Shown here: piece by piece, positions 1-61,284 of the stretch
Layout of the letters: each line of letters opens with the position of its first letter
Position numbering within the stretch: position 1 is the stretch's first letter
DNA from: an uncultured Chlorobiales bacterium
Lineage (GTDB): Bacteria > Bacteroidota > Chlorobiia > Chlorobiales > Chlorobiaceae
DNA length: 61,284 nucleotides
Assembly (NCBI GenBank): GCA_903929135.1
Contig: CAIYTH010000041.1
Location: 1 to 61,284 of the forward strand
Direction of reading: 5' to 3'
Translations under genes and position numbers: made by a program
The notes under the pieces: generated by a model
Told to the model about the DNA's origin: nothing
What the model saw: only the letters and a program-made list of their open reading frames with translations
The model's database searches: none

Positions 1-154
1 GCCCCATGATATGGTCGTCATTCTCGGACTAAATCAACCCCTCATAATATTCGATAAAACTGACAGGTCTTACTGATGAGACAGATCTTACAGATTCCTG
101 GCCTCATGTTGTGAGTTTTTTCCGAAATAATGTAGTTTTTCCTCTGTGCATTTC

Positions 155-3100
155 ATGTCGCAGCCGAGATCGGTACGTCGAACTCGTAGTGCCATCGAAC
201 AAAGGTTCTCCCGGATCATTATCCATTATATCCCGATGCCCAAGCTCCTGAAAAATACCAGATCAACCTCTGTCGACATGGGTGGCCACCCGGTTTCCGC
301 CCTGCTGGAATCCCTCCCCGATGCAGGTTTCATCATGGATCCGGAAGGCCTGATCATGAATGCCAACACGCTTTTCTCCCAAAGGTTCGGCATGCGGCCT
401 CCTGAGTTTATCGGCAGAAACATCTACGAGATGTTCTTCAAAGTGCTGGGATCGCCCCAGCTCGTGGAGTATTTGAGTGAGAAATGCCGAACGGTGCTTC
501 AGAGTGAAACGGGCATGGTTTTTGAGGACGGGACTGATATCTGGAAGGTGGCAATCAATCCGTTGAGGGATCAGGATGGAAAGATCTCGTGCCTGTTCGT
601 TTCAGTGCAGGACATCTCCGATCAGAAGCGAATCGACAAAACCTTGCAGAAGGAACGTGAGCTGAAATCAATATTGCTCGATTCGATCACCTGTTCCGCG
701 ATCATTCTCAATGCAGACCTGAAACTGGTCGCCTGGAACCGATACGCGCACGACATCCTGTTCAAAACCACGAATGAGGGAGGAACTGTCGTCGATCCTG
801 CCGATTTCTTCACTCCTGAAGACATGAAGTACCACAGGAAGAAGTTCCGGCATACTCTGGAAACCGGAGATGAGGACCTGAGTGAAATCGAGGTCCATCC
901 TCAGGGAGGGAAGCAGTCCCGCTGGCTTCTGACCCGATCAAATCGGATATGCCTTGACGGTGAACCCTGCATCGTCTCGATCGGCATCGATATCACCGAA
1001 CGCAAATTGCTGGAACAGGAACTCATCGAGAGCAAAGCCAGGAACAACTATGCACTGGCAGCTGCAAAGTCGGGTATCTGGGAATGGGATGTCACCACCG
1101 ACGAACTGAAGTGGTCGGAGCAGGTGTGGGAATTGTACGGACTGAAAGTCGAAAGCGTACCGTTGAACCATAGCCTCTGTGTCGAAACCGTACATCCTGA
1201 AGACCGCGAAACCGCTTCAAGTATCATCAAGGAGGCGGTCAGGACCCAAAATGCGGCAGCGGTCGAATATCGTTGTTGCCATCCGGACGGCTCAGTTCAC
1301 TGGCTGACCTCGCGAGGCATGCCGGTATTTGATGCGTCGGGTAATGTGACCCGTTATATCGGAACCATCATCGACATTACCGAACGCAAGCAAACCGAGC
1401 TCGAACTCATCGAAAGCAGGAAAAGGCTCAGCCAGGCTCTCGAGGCAGCTCGGGCAGGTGTCTGGGAGTGGGACCTGACCAATGACGAGAACATCTGGTC
1501 TGACGAGATCTGGGCCCTTTACGGATTGACACCAGTTAAGGATGTGAATCCGTCATTCAGGCTCTGGAGCAGCTCGATTCATCCCGATGATCGCCAGATG
1601 GCGATATCGGCGGTGACCGAAGCTGCAAAAAGCGGAACGAACCTGAATATCGAATATCGCGTCTGTTATCCGGACGGCTCAGTTCACTGGCTCATGTCCC
1701 GAGGCAAACCATTGCTGGACGAAAAGGGGGTGGCGGTTCGATATATCGGTACGATCATCGATATCACCGAACGCAAGGAGACGGAAATCGCGCTCAACGA
1801 AAGCCGTATGAGGTTCGATTTCGCCCTGGAAGCTACAGGCGCCGGGATCTGGCAATGGGACGTGAAATCCGACAAGGTAACCTGGTCCGAACAGATATGG
1901 TCGCTGTACGGATTGAAGCCGCATAGCATCACCCCTTCGCACAGGCTTTGTGAAAGCAACGTCTATGCCGACGACAAGGAACTGACGTTTGAAACGGTCA
2001 TGTCGGCAGCCAACAGGAATGTCGAGTTCGCAGTCGAATATCGAGTCGTTCATCCTGACGGTTCAGTTCACTGGCTCATGTGCCACGGTGTGCCGATGCC
2101 CGGTAACGACGGCGAGACGAGCTGTTACCTCGGCATGGTCATGGATATCACCGAGCGCAGGAAGGCGGAGGAGGAGTGGCGGAAAACCCAGGCAATACTC
2201 AACCTTGTCCTGCAGAAGAGTCAGCTGGGAATCTGGGATATGGATCTGAAGAAAAAAAACGTGCATCGTACATTCGAGCATGCACGTATTTTCGGCTACG
2301 ACGACATCTCTTCCGAATGGTCGCTGGAACAGTTTTACAGCCATATTCTGCCCTGTGATCGCGAAAGAGTGGAAACCCTGGTCAGCGAGGCTTTTGAAAA
2401 ACACGAAAACTACAGCTTCGAATGCCAGATATGCACCGCCAGGGGTCAACTGAGATGGATCTGGGTCTTCGGCGCCTTCGATACCGGCAGAGGCGGCAAG
2501 GCAAAACACCTGTCCGGAATCGTACAGGACATAACCGAACGCAAACATACTGAAACCCTTCTGGAGGAGAGCGCGCAGAAATTCAGGAACATCTTTGATT
2601 ACTCTCCTGTCGCCATTGCCATAAAGGATGTGCAGCAGGACGTATTGAACGATGTGAATACCTCCTGGCTCAGGCTTTTCGGTTTTTCAAAAGAGGAGGT
2701 TATCGGAAGACGGAGTTCAGATCTGGGTCTCTACGTCCACGCAGAGGATCATGAGAAGATCGCCGACGAACTCCGGTTGCAGGGCCGGATATTCAACAGG
2801 CCGCTGGAGTTCCGCAAAAAAACGGGCGAGTTGGTCAACGTCCTGCTGTCTGCAGAGTACGTCACGATGAACGGAAATATGTACCTGCTGGTCATGCTGA
2901 CGGATATCACCGTCCAGGAGTTGCAGCAGGCGAATATCTCCCAGCTTGAAATAGCAGTTGCTGAACGGACCGAGCAGCTCGAGCTCGAAGTGGAACACCT
3001 GCACCGTTTTTTAAGCATGATATCTCATGAGTACCGTACTCCCCTCGCGATCATCAGGGGAAACCTCGACCTTATCGACCTGAAGCATAAAAGCGGAGAT

Positions 3101-3661
3101 TTTTCGAATGCCCGCGAAATAGGCAAGATAAAAAGGGCGATCGACCGGCTTGTCGAGGTGATGGAGGTTTCGATCCAGGAGAGCCGCATCCTGGATGCCC
3201 AGAAGGCTGTTGTCACTACCAACTTCGAGATCAGTGAGGTTGTCACCTCCCAGTTGGAGGCTTTCAGGTCCATGTGGCCGGAAAGGGAGATCCGTTATAC
3301 CGGAAAACTTGGCGATGCAAGGGTTTCCGGCGAGGCCTCGCTGCTCAAGATGGCCATTTTCAACCTTCTGGACAATGCCCACAAATACTCGCTTCCTGAA
3401 ACCCCGATTGAAATCGTTTGCGTCATGGAGGATGCCGAGGCCGTGATCACCATTCGAAACCATGGAAAGGGTATCACCGGAGACGAAGGGGAAGCGTTCT
3501 TTGAAAAATACCGGCGCGGCAGCAATACGGCCAATACCGGCGGTGCCGGCATCGGACTCTGGCTTGTCCGGAGCATCATCGAACAGCATGATGGCATGGT
3601 GAGCCTGGCGAGCACGGAGACCGGAGTCGAAGCGTCGGTGAGGCTGCCGCTGGTGCATTGA
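155..3661 (+). CDS. Multi-PAS sensor histidine kinase
   Basis: Autophosphorylating sensor kinase, probably soluble because no membrane segment is visible. In the sequence, about seven PAS units fill residues 40-930. Units 3 to 5 are PAS_3-type copies, each ending in a D-I-T-E-R-(K/R) linker. A short coiled coil follows, then a HisKA helix with the phospho-acceptor His (SHEYRTPL, about residue 958), a HATPase domain with N-box NLLDNAHKYS, and GIGLWLV. The G1 box reads NHGKGI rather than the usual DxGxGI, which is slightly unusual. An OmpR-type regulator starts 10 bases downstream, so the two very likely form a pair. The start is uncertain: GTG 146, ATG 155, ATG 236 and ATG 278 are in frame and none has a clear ribosome site. 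The ligand cannot be read from sequence. Confidence 0.9.
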   Translation: MSQPRSVRRTRSAIEQRFSRIIIHYIPMPKLLKNTRSTSVDMGGHPVSALLESLPDAGFIMDPEGLIMNANTLFSQRFGMRPPEFIGRNIYEMFFKVLGSPQLVEYLSEKCRTVLQSETGMVFEDGTDIWKVAINPLRDQDGKISCLFVSVQDISDQKRIDKTLQKERELKSILLDSITCSAIILNADLKLVAWNRYAHDILFKTTNEGGTVVDPADFFTPEDMKYHRKKFRHTLETGDEDLSEIEVHPQGGKQSRWLLTRSNRICLDGEPCIVSIGIDITERKLLEQELIESKARNNYALAAAKSGIWEWDVTTDELKWSEQVWELYGLKVESVPLNHSLCVETVHPEDRETASSIIKEAVRTQNAAAVEYRCCHPDGSVHWLTSRGMPVFDASGNVTRYIGTIIDITERKQTELELIESRKRLSQALEAARAGVWEWDLTNDENIWSDEIWALYGLTPVKDVNPSFRLWSSSIHPDDRQMAISAVTEAAKSGTNLNIEYRVCYPDGSVHWLMSRGKPLLDEKGVAVRYIGTIIDITERKETEIALNESRMRFDFALEATGAGIWQWDVKSDKVTWSEQIWSLYGLKPHSITPSHRLCESNVYADDKELTFETVMSAANRNVEFAVEYRVVHPDGSVHWLMCHGVPMPGNDGETSCYLGMVMDITERRKAEEEWRKTQAILNLVLQKSQLGIWDMDLKKKNVHRTFEHARIFGYDDISSEWSLEQFYSHILPCDRERVETLVSEAFEKHENYSFECQICTARGQLRWIWVFGAFDTGRGGKAKHLSGIVQDITERKHTETLLEESAQKFRNIFDYSPVAIAIKDVQQDVLNDVNTSWLRLFGFSKEEVIGRRSSDLGLYVHAEDHEKIADELRLQGRIFNRPLEFRKKTGELVNVLLSAEYVTMNGNMYLLVMLTDITVQELQQANISQLEIAVAERTEQLELEVEHLHRFLSMISHEYRTPLAIIRGNLDLIDLKHKSGDFSNAREIGKIKRAIDRLVEVMEVSIQESRILDAQKAVVTTNFEISEVVTSQLEAFRSMWPEREIRYTGKLGDARVSGEASLLKMAIFNLLDNAHKYSLPETPIEIVCVMEDAEAVITIRNHGKGITGDEGEAFFEKYRRGSNTANTGGAGIGLWLVRSIIEQHDGMVSLASTETGVEASVRLPLVH

Positions 3662-3670
3662 GCGAATTCA

Positions 3671-4435
3671 ATGAAGGAAACAAATAATATCATTTCGCAT
3701 CCACTCATGAATGAAGGCAAGAAGATTATCGTGGTCGAGGACGATCGGGACTTCCGTGAAAGTATGGTCGAATATCTTACGCTTGCAGGATACCATGTTG
3801 CCGGCGCCGGATCAGCACTTGAGTTCTATCAGGCCTTCGCCCGGGAAAACTATATCCTGGCCATCCTGGATATTGGCCTGCCTGACCAGGACGGGTTGGT
3901 CCTTGCGGAATACATTCGAAAAAATACCGACATGCGCATCGTCATGCTTACGGCGCAATCAGCCCTCGACAGCAAAATCATGGCTTACCGCTCGGGTGCA
4001 GACACCTATCTGGTCAAACCGATAGATTTCGCGGAACTTGTGGCTTCGCTGGACAGCATGCTCGGACGTCTCGACATCAAGGGTTCTCAAATACCGGAAA
4101 AGCGACCTGGTGAATCCGCACCAGGGGGGAAACCGGAGCATTGGCGTCTGTTGAGCAAGGAGCACACGCTTTTCGCCCCGAACGGCAACATGACGTCGCT
4201 TACGGCCAGGGAGTTCGATCTTCTCGAAAGTCTGGCATCCGCTCCAAAAACGGTCGTCGAACGCAGAGCCATCCTTCAAACCCTCGATTACGATGACGAC
4301 GATCTGGGAAATCGGGCCCTTGATGCCCTCATTCATCGCCTGCGTCGCAAAAAGGAGGATCTCGACTGCTTTATCCCGGTCAAGACCGTCCACGGATCCG
4401 GATACAGCTTCTCTGAACTTATCGTCATTGAATGA
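3671..4435 (+). CDS. OmpR-family response regulator
   Basis: DNA-binding response regulator that should accept phosphate from the kinase just upstream. The receiver domain (residues 18-130) shows the acidic pair E23-D24-D25, phospho-acceptor D67 in LDIGLPD, T94 and K116. A winged-helix Trans_reg_C domain covers roughly residues 150-250, with the typical LTAREFDLLESL and the VKTVHGSGYSF end. ATG 3707 is an alternative start that removes 12 residues ahead of the receiver. The gene lies 10 bases after the kinase and is followed by about 450 bases without a gene. Target genes are unknown. Confidence 0.92.
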   Translation: MKETNNIISHPLMNEGKKIIVVEDDRDFRESMVEYLTLAGYHVAGAGSALEFYQAFARENYILAILDIGLPDQDGLVLAEYIRKNTDMRIVMLTAQSALDSKIMAYRSGADTYLVKPIDFAELVASLDSMLGRLDIKGSQIPEKRPGESAPGGKPEHWRLLSKEHTLFAPNGNMTSLTAREFDLLESLASAPKTVVERRAILQTLDYDDDDLGNRALDALIHRLRRKKEDLDCFIPVKTVHGSGYSFSELIVIE

Positions 4436-4603
4436 CACCCCGAACCATGGCCTCATGACTATCCCAAGACCCCAGGCATGATACGTCCAAGGTGGTCGGT
4501 GGTTCCCTTCAGCATCCGGAAACCCCCGTCTCATGGAGGTTATGTCATGCAGGGCAGCCTGATTCTTCCTTAGTTCGGGCCGGAATCTGCGGGATTTGGA
4601 GTA

Positions 4604-4632
4604 TTGACCTCCTTTGAAAAATAAATTAGACT
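4604..4632 (+). promoter_or_regulatory. Candidate sigma-70 promoter of the helicase leader
   Basis: TTGACC (4604-4609), 17-base spacer, TAGACT (4627-4632). It lies about 255 bases ahead of the helicase start codon, so transcription from here gives a long 5' leader containing the hairpin at 4842. Predicted by eye only. The rest of 4436-4887 holds no convincing gene. Confidence 0.5.
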
Positions 4633-4841
4633 TTGGCCGAATAAAATCGTACTATGATGTCGATTTATGGTGTGGTGAATATGCCAAGAAAGAGAACGGG
4701 AGTCGCGAGTCCAGCGAGAACGCGGTTTTTCCCCTGATTGTGACGGATCGAAGGCAGGATTTTGTACCTGCCGGCTGACGGATGCTCCGGTTGACAACAA
4801 CCCCTTTTCATTCCTCTTCTTTCCAGCATTGCTGCCACTTC

Positions 4842-4862
4842 GCCTCATTCGAGGCTTTTTTT
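4842..4862 (+). terminator. Terminator-like hairpin in the helicase leader
   Basis: GCCTC-ATTC-GAGGC followed by seven T. It sits 25 bases before the helicase ATG, between the candidate promoter at 4604 and the gene, so it is either an attenuator in the helicase leader or the end of a separate short RNA of about 220 bases. Confidence 0.6.
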
Positions 4863-4887
4863 ATCAATGACACGGAAAGAACGAACT

Positions 4888-6792
4888 ATGAGTGAACAGC
4901 ATGACATGCCGGTGACCTTTCGCAGCCTCAACCTTGCGGAACCCATCTTTAAAGCCCTCGAAGACGTGGGCTACGAAACTCCGACGCCGATCCAGGCACG
5001 GACAATTCCCCTTATCCTTGAAGGCCGCGACGTGCTCGGACAGGCCCAGACCGGTACCGGCAAGACGGCGGCTTTCGCCCTTCCGATCCTGTCAAACCTC
5101 GACCTTTCGCTTACCGATCCCCAGACGCTTGTGCTGGCTCCGACAAGGGAGCTTGCCATCCAGGTGGCCGAGGCGTTCCACAGCTATGCAGATCATCTTC
5201 CGGGCTTCCACGTGCTGCCGATCTACGGCGGCCAGGACTATGGCGTACAGCTTCGCAACCTGAAGCGCGGCGTCCATGTCGTTGTCGGCACCCCCGGCAG
5301 GGTCATGGACCACATGCGACGCGGCTCGCTGAACCTCAACTCACTGACATGCCTGGTGCTTGACGAAGCTGACGAGATGCTCCGCATGGGATTCATCGAC
5401 GATGTCGAGTGGATCCTCGAGCAGACACCTTCCGGCAGGCAGGTCGCGCTCTTCTCGGCCACCATGCCGGCGCCGATCCTTCGTATCGCCCGCAAGTACC
5501 TGAACAACCCGGCCGAGATCACGATCCAGTCGAAGACCACGACGGTGGATACGATCCGCCAGCGTTACTGGATGGTCGGCGGGCACCACAAGCTCGACGC
5601 ACTGACGCGCATCCTCGAAGCCGAACCGTTCGACGGCATCATCATTTTCGTACGTACCAAGACCGAGACCGTCACGCTTGCCGAAAAGCTCCAGGCAAGG
5701 GGTTATTCGGCTTCCGCACTGAACGGTGACATGGCCCAGCAGCAGCGTGAGCGCACCATCGAGCAGCTCAAGGACGGCACGCTGAACATCGTGGTCGCCA
5801 CCGACGTTGCGGCCAGGGGCCTCGACGTCGACCGCATCAGCCACGTGATCAACTACGACATCCCGACCGATACCGAATCCTACGTGCACCGCATCGGAAG
5901 GACCGGCCGCGCCGGCCGCAGCGGCGAAGCGATCCTGTTCGTCTCCCCGAGGGAGAGGGGCATGCTCGGCGCCATCGAGCGGGCCACCAGGAAGCGCATC
6001 GACCTGATGGAGCTGCCTTCCACCGAAATCATCAACGACAAGCGCATCGCCCGTTTCCAGCAGCGCATCACCGATACCATCGCCGCTGAAGAACTCGAAT
6101 TCTACACGCACCTGGTCGAAAGGTACTGCGAGGAGCATGAGGTGTCGGCCGTCGAGGCCGCCGCCGCCCTCGCCAGGCTTCTTCAGGGTGACACGCCGTT
6201 CCTGCTTTCCGCGAAGCCAGAGCGTGACCAGGCTCCCCGCCAGGGCGACCGCGATCGCGATCGCGAGCCGCGCCGCGACTCTTTCAGGGATTCGCACCGC
6301 GACGAGGGTCGTGAGCCGAGGAAGCAGCGCAAGACCGGCCTGTATGGCGACGAAAAGATGGAGACCTACCGCATCGAAGTCGGCAAAGTACATGACGTCA
6401 AGCCGGGCAATATCGCCGGCGCGATCATCAACGAGATCGGGCTTGATCCCGAGGCTGTCGGCAAAATCATCATAGGCGACCATTTCAGCACGGTGGAGCT
6501 GCCTTCAGGCATGCCGAACGATGTGTTCCAGGAGCTCAAGAAGGTCAGGGTCTGCGGTCAGCAGCTCAGGGTCTCGAAGATGGACGCGCAGCGGAGCGCT
6601 TACGGCGACCGTGGTGGAGACCGTGGCGGCTACAGTGGCGGAGATCGCGGCGGTGACCGTGGTGGCTACAGCGGTGGTGACCGCGGTGGCGATCGTAAGA
6701 AAAGCTTCGGCAAGCCTGGCGCAAAAGGGAAGAAAGACTCCCCGTTTTTCACCGGCTTCACCGCATCGAAAAAGAAAAGGATGAAGGACTGA
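4888..6792 (+). CDS. deaD: DEAD-box RNA helicase (DeaD/CsdA type)
   Basis: ATP-dependent RNA helicase of the DeaD/CsdA group, involved in ribosome assembly and mRNA remodelling, often in the cold. In order: Q-motif (TPTPIQ), Walker A AQTGTGKT, DEAD box, SAT motif and HRIGRTGR in the two RecA-like lobes (residues 10-370); a DbpA-type RNA-binding domain near residues 490-575 starting ETYRIEVGKVHDV; and a Gly/Arg/Asp-rich tail with repeated GGDRGG units ending in basic residues. This start was chosen because GGAAAG lies eight bases upstream; an in-frame ATG at 4867 would add seven residues. The leader carries a terminator-like hairpin. A GC-rich hairpin follows the stop. Confidence 0.95.
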   Translation: MSEQHDMPVTFRSLNLAEPIFKALEDVGYETPTPIQARTIPLILEGRDVLGQAQTGTGKTAAFALPILSNLDLSLTDPQTLVLAPTRELAIQVAEAFHSYADHLPGFHVLPIYGGQDYGVQLRNLKRGVHVVVGTPGRVMDHMRRGSLNLNSLTCLVLDEADEMLRMGFIDDVEWILEQTPSGRQVALFSATMPAPILRIARKYLNNPAEITIQSKTTTVDTIRQRYWMVGGHHKLDALTRILEAEPFDGIIIFVRTKTETVTLAEKLQARGYSASALNGDMAQQQRERTIEQLKDGTLNIVVATDVAARGLDVDRISHVINYDIPTDTESYVHRIGRTGRAGRSGEAILFVSPRERGMLGAIERATRKRIDLMELPSTEIINDKRIARFQQRITDTIAAEELEFYTHLVERYCEEHEVSAVEAAAALARLLQGDTPFLLSAKPERDQAPRQGDRDRDREPRRDSFRDSHRDEGREPRKQRKTGLYGDEKMETYRIEVGKVHDVKPGNIAGAIINEIGLDPEAVGKIIIGDHFSTVELPSGMPNDVFQELKKVRVCGQQLRVSKMDAQRSAYGDRGGDRGGYSGGDRGGDRGGYSGGDRGGDRKKSFGKPGAKGKKDSPFFTGFTASKKKRMKD

Positions 6793-6805
6793 ACCCTCCT
6801 TGCTG

Positions 6806-6848
6806 AACCGGCCTGTGCGCACCCGTTCCAGAGGGGGCAGGCCGGGTT
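6806..6848 (+). terminator. Hairpin after the helicase gene
   Basis: AACCGGCCTG pairs with CAGGCCGGGTT (one bulged base) about 15 bases after the stop. There is no strong T run, so it may be a weak terminator or a 3' stabilising stem. Confidence 0.45.
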
Positions 6849-6936
6849 TCCATGAACGCCGGAACTTCCATAACTGTTTTTTAGGTATACTGTTCTAGGA
6901 TGATTCAGGTGAACGGTACTGAAAACAGGAGGCTTC

Positions 6937-8343
6937 ATGGAACTTGAATTCTACGGGGCAACCCGGCGCGTTACGGGCTCCTGCCACATTCTCAGGGCAG
7001 GGGGCCGAACCATTCTCCTCGACTGCGGACTCGTGCAGGGCGGACCCGAAGACGAGGCCGTCAACCGCGAGCCATTTCCCTTCGACCCGGCCGACATCGA
7101 TGCGGTCGTCCTCAGCCACGGACATATCGACCACTCCGGCCGTGTTCCGCTTCTCGTGAAGCGCGGGTTCAGGGGGTCGGTCCACACCCATGAAGCGACC
7201 ATAGAACTCTGCCGCGTGCTCCTGAAGGACTCGGCATCGCTGGCGGAGCACGACGCCCGGCGCAGGATGCGCCATGGACATGCGGACTCGGAACCGCTCT
7301 ACACTGTGGACGACGCCATGCGAGCGGTCGCTCACATGAAGGGGATGCGATACGGGGAAGTACGGCAGATCCTTCCCGGTATCAACCTGCGCCTGCACGA
7401 CGCGGGACACATCCTCGGTTCGGCCTTCGTCGAGCTTGAAGTGTCTGAGGGGGATGTGCGTCGTACGATCGTGTTCAGCGGGGACATCGGCCAGTACGGC
7501 ACCCCAATCATGAACGATCCGGCGGCGATCGGGCACGCCGATTACGTGCTTGTCGAGAGCACCTACGGCGACCGGCTGCACCGCAGCCATGAGGAAACCG
7601 TCAGGGAGATCGGCGGCATCATCACCGAGGCGTGCCGCGAATGCGGCAACATCCTCATACCGGCCTTCGCCATCGGCCGGAGCCAGGAGTTGCTCTACCT
7701 CTTCGGCCAGCATTACCAGGAGTGGGACCTCGCCCGCTGGGAGGTGTACCTCGACAGCCCCATGGCCATCGAGGCCAGCAGGATCTACTGGAACCATCCG
7801 GAACTCTGGGACGAGGAGGCCACGCTCTTCCGCCGCGAGATGCGCAGCATGCCTCCCCTGGACAACCTGCACCTGACAGGCAGGGTCGAGGAGTCCATGG
7901 CGATCAACGGGAAGCGTGAGGGGGCGATCATCGTGGCCGGCAGCGGTATGTGCAACGGCGGCCGGATCATCCACCACCTGAAGCACAGCCTCGAACGGCC
8001 CGAGTGCCACGTGATCATCATCGGGTTCCAGGCTGTCGGAACGCTTGGCCGCAAGCTCGTCGAGGGACACAAGGAGGTCTTCATCAACGGTGACCGCTAC
8101 CGTGTGGCGGCGAAAGTGCACACCCTCGGAGGCCTGTCGGCCCATGGGGACCGCGACGACCTGCTGCGCTGGGTGGGAAGCTGCGAGGGCAAGCCTGCCG
8201 TGTTCGTCGTCCATGGGGAGGAGACGGTGAAGCAGGTGTTCAGGGAAACGATCAGGGCCTCGCTGTCGCTGGAGACGAAGGTGCCGCTACCCGGAGATGT
8301 CCTGAACCTCGAAACGGGAGCCCTGGGAAGCTCCGTATCATGA
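6937..8343 (+). CDS. Beta-CASP metallo-beta-lactamase RNase (Ysh1/CPSF73-like)
   Basis: Predicted zinc-dependent ribonuclease of the MBL-fold beta-CASP family. The metal-binding signature SHGHIDHSG lies near residues 57-65, with further ligands in DAGHILGSA, FSGDIG and GLSAHGD. The beta-CASP insertion includes VAGSGMCNGGRI, and an RMMBL end (FVVHGEE) closes the 468-residue protein. GGAGG sits seven bases before ATG. The downstream DUF2721 gene overlaps its stop codon, so the two are translationally coupled. Known family members act on RNA; the substrate here is not determinable. Confidence 0.9.
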   Translation: MELEFYGATRRVTGSCHILRAGGRTILLDCGLVQGGPEDEAVNREPFPFDPADIDAVVLSHGHIDHSGRVPLLVKRGFRGSVHTHEATIELCRVLLKDSASLAEHDARRRMRHGHADSEPLYTVDDAMRAVAHMKGMRYGEVRQILPGINLRLHDAGHILGSAFVELEVSEGDVRRTIVFSGDIGQYGTPIMNDPAAIGHADYVLVESTYGDRLHRSHEETVREIGGIITEACRECGNILIPAFAIGRSQELLYLFGQHYQEWDLARWEVYLDSPMAIEASRIYWNHPELWDEEATLFRREMRSMPPLDNLHLTGRVEESMAINGKREGAIIVAGSGMCNGGRIIHHLKHSLERPECHVIIIGFQAVGTLGRKLVEGHKEVFINGDRYRVAAKVHTLGGLSAHGDRDDLLRWVGSCEGKPAVFVVHGEETVKQVFRETIRASLSLETKVPLPGDVLNLETGALGSSVS

Positions 8344-8822
8344 ACTATTTATTCACTTCAACAAACGACATGACTGTAAAAACCATTGCCGAGCTTATTC
8401 CCGTTCTTCAGACCGCCATCGGGCCGGTCATCCTCATATCCGGGCTCGGCCTGCTGCTGCTGACGATGACCAACCGCCTGGGACGGACGATCGACCGCTC
8501 AAGGGAGATGCACAAATTGTATGACGATCTCACCGAGACTACGAGGTCCCAGGTGGACAGGGAGATCGTGGTGCTCTGGAAACGAGCCCAATACGTCAGG
8601 GCTGCAATCCTGCTTGCCACGACAACCTGCCTCGGTGCGGCGACGATGATCATCCTGCTGTTCCTTACCAGCCTCTTCCGGATCGAAGTGCCGCTGGTCA
8701 TAGCCACGGTGTTCATCCTGAGCATGATCTCCCTGATCTCTTCGCTGGTGTTTTTCCTGCTCGACGTGAACCTCACCCTTGCAGCTCTCCGTATCGAACT
8801 GGAAGGGCATAGACGTCACTGA
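8340..8822 (+). CDS. DUF2721 membrane protein
   Basis: 160-residue integral membrane protein of the DUF2721 family, function unknown. One hydrophobic helix lies near residues 20-45 (PVILISGLGLLLLTM), followed by the conserved NRLGRTIDRSREM stretch, and a hydrophobic hairpin lies near residues 85-140. Its ATG overlaps the stop of the upstream RNase gene (ATGA), which implies co-translation. The convergent PEBP-like gene ends only eight bases further on. Confidence 0.85.
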   Translation: MNYLFTSTNDMTVKTIAELIPVLQTAIGPVILISGLGLLLLTMTNRLGRTIDRSREMHKLYDDLTETTRSQVDREIVVLWKRAQYVRAAILLATTTCLGAATMIILLFLTSLFRIEVPLVIATVFILSMISLISSLVFFLLDVNLTLAALRIELEGHRRH

Positions 8823-8829
8823 TCGCAGG

Positions 8830-9408
8830 TCAGTGGCCGGCCTTCCTGTACGTGCCGACCAGCACCGCCTCAGCGAGCACGTGCCCTTTCATGGCCTCAA
8901 GCAGCTTCTCCTTTTCGGGAGCTGCGAGGTCCGGCAGCAAGATGTCGAGGGCATAGAGCTTGTGGAAATAGCGGTGCGTCCCGATCGGCGGACATGGACC
9001 GCCGTAACCTGTTTTTTTCGAGGAACCTCTCCCGCCAAGCAGTCCGTCAGGCAGTGGCCGGTTGCCTGCGCCCTCTTCAAGACCGCTCATCGATAACGGG
9101 ATGTTGTACACCAGCCAGTGCACCCAGGTGAATTTCGGGGCTGCCGGGTCCGGTGCGTCGGGGTCGTCGACGATGAGCACAAGGCTCCGGGTGCCTGCCG
9201 GCGGGCTTGTCCAGGAGAGTGGGGGAGAGACATCCTCTCCTTCACAGGTGTATCTGGATGGGATGGGTTCCATGTTGCCGAATGCTGCTGATGTCAGCGA
9301 GAATGTCATGGGTCCTCCGGTTCTGGCAACGGCAGTATGGAGTACAAACAGGATGGAGAGGAGCGCCGCCAATGCCGCGCATGTCCTGCAAGTTGTCGCA
9401 ATCTTCAT
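8830..9408 (-). CDS. YbhB/YbcL-type PEBP-like protein
   Basis: Exported member of the phosphatidylethanolamine-binding/Raf-kinase-inhibitor-like family. Residues 1-28 look like a signal peptide (hydrophobic LAALLSILFVLHTAVA). The family signature follows: SPPLSW, LVLIVDDPDAPDP, WVHWLVYNIP, GYGGPCPP and HRYFHKLYALD. Length (192 residues) is normal for a secreted homologue. Bacterial members bind small anionic ligands, but a physiological role is not established. Convergent with the DUF2721 gene. Confidence 0.9.
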   Translation of the reverse strand: MKIATTCRTCAALAALLSILFVLHTAVARTGGPMTFSLTSAAFGNMEPIPSRYTCEGEDVSPPLSWTSPPAGTRSLVLIVDDPDAPDPAAPKFTWVHWLVYNIPLSMSGLEEGAGNRPLPDGLLGGRGSSKKTGYGGPCPPIGTHRYFHKLYALDILLPDLAAPEKEKLLEAMKGHVLAEAVLVGTYRKAGH

Positions 9409-9832
9409 GGTCGCTGCGGGTTAAGGGTTTCGGGGAGCACAGTGCGAGGAACGCATGCCTCGTTCAATTGGTTCAGGCGGATTCAGGACGGCACTGAATG
9501 ACGGGGACCGGCAAGGCGGGCGTCATGTCGAAATAGTTTGGATATTTGCATTAAAATAAATCACTTACAGCGTTCTGCGCGATATCCTGGGGATTTTTGT
9601 ACAGCTCACAAATATTTTTCAAGGTGAACGATGCTGATAAGATAACTTGTTGAAAAGAGGTGATTATGCATATCTTTTTTCTATGTCGTATTCCCCCCCC
9701 CAGCTCAGGTTTCCCGATTCGAGGCGGCAAGTAGATATCCCGTCATTCCAGTTGACTGGACAGGCCTGAGCAGTGCCTTGTTTTTTTTACTGTGTTGTAT
9801 ATACCGGTCATCAAATGAGAGGAGAACCTTCA
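9409..9832. other. Gene-free interval, 424 bases
   Basis: Divergent intergenic region between the PEBP-like gene and the YbjN-like gene. It is AT-rich, has a run of nine C near 9692, and a weak AGGC/GCCT stem followed by eight T near 9760-9788. No gene was found; it presumably carries promoters for both flanking genes. Confidence 0.5.
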
Positions 9833-10309
9833 ATGAATGCGTTTTTTCGTTCTGTAATGTGCGCTTTTGTTCTGGTCATCGGCATTGGCTCTGCAAGCGC
9901 GAGCGCCGAGCAACTGAACGATGGCAGAGATCCGGATGAGATACTCGCCATTGCCAAAAGCTTTGGGACGGCAGTCATGGAAAAAGACAGCCTTGGAGAC
10001 CCCAAGATCTCCGGCAGTATCGACGGAACCAAGTACGGAATCTATTTCTACGGCTGCAAGGCGGGAAAGAGTTGCCAGGACATTCAGTTTGCCGCGGGCT
10101 GGAGCAACGTCAAGGTATCCCTGGCTTCGATCAACGAATGGAATCGGACCAGACGGATTGGTAAAGCGTATCTGGACAAGATCAACGATCCAATGTTGGA
10201 GCTTTGGATCGATGTCAGCAACGGGGCTTCTGTCAAGACCCTGGAGAATGCATTCTCGTGGTGGCGGTCGATCATCAAGGGTTTCAAGAAAGATGTGCTC
10301 AAGCAATAG
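9833..10309 (+). CDS. Exported YbjN-like protein
   Basis: 158-residue protein with a clear signal peptide (residues 1-25, cleavage probably after ASA) and a single domain resembling YbjN (bacterial sensory transduction regulator family): an acidic N-terminal part, ISGSIDGTKYGIYFYGC, then IQFAAGWS and a W-N-R-x-x-R-I-G-K-A-Y motif. Two Cys (YGCKAGKSCQD) could form a disulfide after export. GAGAGGAG lies about seven bases before this ATG; an upstream in-frame start at 9773 lacks such a site. The family assignment is by pattern and no function is proposed. Confidence 0.75.
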   Translation: MNAFFRSVMCAFVLVIGIGSASASAEQLNDGRDPDEILAIAKSFGTAVMEKDSLGDPKISGSIDGTKYGIYFYGCKAGKSCQDIQFAAGWSNVKVSLASINEWNRTRRIGKAYLDKINDPMLELWIDVSNGASVKTLENAFSWWRSIIKGFKKDVLKQ

Positions 10310-10419
10310 GCGCTGGGCCCTGTTCATTCCCCGCTTTATCAGGGGATTGCGCCGCATCAGGTTTGATGTCGCTCCAGGTTTATCCATCCGATTGCCGGAA
10401 GCTGCGTGACGGCTGGAGT

Positions 10420-11334
10420 TCACCCTCTCGGGTGGAAAGTGCGGTGGACCTCCTTGATGAAGGAGCGGTCGATGTGGGTGTAGATCTGGGTGGCGATGAT
10501 GGAGCTGTGGCCGAGCATCTCCTGGACGGCCCTGAGGTCGGCGCCGCCCTCGAGCAGGTGGGTCGCGAAGGTGTGGCGGAAGGTGTGCGGGCTGACCGGC
10601 TTTTCGATGCCGGCGAGGACGGTGTACTGCCTGACGATGTTCCACGCGGCCATCCGCGACAGCCCCTTGCCCCGCGAATTGAGGAAGAGGATGTCCTGCG
10701 CGTCCGGACCGGCAAGGTGCGGGCGTAGCTCCTGCTGGTACTTCACCACCCACGATGCTGCCGATTCGCCGATCGGCACGAGCCGCTCCTTCGATCCTTT
10801 CCCGAAAACCCTTACAAAGCCCGAATCGAGGTAGAGGCTCTGCTGCGTGAGGCCTGTCAGCTCGCTGACCCTGACGCCGGTCGCATAGAGGAATTCGAGC
10901 ATCGCCTTGTCCCTGGCCAGGAATTTTCCCGGCGGGTGTTGCCGTAGCGGCGCATCGAGCAGCCGGGTGACCTCCTCGACGGAAAGCACGGAGGGGAGGT
11001 ACCGTCCTAGCTTCGGTTGAAGGATGTTTTCGGAGGGGTTGTTCCCGGAGAGACGTTCGGTGAGGAGGAACTTGTGGAAGGAGCGTATCGCCGACACGTT
11101 CCTCGCCACTGAGCTCGCTTCGAGGCCGATCTCGTGCAGCTCCCGTATGAATTTGCGGATGTCGCCCGGAACGGCCTCCTCCGGCTTGACCCCGGCCGCC
11201 TGAAGCCAGGAGAGGTAGCGGCCGAGGTCGTTCAGGTAGGAGACGCGGGTGTTTCCTGAAAAGTTGCGCTCGAGGGTCAGGTAGTTGAGGAAGGCTTCGA
11301 GCTGGCTGCGATAGGGTTCCCGCAGTTCATGCAT
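10420..11334 (-). CDS. Tyrosine recombinase XerC/XerD
   Basis: Site-specific recombinase, probably the chromosome-dimer resolvase acting at dif. N-terminal SAM-like core-binding domain at residues 1-100; catalytic domain with Arg in [12 protein letters not shown], Lys in [27 protein letters not shown] and nucleophilic Tyr in IYTHI. The 304-residue length is standard for XerC/XerD. Its ATG overlaps the rsmB stop by one base (TGATG), so they are co-transcribed. Sequence alone does not separate XerC from XerD. No mobile-element context was seen, so a housekeeping role is favoured. Confidence 0.93.
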
Positions 11335-12671
11335 CAGGAGATCTCCCTCTTCCGGAGACGCGCGGCGAAACCTCCGTCGAACCCTTCCCTTTCGCCGGGC
11401 AGGGTGAGCAGCCGTCCCCCGGTCTCCTCCGTCGGGAGGAAAGGATCCGGGAAGCCCTTCGGGAACGGTGCGGGCTCGAATTCGGGGTGCCGGTCGAGGA
11501 ACGATCCGAGCTGCTGTTCATTTTCCTCGGCCTCGAGCGAGCAGGTGGCGTAGAGGAGAATGCCTCCGGGCCGAAGCAGCTCGGCGGCACGGTCGAGCAG
11601 GGCAGCCTGCAGCGCGGCGAGTTCGTCGAGCTTTTCGGGACCGCTCCTCCAGCGGAGTTCGGCCCTGCGGCCCAGCACTCCGGTGCCGGTGCAGGGGGCG
11701 TCGAGCAGGATGGTGTCCGGCGTGCATCCGGGGTCGAAGGTGAGGGCGTCGCCCTCGCGGGGTTCGATGATCGTGATGCCGAGGGCCTTGGCGTTGGCGG
11801 CGACCCGTTCGAGCTTTCTTGCTGAACGGTCGAGGGCGATGATCCTGCCCGTATCGTTCATCAGCTCAGCCATGAATGTCGACTTGCCGCCCGGCGCGGC
11901 GCACATGTCGTAGACGACGGTGCCCGGTTCGGGAGCTGCGAGGAGGCAGGCGAGGCCCTGTGCCGGGTTCTGCACGCTGACGAGTCCGGCGGTGAGCAAT
12001 GGTTCCATGCTGGCGAACTCCCGGGTGAAGAAAAAGTCGTCGAGGCCATCTCCGGAACGCCGGAGGTCGGGCAGCCCGGCCGTTTCGGCCAGCTTGTCGA
12101 ACGATCCCTTCAGGCGGTTGACCCGGTACCCCGTTGCCGGAGGCAGGTTGCCGCAGGCGAGCATCCGTTCCGTGAGCTCGCGCCCATACCTGCCCAGCCA
12201 TCGCACGACCAGCCAATCGGGGTAGGAGTAGAGCACGGAGAGCCGCTGCGCTTCGTCCATGCCTTCGGTCCAGGCTTCGAGTTCGACGGTTTTCGGGGAG
12301 ATCTTCCTCAGCACGCCGTTGACCAGGCGGGAGAGGTGGTCGCCCTTGTACTTTCGGGCAAGCTTGACGCATTCGTCGACCGCTGCGGGGCGTGGCACCC
12401 TGTCGAGGTGCAGGAGCTGGTAGACGCCGATTCTCAGGATGTTTTTCAGCACCGGCGCAGCCTTGGCATAGTCGTGGCTGTAGAACTTCGAGATCACGAA
12501 GTCGCACTGCCGGCGGTACTTGAGTGTGCCGTTCACCAGCTCGCGAGCAAGCGCCCGGTCGCTCCGTCCGGCCTCGGAATGGTCGAGCATCCGGTTCAGG
12601 ACCTCTTCGGATTTCCTGGTTCCGGCCTCTACTTCCTGGAGGACTTTAAGCGCGGTTTCGCGTGCGTTCAT
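11334..12671 (-). CDS. rsmB: 16S rRNA (cytosine-967-C5)-methyltransferase
   Basis: SAM-dependent RNA m5C methyltransferase of the RsmB/Sun family. The N-terminal NusB-like domain covers about residues 1-140. The Rossmann catalytic core has SAM motif I ([11 protein letters not shown]), [15 protein letters not shown] with one conserved Cys, and [13 protein letters not shown] with the other. Length (445 residues) is typical. It is the first gene of a two-gene unit with the downstream recombinase. It faces the SAM riboswitch-metY unit divergently. Confidence 0.95.
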
Positions 12672-12782
12672 GGGCGGTGGGAATGGGACTGTAAGGTGAT
12701 TGAAAAAAATGATATGCCTTGTAAAATAGCACGAGCTGTCGTAGATTCCTGAAAACTTGAGCGTTCTTTTTCAGATTTCAAG

Positions 12783-12890
12783 CTATCATCCAGAAAGGCG
12801 GAGGGACTGGCCCTGCGAAGCCTTGGCAACCTTCATTCCAGAATGAGAGGTGCCAAATCCATCCCGGAGGGAATCCGGGAAAGATGATGT
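12783..12890 (+). promoter_or_regulatory. SAM-I riboswitch (S-box leader)
   Basis: The conserved core is easy to read: closing stem P1 ATCATC (12785-12790) with GATGAT (12883-12888), then GGAGGGACTGGCCC, GAAGCCTTGGCAACC, GGTGCCAAATCC and the terminal GGGAAAGATGAT. It lies about 105 bases before metY, the expected location for SAM control of methionine genes. No T-run terminator follows. Instead CTGAC (12952-12956) can pair with GTCAG (12961-12965 region) next to the AGGAG ribosome site, so translational control is inferred. Confidence 0.93.
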
Positions 12891-12945
12891 ATGCATACCT
12901 GCTGATTTCATACTTCTCTTCGTGCTTCCCGTCAGAGTTATCTGA

Positions 12946-14289
<1,344 letters not shown>

Positions 14290-14296
14290 GAGACCG

Positions 14297-15367
14297 ATGG
14301 AGCATATTCAAATCATATCCGAAGAGACACGATACTACGTATCGAACGAACCCCTGAAACTCGAGCTTGGCGGCGAGCTGCCCGGCGTGAAGGTCGCCTA
14401 CAGGACCTGGGGGGCCCTGAACGAGTCGAAGAGCAACGTGATCCTCATCTGCCAGGCCCTTACCGGCAACGCGGATGCAGACGTCTGGTGGAGCGGCATG
14501 TTCGGCGAAGGCCGGGCTTTCGACGAGACGAAGGATTTCATCATCTGCAGCAACGTGTTGGGCAGCTGCTACGGTTCGACCGGGCCGCTTTCCGAAAATC
14601 CGCTGACCGGACGGCACTACGGTCCCGATTTTCCTCGTATCACCATACGCGACATGGTCGCGGTACAGCATCGGCTGATCAGCGCACTCGGCATCGAACG
14701 GCTGAGCCTCGTGGTCGGCGCCTCGCTCGGCGGCATGCAGGTGCTCGAATGGGGATGCATGTATCCGGAGATCGCCGGCGCGCTCATGCCCATGGGAATC
14801 TCCGGCCGGCATTCGGCGTGGTGCATCGCCCAGAGCGAGGCCCAGCGACAGGCGATCGCCGCAGACGCTGACTGGAACGACGGGTGGTACGATCCCGCGC
14901 TGCAGCCTGCCAAAGGGCTTGCCGCCGCGCGGATGATGGCCATGTGCACCTATCGCTGCTTCGAGAATTTCCAGGTGCGGTTCGGCAGGCAACTTCAGGA
15001 CGACGGACTGTTCACGGCGGAGAGCTACCTTCGGTACCAGGGGAAGAAACTGGTAGGGAGGTTCGACGCCAACACTTACATCACGCTCACGAGGGCCATG
15101 GACATGCATGACGTCGCGAGGGGCAGGGGCGCATATGAAAGCGTGCTGGGGGCGATTCCGATGCTGGTCGAGATCCTCTCCATCGATTCTGATCTCCTCT
15201 ATCCGAAGGAGGAGCAGGAAGAGCTCGCCAGGCTGATTCCCGGTTCCCGGATACTCTTCCTCGACGAGCCTTACGGGCACGACGCTTTCCTGATCGACGT
15301 CGATACGGTCAGCCGCATGGTCTGCGAGTTCAGGGCGGCTGTCGAGGCACGGAAGAGAGTGGTGTGA
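14297..15367 (+). CDS. metX: Homoserine O-acetyltransferase
   Basis: Alpha/beta-hydrolase enzyme acylating homoserine, the step before MetY. Visible signature: YRTWGALN, CQALTGNADADVWW, GSCYGSTGP, nucleophile elbow VVGASLGGMQVLEW (catalytic Ser), an Asp in the IDSDLLYP region, and the C-terminal His in EPYGHDAFLID. The 356-residue length is normal. Transcribed with metY from the SAM riboswitch leader. It is followed by a repeat-built inverted repeat before the convergent serS. Confidence 0.95.
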   Translation: MEHIQIISEETRYYVSNEPLKLELGGELPGVKVAYRTWGALNESKSNVILICQALTGNADADVWWSGMFGEGRAFDETKDFIICSNVLGSCYGSTGPLSENPLTGRHYGPDFPRITIRDMVAVQHRLISALGIERLSLVVGASLGGMQVLEWGCMYPEIAGALMPMGISGRHSAWCIAQSEAQRQAIAADADWNDGWYDPALQPAKGLAAARMMAMCTYRCFENFQVRFGRQLQDDGLFTAESYLRYQGKKLVGRFDANTYITLTRAMDMHDVARGRGAYESVLGAIPMLVEILSIDSDLLYPKEEQEELARLIPGSRILFLDEPYGHDAFLIDVDTVSRMVCEFRAAVEARKRVV

Positions 15368-15386
15368 TGAAGTAGGGGAAAATAAC

Positions 15387-15482
15387 GTGGACGTGATGGA
15401 CAGAGTGGACGTCATGGACTGAATGGGCACATGAGGACGATCAATCGTCCATGTTGCCCACGACGTCCATGACGTCCATGCT
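15387..15482. repeat. ATGGACNNN repeat, copy A, forming an inverted repeat
   Basis: The left arm has 9-bp-spaced units (GTGGACGTGATGGACAGAG, then GTGGACGTCATGGAC). The right arm is the complement (ATCGTCCATG, then GACGTCCATGACGTCCATG). The arms pair over about 37 positions with few mismatches. CTCTTTTTA follows on the plus strand. It sits between the convergent metX and serS genes and probably terminates both. Confidence 0.75.
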
Positions 15483-15486
15483 CTTT

Positions 15487-16770
15487 TTACCCGATCACGT
15501 CGAAACCGGTATAGGGTTGCAGCACCTCCGGCACTTTCACCTTGCCGTCTGCGGTCTGGTAGTGTTCGAGCAGGGAGACCATGAGCCTCGACGTCGCCAG
15601 TCCGGAGCCGTTCAGGGTGTGCACGAACTCGGGTTTGGATTTCCCGTCGGGTTTGAAGCGGATGTTCGACCGCCGGGCCTGGTAGTCTTCGAAGTTCGAG
15701 ACGCTGGAGGCTTCGAGGTATTTGTCTTCAGCCGGGGACCACACCTCGATGTCGTAGCACTTGGCCGCATTGGCGCTGATGTCGCCGCCGCAGAGAGTGA
15801 TGACCCGGTAGGGTATCTTCAGCGCGCAGAGGATCGCTTCGGCGTGGCCGAGGATCTCTTCGAGCGCCTCGTACGATTTCTCAGGCCGGGTGAAGCGCAC
15901 CATCTCGACCTTGTTGAACTGGTGCACGCGCAGGAAGCCCCTCGTGTCCTTGCCGTAGCTTCCGGCCTCGCGCCTGAAGCAGGCCGAATAGGCTGCATAG
16001 GCTATGGGGAGCTTGTCGGTGTCGAGCATTTCGCCACGGTGCAGGTTGGTCACCGGGACTTCGGCCGTCGGGATGGCGTAGAGCCCGTCCTCGGGCATGT
16101 GGTAGACCTGGTCGGCGAACTTCGGCCACTGGCCGGTTCCCCTGAGCGACTCCTGGTTGACCATGAACGGCGGAAACACTTCGGTATAGCCGTGGTTGGC
16201 GGTGTGGGTGTCGAGCATGAAGTTGATCAGCGCCCGTTCGAGCCTTGCCCCCTTGCCGATGTAGACCGGGAACCCGGCGCCGCTGATCTTCGCGCCGCGC
16301 TCGAAGTCGAGGAGCCCGAGGCTTTTGCCGAGTTCGAGGTGGTTTTTCACCGGAAAGTCGAGCTGATGCGCGAACTCGAACGGCCCCCTGTACAGGACGT
16401 TGTCCTCGGCCGAGCGCCCTTCCGGAACGGAGGGGTGGAGTTTGTTCGGGAGGGTCAGCAGGAGCTCCTCCATGTCGCTTTCGAGTTTCGTGAGCGACGC
16501 GTCGAGTCCGGTGATCTGGTCGGAGACCGATTTCATCTGGACGATCAGCTCTTCGGCAGATCCCTGGCCGGCGCGCTTGATGTCCGCAATCTCCTTCGAT
16601 ACCCGGTTGCGCAGGGCTTTCAGGTCGTCGGCGCGCTGGACCATCTCCTTGCGCGTCCGGTCGATGTCGAGCAGTTCCTGCACTTTACCGGCATCATCGG
16701 CCATCGATCGCCGGTGCAGCATGGCGATCACTTCATCGGGGTTCTGCCGTAAGAGGTTGATATCGAGCAT
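15487..16770 (-). CDS. serS: Seryl-tRNA synthetase
   Basis: Class II aminoacyl-tRNA synthetase charging tRNA-Ser. [18 protein letters not shown] opens the long antiparallel coiled-coil arm (residues 30-105). The catalytic core shows [20 protein letters not shown], the motif 2 stretch [27 protein letters not shown], and motif 3 [19 protein letters not shown] near the end. Length (427 residues) is standard. yqeY starts upstream on the same strand with a 19-base gap, so the two are likely co-transcribed. Confidence 0.97.
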
Positions 16771-16789
16771 GGTCGGTAAATGGAATTGG

Positions 16790-17248
16790 TTAGGCGGACA
16801 GCAGTGATTTGACGACGTTCTGGACCTTGGTGCCGTCGGCCTTGCCTTTCAGTGCCTTCATGGCTTCGCCCATGACCTTGCCCATGTCCTTCATTGACGT
16901 TGCGCCGCTTTTCGTGACGATGTCGCGGATGATGGCTTCGACCTCCTCGTCGGAGACCGGGGCCGGAAGGTACTCCTCGATCACCTTCAGTTCGACGGCT
17001 TCGGTTTCGGCCAGGTCAGGACGGTTCCCGGCCGTGAACTGTTCTATGGCGTCACGTCGCTTCTTTGCCAGGCTCATGAGCACTTCGAGTTCCTGGTCGG
17101 CGTTGAGCACGCCGACGCCACCGACGCGGATCGATACCTCTTTTTCAAGCAGGGCCGCGCGGATCGACCTGATGGCGTTCAGACGGCTCTTGTCGCCGCT
17201 TTTGAGCGACTCCTTCAGTTCCCGGTCTATTCTCTCCTTGAGGCTCAT
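16790..17248 (-). CDS. YqeY/GatB-tail domain protein
   Basis: 152-residue GatB/YqeY-family protein: [33 protein letters not shown] at the N-terminus and the characteristic [39 protein letters not shown] and VVKSLL at the C-terminus. The domain resembles the tRNA-binding tail of GatB, but the free-standing protein has no firmly assigned role. Immediately upstream of serS, consistent with a translation-related job. Confidence 0.9.
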
Positions 17249-17334
17249 GGCAGTATGCTGTTCCTTGTTGACAAGATGTTTGAGGACGTCAAGATACGAG
17301 AAAAAAACGACAAGTGGTTGGCGGAGCGGAAGAT

Positions 17335-17512
17335 GAAATGGACGTTATGGACGATGTGGACGAATGACGGAGTGGACAAAATGGACAAGATAACTCCAGG
17401 AAAGCGGATTAAGTGGTGAATACAGGGACATTAAGCATTCAGCTTGCAGGTTGCCTGTATTGTCTACTCCGTCCATAACGTCCACTATTTGTTCGTCCAC
17501 ATCGTCCACTTT
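17335..17512. repeat. ATGGACNNN repeat, copy B, two inverted clusters
   Basis: Left cluster 17336-17386 (ATGGACGTTATGGACGATG, then GTGGACGAATGACGGAGTGG). Right cluster 17467-17512 is the complement (CTCCGTCCATAACGTCCAC, then CGTCCACATCGTCCAC). The arms are separated by about 80 bases. This fills most of the 267-base gap between the SDR gene and yqeY; nothing else was found there. Confidence 0.75.
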
Positions 17513-17515
17513 TCT

Positions 17516-18250
17516 TCACTCATCCTGGATATCCCCTCGGGTCGGCCTCAGCACGATCTCCTCGACGGTCGTCCTTCCTGGCTGGAGGTAGGCCTGAACG
17601 ATGGGATGCGCGATGTCTTCCGGCATCATCATGAGCGACCTGAAATCGTCATCGACGACGCCCCACATGGGGGTGTAGACGGCTCCGGGCATGACGTCGG
17701 TGATCCTGACGTTGCATTCACGGGCGTAGAGGCGCACGGTTTCTACCAGGCCGCGTTGGCCGAATTTGGACATGCAGTAGACGGAAGAGTGCTTGAACGC
17801 CTTCCCGGCAGCCACCGACGTGATGAAAAAAATATGTCCTGAACGATTCTTTTCCATGACCTTGAAGAGCGCCTGGGTCAGGAAGAAGGTTCCCTTGAGG
17901 TTGGTGGCCATCGTGAAGTCGAAATCCTCTTCGGTGATGTCTGCCAGCGGCTTGAAGCGTCCAACGCCGGCATTGTTCACCAGGCAGTCGATCGTGCCGT
18001 ACTTATCCAGAATATGCGACGCGAGACCCCTTGCCTCCTCGATGCGGCCCAGGTCGCAGACGACAGTTTCGGTAATGGCGCCCTCCGCCCTGCATTCGAG
18101 GGAGATCGACTCGAGGTCGGTAATGCTCCTCGAACAGAGGACGAGCAGCGGATCGAAATCGGGGTTGTGCCGGCCCGCCTGGGCGAAGGCAAACGCGATG
18201 GCTCTGCCGATGCCTTTTCCGGCTCCGGTGACAAGGATTACGTGTTGCAT
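17516..18250 (-). CDS. Sepiapterin reductase (short-chain dehydrogenase)
   Basis: NADPH-dependent SDR, 244 residues. The N-terminal nucleotide-binding motif is TGAGKGIG (residues 8-15), NNAG is present, and the catalytic set is S in ITSVAA plus YCMSK (Tyr/Lys). From memory it is very similar across its length to the Chlorobaculum tepidum sepiapterin reductase, which makes L-threo-tetrahydrobiopterin for the glycosylated pterins of green sulfur bacteria. The residues VETVRLYARECNVRITDVMPGAVYTPMWG fit that group. Neighbours give no pterin context. The generic SDR call is certain; the substrate is inferred from remembered similarity. Confidence 0.82.
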   Translation of the reverse strand: MQHVILVTGAGKGIGRAIAFAFAQAGRHNPDFDPLLVLCSRSITDLESISLECRAEGAITETVVCDLGRIEEARGLASHILDKYGTIDCLVNNAGVGRFKPLADITEEDFDFTMATNLKGTFFLTQALFKVMEKNRSGHIFFITSVAAGKAFKHSSVYCMSKFGQRGLVETVRLYARECNVRITDVMPGAVYTPMWGVVDDDFRSLMMMPEDIAHPIVQAYLQPGRTTVEEIVLRPTRGDIQDE

Positions 18251-18399
18251 GGCAAATTGCAGAAAAAATGTTATAAAATCAACGTAACAGTAGCGTAAAA
18301 TAGGTAAAGCACGCTTGCCCCGATTTTACAAATGACCTATATTTCTGTTGTGGCTTGATTTGCATGTTAAAGCGGTTTATTCAACAATGAAGACTTGCA

Positions 18400-18696
18400 G
18401 TGGCTTTGGCTAAAAGTAAAGTAAAGTGGTTTGATGGCAAAAAGGGGTACGGATTTATCCTCAATCCCGAAGGGGGAGAGGACATTTTCGTCCATTTTTC
18501 AGCTATCGTGTCCGATCAGAGTTTCAAGGTTCTGAATCAGGACGCAGAAGTGGAATACGAACTCGACAAAACCCAGAAAGGGTTGCAGGCCAAGAATGTC
18601 CGCGAGTTTCCGGGTCTGGTGGAAGCCTCTGTCGACGGTAACACTGAATCCGCTTCCCGGGGAGGAGTTCGAAACGAACTCAATCCGGTGGAGTAG
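18400..18696 (+). CDS. Cold-shock domain protein
   Basis: Single-stranded nucleic-acid-binding CSD protein, 98 residues with a GTG start; TTG at 18406 is an in-frame alternative. RNP1 reads KKGYGFI and RNP2 reads IFVHFSAI. The CSD occupies about residues 5-67 and is followed by a longer, low-complexity polar tail (about 30 residues) than in 70-residue CspA proteins. It stands alone between divergent and convergent neighbours. Expected role: RNA chaperone. Confidence 0.9.
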   Translation: MALAKSKVKWFDGKKGYGFILNPEGGEDIFVHFSAIVSDQSFKVLNQDAEVEYELDKTQKGLQAKNVREFPGLVEASVDGNTESASRGGVRNELNPVE

Positions 18697-18812
18697 TTGT
18701 ATCGAGGTGGCCCCCCAGGTTGCCAATTCAGGACATGCTTGTTCGCAGACACCGTTAAAACCGGTTCCTACAAACTGCAAAAAGATGTCCTGACCTTACA
18801 GAACGGACAGCA

Positions 18813-19484
18813 TTAAGAAAGCATCGAGTGATCCCTGAAGCTGAACCAGTCGTCGGCTCCTACGATCACGTGGTCGAGAAGATCTATCTGAAGCAGGTTA
18901 CCGGCCTGCTTGAGGATCGTCGTGACCTGTTTGTCGGCACTGCTCGGCTGCACGTCGCCTGACGGGTGGTTATGTACCAGAATGACGGCATTCGCGCTTT
19001 CCCGTATCGCCGCCTTGAAGATCTCCCTCGGATGGATGAGAGAGGCTGTCAGGGTGCCCACCGAAACGACCTCATGCCTGATGATCCGGTTTTTTGCATC
19101 CAGGAAGAGAATGCACAGATGTTCTCTTGTTTCGTCGGGAATACGTCCTTTCATATACTCGAATACGTCACTTGCCGATTGTACCCGTAGCCTTGTGTTC
19201 CGTGTATAGTGCAGGCGCTTGTGCAGTTCGAAGATGGCGATCACCTGCATGGCCTTTGCTTCGCCTATGCCGTTGACCGCCTGCAGCTCCTGCAATGACA
19301 GCCCCGGCAGCCGTTCGAGGCTGAATTTCGAAATGAGTTCCTGGCAGGTGTCGACGATGTTGCGTCCGGGAGTGCCTGAGCGGAGGATGATGGCCAGAAG
19401 CTCGGCCGGGCTCAGCGACGCAGGGCCGGAGTTGAGGAAGCGCTCCCTGGGCCTGTTTTCGGGATCGATGTCGTGGATGCGCAT
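18813..19484 (-). CDS. radC: RadC-family JAB-domain protein
   Basis: 223-residue RadC homologue. The N-terminal helix-hairpin-helix-like region ([23 protein letters not shown]) is followed by an MPN/JAB metalloprotease-like domain with [16 protein letters not shown] (HxHPSG and the distal Asp). The start at [16 protein letters not shown] is chosen because homologues begin near there; the open frame extends 17 codons further. The DNA-repair name is historical and the true function is unsettled. An inverted GTTACG repeat separates it from the cimA end. Confidence 0.9.
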
Positions 19485-19514
19485 AGTCCTGTGGGGGTGA
19501 CAGGGTTGCGAGGA

Positions 19515-19573
19515 GAGTCGTGACGCGTAACACATAACGTCACCAGTTTAGTGTTACGCGTTACGTGTTACGA
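19515..19573. repeat. GTTACG repeat / inverted repeat between cimA and radC
   Basis: CGTGACGCGTAACAC is followed, after about 17 bases, by GTGTTACGCGTTACG (its complement with one mismatch) and a further TGTTACG. The right arm overlaps the last codons of cimA, so the VTRNA end of that protein is encoded by the repeat. Position at the operon end suggests a terminator-like role. Confidence 0.7.
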
Positions 19574-21134
19574 TTTTCGTATTGAACAGATGATAGTTGA
19601 TGCTGTCGCTGAGGGCCTGGAGGCTCGCCTCGATGATATTGGTCGAGACGCCTACGGTGCCCCAGGTCTTGTTACCGTCGCTGCTTTCGATCAGCACCCG
19701 TACCTTCGCGCTTGTGCCGCGCTTTTCTTCCAGCACCCTCACCTTGTAATCGATCAGGCGGATGGCGCGTATTTCGGGATAGAACCTTACGAGCGCCTTG
19801 CGAAGGGCCTTGTCGAGGGCGTTCACCGGTCCGTCTCCGTCGGAGACGGTCAGTTCGGTCTCTCCACCCACATCGACCTTCAGGACGGCCTGGTCGACGG
19901 AGTGACCGTCGTGGCTGTTCTCGATATGCACTTTCGATTCGAGCACCTCGAAAAACGGCTTGAACTGGCCGAGTTCACGGCGAAGGATCAGCTCGAACGA
20001 TGCTTCGGCGCCGTCGAACTGGTAGCCCCGGTGTTCAAGCGTCTTGACGTTGTTGACCAGGTTCTTGAAAAGCTCCCCTTTTTCGGGCAGGTCGATGCCG
20101 AGCTCTTTTGCCTTGTACCGGATGTTGCTCTGCCCGGCGAGCTCGGAAACGAGCACCCGTTGTCGGTTGCCGACAAGCGAGGGGTCGATGTGCTCGTACA
20201 GGGAACTCTCCTTCATGACGGCGCTGACATGGATGCCCCCCTTGTGGGCAAAGGCGGATTTGCCGACGAACGCCGCTTTCGTGTCGGGCGGAAGGTTCAG
20301 GATCTCGAAGACGAACTTGGACATCGAGGTCAGCTGCGTCAGGTCGGCGACGTGCGCGAACTCCTTGTCGAGCTTGAGGAGGAGGTTCGGGATGACGCTG
20401 ATCAGGTTGGCGTTGCCACAACGTTCGCCGATGCCGTTGATCGTGCCCTGCACCTGCGTGGCTCCGGCCCTGACGGCTTCGATCGAGTTGGCGACGGCAA
20501 GGTCGCTGTCGTTGTGGGCGTGGATGCCTACAGGTACCTCGGGGAAAAGTTCACGCACCCTTTTGACGATCATGGCGACTTCGTGGGGCATTGAGCCGCC
20601 GTTGGTGTCGCAGAGCACCAGCCGCTGCGCACCGCCGTCGATGGCTGCGCGAAGCATGGTCTCGGCGAACTCCGCGCTGTCCTTCCATCCGTCGAAGAAG
20701 TGCTCGGCGTCGAAAAAGACTTCGCGGCCGCCTTCGACGAGGTGGCGAACCGACCGCATGATCAGCTCGGCGTTCTCTTCGTCAGTGATGCCGAGGCTCT
20801 TGGTGGAGTGGGCTTTCCAGGTCTTGCCGAAAATGGTGAGCACCGGCGCCTCCGATTTTAGGAGCCCGACCAGGTTGGGATCGTTGCCGATGTTGTCCAG
20901 CGACCTGGCGGTCGAACCGAACGCACTGAGCCTGGCGTTCCTGAATGCGAGTGCCCGGGACTTCAGGAAGAACTCCTCGTCCTTCGGATTGCTGCTCGGC
21001 CATCCTCCCTCGATGAAGTCGACGCCGAATTCGTCAAGCCTCTCGGCGATCAGCAGCTTGTCCTGGACCGATAGATTGATATGTTCGCCCTGCGTGCCGT
21101 CACGCAGGGTCGTGTCATACAGTTCGATTGCCAT
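19554..21134 (-). CDS. cimA: Citramalate synthase
   Basis: HMGL-like (DRE-TIM) condensing enzyme making citramalate from pyruvate and acetyl-CoA, the threonine-independent entry to isoleucine. YDTTLRDGTQGEHINLS carries the DRE-type signature at residues 6-22. VDFIEGGWPSSNPKDEEFF is characteristic of the CimA rather than the LeuA branch, and HNDSDLAVANS holds metal-binding His residues. The C-terminal LeuA-type regulatory domain covers about residues 400-520. It is the last gene of the ilv-leu operon, where LeuBCD would supply the following steps to 2-oxobutyrate. The C-terminus runs into the GTTACG repeat. Confidence 0.92.
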   Translation of the reverse strand: MAIELYDTTLRDGTQGEHINLSVQDKLLIAERLDEFGVDFIEGGWPSSNPKDEEFFLKSRALAFRNARLSAFGSTARSLDNIGNDPNLVGLLKSEAPVLTIFGKTWKAHSTKSLGITDEENAELIMRSVRHLVEGGREVFFDAEHFFDGWKDSAEFAETMLRAAIDGGAQRLVLCDTNGGSMPHEVAMIVKRVRELFPEVPVGIHAHNDSDLAVANSIEAVRAGATQVQGTINGIGERCGNANLISVIPNLLLKLDKEFAHVADLTQLTSMSKFVFEILNLPPDTKAAFVGKSAFAHKGGIHVSAVMKESSLYEHIDPSLVGNRQRVLVSELAGQSNIRYKAKELGIDLPEKGELFKNLVNNVKTLEHRGYQFDGAEASFELILRRELGQFKPFFEVLESKVHIENSHDGHSVDQAVLKVDVGGETELTVSDGDGPVNALDKALRKALVRFYPEIRAIRLIDYKVRVLEEKRGTSAKVRVLIESSDGNKTWGTVGVSTNIIEASLQALSDSINYHLFNTKIVTRNA

Positions 21135-21154
21135 GTGCGGTACTGCTCTCTCTG

Positions 21155-21727
21155 TTATGCCTGGCTCGAAGCCATGAGGTCGTTTTTCCTTGCGTACTCG
21201 AAAATGCCGCCGGCCTGCACGATGTTCGCCACGTCGCCCAGCGGTTTGAGCTGGTAGGTGACGTTCTGCGTCAGGTTGGTCAGCGTGTTCGCCTTGATGT
21301 CGATCGACAGCTCATCTCCGGTGAGGATCATCTTGTTGAGCTGCTGCAGCGTTTCATAGGGGATAACAAAGCCGCCGTCCACACAGTTGCGGTAGAAGAT
21401 CCTGGCGTAGGATTCGGCGACGATCGCCTTCGCCCCGGCGACCTGGAGCGCGAAGGGGGCGTGCTCCCTTGATGAACCGCAGCCGAAGTTCGGGCCGGCG
21501 ATGATGATCGTGTAGGGCGAGTCGTAGCTGCCCTCCTGCACGAACGGAACATCCCCTTCCGGGAGTCCGCCCTGCTCGGGAGGCACGCCTGAAAGTGCGT
21601 ATTTGCCGTACATCTTCACCTCTTCGGGGTCGGAGAGGCTATAGACCAGGTGCTCGGCGGGGATGATCTGGTCGGTGTCGATATTCTTGCCGAGGACGTA
21701 TGCTTTACCCTGAATGATGGTTTCCAT
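21155..21727 (-). CDS. leuD: 3-isopropylmalate dehydratase small subunit
   Basis: Aconitase-family swivel domain (190 residues). Typical features: GKAYVLGKNIDTDQIIPAEHL, the GPNFGCGSSREHAPFAL substrate-binding loop, and ESYARIFYRNCVDGGF. It pairs with LeuC to isomerise isopropylmalate and, in the citramalate route, citramalate. It lies 20 bases ahead of cimA and 35 after leuC. Confidence 0.95.
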   Translation of the reverse strand: METIIQGKAYVLGKNIDTDQIIPAEHLVYSLSDPEEVKMYGKYALSGVPPEQGGLPEGDVPFVQEGSYDSPYTIIIAGPNFGCGSSREHAPFALQVAGAKAIVAESYARIFYRNCVDGGFVIPYETLQQLNKMILTGDELSIDIKANTLTNLTQNVTYQLKPLGDVANIVQAGGIFEYARKNDLMASSQA

Positions 21728-21762
21728 GGTTGTTTGTTTTCCTTGTCATTAGCTTCATTCGA

Positions 21763-23058
21763 TCAGAGGAAATCCCTCGGATCGGTGAGTTTTCCCGTTA
21801 CGGCCGATGCTGCCGCGGTCAGCGGCGAGGCGAGGTAGACGCCTGCGTGCTTGCTGCCCATGCGTCCGGGGAAGTTCCTGTTCGTCGTCGAGACGACCAC
21901 ATCGTTATCCACCGAGCGGCCGACCGTGTCGGCAGGTCCGCCGAGGCATGCGGCGCAGGATGGCAGGGCGATGCTACATCCGGCATCCTCGAAGATCTTC
22001 CTCAGGGTTTCTCCTTCGTAGCTCTCGGTTGCAAGCTGCGAGGCCACGAGGACCGTTGCCGGCACGATGTTGGTCGTCACGGCAACCTTCCTGCCTTTCA
22101 GGATCTTTGCTGCGAGCATGAAGTCCGTCAGCTTGCCGCCGGTGCAGGAGCCGATGTAGGACTTGGTGATCGGCGTGCCTGCGACGCTCCGCACTGTTGC
22201 GCGGTTATCAGGGCTGTGCGGCATGGCGACGACCGGTTCCATCTTGTCCACCTGGTAGCGGTACATGCTGTGGTAGGTGGCGTCCGGATCGCTCGCGAAG
22301 ACCTCGTAGGGTTTGCTGGTCCGTGCCTTGACGAATGCCTCGGTCACGGCGTCGACGCCGATGATGCCGTTCATGCCTCCGGCCTCGATGGCCATGTTGC
22401 AGAGGGTCATGCGTTCGTCCATGGGCAGCGAATAGACCGCTTCGCCGTCGAACTCCATGGCGCGGTATGTGGCGCCGTCGGTACCGATGTCGCCGAGGAT
22501 CTGAAGGATCAGGTCTTTTGCCGTCAGGTATTCTGGCATCTGTCCCTCGAAGGTGAACTTCATCGATTCGGGTACCTTCTCCCAGAGCTTGCCGGTGCCG
22601 AGGATGAACGCTGCGTCGGTGTTGCCGATGCCTGAACCGAACATGCCGAACGCGCCCGAGGTGCAGGTGTGCGAGTCAGTGCCGAACAGCACGGTGCCGG
22701 GGAGGTTGAAACCCTCTTCGGCAAGCGCCACGTGGCAGACGCCGCGGTAACGGTCGGTGCCCACGTCGTAGTAGTTCGGAAGCCCCTGCTTGGCGGCGAA
22801 CTGCCTCAGCAGGTCGATGTTGCGGTGGGCGTGCTCGTTCTCGGTGAAGATGTAATGGTCGGGAAGCACCACAACCTTCTCCGGGTTCCAGACTTTCGCG
22901 TCGGTTCCGAACTCGTGCTTGAAGATGTCGAAGGTCGGCGGCCCGCAGACGTCATGCGTCAGGAGGACATCGACGTTCAGCCAGACGCTTTCGCCTGCAT
23001 CGACAAACTTGCGATTGGCGGCTCTGGCAAAAATTTTCTGGGTTATCGTTTGTGCCAT
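21763..23058 (-). CDS. leuC: 3-isopropylmalate dehydratase large subunit
   Basis: [4Fe-4S] aconitase-family large subunit, 431 residues. Cluster-ligand regions are visible: FGTDSHTCTSGAFG, SYIGSCTGGKL and CAACLGG, together supplying the three cluster Cys. The N-terminus MAQTITQKIFARAA is typical of the shorter, archaeal/homoaconitase-like LeuC class rather than the enterobacterial one. It is separated from leuB by a 192-base spacer with strong secondary structure. Confidence 0.95.
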   Translation of the reverse strand: MAQTITQKIFARAANRKFVDAGESVWLNVDVLLTHDVCGPPTFDIFKHEFGTDAKVWNPEKVVVLPDHYIFTENEHAHRNIDLLRQFAAKQGLPNYYDVGTDRYRGVCHVALAEEGFNLPGTVLFGTDSHTCTSGAFGMFGSGIGNTDAAFILGTGKLWEKVPESMKFTFEGQMPEYLTAKDLILQILGDIGTDGATYRAMEFDGEAVYSLPMDERMTLCNMAIEAGGMNGIIGVDAVTEAFVKARTSKPYEVFASDPDATYHSMYRYQVDKMEPVVAMPHSPDNRATVRSVAGTPITKSYIGSCTGGKLTDFMLAAKILKGRKVAVTTNIVPATVLVASQLATESYEGETLRKIFEDAGCSIALPSCAACLGGPADTVGRSVDNDVVVSTTNRNFPGRMGSKHAGVYLASPLTAAASAVTGKLTDPRDFL

Positions 23059-23143
23059 TGGTGTATTGGTCAGATTCCGTTTACGGTTTAACCTTGTTGA
23101 TTCGTCGTTACTCTCATTCTTCCCGAAAACGGGAAAAGCCGGT

Positions 23144-23205
23144 CACTGACAGTGCTCCGGCTTCTTCCGGCGCCGGTTTCCCGGCGCAGTTGCTCTCTGT
23201 CAGTG
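23144..23205 (-). other. Structured leuB-leuC spacer
   Basis: A perfect GCGCCGG-TTTC-CCGGCGC hairpin (23170-23187) nests inside a perfect outer inverted repeat CACTGACAG (23144-23152) / CTGTCAGTG (23197-23205). No T run follows on the transcribed strand, so this is more like an mRNA processing or stability element than a terminator. Confidence 0.7.
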
Positions 23206-23250
23206 TTCCCGACGTCACGTATCCGCAGCGCCGGGAGGTGTCGCCCGATG

Positions 23251-24306
23251 CTACAGGCAGGCGACGATTGCCGCGGTCATTTCGGTCGTCGATACGGCCT
23301 TTTCCCCCGGTTTTGCGATGTCTGCCGTGCGGATGCCGGTGGCAAGCGCTTTCTCGATCGCCTGGTAGATCTCGGTCGCGATGTCGGGCATGCAGAAGCT
23401 GTTCTCGAACATCATGGCCACCGAAGCGATGGTCGCGATCGGGTTTGCCTTGTTCTGGCCGGCGATGTCCGGTGCACTTCCGTGGATCGGTTCGTACAGC
23501 GCGTATTTCGAGCCGATGCTTGCCGATGGCAGCATGCCGAGGCTTCCGGTGATCATGCCGGAGATGTCGCTCAGGATGTCTCCGAAGAGGTTGCTCGTCA
23601 CGATCACGTCGAACTGCTTCGGGTTGCGCACGATCTGCATGGCCGCGTTGTCGACGTACATGTCGGCAAGCTCGATTTCCGGGAACTCCTTGTGCACTTC
23701 ATGCACGACGTTGCGCCAGAACTGCGAGACTTCGAGCACGTTGGCCTTGTCGATCGAGGTGACCTTCACGTTGCCTCGCTTCTGTGCAGCCTCGAATGCG
23801 AGGCGGGCGATACGCTCGACCTCGTAGCGTTCGTAGACCATGGTGTTCCAGCCCCGGTTCTCGTCGTAACCCCTCGGCTGGCCGAAATAGATGCCGCCGG
23901 TCAGCTCCCTGAACACCATGAAATCGGTGCCCTGCACCACTTCAGGCTTCAGCGTCGACGCATCGAGAAGGGCGTCGTAGACCTTCGCCGGGCGAAGGTT
24001 TGCAAACAGGCCGAGCTCCTTGCGGATTTTCAGCAGGGCGGCTTCCGGCTTGTCGGCATGCGGCAGGTTCTCCCACTTGGGGCCGCCGACCGCGCCGAGC
24101 AGCACGGCGTCGCAGTTCCTGCAGGCTTCCAGTGTTTCGTCGGTCAGCATGGTGCCGTGCAGCTCATAGGAGGCTCCGCCGAACGGATGCTCCTCGACCT
24201 GGATGGTCAATCCATGCTTCTTCGATATGGCATTCAGCACGTCGAGGGCACCGGCCACCACTTCGGGGCCGATACCGTCGCCGGGAATCGATACGATCTT
24301 GTACAT
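23251..24306 (-). CDS. leuB: 3-isopropylmalate dehydrogenase
   Basis: NAD-dependent beta-decarboxylating dehydrogenase, 351 residues. Seen: IPGDGIGPEV near the N-terminus, LLGAVGGPKW, RELTGGIYFG, TSIDKANVLEVSQFWR, DNAAMQIVRNPKQFDVIVTSNLFGDILSD, and EPIHGSAPDIAGQNKANP. In this operon it could serve leucine synthesis and the citramalate route to isoleucine. Twelve bases separate it from ilvC. Confidence 0.96.
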   Translation of the reverse strand: MYKIVSIPGDGIGPEVVAGALDVLNAISKKHGLTIQVEEHPFGGASYELHGTMLTDETLEACRNCDAVLLGAVGGPKWENLPHADKPEAALLKIRKELGLFANLRPAKVYDALLDASTLKPEVVQGTDFMVFRELTGGIYFGQPRGYDENRGWNTMVYERYEVERIARLAFEAAQKRGNVKVTSIDKANVLEVSQFWRNVVHEVHKEFPEIELADMYVDNAAMQIVRNPKQFDVIVTSNLFGDILSDISGMITGSLGMLPSASIGSKYALYEPIHGSAPDIAGQNKANPIATIASVAMMFENSFCMPDIATEIYQAIEKALATGIRTADIAKPGEKAVSTTEMTAAIVACL

Positions 24307-24318
24307 TGCTCTCCGGTT

Positions 24319-25317
24319 TTACTTCTTCTTGAGCCAGCTCATCATCTCGCGGAGCTTCGCACCGACCTTCTCGATCGGGTGGTTGCGGTTGCTCTCGCGG
24401 AGGCTGTTCAGTGAGTTGTAACCCGAATTGCATTCGTCGATGAACTCCTTCGCGAAACGTCCGTCCTGGACCTCTTCGAGGATCTTCTTCATCTCGGCCT
24501 TCACGGCTGAGGTGATGAGGCGCGGTCCGCGGGTCATGCCGCCGTATTCTGCGGTATCGCTGACCGAGTAGTTCATGCGCGACAGGCCGCCTTCATAGTA
24601 GAGGTCCACGATGAGCTTCAGCTCGTGCATGCACTCGAAGTAGGCCAGTTCAGCAGGATATCCGGCTTCGGTCAGGGTTTCGAACCCGGCCTTGATCAGC
24701 TCGGCCGAACCGCCGCAGAGCACGGCCTGTTCGCCGAACAGGTCTGTTTCGGTCTCGTCCTTGAAGTTGGTTTCGATCACGCCGGCCTTGGTGCCGCCGA
24801 GCCCCTTGGCCCAGGCGAGCGCCTGCTTTTTCGCGTTGCCGGTGAAGTCCTGGTGGACGGCGATCAGGCACGGTACGCCGTTGCCTTCGGTGAAGGTCCT
24901 GCGGACCAGGTGGCCCGGGCTCTTGGGGGCGATCATGATCACGTCGACGTCGGTCGGAGGCACGATCTGCTTGTAATGGATATTGAATCCGTGTCCGAAA
25001 GCGAGGGTGTTGCCCGGCTTCAGGTTCGGTGCGATTTCATTGTCGTAGACGCTCTTCTGGGTCTGGTCCGGCAGGAGCACCATGATGATGTCGGCCCACT
25101 TGACCGCTTCGGCGACGGTTTCGACCCTGAGGCCGGCTTCACGAGCCTTGGCGCAAGAGGAGCTGTCCGTGCGAAGTCCGACGCAGACGTTCAGGCCACT
25201 GTCCTTGAGGTTCAGGGAGTGGGCATGACCCTGGCTTCCATAGCCGAGGACGGCGATATTCTTGCCCTGCAGTACCGCGAGGTCGGCATCCTGCTCGTAA
25301 TAGACGTTCATTGACAT
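24319..25317 (-). CDS. ilvC: Ketol-acid reductoisomerase
   Basis: Class I KARI, 332 residues. The Rossmann motif [13 protein letters not shown] is followed by VGLRTDSSS, whose Ser-rich loop suggests NADPH preference. Later come [24 protein letters not shown], the metal ligands in [13 protein letters not shown], and SDTAEYGG. It catalyses isomerisation and reduction of acetolactate/acetohydroxybutyrate. Central in the ilv-leu operon. Confidence 0.97.
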
Positions 25318-25356
25318 AGGTATTGTTGATCAGTTTATGCGTACGAAAAAATAAAA

Positions 25357-25836
25357 TCAGATTTCGCCACGGTGGATGGCGACCGCGCCGGACCGGGCCA
25401 GTTCCCGGATGCCAAAAGGCCTGAAAAGGTCGATGGCCGTGTTGATCTTGTCCGGTGAACCGATGACCTCAATAGTAATGGATTTTTGTTTTATATCCAC
25501 GACTTTTCCCTTAAAAACGTTGGTCAGTTCGAAAATCTCGTGCTGCGTGGTTTTGGTCATTTTCAGGCTCATCAGCAGCAGCTCACGCTCGACGTGGGGC
25601 TGATGCGTGAGGTCCGTCACCTTGATGGTGTCGACCAGCCGGTTGAGCTGTTTGAGCACCTGGCTGATGATCCTGTCTTCGCCGCGGGTCACGATGGTCA
25701 TGCGCGAAATTTCGGCATCTTCCGTCTCTCCGATGGAGATGCTTTCGAGGTTGAAACCGCGTGCGCTGAACATGGCGGCCACCCGGTTCAGGGTGCCGAA
25801 TTTGTTTTCGACAAGAACAGATATAAGGTGTTTCAT
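25357..25836 (-). CDS. ilvN: Acetolactate synthase small (regulatory) subunit
   Basis: ACT-domain regulatory subunit of acetohydroxyacid synthase, 159 residues. MKHLISVLVENKFGTLNRVAAMFSARGFNLESISIG is the diagnostic ACT start, followed by the conserved second half RELLLMSLKM and GVVDIK-like segments. It binds valine and stimulates the catalytic subunit. Seven bases after ilvB. Confidence 0.96.
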   Translation of the reverse strand: MKHLISVLVENKFGTLNRVAAMFSARGFNLESISIGETEDAEISRMTIVTRGEDRIISQVLKQLNRLVDTIKVTDLTHQPHVERELLLMSLKMTKTTQHEIFELTNVFKGKVVDIKQKSITIEVIGSPDKINTAIDLFRPFGIRELARSGAVAIHRGEI

Positions 25837-25843
25837 ACGTTGC

Positions 25844-27565
25844 TTAAACCATGGTTTTAGGATTCAGCCGGGCCAGCAGCATGTCGGAGATCGATCCGCC
25901 TGCCGGCACCATCGGGAAGACCATATCCTTTCTGACGACCCTGAAGTCGACCAGCATCGGACCGTCGTTGTAGGCGAGCGCTTCCGTGATGGCCTTCCGG
26001 GCCGATTCCGGATTGTCGGCGCTGACCGCCCTGCATCCGAACGCCTCGGCCACCTTCACGAAATCGGGATTGCTCGCTGCAAGGTCGGTGAAGGAGTACT
26101 TCTCCTTGTGGAACAGCTCCTGCCACTGGCGGACCATGCCGAGGTAGCTGTTGTTGATCAGGAATATCTTGATCGGCAGCTTGTTGTAGACGGCCGTCAC
26201 CATCTCCTGGATGTTCATCATCAGGCCGCCGTCGCCGCAGATGGTGATCACCGGCCGGTCGGTCACGCCGAAGGCCGCGCCGATGGTGGCAGGCAGGCCG
26301 AAGCCCATCGTGCCGAGGCCGCCGCTGGTGATGATCGAACGGGGTTCGGTGAACTTGTAGTACTGTGCGGTCCACATCTGGTGCTGGCCGACGTCGGTCA
26401 CGATGACGGCGTGCCCCCCGGTCTGCTTCGAGATCTCGTCGATGACGAACTCGGTTTTCAGGGTGTCCTTCTCGTCGGCGTACTCCATCGGGCACTGCTT
26501 GCGCCATGCCTCGATTTCGGCGAGCCACTGGCTGCGGTCCTCTCTGACTTTCGGCAGTTCCCTCAGGATCGATTCGAGGAAATCCTTCGCATCGCCGACC
26601 ACCGGCAGGTCCACCTTGACGTTCTTGTCGACGTTGGTCGGGTCGATGTCGTTGTGGATCTTGACGGCCTGTGTGGCAAAGGTCTCGACCTTGCCGGTGA
26701 CGCGGTCGTCGAACCTTGCGCCGACCGCGATCAGCAGGTCGCAGCTGTTGACCGCCTGGTTCGCCCAGAAGGTGCCGTGCATGCCGAGCATGCCCATCGA
26801 GAGCGGGTGGTCGCCAGGGAAGGCGCCCAGACCCTGCAGGGTCATGGTGACAGGGATCTGCTGCTCGATGGCGAGCTGGCGCAGAGCTTCCGAACCTTCG
26901 GCCGTGATGACGCCTCCGCCGATATAGAGCAGGGGGCGTTTCGATCTGGCGATCATTTTCGCTGCCTTCTGCACCTGGTTGGCGTGGCACTTGAAGGTCG
27001 GCTTGAAACCGCGGATGTCGACGCTCTCCGGCCACTCGAACACGCACTCCGCGGCGAGGATGTCCTTGGGCATGTCGACCAGCACCGGGCCCGGCCGGCC
27101 GGTCGTGGCCAGGTAGAAAGCCTTGCGGATGGTCGACGCAAGCTCCCTGACATCCTTGACCAGGAAGTTGTGCTTCGTGATCGGACGGGTGATGCCGACG
27201 ATGTCCGCCTCCTGGAATGCGTCGTTGCCGATCAGCGAACTCGGCACCTGCCCGGTGAAGACCACCATCGGGGACGAGTCCATGTAGGCGTTGGTGATGC
27301 CGGTGACGGTGTTGGTCGCCCCGGGACCGGAGGTGACGAGCACCACGCCAGGCCTGCCGGTGGCCCTGGCGTACCCCTCGGCCATATGGGTGGCGCCCTG
27401 CTCGTGTCGCACGAGGATGTGCTTGATGTCCTTGACGTCGTGCAGCGTCTCGTAGACCTTCAGCAGCGACCCGCCGGGGTAGCCGAATATGTACTCGACG
27501 TTTTCACGCCGGAGGCACTCGAAGAATATCTCGGATCCGTTCATTTTCTGTCCGGGTTCATGCAT
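25844..27565 (-). CDS. ilvB: Acetolactate synthase large (catalytic) subunit
   Basis: ThDP- and FAD-dependent AHAS catalytic subunit, 573 residues, biosynthetic type. FGYPGGSLLKVYETL and the catalytic Glu region RHEQGATHMAEGYARATGRPGV lie near the N-terminus. The ThDP motif GDGGLMMNIQEMVTAVYNKLPIKIFLINN lies near residues 440-470. It acts on pyruvate and 2-oxobutyrate. It follows ilvD by 48 bases. Confidence 0.97.
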   Translation of the reverse strand: MHEPGQKMNGSEIFFECLRRENVEYIFGYPGGSLLKVYETLHDVKDIKHILVRHEQGATHMAEGYARATGRPGVVLVTSGPGATNTVTGITNAYMDSSPMVVFTGQVPSSLIGNDAFQEADIVGITRPITKHNFLVKDVRELASTIRKAFYLATTGRPGPVLVDMPKDILAAECVFEWPESVDIRGFKPTFKCHANQVQKAAKMIARSKRPLLYIGGGVITAEGSEALRQLAIEQQIPVTMTLQGLGAFPGDHPLSMGMLGMHGTFWANQAVNSCDLLIAVGARFDDRVTGKVETFATQAVKIHNDIDPTNVDKNVKVDLPVVGDAKDFLESILRELPKVREDRSQWLAEIEAWRKQCPMEYADEKDTLKTEFVIDEISKQTGGHAVIVTDVGQHQMWTAQYYKFTEPRSIITSGGLGTMGFGLPATIGAAFGVTDRPVITICGDGGLMMNIQEMVTAVYNKLPIKIFLINNSYLGMVRQWQELFHKEKYSFTDLAASNPDFVKVAEAFGCRAVSADNPESARKAITEALAYNDGPMLVDFRVVRKDMVFPMVPAGGSISDMLLARLNPKTMV

Positions 27566-27613
27566 GGTTCGAACGTTTAAATTCAGGTTACGGCACCCGG
27601 AGGTGCCTGATAC

Positions 27614-29293
27614 TTACATTGTTTTCAGGACGGCGCCGGTATTCGCCGACGTCACCATCTGTGCATACCTTGCGAGGTATCCTTTCCTGATCTTTGGCTC
27701 GAAGGGCGGCAGTGCGTCGATCCGCTCCGCGATCGTCTTCTCGTCCAGATCGACCGTCATCGAACGCGACGGGATGTCGATGGTGATCACGTCGCCGTTC
27801 CTGAGGGCCGCGATCGGACCGCCGACCGCCGCTTCCGGCGATACATGGCCGACGCATGCCCCGCGCGATCCGCCCGAAAAGCGTCCGTCGGTGATCAGCG
27901 CCACCGAGTCGCCGAGGCCGCGGCCCATGATGGCGCTTGTTGGCGAGAGCATCTCCGGCATGCCGGGTCCGCCGCGTGGCCCTTCGTAACGGATGACCAC
28001 GATGTCGCCTGCCTTGACGTCGCCCTCCATGATTCCAGCAATGGCGTCGTCCTGGCAGTCGTAGACCTTTGCCGGGCCGGTATGCTTCATCATCGGGGCG
28101 CTGACCGCTCCCGTCTTGACAACAGAACCGTTCGGGGCGAGGTTGCCGTAAAGCACGGCAAGGCCGCCGGTCGCCGAGTAGGGGTCGCTGACCGCCCTGA
28201 TGACCTTCCGGTCGAGCACCTCCGCACCGGCGATGTTTTCGCCGAGCGTCCTGCCGGTGACGGTCGGGACCGACAGGTCGAGCAGCCCGTCGATGGTCGA
28301 CAGCTCTTTCAGGATGGCCGATATGCCTCCGGCGCGGTCCACATCCTCGATATGCACTTCGGTCGTCGCCGGGCTCACCTTGCAGATGTAGGGCGTGCGG
28401 GCCGACAGGCCGTTCAGTTCAGAAAAGTCGAAATCGAGTTCCGCTTCGTTGGCGATGGCCAGGGTATGCAGGATGGTATTGGTGCTGCCGCCCATGGCGA
28501 AGTCCAGCGAAAATGCGTTGAGCAGGGCGCGCCGGGTAAGTATGTCCCTCGGCCGGACATCTTCGTTGACCAGGTCGACGATCCTCCTGGAAGCGCTTTT
28601 CACCAGATCGTTCCTTCTCGGATCGACGGCGAGGATGGTGCCGTTGCCGGGAAGGGCGAAACCGAGCGCCTCGCAGAGGCAGTTCATCGAGTTGGCCGTG
28701 AACATGCCCGAGCAGGAACCGCATCCGGGGCATCCGCTCTCTTCGATGGTATCGAGTTCCTTCTGGTCGATCTCGCCGGTGCTGAACTTGCCGACCGCTT
28801 CGAAGACCGAAATGAGGTCGACCGTTCTGCCTGACGGCGTATGGCCGGCCTTCATCGGGCCACCCGACACGAAGATGACCGGCACGTTGGTCCTCAGGGC
28901 TCCCATCATCATGCCCGGGGTGATCTTGTCACAGTTCGGGATGCAGACCAGGCCGTCGAGGCGGTGCGCTTCGACCATGGTCTCGACCGAATCGGCGATG
29001 ATTTCACGGCTGGCCAGGGAGTAGCGCATGCCGACATGGCCCATGGCGATGCCGTCGCACACGCCGATGGTGTTGAACTCGAACGGCACGCCTCCGGCCT
29101 CGCGCACGGCCTCCTTGGCGATCCGGCCGAGCTCCTGGAGATGTGCGTGGCCGGGGATCAGTTCGTTGAACGAGTTGCAGATCCCGATGAAGGGTTTCGA
29201 AAAGTCGCTTTTCGAGCGGACCGCCCCGGTCGCCTTGAGCAGGCTGCGGTGGGGGGCTTTCTCAAATCCTTTCTTTATGGTGTCAGATCTCAT
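27614..29293 (-). CDS. ilvD: Dihydroxyacid dehydratase
   Basis: Fe-S dehydratase, 559 residues, first structural gene of the branched-chain operon. Visible: [33 protein letters not shown], a cluster Cys in PNCDKITPG, and [22 protein letters not shown] with the remaining Cys. [23 protein letters not shown] lies near the C-terminus. The ATG lies 28 bases after the T run of an attenuator terminator. Confidence 0.97.
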
Positions 29294-29320
29294 CGACGTT
29301 GGTTGTTTACGTTTAAAATC

Positions 29321-29359
29321 AAAAAACAGGGCTCCTGGCCTGCCTGTCCCGAAGCCATG
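29321..29359 (-). terminator. Attenuator terminator ahead of ilvD
   Basis: On the transcribed strand CATGGCTTC pairs with GGAGCCCTG (eight pairs including one G-U, one mismatch), followed by six T. It lies between the leader peptide stop and the ilvD ATG, with no coding sequence between. An upstream CCTGAGCC (29411-29418) can instead pair with GGCTTCGG of the left arm, giving a competing antiterminator. Confidence 0.75.
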
Positions 29360-29413
29360 GAGTCTGAAGTATTGTCGTGGAAAATACGATGGACTTGGGA
29401 AAGGCCTGACGGC

Positions 29414-29509
29414 TCAGGATACCGGAATAATTACCTGTACTACAGGTAGTAAGGATACGACGGATTCGAAGCCTGCGAAGCGGGTGATCGGCGAGCGGCT
29501 GACGGCCAT
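29414..29509 (-). CDS. ilv operon leader peptide
   Basis: A 31-codon reading frame whose second half reads VVSLLPVVQVIIPVS and then stops: 11 of these 15 residues are Val, Leu or Ile. This is the classical composition of a ribosome-stalling leader for branched-chain amino acid operons. An in-frame ATG at 29563 would give 49 residues; neither start has a strong ribosome site. The stop codon overlaps the CCTGAGCC antiterminator arm, so a ribosome reaching the stop would mask it and allow the terminator to form. Position and composition are seen; function is inferred. Confidence 0.8.
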   Translation of the reverse strand: MAVSRSPITRFAGFESVVSLLPVVQVIIPVS

Positions 29510-29610
29510 CGACGGGGCATGTTTCCCGGAAGTCTCGGAACGATGGTTGGTCAAAAAGGGCATTGCTAATAGATCGGTTGTCGCGCGAGTGAAAACATAA
29601 AATTGCAGAT

Positions 29611-29639
29611 AATTTACATTTTTCCCGAACGCAAGTCAA
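29611..29639 (-). promoter_or_regulatory. Candidate promoter of the ilv-leu-cimA operon
   Basis: On the minus strand TTGACT (29634-29639), 17-base spacer, TAAATT (29611-29616). Transcription would start near 29604, about 95 bases ahead of the leader peptide ATG at 29509 and about 310 ahead of ilvD. The remaining 29640-29867 must hold the divergent promoter for the next gene; no gene was seen in it. Confidence 0.6.
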
Positions 29640-29867
29640 GCGGGTCATGAAAAAAGTGAAAAAACCCTTCACGAGCCGATTCGATGGAAATTTCCGCATT
29701 GTTCCGAACCCTCCGCAAGCCCCTGCTTTCGGCATTACAGAGCCGATTGTGCCGGGAAAGGATGCTATTTTCTCCCGCGGGATGGTGTAAAAAATTAAAA
29801 ACCTTATTTTTAGTAAAACTTTCGATCGCTGCTTGATGCTCATTGCCAACCATTAACTGTCAGCGCC

Positions 29868-31448
29868 ATGTTGAGTCTTCAGTCCCCTCTCCCGCAGGAC
29901 CTCCCTTCGTTTTTTCTCCTTCTGAGTCTGATCGGATTCTTTCTGGTGCTCGGAGAACTTCTGACCAGGAAATTCAGCGTCAGTCCGCTGGTCGTCAGGA
30001 AGGTGCTGCATCTCTGCATGGGGGTCGTGATCTTCTTCATTCCGGCCTATTTCCATTCGAACTTCTACCCTGCGCTGGCGGCGCTGCTTTTCACGGGTGT
30101 CGGCGCCCTGAGTCTCAGGTCCGGGCTTTTGCGCTCGCTTCACGGCGATCCATCTCCCAGGAGTGACGATGAAGGTGCGGTCACCAGCTATGGCCCGGTG
30201 CTGTTCCCGCTCGTGTTCATGCTGCTGCTACTGCTGCTCTGGGACCGGCATATCTGGATCCTGCAGACCGCCATGCTCGTGATGGGGGTCGGCGACGCCA
30301 TGGCTGCCCTGGTCGGTACGGCGTTCGGCGGAAATCATATCGAGCACATGACACGCAGTCCGAAGACCGTCGCGGGATCCCTGGCCATGTTCGCTTCGAG
30401 CCTCGTCATCCTTTCTGTTTCCCTGTTCGTTTTCCGGGAATCGTTTACCGGCGACCTCGTCGGCAAACCCCTCTGGATGCTGATCGCGCTCGCCCTGCTG
30501 CTCGCCCTGGTCGCCACGGCGGTCGAGGCGTTGCTCTCCTACGGCCTGGACAACCTGTTCATCCCGGTTTCCATAGCCTATGTGCTCTATCTGGTCGAAG
30601 TGAACCACATGGTGACGGTCGAAGGGTTCCTGGCAGGCGGACTCTTTGCGCTCCTGCTCGCCCTGTTCTCGATCAAGGTCAAGTTCCTGCAGAACAGCGG
30701 GGCTACGGCCACATTCCTCCTCGGCACCACCATTTTCGGTATCGGAGGCCTGGTCTGGACCGTGCCGCTCCTGACCTTTTATTTTCTCTCCTCCATCCTT
30801 TCCAAGCTGGGCCACAAGCGCAAGGCGAAGTTCGATCTCGTTTTCGAGAAAGGATCCCAGCGCGATGCAGGCCAGGTCTACGCCAACGGCGGTGTTGCCT
30901 GGATCATGATGGTTATCTATTCGCTGACAGGCGATCCCTACATATTCTTTTCGTATCTTGGGACACTTGCCGCCGTACAGGCCGATACCTGGGCGACGGA
31001 GATCGGCACCATGTGGCCGAACCCGAAGGCGAGGCTCATCACTACGTTCAGGGAGGTTCCGGTGGGCACCTCCGGCGGGGTTTCCATCCCCGGGACTTCG
31101 GCTTCGTTCATCGGCTCGCTGTTCATCTGTGCGAGCGCAGTGCTTATGAATGTATCCTGGATCAGCCGCGTAGGCATCCTGCAGTCGCTTCTGGTCATCG
31201 GTGTTGCAGGCCTGATCTCCAGCCTGGTGGACAGTTTTTTCGGAGCAACGGTCCAGGCGCAGTACTTTGACCCGATCAGGCAGAAAGTGACCGAGCGGAC
31301 GCACAGTTTCGCTCCAGACGGCAGCAAGGTAAAAAATGAACTTATCAAGGGTTATCATTTTGTGAACAACGATATGGTCAATACATTGTGTGCAATATCG
31401 GGTTCTGTCGTGGCCTATTTCGTCGTGCAGAACCTTGCAGCCTTTTAA
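29868..31448 (+). CDS. Fused VTE5-like / DUF92 (VTE6-like) membrane kinase
   Basis: 526-residue polytopic membrane protein with two joined family domains. Residues about 1-240 look like the dolichol kinase/phytol kinase (SEC59/VTE5) family, with RKVLHLCMG, GVGDAMAALVGTAFGG and KTVAGSLAMF. Residues about 245-526 are a DUF92 domain, the family of plant VTE6 phytyl-phosphate kinase, with GATATFLLGTTIFG, YANGGVAWI, DTWATEIG and VPVGTSGGVSIPGT. Known roles of the two families are successive phosphorylations of phytol to phytyl diphosphate. In a chlorophototroph this would salvage prenyl alcohol for (bacterio)chlorophyll or quinones; that is inference. Divergent from the ilv operon and 19 bases before tolQ. 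Confidence 0.85.
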   Translation: MLSLQSPLPQDLPSFFLLLSLIGFFLVLGELLTRKFSVSPLVVRKVLHLCMGVVIFFIPAYFHSNFYPALAALLFTGVGALSLRSGLLRSLHGDPSPRSDDEGAVTSYGPVLFPLVFMLLLLLLWDRHIWILQTAMLVMGVGDAMAALVGTAFGGNHIEHMTRSPKTVAGSLAMFASSLVILSVSLFVFRESFTGDLVGKPLWMLIALALLLALVATAVEALLSYGLDNLFIPVSIAYVLYLVEVNHMVTVEGFLAGGLFALLLALFSIKVKFLQNSGATATFLLGTTIFGIGGLVWTVPLLTFYFLSSILSKLGHKRKAKFDLVFEKGSQRDAGQVYANGGVAWIMMVIYSLTGDPYIFFSYLGTLAAVQADTWATEIGTMWPNPKARLITTFREVPVGTSGGVSIPGTSASFIGSLFICASAVLMNVSWISRVGILQSLLVIGVAGLISSLVDSFFGATVQAQYFDPIRQKVTERTHSFAPDGSKVKNELIKGYHFVNNDMVNTLCAISGSVVAYFVVQNLAAF

Positions 31449-31467
31449 ACATACCAGCGAGCTGACC

Positions 31468-32127
31468 ATGAATGAAAATGCCGGCGGGGGAATCGCCTCG
31501 ATGCTGATGGGCTCCGGTCCAGTCGTAATTGCCGTCCTTGCGGTGCTGATCATGTTTTCCATCATTTCATGGGCGATCATCGCCTTCAAGTTCGGGTATA
31601 TCCGGAAGTCGATAAAGGAGTCCCAGGATTTCCTCGACTCCTTCTTCGAGGTGCAGAACGTCGACCGCATGTTCTCCGCCAGCGAGAATTTCCGGACCGG
31701 ATCGCTGCCCCGCGTTTTCCGTGCCGGTTACGTCGAATACAGCTCCATGCGCGACAAGAGCACTGTCACCCAGCTCAGGGAGCGTGTCACGCTGGCCGTC
31801 AAGCGTGAGGTCAACTCCGAAAGCAAGCGCCTCACGCACCTGGTGCCCTTTCTGGCCACCGTGGGCAACACGGCGCCTTTCATCGGCCTTTTCGGTACGG
31901 TCTGGGGCATCATGAGTTCGTTCCAGAACATCGGCCTCATGAAATCCGCCTCTCTCGCCGCCGTTGCCCCCGGCATATCCGAGGCGCTTATCGCCACGGC
32001 GACCGGCCTTGTGGCGGCCATTCCTGCAGTCATGGGATACAACTACCTTACCCAGAAGATCGGCCAGGTCGAACGCGACCTCGAGGATTTCGCTCCCGAT
32101 TTCATCGACGCCTACCTCAACCAGTAA
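31468..32127 (+). CDS. tolQ: TolQ/ExbB-type proton channel protein
   Basis: 219-residue inner-membrane motor subunit. A TM helix lies near residues 18-40. The paired helices typical of MotA/TolQ/ExbB lie near 125-150 (LVPFLATVGNTAPFIGLFGTVWGIM) and 165-190 (ATATGLVAAIPAVMGYN). The ATG at MNENAGGG is preferred over the open frame start 26 codons upstream, which lies inside the previous gene. First gene of the Tol-Pal cluster; it energises TolA with TolR. Confidence 0.93.
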   Translation: MNENAGGGIASMLMGSGPVVIAVLAVLIMFSIISWAIIAFKFGYIRKSIKESQDFLDSFFEVQNVDRMFSASENFRTGSLPRVFRAGYVEYSSMRDKSTVTQLRERVTLAVKREVNSESKRLTHLVPFLATVGNTAPFIGLFGTVWGIMSSFQNIGLMKSASLAAVAPGISEALIATATGLVAAIPAVMGYNYLTQKIGQVERDLEDFAPDFIDAYLNQ

Positions 32128-32143
32128 CCGCGAGGGCACTGCG

Positions 32144-32563
32144 ATGATGACCGGACAGAAGACCAGACTCATGAGCGAGATCAACGTGACACCATTTGTG
32201 GATGTCATGCTGGTGCTGCTCGTCATTTTCATGGTTACGGCGCCAATGATGACCAGCGGGGTCAAGGTCGACGTGCCACAGACCTCCCATGAACGGATGG
32301 ATATCGATTCGAACGCCCTGGTCATCAGCGTGGACGGATCCCGCAAGGTGACGATCAACGACTTCCAGCTCGATCCCGACGAAATCGCATCGCAGCTTCC
32401 GCGTATCCTTGAATCCAGAAAGGCCGATGAGGTCTACCTCAAGGCCGACAGGTCCCTGCCCTATGGGTTCGTAATGTCAGTTATGGCCTCGATTCGCGCG
32501 GCCGGTGTCGACAAGATCGGCATGGTCACCGAGCCTGTTGCGGCTCAGGTCAAAAAACGTTGA
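32144..32563 (+). CDS. tolR: TolR/ExbD-type protein
   Basis: 139-residue biopolymer-transport protein. Short cytoplasmic end, then the single TM helix with the proton-relay Asp in NVTPFVDVMLVLLVIFMVTAPMM, and a periplasmic domain ending KADRSLPYGFVMSVMASIRAAGVDKIGMVTEP. It partners TolQ. It starts 16 bases after tolQ; the next gene starts 16 bases after its stop. Confidence 0.94.
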   Translation: MMTGQKTRLMSEINVTPFVDVMLVLLVIFMVTAPMMTSGVKVDVPQTSHERMDIDSNALVISVDGSRKVTINDFQLDPDEIASQLPRILESRKADEVYLKADRSLPYGFVMSVMASIRAAGVDKIGMVTEPVAAQVKKR

Positions 32564-32579
32564 AGAGTCGGGCGGCCTT

Positions 32580-33392
32580 ATGAGCACAAGGGAAGAATTG
32601 ACGCGGGATCAGAAGCGGTTCGCCGTATGGGTCTTCATTGCTGCCACTGCCCACGCTGCGTTGGTCGTGCTGTCGTTCCTGATGCAGCTCTACTACCTGC
32701 GCACGCATCCGCCGGTCAAAATCGTCACCGTCAGCCTGGTGACCCTTCCCGGAACGCCCGGACCAGCAGGAGGCCCTGCCGTACCCGAGCAGCCGCCTGC
32801 GCCGAAGCCGGTTGCCGAGGTTCCTGCCCCGAAACCGCTCGAGCCACCTGCACCAAAGAAGATTCCGGAGCCGGCCCCGGCGAAGAAGATCGTTCCTGAA
32901 GAGAAGCCGAAGTCCGACAAGGCCGATCTGGCAGATGCGCTTTCCAGGCTCAAGAAGCAGACCGAAAGCCGCGAGGCGGGAAAGGGAATCAGCTCCTCGC
33001 TGGCAAGCCTTCAGAAGAAGGTCGCATCACAGGGAAAAGGTCCTGCCCAGGGCAGCGGAAGTGGCGGTGGCGGCGGTCTCTACGGTCAGGGAGGAGGAGC
33101 CTCCGATCCCTACAAGTCGAAAATCGCCGGTATCATCCAGAACAACTGGACGTTTTCGGAGCAGATGCTCAGAACTACACGCGGTATGGAGGTCTATGTG
33201 GCCATCAATATCCTGCCGAACGGCACTATTTCTCAGATACGTTTCGATCAGCGGGCGTCGAGTGAATACCTCAACAACTCCGTGAAAGTGGCCCTTCAGA
33301 AGTCAAGTCCGTTGCCGGCATTGCCTCGTGAATATGGTTCGAAGCCCTACTGGATCGGCTTTGTCTTTACACCCGAAGGCGTCACGAAATGA
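32580..33392 (+). CDS. tolA: TolA/TonB-like energy-transducing protein
   Basis: 270 residues. One N-terminal TM anchor (residues 15-37), a long Pro/Ala/Lys-rich periplasmic linker (PAPKPLEPPAPKKIPEPAPAKK, in part), a Gly/Ser-rich hinge (GSGSGGGGGLYGQGGG), and a TonB/TolA C-terminal fold (SKIAGIIQNNWTF ... ALQKSSPLPALP). Position between tolR and tolB identifies it as TolA functionally although its C-terminal domain is TonB-like. Links the inner-membrane motor to TolB/Pal. Confidence 0.85.
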   Translation: MSTREELTRDQKRFAVWVFIAATAHAALVVLSFLMQLYYLRTHPPVKIVTVSLVTLPGTPGPAGGPAVPEQPPAPKPVAEVPAPKPLEPPAPKKIPEPAPAKKIVPEEKPKSDKADLADALSRLKKQTESREAGKGISSSLASLQKKVASQGKGPAQGSGSGGGGGLYGQGGGASDPYKSKIAGIIQNNWTFSEQMLRTTRGMEVYVAINILPNGTISQIRFDQRASSEYLNNSVKVALQKSSPLPALPREYGSKPYWIGFVFTPEGVTK

Positions 33393-33551
33393 GTCCGAAA
33401 CTTCAGTGAACGAAAGGCCGGGAACAACACTTATAATTTGTATAATGCTTTAACAGATATAGAGCTACCCCGGGAAAGCGATGAGCCCTCATCCTGTTTT
33501 CCCAATGTGTCGATGCCGACGGATTGAAAACAACATCAATTACTCCAAAGC

Positions 33552-34871
33552 ATGAATGTTATGAGAATGAAAAGGATTTCGATTCCCCGTCTGTTTGTCA
33601 CGTTATTCTGTCTTTTAATCCTGCCGTTGACGCTCAGGGCGGAGAACGCGCGGGAGTATATCGCCATCAGGAAACAGGGGGCAGGCCGCATTTCGGTCGT
33701 GCTCGACAAAACCGTAGCGAAAGGGGGCAGGGAGTCCGAGTGGGCGAGAAGCGTCGACGGCACCATCAGGAGCGGACTTGACTTCACGGGCCTGTTCAAT
33801 CTCCTTCCGGCGCCGCTGAACGTCAGGCAGGGCCAGGCCGGAGCGCTCAATTTCAGTGCACTGAACTCCGTGGGCGCCGAAGTCTATGCCGGAGGAAGCA
33901 TGTCGAACCAATCGGGCAAGGCGATCCTCGATATGTCGGTCTATGATGCGCTGAGCGGCAAGCTGCTCATGAAGAAAGCCTATTCCGGAGACGAGACCCA
34001 GCTCAGGTCGATGGGGTACCGGTTCTGTGCCGACCTTGTCGAGCTGCTCACCGGGAAGAAGTGCCTCCTTTTCGGGAGCAAGATGGTGTTCGTTTCGAAC
34101 CGGACCGGCTTCAAGGAGATCTACATGTGCGATTTCGACGGCCAGAACGTCGTGCAGCTCACCGCTTCAAAATCGATTTCGCTCACTCCGGCGGTCTCTG
34201 CCGACGGAAAGTATCTCGCATGGACCGACTATACCTCAGGGCGCCCGGACCTCTATATCCGGAATCTGGCAGACAAGACGACGATACGCGTCGGGAAACC
34301 GGGTGTGAATATCGCACCTGCGTGGAGGAACAGTACTGACGAGGTCGCGACGACCCTTACGCTGGATGGTGACCAGGAGCTCTATCTCATCAGGCCTGAC
34401 GGCAAGCTTTCAAGGCGGCTCACCTTCAGCAGGGGAATCGATGTCTCGCCGACTTTTTCCCCCGACGGATCAAAGATGGCGTTTGTTTCGCAACGGAGCG
34501 GCATGCCGCAGATCTTCATACAGGAGGTCGAGGGCGGTACGGCAAGAAGAGTGACGTTCAGTGGCAATTACAATACGCAGCCGTCATGGTCTCCGCTTGG
34601 TGATAAAATTGCGTATTCGTCATTACAAAAAAACGGTGAAATAAATATATTTATTATAAATGTAGATGGTTCCGGTCTCCTTCAATTGACCAGCGGGAGC
34701 AAATACAATGAATATCCCTCCTGGTCACCGGACGGGAGCATGATTACATTTACCTCGACTCGGCAGGGTGGAAGAAAGTTGTTCGTGATGAATGCTGACG
34801 GTACCAACCAGAGACAGCTGATGCACATGGATGGCGACCAGCAGCAACCCTCATGGTTAAGGGCGAAGTAA
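33552..34871 (+). CDS. tolB: Tol-Pal system protein TolB
   Basis: Periplasmic beta-propeller protein, 439 residues. Signal peptide in the first 28 residues (cleavage near LRA-EN), TolB N-terminal domain to about residue 165, then WD40-like PD40 repeats: [20 protein letters not shown], then [12 protein letters not shown], then [23 protein letters not shown], then [16 protein letters not shown] (given in parts). It binds Pal and TolA. The 159-base gap before it contains a TATAAT (33441-33446) that could be an internal promoter. Confidence 0.94.
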
Positions 34872-34911
34872 CGACTGCTTTTTCTCATCAACTAAAAAAA
34901 TGGAGAATGAT

Positions 34912-35400
34912 ATGAATCATCTGAAACTCTTGAAAAGAGCCTTGTTTGTCCCTGCATTCATCATGCTGGGCGCATGCTGTTCCCAGAAGGACGTCGTCGA
35001 GGCCCCGGCACCTCCGCCGCCGGCTCCTGCTCCAGCACCAGCTCCGGCTCCAGCCCCGGCGCCTGTGCTTGTTTCTCTGGGCGATATTTATTTTGATCTC
35101 AACAGTCACCAGTTCAGTCAGAAGACTCAGGATCAGATGAATCAAAATATTGAATGGCTGAAGGAGAATCCTGGCCACAAACTGATCATCGAAGGCCACT
35201 GCGACGAAAGAGGATCCAAGGCTCACAATCGCGCACTCGGAGAGCGCAGGGCGAATGCGGCGAAGGAGTACTTCCTTCAGCATGGCACCGATCCGGCCCG
35301 TCTTCAGACGGTCAGTTACGGTTCGCAGCGTCCGCTTGATCCTGGCCATAACGAAGCGGCGTGGGAGAAGAACCGGAGGGTTCATTTCGCCGGGCAGTGA
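34912..35400 (+). CDS. pal: Peptidoglycan-associated lipoprotein Pal
   Basis: 162-residue outer-membrane lipoprotein. Lipobox at FIMLGAC, a Pro/Ala repeat linker (PPPPAPAPAPAPAPA), and an OmpA C-terminal domain with the peptidoglycan-binding motif KLIIEGHCDERGSKAHNRALGERRA and YGSQRPLDPGHNEAAWEKNRRVHF. The start at MNHLKLLK is chosen because GGAG lies seven bases upstream; an ATG 12 bases earlier is also in frame. A GC-rich hairpin with a short T run follows (35416-35450). Confidence 0.94.
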   Translation: MNHLKLLKRALFVPAFIMLGACCSQKDVVEAPAPPPPAPAPAPAPAPAPAPVLVSLGDIYFDLNSHQFSQKTQDQMNQNIEWLKENPGHKLIIEGHCDERGSKAHNRALGERRANAAKEYFLQHGTDPARLQTVSYGSQRPLDPGHNEAAWEKNRRVHFAGQ

Positions 35401-35415
35401 GGCGTGTATTTCTTG

Positions 35416-35450
35416 AAGCCGGGGAGCCTGAAGGCTCTCCGGCACTATTT
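35416..35450 (+). terminator. Hairpin between the two pal genes
   Basis: GCCGGGGAGCC-TGAA-GGCTCTCCGGC followed by ACTATTTT. It could reduce read-through from the first pal gene into the second. Confidence 0.55.
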
Positions 35451-35477
35451 TAATCAACCGATCAAGGAACAACAAGT

Positions 35478-35948
35478 ATGAAAAACACATTGCCAGGTTT
35501 TATCGGAGCCGCCATGATTGTACTGGCAGGATGCTCATCGAAAAGTGCTGTGACAGAATCGCCGGCATCCGCCTCTGCGCCCGATACTGCTCCGGCTTCC
35601 TCTTCGGCTGTGGCTGGCCCGGTACTCGGCGACATCTTCTTCTCGTTCGACAGCTCGGCGCTGAGCACTGAGGCCCAGGACCAGCTCAAGCAGAATGCAG
35701 CCTGGCTGCAGAACCATGGCGCGCAGTCCGTTGTCATCCAGGGCCATTGCGACGAACGTGGCACCGACGAGTACAACATTGCTCTCGGCGAACGCCGTGC
35801 TGTTTCGGCCAAGCAGTACCTGACGACCCTCGGTGTCAGTGACGCGAGACTTTCGACGGTCAGCTACGGTGAGGAGAAGCCTTTCGATCCTGGCCATAAC
35901 GAAGAGGCATGGTCGAAGAACAGAAGGGACCATTTCGTTACCAAGTAA
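35478..35948 (+). CDS. Second Pal-like OmpA-domain lipoprotein
   Basis: 156-residue paralogue of the preceding Pal. Lipobox IVLAGC, an Ala/Ser/Pro-rich linker, and an OmpA domain with [32 protein letters not shown] and [24 protein letters not shown]. The two share the same C-terminal layout but differ in linker and N-terminus, so this is a tandem duplication with divergence. Both keep the peptidoglycan-binding residues, so both may be active. A GC-rich hairpin (35967-35998) follows. Confidence 0.92.
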
Positions 35949-36026
35949 CCATATTTCCTGAATCGATGCGGGCGGCGGGAGCTTTTCCTGCCGCCCGCTT
36001 GATGACGATGAATCACAAATCGAGCC

Positions 36027-36782
36027 ATGATGAACGCAAAATCGTTTCTGTTTCTGCCGCTTGTCATACTTTCTGCCTGCGCATCGAAGTCTGATTTCAA
36101 TTACGTCCAGACGGAGGTTTCGAAACTCAAGGAGGATTCGCAGTCGATCAAGTCCCAGTCTGCCGGTTCCTATTCTGAAATCACACAGTACCGTGAAGAG
36201 GTAGCTTCCCTGAAAGGGAGGATCGAGGAGTTGCGGCATGATCAGGTGACATCGCTTAAACGTCTGGATGTCGAGGACTCCCTGCTGGTCAGGAAAACCG
36301 ACGATATCGAATCACGTCTGTCAAGAATCGAGCAGTCTCTTGGAATCGCCGCTCCTCCGGCTCCCAAGGTCGTGACCAAGGCGGGTGAAGATGCTGCCAA
36401 GGCCAAAGCTCCGGCAGCGACCGGTGAAGAGCTTATCAACGAGGGACTTGCCAAAATGAGCAAGGCGGATTATGCCGGCGCTCGCGACAGCTTCACCTCA
36501 TTCGTGTCAAAAAACCCGAAGTCGCCCAAAGTTGCTGATGCACAGTTTTATATAGCAGAGTCCTATTTCAATGAGAAGTGGTATGAGAAGGCCATTCTCG
36601 AATACCAGGTGGTGATCGCGAAATATACCAAGAGCCCCAAGCGTCCGGCCGCCCTCTACAGGCAGGCATTGTCATTCGAAAAGATCGGTGACGCGGCCAA
36701 TGCCAAGGCCCGCTTCAAGGATGTCGTCACCGTCTATCCGGCTTCACCCGAAGCCAAGCTGGCCAAGAAGAAGATCCATTAA
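36027..36782 (+). CDS. cpoB: Cell division coordinator CpoB/YbgF-like lipoprotein
   Basis: 251 residues with the domain order of CpoB. A lipobox at VILSAC makes it a likely lipoprotein, whereas enterobacterial CpoB is a soluble periplasmic protein. A coiled coil follows (about residues 28-105), then an Ala/Pro linker and TPR repeats (about 125-250: YAGARDSFTSFVSKNPKSP, then VADAQFYIAESYFNEKWYEKAI, then RPAALYRQALSFEKIGDAANAKARF, in parts). Last gene of the Tol-Pal cluster, closed by a strong terminator. Confidence 0.88.
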   Translation: MMNAKSFLFLPLVILSACASKSDFNYVQTEVSKLKEDSQSIKSQSAGSYSEITQYREEVASLKGRIEELRHDQVTSLKRLDVEDSLLVRKTDDIESRLSRIEQSLGIAAPPAPKVVTKAGEDAAKAKAPAATGEELINEGLAKMSKADYAGARDSFTSFVSKNPKSPKVADAQFYIAESYFNEKWYEKAILEYQVVIAKYTKSPKRPAALYRQALSFEKIGDAANAKARFKDVVTVYPASPEAKLAKKKIH

Positions 36783-36816
36783 GTCGCTCCCGCCGCTGTC
36801 GGGAAGCAGAGAACTG

Positions 36817-36843
36817 GCCCCGGGGAGCTCCCCGGGGCTTTTT
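36817..36843 (+). terminator. Terminator of the Tol-Pal cluster
   Basis: A perfect 22-base palindrome, GCCCCGGGGAG with its complement, followed by five T. Confidence 0.9.
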
Positions 36844-36965
36844 CTGTGCAAAGAAAGCCGTGTGTCCATCGCCACACGCTGTCAGCAATCCGTTCCCTTT
36901 AATCTGTTCACCTTGCAATGCTTTCCATCTGAAAGGAGAGCTGCGGGTTCATCTGAGGATGTTGC

Positions 36966-39818
36966 ATGTCGATTCCTTCCCATACCTTTCCGGCAGCTGA
37001 CAATGTGTTTGTCACACTGCTCGAATCCCTTCCGGACGGGGTTTGTCTTCTGAATCCCGACGGTACGATTGTCCATATCAACAGCGTATTGGCCGCTCGT
37101 TTCGGCAAGCATCCGCAAGAGTGCATCGATGCCGATATCCATGATCTGATGCCGCCGGGCATCCAGCATATGCCTGACGTTGCGAATCGTCGAAAAGAGC
37201 ACTGCAGGGAGGTCCTTGGTCGGGGCATGCAACTGACGTTTGAAGAGGTCGTTGATGACCAGATCTCGAAAATCACCATCAATCCGGTCAGATCAGCTGA
37301 AGGCGAAATAACCCGACTGCTGTTCATGAGTCAGGACATTACCGAGATCAGGAGGGCTGAAAATCATCTCTGCCTGCTCAGCCGATACCAGCTTGCGATC
37401 AGCAACTGCAACCAGGCGCTTCTCCGGGCTAACGACGAAATGGAACTGTTGAAAGATATCTGCCGAATCGTGGTTGAGATCGGTGGATACCGGATGGCGT
37501 GGGTCGGTTATGCACAGGACGATGCGGAGAAAAGCGTCGTGCCGGTTGCCCAGGCGGGCTTCGAGGATGGGTATCTCGAAACGCTCTGGATCTCCTGGGA
37601 CGATGTCAGGCGAGGACAGGGTCCGACAGGGACTGCGATCCGCACGGGGGAGATCAATGCAGCCCATAACTTGCTGAGAGCAGCGGAGGCAATAAAGCGT
37701 GGTTACTCCTCGGCTCTGAGCATCCCGCTGAAAAAAGCCGACAAGGTATTCGGCGCCCTGACGATCTACTCTTCACTTCCAGATGCATTCGATGTCGAGG
37801 AGACAAAGCTTCTGGGCCTCATGGCCGACAACCTTGCCTACGGAATCAGGAAACTCCGGAACCGCAAGGCTCGAGAGGTTGCGGAGGACAGCCTGCGTCA
37901 AAGTGAGGCTCGATACCGCAGCCTTTTCCAGAACAATCATACCGTCATGCTGATCGTCGATCCTGAAGATGGCTCGATTGTCGATGCGAATCCTGCCGCC
38001 GTGAACTATTACGGATGGGATTATGAAAAGCTTTGCAGGCTGAATATCAGCGAAATCAACACCCTGACCGACAAAGAGATCCAAGCTGAAATGCAGCGTG
38101 CCCAACGTCAGAAATGCAACTTTTTCTCTTTTCGTCATCGACTGGCCGACGGATCGGTCCGGGATGTGGAGGTATACAGCGGTCCGATCAAACTTCAGGG
38201 CAAGTCGCTTCTCTATTCGATCGTCAATGACGTTACCGAACGCAAGCACTCCCAGGAACTGCTCATTGAAGGCAGCAATCGGATGCATTACATCATGGGG
38301 GCGACCAATGCAGGATTATGGGAGATCGATCTGACCACGAATACCACCATCTGGTCAGAAGAGGTGTGGGAGCTCTACGGCCTCGAACCTGACAGCTGTG
38401 AGCCTTCGTTCGAAAACTGGCTGAAGACCATCGTTCCTGAAGACAGGGCGAATGTGGAGCAGGCAGCAAGAGATGCAGTGGAAAGTGCCCTGGAATTCAG
38501 CACCATGTGGCGGGTTCAACAGGGTGATGGCACCGAGCGATGGCTCATGTCGAAGGGTATTCCGTACAAGGATTCCGACGGCAAGGTTCAGCGTTTTGTC
38601 GGGATCGTCATGGACATAACCGACCGGAAAAAGGAGGAAGAGGAGAAACGGCAGTTGGAAAACCAGCTTTTCAAGGCAAAGCGGCTTGAATCCATCGGGG
38701 CATTCGCAGGAACCATTGCACACGATTTCAAAAACATCCTGACACCCATCCTCGGATATTCGGAAATTGGCCTGCTGAGTGTGCCCGATGAAAACCCCGC
38801 GCACGACTACTTCAGCCAGATCAGTCAAGCTGCTGATCGGGCAAAGAACCTGATTTCCCAGATCCTTGCCTTCAGCAGGGCTGAAGATATCGAGCTCTCG
38901 ATCGTTTGCATGCCGTCCGTTATCACCGAAGCGCTGGATCTTCTGCGGTCAACGATACCTGATACCATTACGATCGAGCAGCATATCGACAGCACCTGCA
39001 GAAAGATCCTGGCAGACACGACCCAACTTCATCGGATCATTGTCAATCTGTGCACCAACGCAATCCAGGCGTTGGACAAGCAACAGGGCTTCATACGGAT
39101 AGAGCTCAAGGAGGTCAATGCCGACAGTCGTCTGCAGAAGGCTTTACCACAGCTGGTGAGAAAAAGCTACCTGCGTCTCAGCATCTCCGATTCAGGTCCC
39201 GGAATTGACGAAGCGGTCATGGAGCACATCTTCGAACCATTTTTCACTACAAAAACCGGCAAGAAGGGAACGGGCCTCGGCCTCTCCACGGTTTATGGCA
39301 TCGTCAACAGCTTCAACGGCGCAATCACGGTCGACAGCCATCCGGGAAAAGGCACCGCATTCCACATCTACCTGCCGGTGATCGACGAGCAGTCAGGGGT
39401 CATCAATCGCGATAGGGATCTTTTGAGGGGCCGCCGTCGCATCCTGTTTGTCGACGACGAAGAGTCGAACATCAGGATCATGACGACCATGCTGACGAAG
39501 CTCGGTTTTACGGTGCAATCCTCAAATTCACCGACAGACGCAATTGCACTGTTCAGGAATAATCCCGGAAGCTTCGATCTGGTCATTACCGATCTGATGA
39601 TGCCTGAAATGCGAGGCACCGACCTCGCAGCCAGTCTTCAAAGAATCTACTCCGGAACTCCACGAATACCGATCATCCTGATGACCGGCTATGAAAAGGA
39701 TCTCGGTGATGTAACTACCCTGAGCAAATACGGGATATCGGGATTCCTGAAAAAACCGGTAAGGATGTCCCAGATATCCACAGCAATCAACGAACTCATA
39801 TCAGACGAGACGACGTAA
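36966..39818 (+). CDS. Hybrid sensor histidine kinase (PAS-GAF-PAS-PAS-HK-REC)
   Basis: 950 residues, no TM segments seen. In order: PAS (about 15-135), GAF (about 155-300), PAS (about 315-430), PAS_3 (about 440-555), HisKA with H586 in TIAHDFKNILTPILGY, HATPase with NLCTNAIQAL, DSGPGIDE and GTGLGLSTVYGIV, and a C-terminal receiver with phospho-acceptor D876 in VITDLMMPEM and Lys in FLKKPV. The HDFKN H-box is of the NtrB-like class that also occurs in hybrid kinases. GAGGA lies six bases before ATG. Its first PAS resembles that of the kinase at the window start. No regulator gene is adjacent, so the output is unknown. Confidence 0.92.
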   Translation: MSIPSHTFPAADNVFVTLLESLPDGVCLLNPDGTIVHINSVLAARFGKHPQECIDADIHDLMPPGIQHMPDVANRRKEHCREVLGRGMQLTFEEVVDDQISKITINPVRSAEGEITRLLFMSQDITEIRRAENHLCLLSRYQLAISNCNQALLRANDEMELLKDICRIVVEIGGYRMAWVGYAQDDAEKSVVPVAQAGFEDGYLETLWISWDDVRRGQGPTGTAIRTGEINAAHNLLRAAEAIKRGYSSALSIPLKKADKVFGALTIYSSLPDAFDVEETKLLGLMADNLAYGIRKLRNRKAREVAEDSLRQSEARYRSLFQNNHTVMLIVDPEDGSIVDANPAAVNYYGWDYEKLCRLNISEINTLTDKEIQAEMQRAQRQKCNFFSFRHRLADGSVRDVEVYSGPIKLQGKSLLYSIVNDVTERKHSQELLIEGSNRMHYIMGATNAGLWEIDLTTNTTIWSEEVWELYGLEPDSCEPSFENWLKTIVPEDRANVEQAARDAVESALEFSTMWRVQQGDGTERWLMSKGIPYKDSDGKVQRFVGIVMDITDRKKEEEEKRQLENQLFKAKRLESIGAFAGTIAHDFKNILTPILGYSEIGLLSVPDENPAHDYFSQISQAADRAKNLISQILAFSRAEDIELSIVCMPSVITEALDLLRSTIPDTITIEQHIDSTCRKILADTTQLHRIIVNLCTNAIQALDKQQGFIRIELKEVNADSRLQKALPQLVRKSYLRLSISDSGPGIDEAVMEHIFEPFFTTKTGKKGTGLGLSTVYGIVNSFNGAITVDSHPGKGTAFHIYLPVIDEQSGVINRDRDLLRGRRRILFVDDEESNIRIMTTMLTKLGFTVQSSNSPTDAIALFRNNPGSFDLVITDLMMPEMRGTDLAASLQRIYSGTPRIPIILMTGYEKDLGDVTTLSKYGISGFLKKPVRMSQISTAINELISDETT

Positions 39819-39934
39819 CCCACGGATTCATGTCGAAGGGAACTCGCTTCAGATGCAAGCATCGCCTGGGGATACTCATGCATGCGCCATGTAGTCTTAT
39901 CTGCCGGGGTTCTGATGCCTGGACAACCTCGCAA

Positions 39935-39961
39935 AATAACCCCGGCGATAAACCGGGGTTT
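39935..39961. terminator. Bidirectional terminator after the hybrid kinase
   Basis: AACCCCGG-cgataaa-CCGGGGTT, with A-rich and T-rich flanks, between convergent genes. Confidence 0.8.
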
Positions 39962-40056
39962 CAGATATCCCGTCCTGGAATCCGCAACACACTGTCGCAC
40001 TGCCGACGTCCCTGGACACATTGCAGTCATTGATGTTCCGATTGACGTGCCCGGTT

Positions 40057-40278
40057 TTATGCTACTCCGTTAACCTTGATGATTGCATCAGGATACTCTT
40101 CCCGTAGTGCATCGTAGATATCCTCAGGATCATCTTCGCCGAACGATTCCACATCGATCGGGAATCCGATCTTCCGGGAGTCATCAATGAGGTCGCCCTC
40201 AGGGCTGATGATCCTGATGTGCCAGCCTCCCTTATCGTCAAGTTTGTCATACCGGGCGTTGACCTTGATCTTTTCCAT
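40057..40278 (-). CDS. Small conserved-looking protein, unknown function
   Basis: 73-residue acidic protein with no signal peptide or TM segment. It begins MEKIKVNARYDKLDDKGGWHI and contains ISPEGDLIDDSRKIGF and EDDPEDIYDALREEYPDA. This start is chosen because GGAGA lies about five bases upstream; the open frame extends 69 codons further but that part is low quality. I do not recognise the family. It is convergent with the hybrid kinase. Codon usage looks coding. Confidence 0.7.
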   Translation of the reverse strand: MEKIKVNARYDKLDDKGGWHIRIISPEGDLIDDSRKIGFPIDVESFGEDDPEDIYDALREEYPDAIIKVNGVA

Positions 40279-40491
40279 TCGCTGTCTCCAATTCATGAAG
40301 TGGCGCCGACAGACGGGCAGAGCTGTCGACGCAAATTCTGAAGCCCGAGCCTGCCCACTTCGCTTAATATATCGGTCAGTTAAAAATACACAACAGGCAA
40401 ATACACTTTGTCTGCCCCCTGAAACCCCTGCTATCCAGGCAGGTTGGAAATCTCCTGTCATGTCATCCTGAAGCGTGTTGAACAACTGGCA

Positions 40492-40531
40492 GTAAAAAAA
40501 AGAAAGCCATGCTTTCTAGGGCATGGCTTTC
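40492..40531 (-). terminator. Terminator of the 144-residue gene
   Basis: Perfect 11-bp stem GAAAGCCATGC / GCATGGCTTTC with an eight-base loop, followed on the minus strand by a run of T. The rest of 40279-40572 holds no gene. Confidence 0.9.
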
Positions 40532-40572
40532 AATGAACAGATCTGTTTGTAATGCTGCTGAAACAAGCCTGT

Positions 40573-41007
40573 TTATTTGAAAAACTCATTCAGGGTATAG
40601 GTCCTGCGGTCTATTTCGACGCAAAGCTGGCTTCTGCCCGAATCGTAGAACACGGGAATGTCCCTCATGGTCCACTTCACCCCGCGTTTGTCGAAATCGA
40701 TGACATAGCGGTTTTCGTTGTCGAGCACCTTCTGGCTGAGGTCGATGGCGATGTCAGGCTGGGTGGTCATGACATAAATCTCGATCTCCCCGGCGATCAG
40801 CTTCTTTACCATCTCTTTGGTGGGGGAGAGCTTCCTGCGGCCGGATGCCGGAACGATTTCGACCTGAAGTTCGTCTTTGCTATTCCTCTTGGCCGAGGTG
40901 ATGAAATACTTTTCCGCCTTGTGGACCGCATTGCCTGACCATGTACCTGAAACGCTTCTGCGGACCTGGTTTGATTCGGTGTACGGACGGCTGAGCTGAC
41001 TCTGCAT
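40573..41007 (-). CDS. Hypothetical protein, 144 residues
   Basis: I do not recognise this protein. It has a basic N-terminal half and an acidic/aliphatic C-terminal half ([30 protein letters not shown]). No signal peptide, TM segment or known motif is visible. It ends [13 protein letters not shown] and is followed by a strong terminator, which supports it as a real transcription unit. Located ahead of the curli cluster on the opposite strand. Confidence 0.75.
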
Positions 41008-41586
41008 GTTTCTGCCCGGTTAAATTGGCTGAGAAGTGATCCTTGCGGTGCTGACCTCCAATAATTTTCAAATTAGCAAAACGCCTGCAAATAAAAAAAG
41101 GGTTTCCGGTTAATCCCTGCTTTCTGAGGGTGAGCAGGCCCCTTTACCTGTAATAAACCAGATCTGGTGTCTATGACCTTCCATGAGCGGCTATTTCTAT
41201 TCATATCGCGACCTTCACCATGCACGAAGGCGCCACCAGAGATTTTTTGTGATTCCTTATACCATAAATCAGTTGCCTCGCCTGTCTGCGGTGTTGAGGG
41301 GCAACTACAAACTGTCTAGAACTGAGATACAGCTGTTTCGAAATGATACAGTATGCGGGTGACGTAATGATACTGATACTCGGCAAGGCATCTCTCAGTG
41401 AGAAAAATTATGTCGTTATTTGAACTTTATCTTTTCTTGATTTATCTAAGTCTATATTAATTAGACACTTAATTGTTGTGTTCCTGTTTGTGGCATGGTT
41501 ATTGAAAGTTAATACTCGTGAGGGTCAATAAGATCATCGATCAGTACACACACTTGCTACAAACAAACACTACAAAGGAGTCAATC
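41008..41586. other. Gene-free region upstream of the curli cluster
   Basis: About 580 bases without a supported gene, AT-rich toward its right end. A string resembling a sigma-54 site, TGGCATGGTTATTGA (41491-41505, with A where the conserved GC is expected), lies about 80 bases before the first curlin gene. Otherwise nothing definite. Confidence 0.45.
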
Positions 41587-42276
41587 ATGAACTCGATCAA
41601 GAAAACACTGCTTGCTTCCGCAGCCTTCCTGGTAATGGCAGCACCGGCTTTTGCTTTTGTACCTGCTCCTGCACCGCTTGGTGACAGCGCCTACATCACT
41701 CAGGTTGGCGACAAGAACATCGCTGATGTTGACCAGAAGGCTGGCGACGTGAAGAATGTCGCTCGCATCAACCAGGGTACTGCAAGGGATCATGCTACTG
41801 AAGAAAAGGCATTCGTGAAGCAGTCCGGTAGGGGCGGCAACAGCTCACTGGTCAATCAGACCGGAAAGAACGATGTCGCACAGGTCGACCAGAAGGGTTC
41901 GAACGGCAGCGCGACTGTCACGCAGTCTGGCAGCGGCAGGCATGACGGACGCAACCTTGCCATTATCGAGCAGGGCAGGGAGTCCAGGAATGAGCAGGCC
42001 TCTATCGAACAGGATGGCGGTCGTAACTTCGGTCTGATCGACCAGAAAGGAAGTGATGACAAGGCTACGATCAAGCAGAAAGGACATGACAACAAAGCCA
42101 CCGTTCGTCAGGACGACTCTTTTGGTGCTACCGCCCTGGTTACGCAGACCGGCGACGACAACACCGCCCGTGTGGATCAGTCTGGACACAGAGCGTATGC
42201 TGAAGTTTCCCAGACCGGTAACAACAACCACGCTTCAGTCGACCAGGACGCCTCACATCGTAGCGGCCGCAGGTAA
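41587..42276 (+). CDS. Curlin-repeat amyloid subunit (CsgA-like)
   Basis: Predicted secreted curli subunit, 229 residues. Sec signal peptide at residues 1-23 (ending APAFA). The rest is built of about ten imperfect curlin repeats of the pattern Q-x-G-x-x-N-x-A-x-(V/I)-x-Q, e.g. ITQVGDKNIADVDQ, VNQTGKNDVAQVDQ and VTQTGDDNTARVDQ. It is richer in Asp/Lys/Arg than enterobacterial CsgA. AAAGGAG lies nine bases before ATG. It leads a cluster with a second curlin, CsgF-like and CsgG-like genes. It is probably the major fibre subunit by length and repeat number; that ranking is inference. Confidence 0.88.
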   Translation: MNSIKKTLLASAAFLVMAAPAFAFVPAPAPLGDSAYITQVGDKNIADVDQKAGDVKNVARINQGTARDHATEEKAFVKQSGRGGNSSLVNQTGKNDVAQVDQKGSNGSATVTQSGSGRHDGRNLAIIEQGRESRNEQASIEQDGGRNFGLIDQKGSDDKATIKQKGHDNKATVRQDDSFGATALVTQTGDDNTARVDQSGHRAYAEVSQTGNNNHASVDQDASHRSGRR

Positions 42277-42397
42277 TTCTCCTGTCGAATTGACTTGACG
42301 TTTTTTCAGGGGGGCGCTTTGCAGTATGGCGCGTCTCCCTGAAATTTTGTACCTTGAGCTCATGTGATTGATTAAACAAATGAAACGGTGAGCAGGG

Positions 42398-42850
42398 ATG
42401 AAAAAGGTGAATGTTATTCTGGCAGGCATTGTTTGTCTGCTGGGTGCGTTTGATGCATCGGCCAGGAGCAAAGCTGCGACCCGGGGCACTGCAAAAGATT
42501 CTGCCGAAGCAATGATGGCTAAACGTTCGGAGGTAGAAATGTCGGAAAAAGATTTTCAGGACGAAGTCCTCTCCAATCCCCAGATGAGCGGAGCCGCTCG
42601 AGCCTCATCAGGCCGTTCGGGGGGCAATACCGCAATTATCAAACAGAGTGGTTCAAGTAATTCATCGAGTGTGGTCCAGAAGGGTGACGACAATGTCGCC
42701 AGGCAGACGCAAACGGGCGTAGACAATTATTTGCGGGTAGAGCAGAAGGGCCGGCACAATCGATCAGTTGAAAAGCAGACCGGCAATCATAATAAGAAGG
42801 TCATCATACAGAACGACAGGGAAACGATCATTGAACAGGTTAAGCCTTGA
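42398..42850 (+). CDS. Second curlin-repeat protein (CsgB-like)
   Basis: 150 residues with a signal peptide (1-22, ending ASA), an 55-residue non-repeat region, then about five curlin-type repeats: IIKQSGSSNSSSVVQ, KGDDNVARQTQ, TGVDNYLRVEQ, KGRHNRSVEKQ, TGNHNKKVIIQ. The basic last repeats and the lower repeat number fit a nucleator (CsgB-like) role, as basic repeats do in Escherichia coli CsgB. That role is inferred; the repeats are seen. Confidence 0.82.
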   Translation: MKKVNVILAGIVCLLGAFDASARSKAATRGTAKDSAEAMMAKRSEVEMSEKDFQDEVLSNPQMSGAARASSGRSGGNTAIIKQSGSSNSSSVVQKGDDNVARQTQTGVDNYLRVEQKGRHNRSVEKQTGNHNKKVIIQNDRETIIEQVKP

Positions 42851-42892
42851 TTTGATACGCAGGAGATTCATATAAAAGAGGAGCATACGCCG

Positions 42893-43306
42893 ATGCTATT
42901 ATTCATGAAGTCGAGAGGGCGCGTTCAGCGCATAGCCGGTTTCATAGGTATTGCTGTTGCATTATCCACTCCGCCGGCAGCTATTGCAAGCAATTTTACT
43001 TTTCAGGGGCAGAATGCAGGCTTGTTCCCCAATGCGAATCCTTCCGATATCGCTATCCTGATGAATAGTGTCAACAAGCCAACTTCGACACCTGCAAATC
43101 TCACTACTTCTGCGTTGATTCAGGAATCTGTAATATCCCAGATCAGCACAAAGATGTACAATGACATTTTCAACGGTACCGCGGCTGCCGGTTATTACGA
43201 TCTCGGCGGTGGCAGCTCGATCAGTTTCAAGCGATCCGCAGGGTATGTAACGCTCACTGTAGTCGATCCCATCAACGGGTCCACGACACTTACCGTCTTG
43301 AACTAA
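42893..43306 (+). CDS. csgF: CsgF-like curli assembly protein
   Basis: 137 residues: signal peptide (about 1-35, ending AIAS), then NFTFQGQNAGLFPNANPSDIAILMNS, which resembles the mature N-terminus of CsgF (T-F-x-F-x-N-P-x-F-G-G-N-P) that plugs the CsgG pore. The centre is Thr/Ser/Asn-rich, ending STTLTVLN. GAGGAG lies about ten bases before ATG. It precedes csgG, as in known curli operons. Confidence 0.8.
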   Translation: MLLFMKSRGRVQRIAGFIGIAVALSTPPAAIASNFTFQGQNAGLFPNANPSDIAILMNSVNKPTSTPANLTTSALIQESVISQISTKMYNDIFNGTAAAGYYDLGGGSSISFKRSAGYVTLTVVDPINGSTTLTVLN

Positions 43307-43312
43307 TAATCA

Positions 43313-44308
43313 ATGGGCGTTACCATGAAAATGAGATCCTTGACCATATTGCTGGTGGGCCTTTTCGCACTAGGTGGGTGTTCAGCACAGAAGTTTATTG
43401 ACAAGGCCGCGAATTCCGAAGCGCACATCAATGAACGAACAAAGTCAACCGAAGTGCTAATGGGTCTTCCGGCTCCCAAACAGCCGGTTCCTGTAGTCGT
43501 CTACGATTTCCAGGATCAGACCGGGCAGTTCAAGAACAATGCGACATACACCGATTATTCAAGCGCGGTTACCCGAGGCGGATACTCGATTCTGGTAAAG
43601 GCCCTTCTTGATGCAGGACATGGCGACTGGTTTATGGTTGCTGAACGCGGGGGGCTGAAAAATCTCCTGCAGGAGCGCCAGATCGTGAATTTCACGCGAG
43701 CCGAGTACATCGGAGCCAATCAGAGCAAGTTGCCTCCCATGATCTTTGGCGGCACCATGATCGAAGGTGGAATCATCTCCTATGACTCCAACGTCATGAC
43801 GGGTGGAATCGGTGCTGTTTATCTGGGCATCGGTGGCAGTCTGCAATATCGCCGTGACCTCGTTACGGTCTACCTGCGAGCTATAAGTGTCGAAAGCGGA
43901 CGTGTGCTTCTGGCAGTCAACACTTCCAAGACGGTCTATTCGATTGCCGTTGATGGTAATTTTCTCAGGTATCTGACCGTTGACAACCTCTTCCAGTCAG
44001 AGGCCGGATTCACACAGAATGAGCCTGTTCACCTCGCAGTTCAGCAGGCGATAGAGTCTGCAGTTTATTCGTTGATCATGGAAGGAGAACTCAAACATCT
44101 CTGGGAATTCAGCGATAGCGCAGCTGGAGAGAGGGCGAAGGCCGATTATCTTGCGCGCCGCGAAGGAAAGGGTGTGAAAAACAGGAAAGAGTTGAAGGTC
44201 AAGTCTCGCCCGGATACCAAAGAGGCTGACAAGAAAGCGGATGAAAAGAAAGAGGGCAATAAAAAAGCCGAGAGCCCGAGCGTTGAAAACAAGGGCGTTG
44301 TCAAGTAG
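43313..44308 (+). CDS. csgG: Curli secretion channel CsgG
   Basis: Outer-membrane lipoprotein forming the curli export pore. Lipobox at FALGGC. The CsgG domain has PVPVVVYDFQDQTGQFK, the SSAVTRGGYSILVKALLDAG segment, WFMVAERGGLKNLLQERQIV and GGTMIEGGIISYDSNVMTGG. It is longer than Escherichia coli CsgG owing to a Lys/Glu-rich C-terminal tail of about 45 residues (KEADKKADEKKEGNKKAE). ATG 43325 is an alternative start that shortens the signal peptide by four residues. Last gene of the curli cluster; a strong terminator follows about 165 bases later. Confidence 0.92.
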   Translation: MGVTMKMRSLTILLVGLFALGGCSAQKFIDKAANSEAHINERTKSTEVLMGLPAPKQPVPVVVYDFQDQTGQFKNNATYTDYSSAVTRGGYSILVKALLDAGHGDWFMVAERGGLKNLLQERQIVNFTRAEYIGANQSKLPPMIFGGTMIEGGIISYDSNVMTGGIGAVYLGIGGSLQYRRDLVTVYLRAISVESGRVLLAVNTSKTVYSIAVDGNFLRYLTVDNLFQSEAGFTQNEPVHLAVQQAIESAVYSLIMEGELKHLWEFSDSAAGERAKADYLARREGKGVKNRKELKVKSRPDTKEADKKADEKKEGNKKAESPSVENKGVVK

Positions 44309-44474
44309 CGCTTCCTGTAAGCCATAACTCCCTGGCATATTCAAGAAACGACAGGCAGATTCGAATCCGGATCATGTGTATTGGTGAACGCCGTAAGAGG
44401 AGCCCGGACACCTGGCCAGGAATCTTCGGGAATCGCAGACCCGGTTGACATCCCGGAAAAGTTGATGAAAGAGA

Positions 44475-44509
44475 AAAGCCCCGCGAATCCAACGCGGGGC
44501 TTTTTTTTG
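44475..44509 (+). terminator. Terminator after the curli cluster
   Basis: AAGCCCCGCG-aatccaa-CGCGGGGCTT followed by eight T. Confidence 0.92.
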
Positions 44510-44839
44510 TCGTTTTCCTTCGACTGGTCCTAGTCGACCTTCCGGTAAGTTCCGGACAGGCAACGGTAAAGGTTTTTGATACTCAGGATCGTAGGCAAGA
44601 TGAAGAATCAGTGTCACGAGGATGAACAGCAGTCAGGAAGAGAACGGCCGCTGTTTTCCTCAGGACCGGTAGAGGCGGGAGGAGAGGAGATCAGCACCCG
44701 GCCCGGCGTCTGCACAGCGTCTTGTGCCTGAATCGCGCCCACGTGCATTCCGGGATGGCATTCCGCATTCGAAGGCTGTTTCGTGAGGTGTGTTTTTCAG
44801 TGCCCGGTATCCGGGCATGAAGAGGACTGATACAAAAAA
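44510..44839. other. Gene-free interval between two terminators
   Basis: About 330 bases with no supported reading frame or structure on either strand. Confidence 0.5.
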
Positions 44840-44878
44840 ACATCGCACCAGGAGCTCTCAATACTCCTGGTGCGATGT
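44833..44878 (-). terminator. Strong terminator of the exported-protein gene
   Basis: 15-bp perfect stem ACATCGCACCAGGAG / CTCCTGGTGCGATGT with a nine-base loop. On the minus strand it is followed by seven T. Confidence 0.92.
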
Positions 44879-44913
44879 TTCATGATGCTAGCTGGCGGGA
44901 ATGCGGCCGATCG

Positions 44914-45366
44914 TCAATTTATTCTTTTGCACTCATATTTTTTTACCCGGGCTCTTCCTTCAGACCTTTTATTGACGTAGGTCAGCTTGTTTGCCGAGCG
45001 CATTCTCAATATTGTTTCGTAGGAGTAGATGATTTTGTTCTCTTTCAGGTTCTTCTCTGAAATATATCTGATGGCCAGATCGCCGTTATACGCATAAAGC
45101 GTTGTTTCGTCGCGATCTGATGATGTGCTTTTAAAGGGAGGCGATATGCTGTTATCCTCCAGGCCTCGCTTTAACAGGAAGGTGTTGCTGTCGATTTTTT
45201 TTACCCTGATATAGCTTCTGCCGGCATCGATATCTACGAATGTCCATATACCGCAATATTTGGTGTACGGCATTACTCGTGCTGACGCGTCGCGCATCCC
45301 GGGGCTTATGATTATCGCCAATATGAATGACGATAAAAAAAGTTTATGCGTAATGAACTGTTTCAT
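44914..45366 (-). CDS. Exported hypothetical protein, 150 residues
   Basis: Signal peptide at residues 1-29 (hydrophobic LFLSSFILAIIISPG, cleavage near ASA). The mature part begins RVMPYTKYCGIWTFVDIDAGRSYIRVKKI and has two Cys (YCGIW and YECKRIN near the C-terminus) that could pair. It is lower in GC than its neighbours, which may indicate transfer. Family not recognised. It has its own strong terminator, so it is probably expressed alone. The 280 bases upstream hold no convincing gene; a 74-codon frame there looks unlike protein. Confidence 0.72.
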   Translation of the reverse strand: MKQFITHKLFLSSFILAIIISPGMRDASARVMPYTKYCGIWTFVDIDAGRSYIRVKKIDSNTFLLKRGLEDNSISPPFKSTSSDRDETTLYAYNGDLAIRYISEKNLKENKIIYSYETILRMRSANKLTYVNKRSEGRARVKKYECKRIN

Positions 45367-45656
45367 AGAGAGTCTTGCTCCGCAGAAAAATTATGGCGTG
45401 GTCCGGGTAAATCCCAAATATTAAAACAGCAATTTGCATGCCAGACTGACTATTTGTGCGGGTTTCGCTGTAAATAAATGATTTATAATAAGTTACGTTG
45501 TGGCTGCGTTCTTGTTCCCGTGCCGTATTTCTTGACCGGGTATCATACTGAAACATCTCCTCGACCATTTTGAGAATTCGGGACTCCTTTTGTGCTGATC
45601 TTGTCTTTCCGGATCATCTTGTGTTCTTCAGTGGAGTAAGGCCTGAAGAGAATAAA

Positions 45657-45700
45657 AACAGCAAAGCCCCGTGATTTGAATGCCCGGGGCTTTGCTGTTT
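45657..45700 (-). terminator. Terminator of the dnaK transcript
   Basis: AACAGCAAAGCCCCG / CGGGGCTTTGCTGTT, 15-bp stem with a 13-base loop. A-rich sequence on the left gives a T-rich tail on the minus strand. Confidence 0.9.
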
Positions 45701-45718
45701 GTTAGTTGGCTGAGAGAG

Positions 45719-47635
45719 TTACTTGTCGTTGCCGTCGACCACCTCGTACTCGGCGTTTTCAACTGCTCCGTCGCCGCCGCTCTTGCCGGTGTGGCCGTTG
45801 CCGGAGGTTTCCTGGGGGCCTGCTTCAGGGGCTCCGGCCTGCTGGCTGTAAAGGTCGGAAGCGGCATCGCTCCAGACTTTGGTCAGCTCTTCCATGGCCG
45901 GTTTGATTGCGTCGGCGCTACCGCCTTTGTGTGCTTCCTTGAGCTTTTCGAGGGCACTCTCGATGGCAGATTTTTTATCGGCAGGGATCTTGTCGCCCAG
46001 CTCGGTGAGCTGCTTTTCGGTGCTGAAGATCAGAGAGTCCGCAGAGTTTTTGATGTCGATCTCCTCCTTGCGCTTCTGGTCCTCGGCCGCATGAGCCTTG
46101 GCGTCCTGCTTCATTTTTTCGATCTCGGATTCGGAGAGCTTGCCGTTTGCCTCGATCTTGATGCTCTGTTCCTTGCCGGTCGCCTTGTCCTTTGCCGATA
46201 CGTTCAGGATGCCGTTGGCATCGATGTCGAAGGTCACCTCGATCTGGGGAATACCCCTCGGTGCCGGCGGGATGTCGCCGAGGTGGAACCTGCCGAGCGT
46301 CTTGTTGTCGCCTGCCATCGGGCGCTCGCCCTGGAGGACATGGACTTCAACCGAAGTCTGGCTGTCTGCAGCCGTCGAGAATACCTCCTGCTTGCGAGTC
46401 GGGATCGTGGAGTTGGACTCGATCAGCCTGGTCATCACACCGCCGAGGGTCTCGATGCCCAGTGACAGGGGAGTGACGTCGAGCAGCAGCACGTCGGTGA
46501 CATCGCCCTTCAGGACGCCGCCCTGGATGGCTGCACCGATGGCGACCACCTCGTCGGGGTTCACGCTCTTGTTCGGCTCCCTGCCGAAGAAATCCTTGAC
46601 CAGCGTCTGAACTTTCGGGATTCGGGTCGAACCTCCGACAAGCACGACTTCGTCGATCTCCTTCATGTCGAGCTTCGAGTTCTTTACCGCACGACGGCAG
46701 GGCTCGAGCAGCTTGTCGAAAAGGTCGGAGCACATCGCCTCGAACTTGGCCCTGGTCAGGTTGATCACCAGGTGCTTCGGTCCTTCCTGTGTCGCCGTGA
46801 TGAACGGCAGGTTGATTTCGGTGTCGGTGCGCGATGAGAGTTCTACCTTGGCTTTTTCCGAAGCCTCTTTCAGTCGCTGAAGGGCGATGGCATCCTTGCG
46901 AAGGTCAATGCCTTCCTGCTTCTTGAATTCATCGGCAAGGTAGTCGATGATCTTCTGGTCGAAATCATCACCACCAAGATGGGTGTCGCCATCGGTCGAT
47001 TTCACTTCGAACACGCCATCACCGAGTTCCAGAATCGAGATGTCGAACGTGCCGCCGCCAAGGTCGAATACGGCAACTTTCTCGCTCGTGTGCTTCTTGT
47101 CGAGTCCGTAGGCCAAGGCTGCAGCCGTCGGCTCGTTGATGATACGCTTGACGTCGAGTCCTGCGATCTTTCCGGCGTCCTTGGTCGCCTGGCGCTGGGC
47201 GTCGTTGAAATATGCCGGCACGGTGATGACGGCCTCGGTGATCTTTTCGCCGAGGAAGTCTTCGGCAGTCTGCTTCATCTTCTGCAGGATCATGGCCGAG
47301 ATCTCCTGGGGAGAGTAGGTCTTGTCGGCGATCTTCACCCTGGCGTCGCCGCTCTCGTTGACCACGTCGTAGGATGCGAGCTTCTTTTCGTTGGGCACTT
47401 CGTCATACTTGCGGCCCATGAAGCGCTTGATGGAAAAAATGGTGTTTTTGGGGTTCGTTACGGCCTGGCGCTTTGCAGCCTGACCGACGAGGCGTTCCCC
47501 GGTCTTGGTGAAGGCCACCATCGACGGGGTGGTGCGGTTGCCTTCAGAGTTTTCGATGACCGTCGGCTGTGTGCCCTGCATCACTGATACGCAGGAGTTC
47601 GTCGTGCCGAGATCGATTCCGATGATTTTGCCCAT
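45719..47635 (-). CDS. dnaK: Chaperone DnaK (Hsp70)
   Basis: 638-residue Hsp70. ATPase domain with [26 protein letters not shown] and [10 protein letters not shown]; substrate-binding domain with [20 protein letters not shown]-terminal lid and a Gly/Glu-rich tail ending YEVVDGNDK. It lies downstream of hsp20 on the same strand with a 76-base gap containing a GAACGCCT/AGGCGTTC stem. GrpE and DnaJ are not in this window, so the usual grpE-dnaK-dnaJ arrangement is absent here. Confidence 0.98.
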
Positions 47636-47711
47636 GGCTGTTCATTCCTTTATTAAATGGTTTAAAACTTGATTGAACGCCTTCCTTCCGGTGAGGCGTT
47701 CCGGTCAACGG

Positions 47712-48110
47712 TCAGTTGATCGAGATCTCCTTCGTCTTCTTTGCCGGAACCGTTTTCGGCAGGGTGACATGCAGCACGCCGTTGTCAAAAGTCGCTGCGA
47801 TATGTTCCTGGTCGATCAGTTCTCCGATGTTGAAGCTTCGGGAGAAGCTGCCGTAGGATCTCTCGATCCTGTGGAAGTTTTTCTTTTTCTGCTCCTCTTC
47901 CTGAACCCTGTCTGCCTTGATGGTCAGTACATCTTCCTCGATGTTCATGGTGATTTTCTCTTTCGCGATTCCGGGAAGTTCCGCATCGAGGTGGAATGCA
48001 TGTGCATCTTCTGAAATGTCCACCTTGAATGCCGGAGCTGCAGTCATCTGGTTCCCGCTCCAGATATCGTCGAAGAGCCTCATGGGATCTTTCGCTATTT
48101 TCATCAACAT
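47712..48110 (-). CDS. Small heat-shock protein Hsp20
   Basis: 132-residue alpha-crystallin-domain chaperone that holds unfolding proteins for DnaK. Features: [41 protein letters not shown], the conserved [18 protein letters not shown] and [10 protein letters not shown], and a C-terminal tail carrying the I-x-I motif (EISIN). GGAGG lies five bases before the chosen ATG (MLMKIAKD); the next in-frame ATG is six bases on. Upstream is a sigma-54-type promoter; dnaK follows. Confidence 0.95.
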
Positions 48111-48582
48111 GACTTCCTCCCTGAATGAGTTGTATGATTTGTTGCAGTTCATGCTTGCAGTATTCAAGTAACAGCGCACGCTGCTGCAGTTGAATTTGCA
48201 AAACTCATGCCAATCCCGTTTTTGCCCCTCTTGTGCGACAAAAAGTCATAAATCGATGAGCGACATGACAATAATGCAGGTACGGATGTCGCATTATCTG
48301 ATGTTTCTGACTGGGGAGGTCATGCCGATATGGCCTGAAACCGATGCTGTTACGTTGAGGGGAAGAGGATTGCCGGTCCGGTTCGGTCGATACACGGACG
48401 GGAAAAACGAGCAGAAGGGTGATCCGGAAGCGGGAACAGGTTTTTCAGGGAGTGGTCGTCGCCACTCCGGCAGGAGCTGTAGAAGATTTAAGTGGGAGCA
48501 GAGATATCAGGGAGGTTTTCGAAGGGGAGGCAGGGGAGTCGACGGATCGACTCCGCATCATGTTGTCCCCTGGAGTGATTTT
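48111..48582. other. Gene-free interval upstream of hsp20
   Basis: About 470 bases between the ArsR gene and hsp20. It contains the sigma-54-like promoter at 48197-48212. No CIRCE element (TTAGCACTC-N9-GAGTGCTAA) was found. Reading frames here overlap both neighbours and look like shadows. Confidence 0.5.
48197..48212 (-). promoter_or_regulatory. Sigma-54-type promoter of hsp20
   Basis: On the minus strand TGGCATGAGTTTTGCA, matching the -24/-12 consensus TGGCAC-N5-TTGCA at all but one position, with correct GG-to-GC spacing. Transcription would start near 48186, about 76 bases ahead of the hsp20 ATG. Confidence 0.65.
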
Positions 48583-48972
48583 TCAGGCGGACATGCTGCT
48601 GTTGACCTTCTGGATCCAGCTCAGGCGATCCTGAAGGTTCTCGACGACGCTTTTCGAAATCAGGAAGCAGGCATAGACGATGCTGTCGTCAGAAATCCGG
48701 TAATAGCATTTCAGCCCCTCCTTTCTCCTGTTGACGACGCCGTTGTCGTGCATGAGGGCGAGGTGCTTCGAAATGTTTGCCTGGCTTGCGCTGACTTCAT
48801 TGACGATTTCCTGTACGGTATGCTCACCATCGCAGAGCGTTCTGAGTATCTTCAGCCGCATGGGTTCGGAGAGCAGCTTGAATCGGTTCGAAACGGCCTC
48901 GAGCATTTCATCGGGCATGTTGAAATGCCATTTCTTGACGTCTTCTTCGGAAATCGTAATTGTTTTGCTCAT
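48583..48972 (-). CDS. ArsR-family transcriptional regulator
   Basis: 129-residue winged-helix repressor-type protein. HTH region near residues 28-85: [58 protein letters not shown]. The classic ELCVCDL metal site is absent. Cys occur at about residues 47, 89 and 102, so a thiol- or sulfide-based sensor is possible but not shown. It lies downstream of the ECF sigma/anti-sigma pair on the same strand, with a 161-base gap. Confidence 0.9.
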
Positions 48973-49133
48973 GACAAGGACTTGTTGATACTTCTATTTT
49001 CGCCCGGTTTGTGAAACTCTAAAACTATATAACTAACTAAACGCACTATTAAAATATAAAAAACAGGCACACTTCCTTATCGGTTGTTTCGTTTTCAGAA
49101 AACAATGCAGACAGGCCTGGGGGAAGGCAGGGA

Positions 49134-49361
49134 TCAGGAGATGACGTTGGTCAACCTGACGATTGTTTCTACAAGGGTTTTCGGTGCCTTGACCCGCACT
49201 ATCCTTTCGCGGATGATGATTTTCGTGTTTTTGGCATCCTGAAACTCCGATCGGCACTCGGGGCAATTCTCCAGGTGGAATGCGAGCTCGTCTGTTTCAA
49301 TGGCGGTCAGTTCGCCGTCGATGGCCGCGCTCATGAGTACCGTTGCTTTGTTGCAATTCAT
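49134..49361 (-). CDS. Zinc-finger anti-sigma factor
   Basis: 75-residue protein with a zf-HC2/ZAS motif: Cys3, then H-L-E-N-C-P-E-C (H-x3-C-x2-C) near residues 29-36, followed by an amphipathic C-terminal helix. It lies 34 bases downstream of the ECF sigma gene, the standard arrangement for a cognate soluble anti-sigma factor. Zinc or thiol oxidation would be expected to release the sigma factor; this is family inference. Confidence 0.85.
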   Translation of the reverse strand: MNCNKATVLMSAAIDGELTAIETDELAFHLENCPECRSEFQDAKNTKIIIRERIVRVKAPKTLVETIVRLTNVIS

Positions 49362-49395
49362 AATGATTTACTGATTGATTCTATGAAAGCCGAAT

Positions 49396-49998
49396 TCACT
49401 CGTCAGCATCTTTGTCTGTGTTATATCCATGCTTCCTTGCGTACTTCTCCAGCTGGGCACGCAGCAACTTTCTGCCTCGGTACAGTCTCGAACGGACCGT
49501 ACCGATTGGGCTTTCCACCATGTTCGCGATCTCTTCGTAGGTAAACCCTTCCATATCGCACAACTGGATTACTTCCCTGAACTCTTCCGGCAGCGACTGC
49601 AAAGCCTGATACACCTCTTCGTGAAGCAGGGAGTGGAAAAAATCCGATTCGGCTTCGGTCGTATCGCTCTGGACATCCTTGATCGTATGGTAAAAATCCT
49701 TGATCAGATCGTAATCGACCTTGCCGGGTTCCCGAGCGTTCTTCCGAAATTTGTTTATATAGTTGTTTTTGAGGATTTTAAACAGCCAGGCCTTGCAGTT
49801 GGTTCCCCGTTCGAAAGAATCGAAAAATTTATAAGCCTTCAGATACGTCTCCTGGACCAGATCTTCGGCATCGTCCGGGTTCATCGTCAAATGCAGTGCA
49901 TAGTTATAGAGAGAGTTGATATGCGCGACGGCTTCCTGCTGGAACTCTTTCTGCTTGAGTTCCTCCTGTGCCGAGAGAACCTTTTTTTTCTCTTTCAT
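49396..49998 (-). CDS. ECF-type RNA polymerase sigma factor
   Basis: 200-residue sigma-70 family ECF factor. Region 2: [55 protein letters not shown] (given in parts as seen). Region 4: [44 protein letters not shown]. No membrane anchor. It is paired with a zinc anti-sigma gene downstream. The linker between regions 2 and 4 is longer than minimal ECFs. Regulon unknown. Confidence 0.93.
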
Positions 49999-50179
49999 GT
50001 CGTTGGTAGTGCCGTATATGTTGAATGCGTTCAGAATGGTTGCGACCGGGGTCCCATTCAGGAATCCCGAGAGTATTGCCTATCAAACAATATATAAAAT
50101 ATATCTTTATAGAACTTTAGAGTCAATCGGTCATTTAATCGGGGGAGAACCCTGAAAAACTGAATGGACGGATATCGAC

Positions 50180-51691
50180 ATGGCTGAACATGCGGATGTT
50201 GTTGTCATCGGCGCAGGCATCGGAGGCCTGACGACCGCAGCCCTGCTGCAGGAAAGGGGTTTTTCAACCCTGGTGCTGGAGAAAAACAGGTTTCCGGGCG
50301 GAAGCTGTTCGGCGTTCCGCAAAGGCGGGTATACGTTCGATGCGGGTGCTTCGGTCTTCTACGGGTTCAGCGATGACGACGCAAAAGGGACGCTCAACCT
50401 GCATTCGAGGATATTCAGGAAGCTCGGCGTCGAAGTGCCCACGATTCCCGATCCGGTGCAGATCCATTACCATATGCCCAATGGATTCGACGTTCCGGTG
50501 CATTACGACCAGAATCGCTTCCTTGAGTGCCTGTACCGGCGTTTCCCCCACGAAAAGGAGGGGATCATGCGTTTCTATATGGAGCTCGAGTCGGTCTATG
50601 ACATTCTGAGTTCGCTGCCGGCCGGTTCGCTCGAGGACATACTGCATCTTGCGGCCGTAGGTGCCCGGCAACCACTCAAGGCCATATCTCTCGGCATCAA
50701 GACCCTTTTTTCGATGGGCGGCGTTGCCCGCCGCAACATCCATGACGAGGAGCTTCTGCGGTTCATCGACCTCGAATCCTACGCATGGGCTGTTCAGGAT
50801 GCCCAGTCCACGCCTCTTGTGAATGCAGGCATCTGCCTGGCCGATCGCCATCATGGAGGTATCAACTATCCTGTCGGAGGTTCCGGGGCAATTCCCGCAG
50901 CACTGGTGAAGGGGATCGAAAAATTCGGCGGGAGGGTTCTTTTCGGTACCGAAGCCGAGCAGGTGATCATCGAGGACGGCCGGGCGGTCGGTGTCAGGCT
51001 TTCCGGAGGCGGCGAGGTGCTTGCACAGGCCGTGATCAGCAATGCCACCGTGTGGGATACCTTCGATAAGCTCGTGACGGATCAACGCCACAAAGTTCCG
51101 GAAGGGAAGTTCGTCAAGGCTCCGAGCTGGTTCCAGCTCTATCTCGGCGTGGACGCCTCGGTCATTCCGAAGGGTTTCAACGTCCACCACATCCTGGTCG
51201 AAGACTGGTCGCGTTACGATGAACTCGGGGGCACAATCTATTTCTCAGCACCCACGGTGCTCGACCCTTCGCTGGCGCCCCCCGGCAAGCATGCCGTGCA
51301 CCTGTTTGTGAGCGCCGAGACCTCGCAGTGGGAGAGCTATGACCGTCAGAGCCCCGAGTACCGCAGCAAAAAGGATGAGTATGCCCGAACCCTCATCTCT
51401 CGCACCGAACGGATCCTGCCCGGCCTTTCCGATGCGGTCGAGCTCATGGTCACCGCTACGCCTCAGACCCACGAACGTTACCTCAACAGGCTCGACGGAT
51501 CATACGGGCCGCTGCTTCATCCCGGCCAGAACGTCCTTCGCAAGCCGCAGAACCGGACGCCGGTCGAGAACCTGTATGCTGCCGGAGACAGTACCTTCCC
51601 CGGACAGGGCGTTATCGCCGTAACCTATTCCGGTGTCTCCTGCGCCTCCTACGTGGCCCGGCAGCTGGGCCGACCCCTCGACTACTTGTAA
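50180..51691 (+). CDS. crtH: Carotenoid isomerase CrtH-like (CrtISO family)
   Basis: FAD-dependent oxidoreductase of the phytoene desaturase/CrtISO family, 503 residues. The dinucleotide-binding motif VVVIGAGIGGLTTAALLQERGFSTLVLEKN opens the protein (seen in parts). RFPGGSCSAFRKGGYTFDAG and the C-terminal NLYAAGDSTFPGQGVIAVTYSGVSCA complete the signature. Green sulfur bacteria use CrtP, CrtQ and the cis-trans isomerase CrtH to reach all-trans lycopene; the GGSCSAF and SVFYGF pattern favours CrtH. Separation from CrtI-type desaturases is by pattern only. Followed by a TGGAC repeat. Confidence 0.85.
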   Translation: MAEHADVVVIGAGIGGLTTAALLQERGFSTLVLEKNRFPGGSCSAFRKGGYTFDAGASVFYGFSDDDAKGTLNLHSRIFRKLGVEVPTIPDPVQIHYHMPNGFDVPVHYDQNRFLECLYRRFPHEKEGIMRFYMELESVYDILSSLPAGSLEDILHLAAVGARQPLKAISLGIKTLFSMGGVARRNIHDEELLRFIDLESYAWAVQDAQSTPLVNAGICLADRHHGGINYPVGGSGAIPAALVKGIEKFGGRVLFGTEAEQVIIEDGRAVGVRLSGGGEVLAQAVISNATVWDTFDKLVTDQRHKVPEGKFVKAPSWFQLYLGVDASVIPKGFNVHHILVEDWSRYDELGGTIYFSAPTVLDPSLAPPGKHAVHLFVSAETSQWESYDRQSPEYRSKKDEYARTLISRTERILPGLSDAVELMVTATPQTHERYLNRLDGSYGPLLHPGQNVLRKPQNRTPVENLYAAGDSTFPGQGVIAVTYSGVSCASYVARQLGRPLDYL

Positions 51692-51697
51692 GAGGAG

Positions 51698-51735
51698 ATG
51701 GACGGCATGGACTGTATGGACGAAATGGACAAGAG
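51698..51735. repeat. ATGGACNNN repeat, copy C, single arm
   Basis: Four 9-base-spaced units (GATGGACGGCATGGACTG, then TATGGACGAAATGGAC) directly after the crtH stop. No complementary arm is present before the convergent ald stop, unlike copies A, B and D. Confidence 0.75.
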
Positions 51736-51765
51736 GGATTTCATGTTCCCTGATTATCCATTGTC

Positions 51766-52986
51766 TTAAGCAGTGGCCAGCAGCATGTCGATCTCCCGGT
51801 AGGGGAAATCGGTAAGCTCGGCCAGGATTTTCTTGGTGACGTACCCCTTGTAGATATAGGTGCCTTTCCTGAGGCTGTGGCTTTTCCAGAGGATGTCGGG
51901 GATGGTTTCGTGTGCGGTGAGCTTCTGCAGGAAGGGCAGCAGGGTGTTGGTGAGTGCGAACGAGGCCGTTTTGGCAACGGCGGAAGGAATGTTCGGCACA
52001 CAGTAATGCGTCACCCCGTGCTTGACGTAGATCGGGTTGGTGTGGGTCGTATGCCGGCTCGTCGCAAAACATGCCCCCTGGTCGATCGAGACGTCGATGA
52101 TGACCGAACCCTGTTTCATGGTTTTTACGACCTGCTCGCTTACCAGAGGCTTGCCGAGCTTCTGCTTCGGGCTGAGGGCGCCGATCATGACGTCGGAGAT
52201 CAGCGCCAGTTGCGCGATGTAATGGTCGTTGGCGATAGCCGTCACCAGATGCCTGTTGAAGAAGGCTTCGAAGCGCCTCAGGCGGTTGATCTCCTTGTCG
52301 AGGACCGTTACCTGGGCTCCGAGCCCGAGGGCGTCCTGGGCCGCGAAAAGGCCCACGGTGCCGGCTCCGATGATGGTGACATGCGCAGGCGGCACCCCGG
52401 CGATCCCGCCGAGCAGTATGCCGCTTCCACCGTACCCGGTTTCGAGATATTTGGCTGCGGTCTGGATGGCCAGAGATCCGGCGATTTCACTCAGTGTCCT
52501 GACGATCGGCAGCTCGCCGTCCCTGGTTTCGATGAACTCGAACCCGATGGCCGTAATGTTTTTTTCGATGAGCGTCCTGATCATCTGCCGGCTGACCGTA
52601 CCGAGATGCAACGCCGATATCAGCATCTGGCCGGGCTGGAACATGGAGAGTTCCTCCGTTTGCGGAGGGGATACCTTCACGATCACGTTTGCCTGCCGAT
52701 AAAGCTCATCGGGACAGCTCGCGACCAGGGCTCCGGCATCCGAGTAGTTTTCGTCCGAGAAATTGCAGAATGTTCCGGCACCAGATTCGACGATGACCCG
52801 GACGCCCTGTTCAACCAGGATCTGGACTCCGGCCGGCGACAGTGCCACCCGGCGTTCGTCTTGCGCTCTCTCCCTGGGCATGGCGATGGAGACGTTCATC
52901 GTCTTTTCAGGCTTGAGCAGCCAGCGTTCGAGAGTCTTGACCCCAAGCTCGAATTCAATAGTTCCAAAGTCGGAAGGGTAGCCCAT
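51766..52986 (-). CDS. ald: Alanine dehydrogenase
   Basis: NAD-dependent alanine dehydrogenase, 406 residues, interconverting alanine with pyruvate and ammonia. Core: IAMPRERAQDERRVALSPAGVQILV, then VESGAG, MLISALHLG, the Rossmann VTIIGAGTVGLFAAQDALGLGAQVTVLD, and VPNIPSAVAKTASFALTN. An N-terminal extension of about 30 residues (MGYPSDFGTIEFELGVKTLERWL) resembles that of Bacteroidetes-type enzymes, so the longer start is kept. NAD(P) transhydrogenase alpha subunits are relatives but the PNIPSAVAKTAS stretch favours Ald. Confidence 0.9.
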   Translation of the reverse strand: MGYPSDFGTIEFELGVKTLERWLLKPEKTMNVSIAMPRERAQDERRVALSPAGVQILVEQGVRVIVESGAGTFCNFSDENYSDAGALVASCPDELYRQANVIVKVSPPQTEELSMFQPGQMLISALHLGTVSRQMIRTLIEKNITAIGFEFIETRDGELPIVRTLSEIAGSLAIQTAAKYLETGYGGSGILLGGIAGVPPAHVTIIGAGTVGLFAAQDALGLGAQVTVLDKEINRLRRFEAFFNRHLVTAIANDHYIAQLALISDVMIGALSPKQKLGKPLVSEQVVKTMKQGSVIIDVSIDQGACFATSRHTTHTNPIYVKHGVTHYCVPNIPSAVAKTASFALTNTLLPFLQKLTAHETIPDILWKSHSLRKGTYIYKGYVTKKILAELTDFPYREIDMLLATA

Positions 52987-53111
52987 CGTGGTTTCAGTTC
53001 AACTGGATTTCTGCAAACTAGCTTTCCGGCTGATGCTTCCGGATTGAAAATAGGGATGCATGGAAGAAGATTGCAACCTGCCGTCGTTTCCGGCAGGTTG
53101 CACGACAGCAT

Positions 53112-53792
53112 TCAGTGCTTCGCCGTAATGGTGACCCGCTCTATGGTCGCTTTCGGAGCGCTTTTTCCCGCGCAGATCGAGCCGGGCAGGCTCAGTACGC
53201 CGCCGGTGACAGAGCAGATTGCTCCGGAAGCGGCATCGAACACTCCCTTCGCCGTTCCACCGACCATGTTGATAGGTCCCAGCAGGAACGAGAAGTTTTC
53301 CGTGAAGGTGTTGATGGCCAGCAGGGATGCAGGGCCGAGTCCCCCGGCGATCTTGCCGAGCGAATCTATAGGGCTGAGCGTCCCGTTCTGGACCCTGGAT
53401 ACTGCGTTTGCAATACCTGAAGGAAGTTTGTTCACCACGTTGTAACCGATCGTCTGGGCATAGGTGATGAATCCCGGCACGTTCAGTCCAAGTACGATCC
53501 GCCTCAGGTTTTCAGGTCTCGTCAGGACCCTGATGGTTCCCTCCTTGACGATGGCCGTCTGGCAGGCGAGACGCCCGCCCTCCTGGAGCAGCTTGTCCGA
53601 GATGAACGCTTTTTCCACAGTGCCGGGGGGCGAAAGGAGTTCGGCGCCTTCGCGCACATACACGAAGCAGCTCTGGCAAAGTCCGTTTCCTCCGCAGATA
53701 TAGCCGATGTGGGCTTTGTTGTGCTGCGCTGTGGAGAGAAGCCTGTCACCGACCTGGGCTTCGCAAGGCCTGTCGTTGATGTAGATGATCAT
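53112..53792 (-). CDS. csmJ: Chlorosome envelope [2Fe-2S] protein (CsmJ-like)
   Basis: 226-residue protein. The N-terminal ferredoxin domain (1-100) has adrenodoxin-type Cys spacing C33-x5-C39-x2-C42 and C77 (GYICGGNGLCQSC, RLACQT). The C-terminal part is hydrophobic and Gly/Ala-rich (residues 120-215), as in chlorosome envelope proteins that sit in the galactolipid monolayer. CsmI, CsmJ and CsmX share this design and are thought to pass electrons into the chlorosome to reduce quinone quenchers. CsmJ is preferred because of length; CsmI remains possible. Twenty-one extra upstream codons exist but the ferredoxin fold starts here. Confidence 0.8.
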   Translation of the reverse strand: MIIYINDRPCEAQVGDRLLSTAQHNKAHIGYICGGNGLCQSCFVYVREGAELLSPPGTVEKAFISDKLLQEGGRLACQTAIVKEGTIRVLTRPENLRRIVLGLNVPGFITYAQTIGYNVVNKLPSGIANAVSRVQNGTLSPIDSLGKIAGGLGPASLLAINTFTENFSFLLGPINMVGGTAKGVFDAASGAICSVTGGVLSLPGSICAGKSAPKATIERVTITAKH

Positions 53793-53930
53793 AACGGTGG
53801 AATTTTCATTGGCAAACGGTGAAGACGACTTCGGGCAACTCGTACTGATTGCCACAGTGTAGAATTAATATACACAAAAACCCGATGCGCTCAATTGCGG
53901 AGGGGTGTGGCGCAAGGGTGAGGCCAAACG

Positions 53931-53955
53931 AAAAAGCCGGAAACTCCGGCTTTTT
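53931..53955. terminator. Terminator between the two chlorosome genes
   Basis: AAAAAGCCGGA-aac-TCCGGCTTTTT, an 11-bp perfect stem that can work on both strands. On the minus strand it ends the transcript of the upstream CsmX-like gene. Confidence 0.92.
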
Positions 53956-53988
53956 CGAACTTTTCCTGATATGGTCCACGCGTCCTGC

Positions 53989-54657
53989 TCAGTTACAGGC
54001 AACCCCTTTTTCTCCATGAAGCTGAAGCACCTCTGGTGAAACCCTGACGGTGCCGCCGTTCGAGCAGCAGCTCGAAAGTTTCAGTGTCGTTCCAGCCGAT
54101 ACGTGGCCGTTTTCATGTTTGACGGGTTCGGGCGCGGATACCGCGGCACTGGACGTAAATACCGACTGCACCGCCTCGATCACCAGCTGTATGGCGTCGC
54201 CGATGCCGTTAAGCACATCGGTAACGAGCTGCCACAGGCTTACCTGATACATATCGCTGTCCCGGCTGGACTGGTATGCGATCGTATCGGTGAACTTCAC
54301 TGCTGCTTCCCGTCCCATCTTGGCCATGTAGGCAGGTATCTCTACGGGGTTGGAGAGGGTCATGCGCTTCACCTCCTCGACGGTGGTAAGGAGCGTGATC
54401 TTGCCTGGTTTGTCGATGTTGGTCTGACAGGCCATCCTCGTACCTTCACTGATGAGCGCGTCTGAAAGCATCGCCTTCTCGGCATTGGTCATCGGTGAAA
54501 GCAGCTCCTGTCCCTCGATCACCTTGACGTAGCAGGTCTGGCAAAGGGCGTTCCCGCCGCAGAAATAGCCGATGTGTCCGTGGTTGGCGCGCGCAACGTC
54601 GAGCAGTCTATCGCCGGTGTTTGCACTGCACTCCCGGTCGTTGATCTTGATGTTCAT
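53989..54657 (-). CDS. Chlorosome envelope [2Fe-2S] protein (CsmX/CsmI-like)
   Basis: 222 residues, paralogue of the neighbouring CsmJ-like protein. Cys33, Cys39, Cys42 and Cys77 are in identical positions (GYFCGGNALCQTC, RMACQT). The C-terminal half differs: an amphipathic middle (MYQVSLWQLVTDVLNGIGDAIQL) and a polar tail with a Cys pair (LSSCCSNGG). The similar N-termini and divergent membrane-facing halves indicate duplication. I cannot decide between CsmX and CsmI from memory. It is transcribed separately because a terminator follows its stop. Confidence 0.78.
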   Translation of the reverse strand: MNIKINDRECSANTGDRLLDVARANHGHIGYFCGGNALCQTCYVKVIEGQELLSPMTNAEKAMLSDALISEGTRMACQTNIDKPGKITLLTTVEEVKRMTLSNPVEIPAYMAKMGREAAVKFTDTIAYQSSRDSDMYQVSLWQLVTDVLNGIGDAIQLVIEAVQSVFTSSAAVSAPEPVKHENGHVSAGTTLKLSSCCSNGGTVRVSPEVLQLHGEKGVACN

Positions 54658-54758
54658 GATTGTAATGATTTAATGTTCAATGAGATATTTCTCATTGCAA
54701 TCATAACCATACCTATTCAGGAAAAAGTTGCAAAAAGAAGTGACAATTACAGAAGAGA

Positions 54759-54876
54759 AAATGGACAGCATGGACGGCATGGACGTAATGGACGTAATGG
54801 ACTGGAATCATTGGCTCTTACAGTGTCCATTGTGTCCATTACGTCCATTATTTCTTGGTCCAACCCGTCCATTTCT
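54759..54876. repeat. ATGGACNNN repeat, copy D, inverted clusters
   Basis: Left cluster 54760-54802 has five 9-base units (ATGGACAGCATGGACGGC, ATGGACGTAATGGACGTA, ATGGAC). Right cluster 54828-54875 is the complement (GTGTCCATTGTGTCCATTA, CGTCCATTA ... CGTCCATTT). It fills the gap between mfd and the CsmX-like gene, both on the minus strand, right after the mfd stop. Confidence 0.8.
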
Positions 54877-54881
54877 CTACC

Positions 54882-57800
54882 TCAATTGTCACTGCCCACT
54901 TCGATCTGCCTGAGAAGGGCGGCGTAGCGTTCGATGAGGGCAATCGGGTCCATGTCCGTTTCGGCTGGGTGGTTGAACACCAGCTTCATCTTCTTGTCAT
55001 GCTTGAACTGGGGGCGGTATGCCGGCAGGGAGTTTGTCTGAAGCGAAGCGATCAGGGAAGTGAAGAATCGGCTTTCATAGAACTCGCGGTCGTCGTCGGA
55101 GGGAAGGAAGATCGTGGTGGCGGAGGGCTGGATATCTATTTTTTCAAGTCCGATGGACGAGCCGAGGTTCTTGAGGCGGGCAAGCGCCAGCAGGTTCCGG
55201 ACTTCGTGCGGTATGGGCCCGAACCGGTCGGCCAGCTCGACGGCGAGATGGTCAAGGTCGGCGTCATTCGACGCTTTCGAGATCTTGTCGTAACAGGCGA
55301 AACGTTCCTGCGTGGCCGTCAGGTAGTAGTCCGGGATGAGTGCGTCGAAGAAGAACATGAGGTCGCATGGTTTCGACGGCTTCAGCGCCGCTTTTTCGCT
55401 GTCGCTGAAGATATGGCTGAATTCGGTCAGCTTCAGTTCGGCCACGGTCTCTTCGACCATCTTCTGGTAGAGGTCGAAACCTATTTCATGGATGAACCCG
55501 GACTGTTCGGCGCCGAGCAGGTTGCCCGCCCCCCTGATGTCAAGGTCCCTGAGGGCCACGTTGATGCCCGATCCGAGTTCCGTGAAGCTCTCGATGACCG
55601 CCAGCCGCTGCACGGCTTCGCGCTTCAGCGTGTGGAGCGGCGGCGTGATAAGGTAGCAGTACGCCTTGCGTTCGCTTCTTCCGACCCTTCCCCTGAGCTG
55701 GTAGAGGTCCGACAGGCCGAACATATCGGCCCGGTTGATGATGATCGTGTTGGCGTTGGAGATGTCGAGCCCCGAGCCGATGATCGAGGTGGAAATCAGC
55801 ACATCGAGCTCCTTCTGCATAAAATCCATCATCACGTTTTCGAGGTTTCGGGTAGGCATCTGCCCGTGCGCCGTGGCGATGCGTGCCCATGGCACAAGTT
55901 CCCTGAGCATCCGCTCGGTCTCCTCAAGGCTGGCGATCCGGTTGTGCAGGAAGGATACCTGCCCCTCGCGCTGGATCTCGCTTCGGATGGCCGATTGCAC
56001 CAGTCCCGAGTCGAACTCGGAGATGACCGTTTCGACCGGCTGGCGGTTCTTTGGCGGGGTGGAAACGATGGAGATGTCTCGTGCGCCCAGCATGGAGAAC
56101 TGCATGGTCCTCGGTATCGGCGTGGCCGACATCGTCAGGGTGTCGACGCCGGGGAAGTTCTGGCGGAGCTTCTCCTTCACCTCGACGCCGAAATGCTGCT
56201 CCTCGTCGATCACCAGCAGGCCGAGATCCTTGAACAAAACGTCGTTCGAGACGATCCGGTGCGTACCGATCACGATGTCTACGGCGCCGGCCGCAATCCG
56301 CTTGATGATCTCCTGCTGCTGTTTTTTCGGTACGAAACGGCTCAGTACGGCGATGTTCACGGGGAAGTTCTCGAACCTTTTCGCGAAAGACTCACCGTGC
56401 TGGTGCGCCAGGATGGTCGTCGGGGTGAGGATGGCTACCTGTTTTTTCGACTCGATCGCCTTGAAGGCGGCGCGCATGGCGATCTCGGTCTTTCCGAACC
56501 CGGCGTCGCCGCAGATGAGACGGTCCATCGGAGATGGGGACTGCATATCCTTCTTGACCTCCTCGATCGCCTTGAACTGGTCGGGGGTCTCCTCGAACAT
56601 GAACGACGCCTCGAACTCGCGCTGGAAAATCGAATCGGGGGTGAACGCGAAGCCCGGGGTCATCTTGCGCTCTGCATAGATGCGGATCAGCTTCGCAGCG
56701 ATGTCGCGGAGCTTCTTGCGGACCTTCTCCTTCTTCGCCGACCATTTCGCGCTGCCGAGCTTCGAAAGGTGGGGCAGCGAACCTTCCGAAGCGGTGTATT
56801 TCGAGAGCAGGTTGATGTTCTGCACGTTCACATAGAGCTGGTCGCCGTCTTCGTATTCGACGAGCACGCACTCCTGCTCAGAATTGCCGACCTGGATCGT
56901 CTCGAGCGATTTGAAGACGCCGATTCCGTAGTCCTCGTGTACCACGTAGTCGCCGACCTTCAGGCGCTGCAGGTCCTTGAGCGAGATGCCCTTGACTTTG
57001 CGCCGTCGGTGCGCCCGGTGCGTATGGAACTTGCCGAAGATATCGGATTCGGTGTAGAGGTCGAGCCCTCCGAACCTGAACCCGGTGTGCAGGTTCGCCG
57101 GAAGCCAGCCCACCTCGGTCTGGGCTGACGCATTTCCCGCATGGAGTTCTTCGTTCAGGAACTCGCTCAGCTCCTCGATCTCGCGTCGCGAACTGCAGGC
57201 GAACACCGTCGTCAGGTCGCTTCCGGCATCGAGCAGCAGGCGTTCTGCCAGCAGCCTGAAATTGCCCTGCAGCCTGTCCTGGGCGCCTGCCGTGAAGTCG
57301 ATGCCCCGCTTTTCGATGCGGTGCACAACGATATGCCTGAAGCCAGGCAGGGCAGCTTCCAGCTTCTCCCGGCAATCTTCGCCGGCGAGGACGGTGGCGT
57401 CGTCGACGATAACGATCGTCGATGGAGGGAGGAAATCGAGGATGCCGGCCGACTGAGCGGCGCCTTCTCCCTTTGCCGTCGTGAAGCTGCCGAACAGTTC
57501 GGCAGCATCCAGGGAACCCGAAGAGAGCTGGCTGTCGACGTCGAAGCCGCGGAGCGAGCTGACCGTATCCCCGAAGAACTCGATGCGAAGCGGCTCGGTT
57601 GCACCGTAGCCGAACACATCCACGATCGAGCCTCGGACTGAAAATTCGCCTTCGTCCTCCACGAATTCCCGTTTCTGGAACCCGTTCAATGAGAGAAAGG
57701 TCATGAGGGCATCGTAACCGGTCTCAGCGCCGCTCCGGACCGGAAACATCCGGCCGGCGGACTCATCGAGGCTGCAGACCGGGGTTTCGATGTCGTCGAA

Positions 57801-58178
57801 GCTCGCGATGACCATCACCGCCGAGCCCTGAGCCAGCTTGCCGAGCGTCGGGGAGAGCCCGTCATCGGTGCTGCAGACCGCTTTCGCCGGTATGAGCACC
57901 GGGAGGTCGTTGTCGTAGAGCTCGATGTATTCCGGGCCGCAGAAAAGGACCACCGGTGAAGAGAAGTCATGGAAAAGCTGCGCTGCGAGAACGGCGGCGA
58001 GCGAACCCCGGAGACCAGATACGGCGATCCTGTCGCGCCGGTCTCCGTTGGTTCCTGCGGAAAGCGCTTCGTGTACGGCGATGTAGGGAGCGGATGACGC
58101 GAGGGTTTCCTGGAGAAATGAAACCGGTCTTTTGACGATGCTTGCGAACTGCCGGGCAGTATCGTTGGATGGGCTCAT
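54882..58178 (-). CDS. mfd: Transcription-repair coupling factor
   Basis: 1098-residue Mfd, which removes stalled RNA polymerase and recruits UvrA. In order: UvrB-like N-terminal region (to about 350), RNA polymerase-interacting domain with [20 protein letters not shown] and YEDGDQLYV (about 430-520), translocase motifs [24 protein letters not shown] and [11 protein letters not shown], then [16 protein letters not shown] and [17 protein letters not shown], and the TRCF C-terminal domain. The ATG at MSPSND is chosen; the open frame goes 18 codons further to a TTG. It ends against a TGGAC repeat. Confidence 0.97.
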
Positions 58179-58360
58179 GGAGACGGGATAAAAAACTGAT
58201 CCTTGTTTCAGGCTGATGCTCGATAACCTCAATATAACAAAGCCGCGATATTACCATCGGCTACCGCTGGCAGGACACCGAAGGGTCATCGAATCGGATA
58301 GGAGCAAGTGTTCAGGGGGCTCTCGAGGCAGAAGGGCAAACGCTCCCGCCTCATGGCGGC

Positions 58361-59611
58361 TCAGTCGAGCCGAGGCTTGATGCCCTTGATATGGTGGAAA
58401 GAGACGACGCCCAGCAACTGTTCGTTTTCCTCGGTGACAGGAATCGCCCTGAACGAATACCTCGAGAAGAACTCGACGGCGTCATGGAGCGTGTCGTCAG
58501 GACCGAGGGTGATCAGGTTGTCGGTCATGATGTCGAAAAGCTGCTGCTCTGGTTCGGCGTTGAGCAGGTCACGCAGGTCGACGACTCCCTGCAGGATGCC
58601 GGCGTCGTCCACCACGTACACATACATGATGACGTCCATGTTGGCCGCGATGTCATGGTAGTGGTTGATGATCTCCTTGACCCTCGTGCCGGACGGCCGC
58701 CTGATGATGCTCTGCGTCACGTAGAGCATGATGTTCTCGTCGTCCTGTTCGATGATCTGCTGGACCTTCGCCTTGCTCTCCTGGTCCACCAGCTCGATGA
58801 GTTCGTCGGCGTCGGAAGATGGCAGCGCCGAGAGGATGTCCGCCGCCTTGGCAGGGCTCATCTCGTTGAGCAGTTCTGCAGCCTTGTCCTTCTGCATCGA
58901 TCCGATCAGCTCACGCTGAATCCTCGGCTCCACCTCTTCGAGCGTGTCGGAAGCCAGTTCCGGGTCGAGCGCGTTGAAGACGGCCATCCGCTGGTTCCTG
59001 TCGAGCTCCTCCAGGATGTCCGCGAGGTCGACCGGGTGGATATCGCTGATGTTCTCCTTGAGAATGTTGAGCTTGACGTTACCCTTGAAGCTGTCGATGG
59101 TTTCCGGCAGGGACTGGACGTACACCCATGAGATCGACGAGTCTTCGGTATAGCGGGCCAGGAAATCGGCGAGCTTGGTCATGCCCATCCTGCGCAGGAT
59201 GCGGAACCGGTTGAAATCAACCTCGCTGGCGTACAGGCGGTCGTTCTGGTAGATCAGCTTGACATCGTAGACCACCTCCACCTCATGGTCCTCCATGTCG
59301 AGGATCTTCTTGTCGAGGATGTAGTCCTTCAGGAAGATATAGCTCGCCTCGGGATCGAGCTTGTACTCCTCGGCGTCGGCGATGTCAGAAACGATTTCGG
59401 TGTTCGAAATCAGGGAGATTCTCTCCCACGGCAACAGCAGGGGGGGCTCTCCGTAAGGGCGATGAACGACCAGGTGCGTCACCTCCGGGACCTTCCCGGT
59501 GTGTTCCTGGATGACCAGGTCCTTGAGCTTGCCGATCCTGGTCGAGGTCAGGTAAACACGACGGCCGATGAGTTCGCTGAGATAGAATTCCTGTTCGAGT
59601 ATGGCAACCAT
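58361..59611 (-). CDS. MgtE N-domain/CBS protein without a membrane domain
   Basis: 416-residue cytoplasmic protein. Residues about 8-160 carry PRC-barrel-like segments (LIGRRVYLTSTRIGKLKDLVI, and a similar run near 110-140). Residues 185-290 are an MgtE N-terminal superhelix (DLADILEELDRNQRMAVFNAL, KDKAAELLNEMSPAKAADILSALP). Residues 298-415 form two CBS motifs (IIRRPSGTRVKEIINHYHD; DNLITLGPDDTLHDAVEFFSRYSFRAIPV). In MgtE channels these domains sense Mg2+ and gate an attached pore; here no TM helices exist. It ends the operon that begins with an NRAMP-fold transporter, so a regulatory subunit role is inferred. Confidence 0.85.
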   Translation of the reverse strand: MVAILEQEFYLSELIGRRVYLTSTRIGKLKDLVIQEHTGKVPEVTHLVVHRPYGEPPLLLPWERISLISNTEIVSDIADAEEYKLDPEASYIFLKDYILDKKILDMEDHEVEVVYDVKLIYQNDRLYASEVDFNRFRILRRMGMTKLADFLARYTEDSSISWVYVQSLPETIDSFKGNVKLNILKENISDIHPVDLADILEELDRNQRMAVFNALDPELASDTLEEVEPRIQRELIGSMQKDKAAELLNEMSPAKAADILSALPSSDADELIELVDQESKAKVQQIIEQDDENIMLYVTQSIIRRPSGTRVKEIINHYHDIAANMDVIMYVYVVDDAGILQGVVDLRDLLNAEPEQQLFDIMTDNLITLGPDDTLHDAVEFFSRYSFRAIPVTEENEQLLGVVSFHHIKGIKPRLD

Positions 59612-59634
59612 GACTCTCTCCTGTATCCGGTTTC

Positions 59635-59814
59635 TTATTTGCCTGCCTGGAGGACCGTGATGAATTTGTAAAGAAGCAGCACGACCAGCACCAGCAGGTA
59701 GATCCTCAGGCCGGTGAGTGAAAACTTGATGAGCGGCGACATCTCGACCTTGGGCTTCTCGTAGCGGGCGTTGATTTCGCGGATTTTGTCGATAAACTGC
59801 CTGATGACCTTCAT
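59635..59814 (-). CDS. 59-residue single-helix membrane protein
   Basis: Short gene between the NRAMP-like gene and the MgtE-domain gene. It reads MKVIRQFIDKIREINARYEK, then a polar Pro/Glu segment, then one TM helix (FSLTGLRIYLLVLVVLLLY), ending KFITVLQAGK. GAGGAG lies about seven bases before ATG, 18 bases after the transporter stop, and the next gene starts 23 bases after its own stop. Tight spacing and a good ribosome site support a real gene. It could be a small accessory subunit of the transporter; family not recognised. Confidence 0.8.
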   Translation of the reverse strand: MKVIRQFIDKIREINARYEKPKVEMSPLIKFSLTGLRIYLLVLVVLLLYKFITVLQAGK

Positions 59815-59832
59815 GTTCTTGCTCCTCGCAGA

Positions 59833-61101
59833 TTACTTGAGCAGGTTCGGGAAAAGGGCGGTGACTCCGTACATCGTCGACAGGATGATGATGCCGACCA
59901 CGATACCGCCGGTGATCAGGTTCTGGAGACGCGTATTGGTATACTCGCCCATCGTTTTCTTGTCGTTCAGCAGCAGGATCAGGAAGACGAGCGCCGCTGG
60001 AAGAAGTGTGACGGCAACCACCTGCACGAACAGGGTTATCAGGACCAGGGGAGCTCCGGGAATCAGCGGCACGAGGCCTGCGGTGATCAGGGTCAGGAAA
60101 TAGCTCGCATAGAACCAGGGAGCCTGCTTGACGTTGGTGTTGAGCGAGTGGGCCCAGCCGAAGATCTCACCGAACGCCCACGAGCTTGCAAGCGAGATGC
60201 AGATCGCGCCGAGCAGGCCGGCGTCGAAAAGCCCTATGGCCAGGAGTGCCCCGGTGTAGTGGTTCATCTTCATCAGCATCTTTGCCGCCGTGGCGGCATC
60301 GTCGATCGGCACCCCTTTCAGGAGGGTGCCTGTGACCACCACGATGAAGATGGCGACGGCCACCGTAATGATGGCGCCGAAGAGCGTGTCCGCCTTGCCC
60401 ATCTTGATGTCTTTCTCCTGCAACCCCTTGTCGACCACCGAGCTTTGCTGGAAGAACAGCATCCATGGAGCGATCGTGGTGCCGATGTTCGCCATCAGGA
60501 GGAAGAAGAGCTCGTTGGTCAGCCCCCCGGGAAGGTTGGGGATCAGCCCCTTGCCGACGATTTCGGTGATCGAAGGGTTGACCATGAAGGCAGCCGGTAC
60601 GTAGACGAGGTTGAGCAGGCAGAATCCGAGGGCGATTTTCTCCCAGGTCCAGTAGCGTCCGTTCAGCACGATGATGCCCATGAGTCCGATGACGCCGGCC
60701 ACGGTCAGCCAGGCAGGCACTCCGAAGATCTTCATGGCCGAGGTCATGCCGACGAACTCGGTGACCAGCGTCAGCCAGTCGACGATCATGAGATCGATGA
60801 GCGAGAACCAGCCCCAGAATGCGCCGAAACTTTCGAAAATCGCCTCGGCGTGTCCGCGCTTCGTCACGGCTCCGAGCCTTACGGTCATCTCCTGGACGTA
60901 GTAGGCGATCGGGATGAGGAGCAGCAGGAACCAGATGAGGTTGTAGCCGTACTGGGCGCCGGTGGCCGCATAGGTGGTTATTCCTCCCGCATCGTTGTCC
61001 GCAATCATCACGACGAGGCCGGGACCGGCAATCGCCAGATACATCCTGGTCGATTTCCAGACCTTTTTCGTGCGGTAATAGAGCGTGGAGAAGAAATCCA
61101 T
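59833..61101 (-). CDS. NRAMP-fold metal transporter, probable Mg2+-type (NRMT-like)
   Basis: 422-residue transporter with about eleven TM helices and NRAMP-type family features. The TM1 metal motif, normally D-P-G-N, reads D35-N-D-A-G-G. The TM6 motif, normally M-P-H-N, reads A211-P-W-M, so the Met that selects transition metals is Ala. From the literature I recall that NRAMP-related Mg2+ transporters lack this Met, and that replacing it in a bacterial NRAMP broadens transport to Mg2+ and Ca2+. The next genes encode a small TM protein and an MgtE Mg2+-sensor domain, which agrees. Mg2+ specificity is inferred; Mn2+/Fe2+ is not excluded. Confidence 0.85.
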   Translation of the reverse strand: MDFFSTLYYRTKKVWKSTRMYLAIAGPGLVVMIADNDAGGITTYAATGAQYGYNLIWFLLLLIPIAYYVQEMTVRLGAVTKRGHAEAIFESFGAFWGWFSLIDLMIVDWLTLVTEFVGMTSAMKIFGVPAWLTVAGVIGLMGIIVLNGRYWTWEKIALGFCLLNLVYVPAAFMVNPSITEIVGKGLIPNLPGGLTNELFFLLMANIGTTIAPWMLFFQQSSVVDKGLQEKDIKMGKADTLFGAIITVAVAIFIVVVTGTLLKGVPIDDAATAAKMLMKMNHYTGALLAIGLFDAGLLGAICISLASSWAFGEIFGWAHSLNTNVKQAPWFYASYFLTLITAGLVPLIPGAPLVLITLFVQVVAVTLLPAALVFLILLLNDKKTMGEYTNTRLQNLITGGIVVGIIILSTMYGVTALFPNLLK

Positions 61102-61284
61102 ATCCGGACAGGCTGAGCGTTGAAGGAAGATAACCCTGTATGTGGACCGGATCAGAAACTGGATGCGTCGATATTCCTGTCAGGCGGCTCCCGTACTGCT
61201 GGTGCCAGGCGGGCTTATGGGGTGCTTGGCCGCGGAAAAACTCCTTTCCTAACCCATGGTTTGCAAGTTTAAGGCTTTACGTCC

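Follow-up and report, generated by a model that had tools for sequence, protein, structure and literature searches.

A conserved one-helix protein encoded beside an NRMT-type permease and a soluble MgtE-like protein in Chlorobia and other lineages

Within the NRMT-type permeases of bacteria and archaea, one distinct subclade has a conserved partner, a 59-residue protein with a single hydrophobic segment, which appears to be the new element of the gene cluster described here. The cluster lies on a 61,284-nucleotide stretch of a contig of an uncultured Chlorobiales bacterium (CAIYTH010000041.1; the whole stretch is referred to as the window). We consider it probable that its three genes specify an NRMT-type permease for Mg2+ (perhaps also Mn2+), a one-helix subunit and a soluble regulator, perhaps one that reports nucleotide. 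That an NRAMP-type Mg2+ transporter can be accompanied by a detached MgtE-like domain is not new: both the pairing and the idea of feedback through it are already published for NrmT (Shin et al. 2014, PMC4072509).

Results

Organization of the operon

The three genes are on the minus strand, as are all features given below. They encode a permease of 422 amino acids (59833..61101; identified by ORF, Pfam, sequence match and tree), the 59-residue protein (59635..59814; ORF, profiles, dN/dS and hydrophobicity) and a soluble protein of 416 amino acids, here called the sensor (58361..59611; ORF, Pfam and fold matches). The ORF listing places gaps of 18 nt and 23 nt between them, and the close packing reported in the initial annotation was recovered at the stated positions. 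Purine runs resembling ribosome sites are found 5′ of the start codons of the second and third genes.

The permease

The permease matches the Nramp family (PF01566) with 252 bits. Its best solved match by sequence is the Mg2+ transporter EleNRMT, and the fold model of a fused relative likewise matches EleNRMT best (7qia). The metal-site motif of NRMT proteins is DxxG-TxxA/T (Ramanadane 2022), and both halves are present: DNDAGG in TM1 (60982..60999), in which DAGG replaces DPGN, and GTTIAPW in TM6 (60463..60483), in which TTIA carries Ala in place of Met. As had been noticed from the sequence at the outset, the DPGN and MPH motifs of canonical Mn/Fe Nramps (MntH) are not found in the permease. 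The NCBIfam MntH model scores below its cut-off (96.4 versus 430 bits). The nearest NCBI models bear Mn2+/Fe2+ transport names, and the earlier warning that such a label would mislead is supported. Direct comparison gives 227 bits to EleNRMT versus 60 bits to the Mn2+ transporter MntH. The accompanying idea, that NRAMPs come to accept Mg2+ once the TM6 Met is gone, is not supported: in the work of Ramanadane (2022), EcoDMT with the Met mutation did not use Mg2+, and the triple mutant did not do so either.

In a tree from which the contig-cut loci L146, L161 and L179 were left out of the count, the DPGN Nramps split off and the permease falls in a distinct subclade, with EleNRMT, the sole characterised NRMT placed, in a sister group that lacks the small protein; the stem supports are 92-93, in a quick tree with long branches and an outgroup that is not one-sided. 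Family and motif, together with place in the tree, point to an NRMT-type permease.

The small protein

The small protein contains a single hydrophobic segment. The window sequence matched 0 Pfam and 0 NCBIfam families, 30 of its relatives gave weak scattered Pfam matches only (best E 0.035), and no description of such a one-helix protein was found in the literature and databases searched. Median pairwise dN/dS is 0.11 among 43 Chlorobiaceae sequences, compared with 0.030 for the permease (43 sequences) and 0.046 for the sensor (40). A chance ORF is ruled out by this value and by the conservation of the protein.

Linkage to the permease is nearly universal. Of the 80 best permease loci across phyla, 76 have the small protein, and the other four are cut by contig ends. 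Across 86 genomes of Chlorobiaceae, each of the three genes occurs in one and the same set of 43 (small protein in 43/43 with the permease), 42 lack the trio and one has a fragment only; the trio, whose conservation the initial annotation had proposed as a check, is thus kept as a unit. Small-protein matches fall at such permeases in 34/36 cases across 296 Bacteroidota, the remaining two being the weakest, and in 10/10 cases across 299 Pseudomonadota, for which the 330-bit line was set after the scores were known. The 20 controls, 11 other NRAMP loci and 9 MgtE loci, gave no match. Gallionella and methanogens are among the other organisms with relatives.

The C-terminus of the permease carries the small protein as a fusion in Actinobacteria and in some Pseudomonadota. 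The profiles were built from trimmed rows and then from an unfused-only seed, and the profile of unfused rows alone matched the C-terminal domain in 24 of 27 fused records (23 distinct loci). The 150 permease records correspond to 144 distinct ones, six loci having been taken twice, and the locus, Asp103, Arg37 and fusion counts lean slightly on these repeats.

At 45 of the 76 loci that have the small protein, a sensor gene lies close to the permease. In 7 of 26 carrier genomes, the small protein accompanies the permease but a search for the sensor gave no match at E <= 1e-15. Because of these seven genomes, the small protein probably serves the permease. The same genomes, with the permease fusions of other lineages, count against the linker between sensor and permease that had been envisaged, at least as a general role.

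Two positions in the small protein are conserved. Within Arg37-Ile38-Tyr39 (59698..59706), Arg37 is Arg in 96/105 and Tyr39 is Tyr in 104/105 other records. In TM3 of the permease, position 103 (Asp103; 60793..60795) holds Asp in 104/106 records that have the small protein, the window included, and is acidic in 0/42 without it (L146, L161, L179 and L105 left out). A salt bridge between Arg37 and Asp103 could be imagined, the case for it being weak: the covariation amounts to a single event confounded with phylogeny, and where Arg37 is lost (9/106 pairs), Asp103 is lost in two of the nine, both sister rows. The N-terminal segment KIREIN..Y is conserved in the group with the order permease-small-sensor; in the permease-sensor-small group, the protein mostly begins at the core.

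The sensor

The initial annotation had assigned the last gene an MgtE N-domain and a CBS pair without a pore, and this description stands. Pfam matches MgtE_N (87.6 bits; 58739..59041, also seen in the structure model) and two CBS stretches (58388..58732), MgtE cytosolic domains head the fold matches, and there is no hydrophobic segment, hence no transmembrane pore. TIGR00400 (MgtE) is below its cut-off (112.2 versus 232.75 bits), and the protein ends ahead of the MgtE plug helix. It also has an N-terminal PRC-barrel (32.7 bits; 59387..59596), which had not been mentioned, followed by a second beta-rich module in the structure model (residues 101-160; 59129..59308), a candidate further PRC-barrel.

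The trio sensors have largely lost the gating residues of MgtE. In the window sensor, the Mg4 (D91/D247) and Mg5 (D226/D250) positions hold A, H, S and G, which is not MgtE-like, and Asp is found at both the Mg6 (D95) and Mg7 (E59) positions. By alignment and structure model, Tyr330, Arg347, Asp348 and Phe387 of the CBS pair occupy MgtE ATP-site positions. Of the 30 sensors from Chlorobia, none retains D91, D226 or D250, and all 30 have Y170, R187 and F227; D247 is kept in 26/30 (not in the window), and positions 59 and 95 are acidic in 30/30 and 13/30, respectively. At 32 other permease-small-sensor loci, R187 is found in 8 (mostly replaced by Lys) and D226 in 6. The opposite pattern holds for 13 sensors of the fused lineage (D91 and D247 in 13/13, ATP residues in 0/13). 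MgtE-style gating by the trio sensors is doubtful, judging from these residues, because D91, D226 and D250 are lost and several ATP-site residues are kept.

Evidence for the cargo

Two patterns support Mg2+ as the cargo. An M-box Mg2+ riboswitch precedes 6 of 32 subclade operons (L137, L142, L163, L166, L167 and L190), and no Mn riboswitch reached threshold among these loci. Neither positions 50000-61284 of the window, where no more than 183 bases precede the permease, nor 18 records of Chlorobiaceae yielded an M-box (RF00380). A separate MgtE match, present in 71/86 Chlorobiaceae genomes, is missing in 13/43 genomes with the trio versus 2/43 without it, as if the trio were able to replace MgtE (Fisher p 0.003 without kinship correction; all 13 in one genus, 5 of them in genomes <90% complete).

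The Mg2+ uptake system with a separate MgtE-type sensor, as first proposed, survives in part: the permease is EleNRMT-like and the trio is conserved, but sensing in the manner of MgtE is not supported, since the window sensor and its close relatives lack D91, D226 and D250, though positions 59 and 95 are acidic in the window. The suggestion that a Mg demand for bacteriochlorophyll fits explains little, given that about half of the Chlorobiaceae searched lack the trio and that relatives occur well outside this group.

Discussion

To our knowledge, NRAMPs have been objects of study as single-chain carriers. In the arrangement that we favour, the permease would be an NRMT-type uptake permease of the LeuT fold for Mg2+, perhaps Mn2+ too. 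The 59-residue protein would be its constitutive one-helix subunit, probably with the N-terminus inside and packed on the transporter, a role suggested by purifying selection, near-universal linkage, C-terminal fusion and absence from control loci. On the cytosolic side, the soluble PRC/MgtE_N/CBS protein may act as a regulator. The least certain step is that it would report adenine nucleotide (possibly Mg-ATP) and not free Mg2+, as the degraded MgtE gating residues and the remaining nucleotide-site residues suggest.

Two other readings concern what is sensed and what is carried. The sensor could be a separate MgtE-type subunit that binds cytosolic Mg2+ and closes the permease, the small protein being a linker that docks it. 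The frequent proximity of the sensor gene, the KIREIN..Y segment of the permease-small-sensor group, the acidic positions 59 and 95 of the window sensor and the feedback speculation of Shin et al. (2014, PMC4072509) are in keeping with this, but the lost gating residues, the end of the protein before the plug helix, the carrier genomes that gave no sensor match (some assemblies may be incomplete) and the general lack of KIREIN..Y in the permease-sensor-small group make it unlikely. It is about equally improbable that the permease is mainly an importer of Mn2+, or of divalent cations broadly, with partners serving that role. In Shin et al. (2014, PMC4072509), A. capsulatum NrmT, which lies beside an MgtE fragment, rescued Mn2+ transport better than Mg2+ and was best with the Mn2+ transport mutant, and the fragment gave no gain in Mg2+ rescue; EleNRMT carries Mn2+ too (Ramanadane 2022). 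Against these stand the M-boxes, the missing MgtE matches and the NRMT-type metal site.

As for the small protein, we see little likelihood that it regulates the permease transiently, or acts in its quality control, and is not a structural subunit. Small hydrophobic proteins can act so, as is said of MgtR for MgtC, and this one is less conserved than its neighbours; the permease fusions of Actinobacteria and Pseudomonadota, however, make a constant 1:1 partner likelier.

From the favoured reading, that of a permease with a one-helix subunit and a nucleotide-reporting regulator, a broader proposal may be drawn, tentatively and with more doubt than belief: among NRAMP-type Mg2+ importers, a large subclade found in both bacteria and archaea would consist of two-subunit carriers whose one-helix subunit is obligate, and in some lineages, Chlorobia among them, a soluble MgtE-derived protein would have been rewired from Mg2+ to adenine-nucleotide sensing, coupling Mg2+ uptake to energy state. 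If so, one branch of these importers would include a subunit for which no test was found in the literature searched. The small protein could also serve as a sequence tag for likely Mg2+ importers whose nearest database models carry other names.

The system shares with NRMT/NrmT (EleNRMT; C. acetobutylicum Ca_c0685) the Nramp fold, the DxxG-TxxA motif, an adjoining MgtE-domain gene and, in some lineages, M-box regulation, but its permease belongs to a separate tree group with the order permease-small-sensor, and the subclade adds the one-helix partner and Asp103 in TM3. The sensor resembles the cytosolic N/CBS domain of the MgtE channel in its MgtE_N domain, CBS pair and several ATP-site residues; it differs in having neither pore nor plug helix, in the loss of D91, D226 and D250, and in the added PRC-barrel. 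Finally, one-helix partners of larger membrane proteins are known elsewhere, namely MAP17 of SGLT1, CydX of cytochrome bd and AcrZ of AcrB. The likeness of the small protein to these is one of role only, and SGLT1 is a LeuT-fold carrier too.

The gene trio in Chlorobiaceae

The three tightly packed minus-strand genes of the initial annotation are real and lie where it places them: they encode an NRAMP-like permease (59833-61101), a 59-aa one-helix membrane protein (the small protein, 59635-59814) and a soluble PRC/MgtE_N/CBS protein (the sensor, 58361-59611). Gaps of 18 and 23 nt separate them, purine-rich runs resembling ribosome sites lie 5′ of the second and third genes, and a gene resembling mfd (TRCF and helicase domains) is located downstream. 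A simple scan found no sigma-70-like promoter at the trio, and no riboswitch was matched in 50000-61284 of the window, which holds just 183 bases upstream of the permease; the sole RNA-family matches in that interval were two sub-threshold microRNA hits.

The trio is kept as a unit, all three genes occurring together in the same 43 of 86 Chlorobiaceae genomes and none of them in 42; in genome G052 the sole trace of the trio is part of a sensor gene at the edge of a contig. A contig end cuts the permease in G071, and G034 has two full copies (at L111 on contig G034:C8, and on G034:C7). For the small gene, a median dN/dS of 0.11 (630 of 903 pairs, those at dS <1.5) indicates purifying selection; the medians for permease and sensor are 0.030 (584/903) and 0.046 (296/780).

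A separate full-length-type MgtE is matched in 71 of the 86 genomes. It is missing from 13 of the 43 genomes with the trio (G032, G033, G036, G037, G060, G065, G070, G071, G072, G074, G075, G077 and G080) versus 2 of the 43 that lack it (Fisher p 0.003 before any correction for kinship). The 13 all belong to one genus and five are <90% complete. Such a pattern is to be expected if the trio can replace MgtE.

Identity and phylogeny of the permease

The permease is an Nramp protein by Pfam (252 bits) and scores 96.4 bits with the NCBI MntH model, for which the cut-off is 430. Among solved structures it is closest to the Mg2+ transporter EleNRMT (E 3.7e-66, 227 bits), compared with 60 bits for the highest-scoring Mn2+ MntH chain. 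A quick 76-row tree sets the DPGN rows apart and splits the NRMT-type permeases into two groups: EleNRMT's, whose loci are without the small protein, and the window's, whose loci have it, such that its presence amounts to one change on the tree when contig-cut rows are excluded. Supports for the stems of the two groups are 93 and 92; long branches come together and the outgroup is not one-sided, which leaves the deep branching less than firm. L105, a locus with DTDAGS and neither partner, is at the base of the window's group.

The genome from which the window comes encodes a second NRAMP-related permease of a different group (L195, G000:C14:78527-79759; TM1 DDDPSG), near which no small-protein or sensor match was found. 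Relatives that share 63-78% identity with the window's permease are found at L118, L119, L122, L123, L130 and L139, in records named Gallionella, Rhodoferax, Rhodopila, Magnetococcales and methanogens, a spread that suggests horizontal transfer between phyla.

The small protein beyond Chlorobiaceae

Scanning genomes with a permease profile gave 80 named loci, the best of 577, which come from many bacterial and archaeal phyla and, as the top of the ranking, lean towards the window's subclade. Among these 80, a member of the small one-helix family lies beside or within the permease at 76, and the other four (L146, L161, L164 and L179) are all cut by contig ends. Two fused members, L181 and L182, reach only E 0.05 with the profile used there, and 7e-4 and 9e-3 with the seed profile. 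A sensor is near in 45 of the 76, and the layouts are: (i) permease-small-sensor; (ii) permease-sensor-small; and (iii) permease-small without a nearby sensor. In the EleNRMT group, permeases lack the small protein and are accompanied by a sensor that often lies upstream, as at five Bacteroidota loci (L106-L110) and 27 of the best 30 loci from a search of the phylum Actinobacteria.

Across 296 Bacteroidota genomes, 34 of 36 small-protein matches are at permeases of the window's kind, the other two scoring 22 and 21 bits versus at least 53 for the 34; six genomes there with only a 38-42% identical permease gave no match. Of 26 genomes from other phyla, 25 yielded a total of 28 matches, the exception being G337, holder of the weakly matching L182; the four of these places that were traced individually (L249-L251 and L312) are at permeases. 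In 299 Pseudomonadota genomes all 10 matches are at permeases. The small protein is present at 12 of 12 Pseudomonadota permeases above 330 bits, two (L298, E 3e-5; fused L299, E 0.09) being found only on closer look, and absent at the next (L304, 301 bits) and at seven lower ones examined. Control loci from Chlorobiaceae (11 other NRAMP and 9 MgtE) gave no match up to E 1.

Fusion of the small protein to the permease is found in Actinobacteria, where permeases have 87-129 extra residues, and at three Pseudomonadota loci (L289, L291 and L299). The L175 extension runs from a twelfth hydrophobic helix through a linker to a small-protein domain. Of 27 fused records, 24 (from 23 distinct loci) have a C-terminal domain that is matched by a profile built from unfused proteins alone. 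The model of the natural L175 fusion has a mean pLDDT of 91.8 and a pTM of 0.90, with EleNRMT as its closest PDB entry. Coming after helix 12, the added helix would have its start on the inside, an orientation that the free protein's charges (7 positive and 4 negative among the first 26 residues, 2 positive among the last 11) favour only weakly.

Tyr39 of the small protein is kept in 104 of 105 other records and Arg37 in 96. At position 103 of the permease, in the first half of TM3, Asp is present in 104 of 106 records that have the small protein, and none of the 42 without it has an acidic residue there. An Arg37-Asp103 salt bridge is plausible, but the two clades are told apart by 30 positions, and both losses of the Asp, the only ones, are in sister rows where the Arg is lost as well. 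In the helix motif of the Pseudomonadota L298 protein (AWYVV) the Arg is lost and the Tyr kept, and so the Tyr may be more important.

Sensor residues and cargo

The sensor model (pLDDT 84.7, pTM 0.49) comprises beta modules at 5-75 and 101-160, a floppy stretch (166-184), MgtE_N helices and a CBS pair, and is closest in fold to MgtE cytosolic domains. Residues are given in MgtE numbering, with roles from the accessible text of PMC5882242 and PMC5529423. The window's sensor has Ala91, Ser226, His247 and Gly250, with Asp at 59 and 95. Among 30 Chlorobia sensors, the Mg2+-gating residues D91, D226 and D250 are kept in none and D247 in 26; Y170, R187 and F227 are kept in all 30, D188 in 4 (otherwise Glu) and N203 in none, and an acidic residue occupies position 59 in 30 and 95 in 13. 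Sensors of 32 other permease-small-sensor loci keep D91 in 1, D226 in 6, D250 in 2, D247 in 27, Y170 in 31, R187 in 8 and F227 in 30, and those of 15 permease-sensor-small loci keep D247, Y170 and R187 in all, F227 in 4, and D91, D226 and D250 in none. At 28 loci without the small protein, D91 and D247 are kept in 28, D226 in 8, D250 in 20, Y170 in 26, R187 in 24 and F227 in 2. Nine Chlorobia full-length MgtEs all keep D91, D226, D247, D250 and R187, and none has D95, Y170 or F227. The sensor of the window's lineage may thus have shifted from Mg2+ towards nucleotide. The 13 fused-lineage sensors, which keep D91 and D247 in all, D250 in 2 (otherwise Glu) and none of the ATP residues, took a different route.

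The Actinobacteria search also gave NRMT loci (L225, L226, L228-L232, L235, L237-L239 and L242-L245) with a separate protein of ~190-244 aa whose match to the sensor is confined to the initial PRC-type part; the PRC module can therefore be encoded apart from the MgtE/CBS module.

An M-box Mg2+ riboswitch lies upstream of the permease at 6 of 32 subclade loci examined, covering all three layouts, and at 3 of 20 EleNRMT-group loci, of which many have short flanks. None of the locus sets searched gave an above-threshold Mn riboswitch. These results make Mg2+ the likely cargo of the subclade. No M-box was found in 18 Chlorobiaceae records or at L103 and L104; for Chlorobia, the case for Mg2+ as cargo comes from kinship and the MgtE pattern. 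In Alicyclobacillus (L163:4076-7435), two NRAMP-type genes flank an M-box, the small protein being carried by the second.

Comparison with known NRMT systems

Shin et al. 2014 (PMC4072509, in its accessible text) found the NrmT Mg2+ transporters, reported that for most of them a homologue of the MgtE cytosolic domain is encoded nearby, and proposed feedback. The central idea of the initial annotation, Mg2+ uptake with a detached MgtE-type sensor, was thus already known; the annotation's observation is confirmed, and its main interpretation already published. For the A. capsulatum pair, the same text describes Mn2+ transport as rescued better than Mg2+. We found no mention of a one-helix partner in literature searches or in the accessible text of PMC4072509, PMC9606685 or PMC12873925; the last of these describes NRAMP-related groups besides NRMT-like and G-motif 3 as entirely uncharacterised. 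The DAGG (TM1) and TTIA (TM6) motifs of the window's permease fit the NRMT metal-site motif DxxG-TxxA/T, as quoted from PMC8806188. The new and stronger finding is the permease's one-helix partner.
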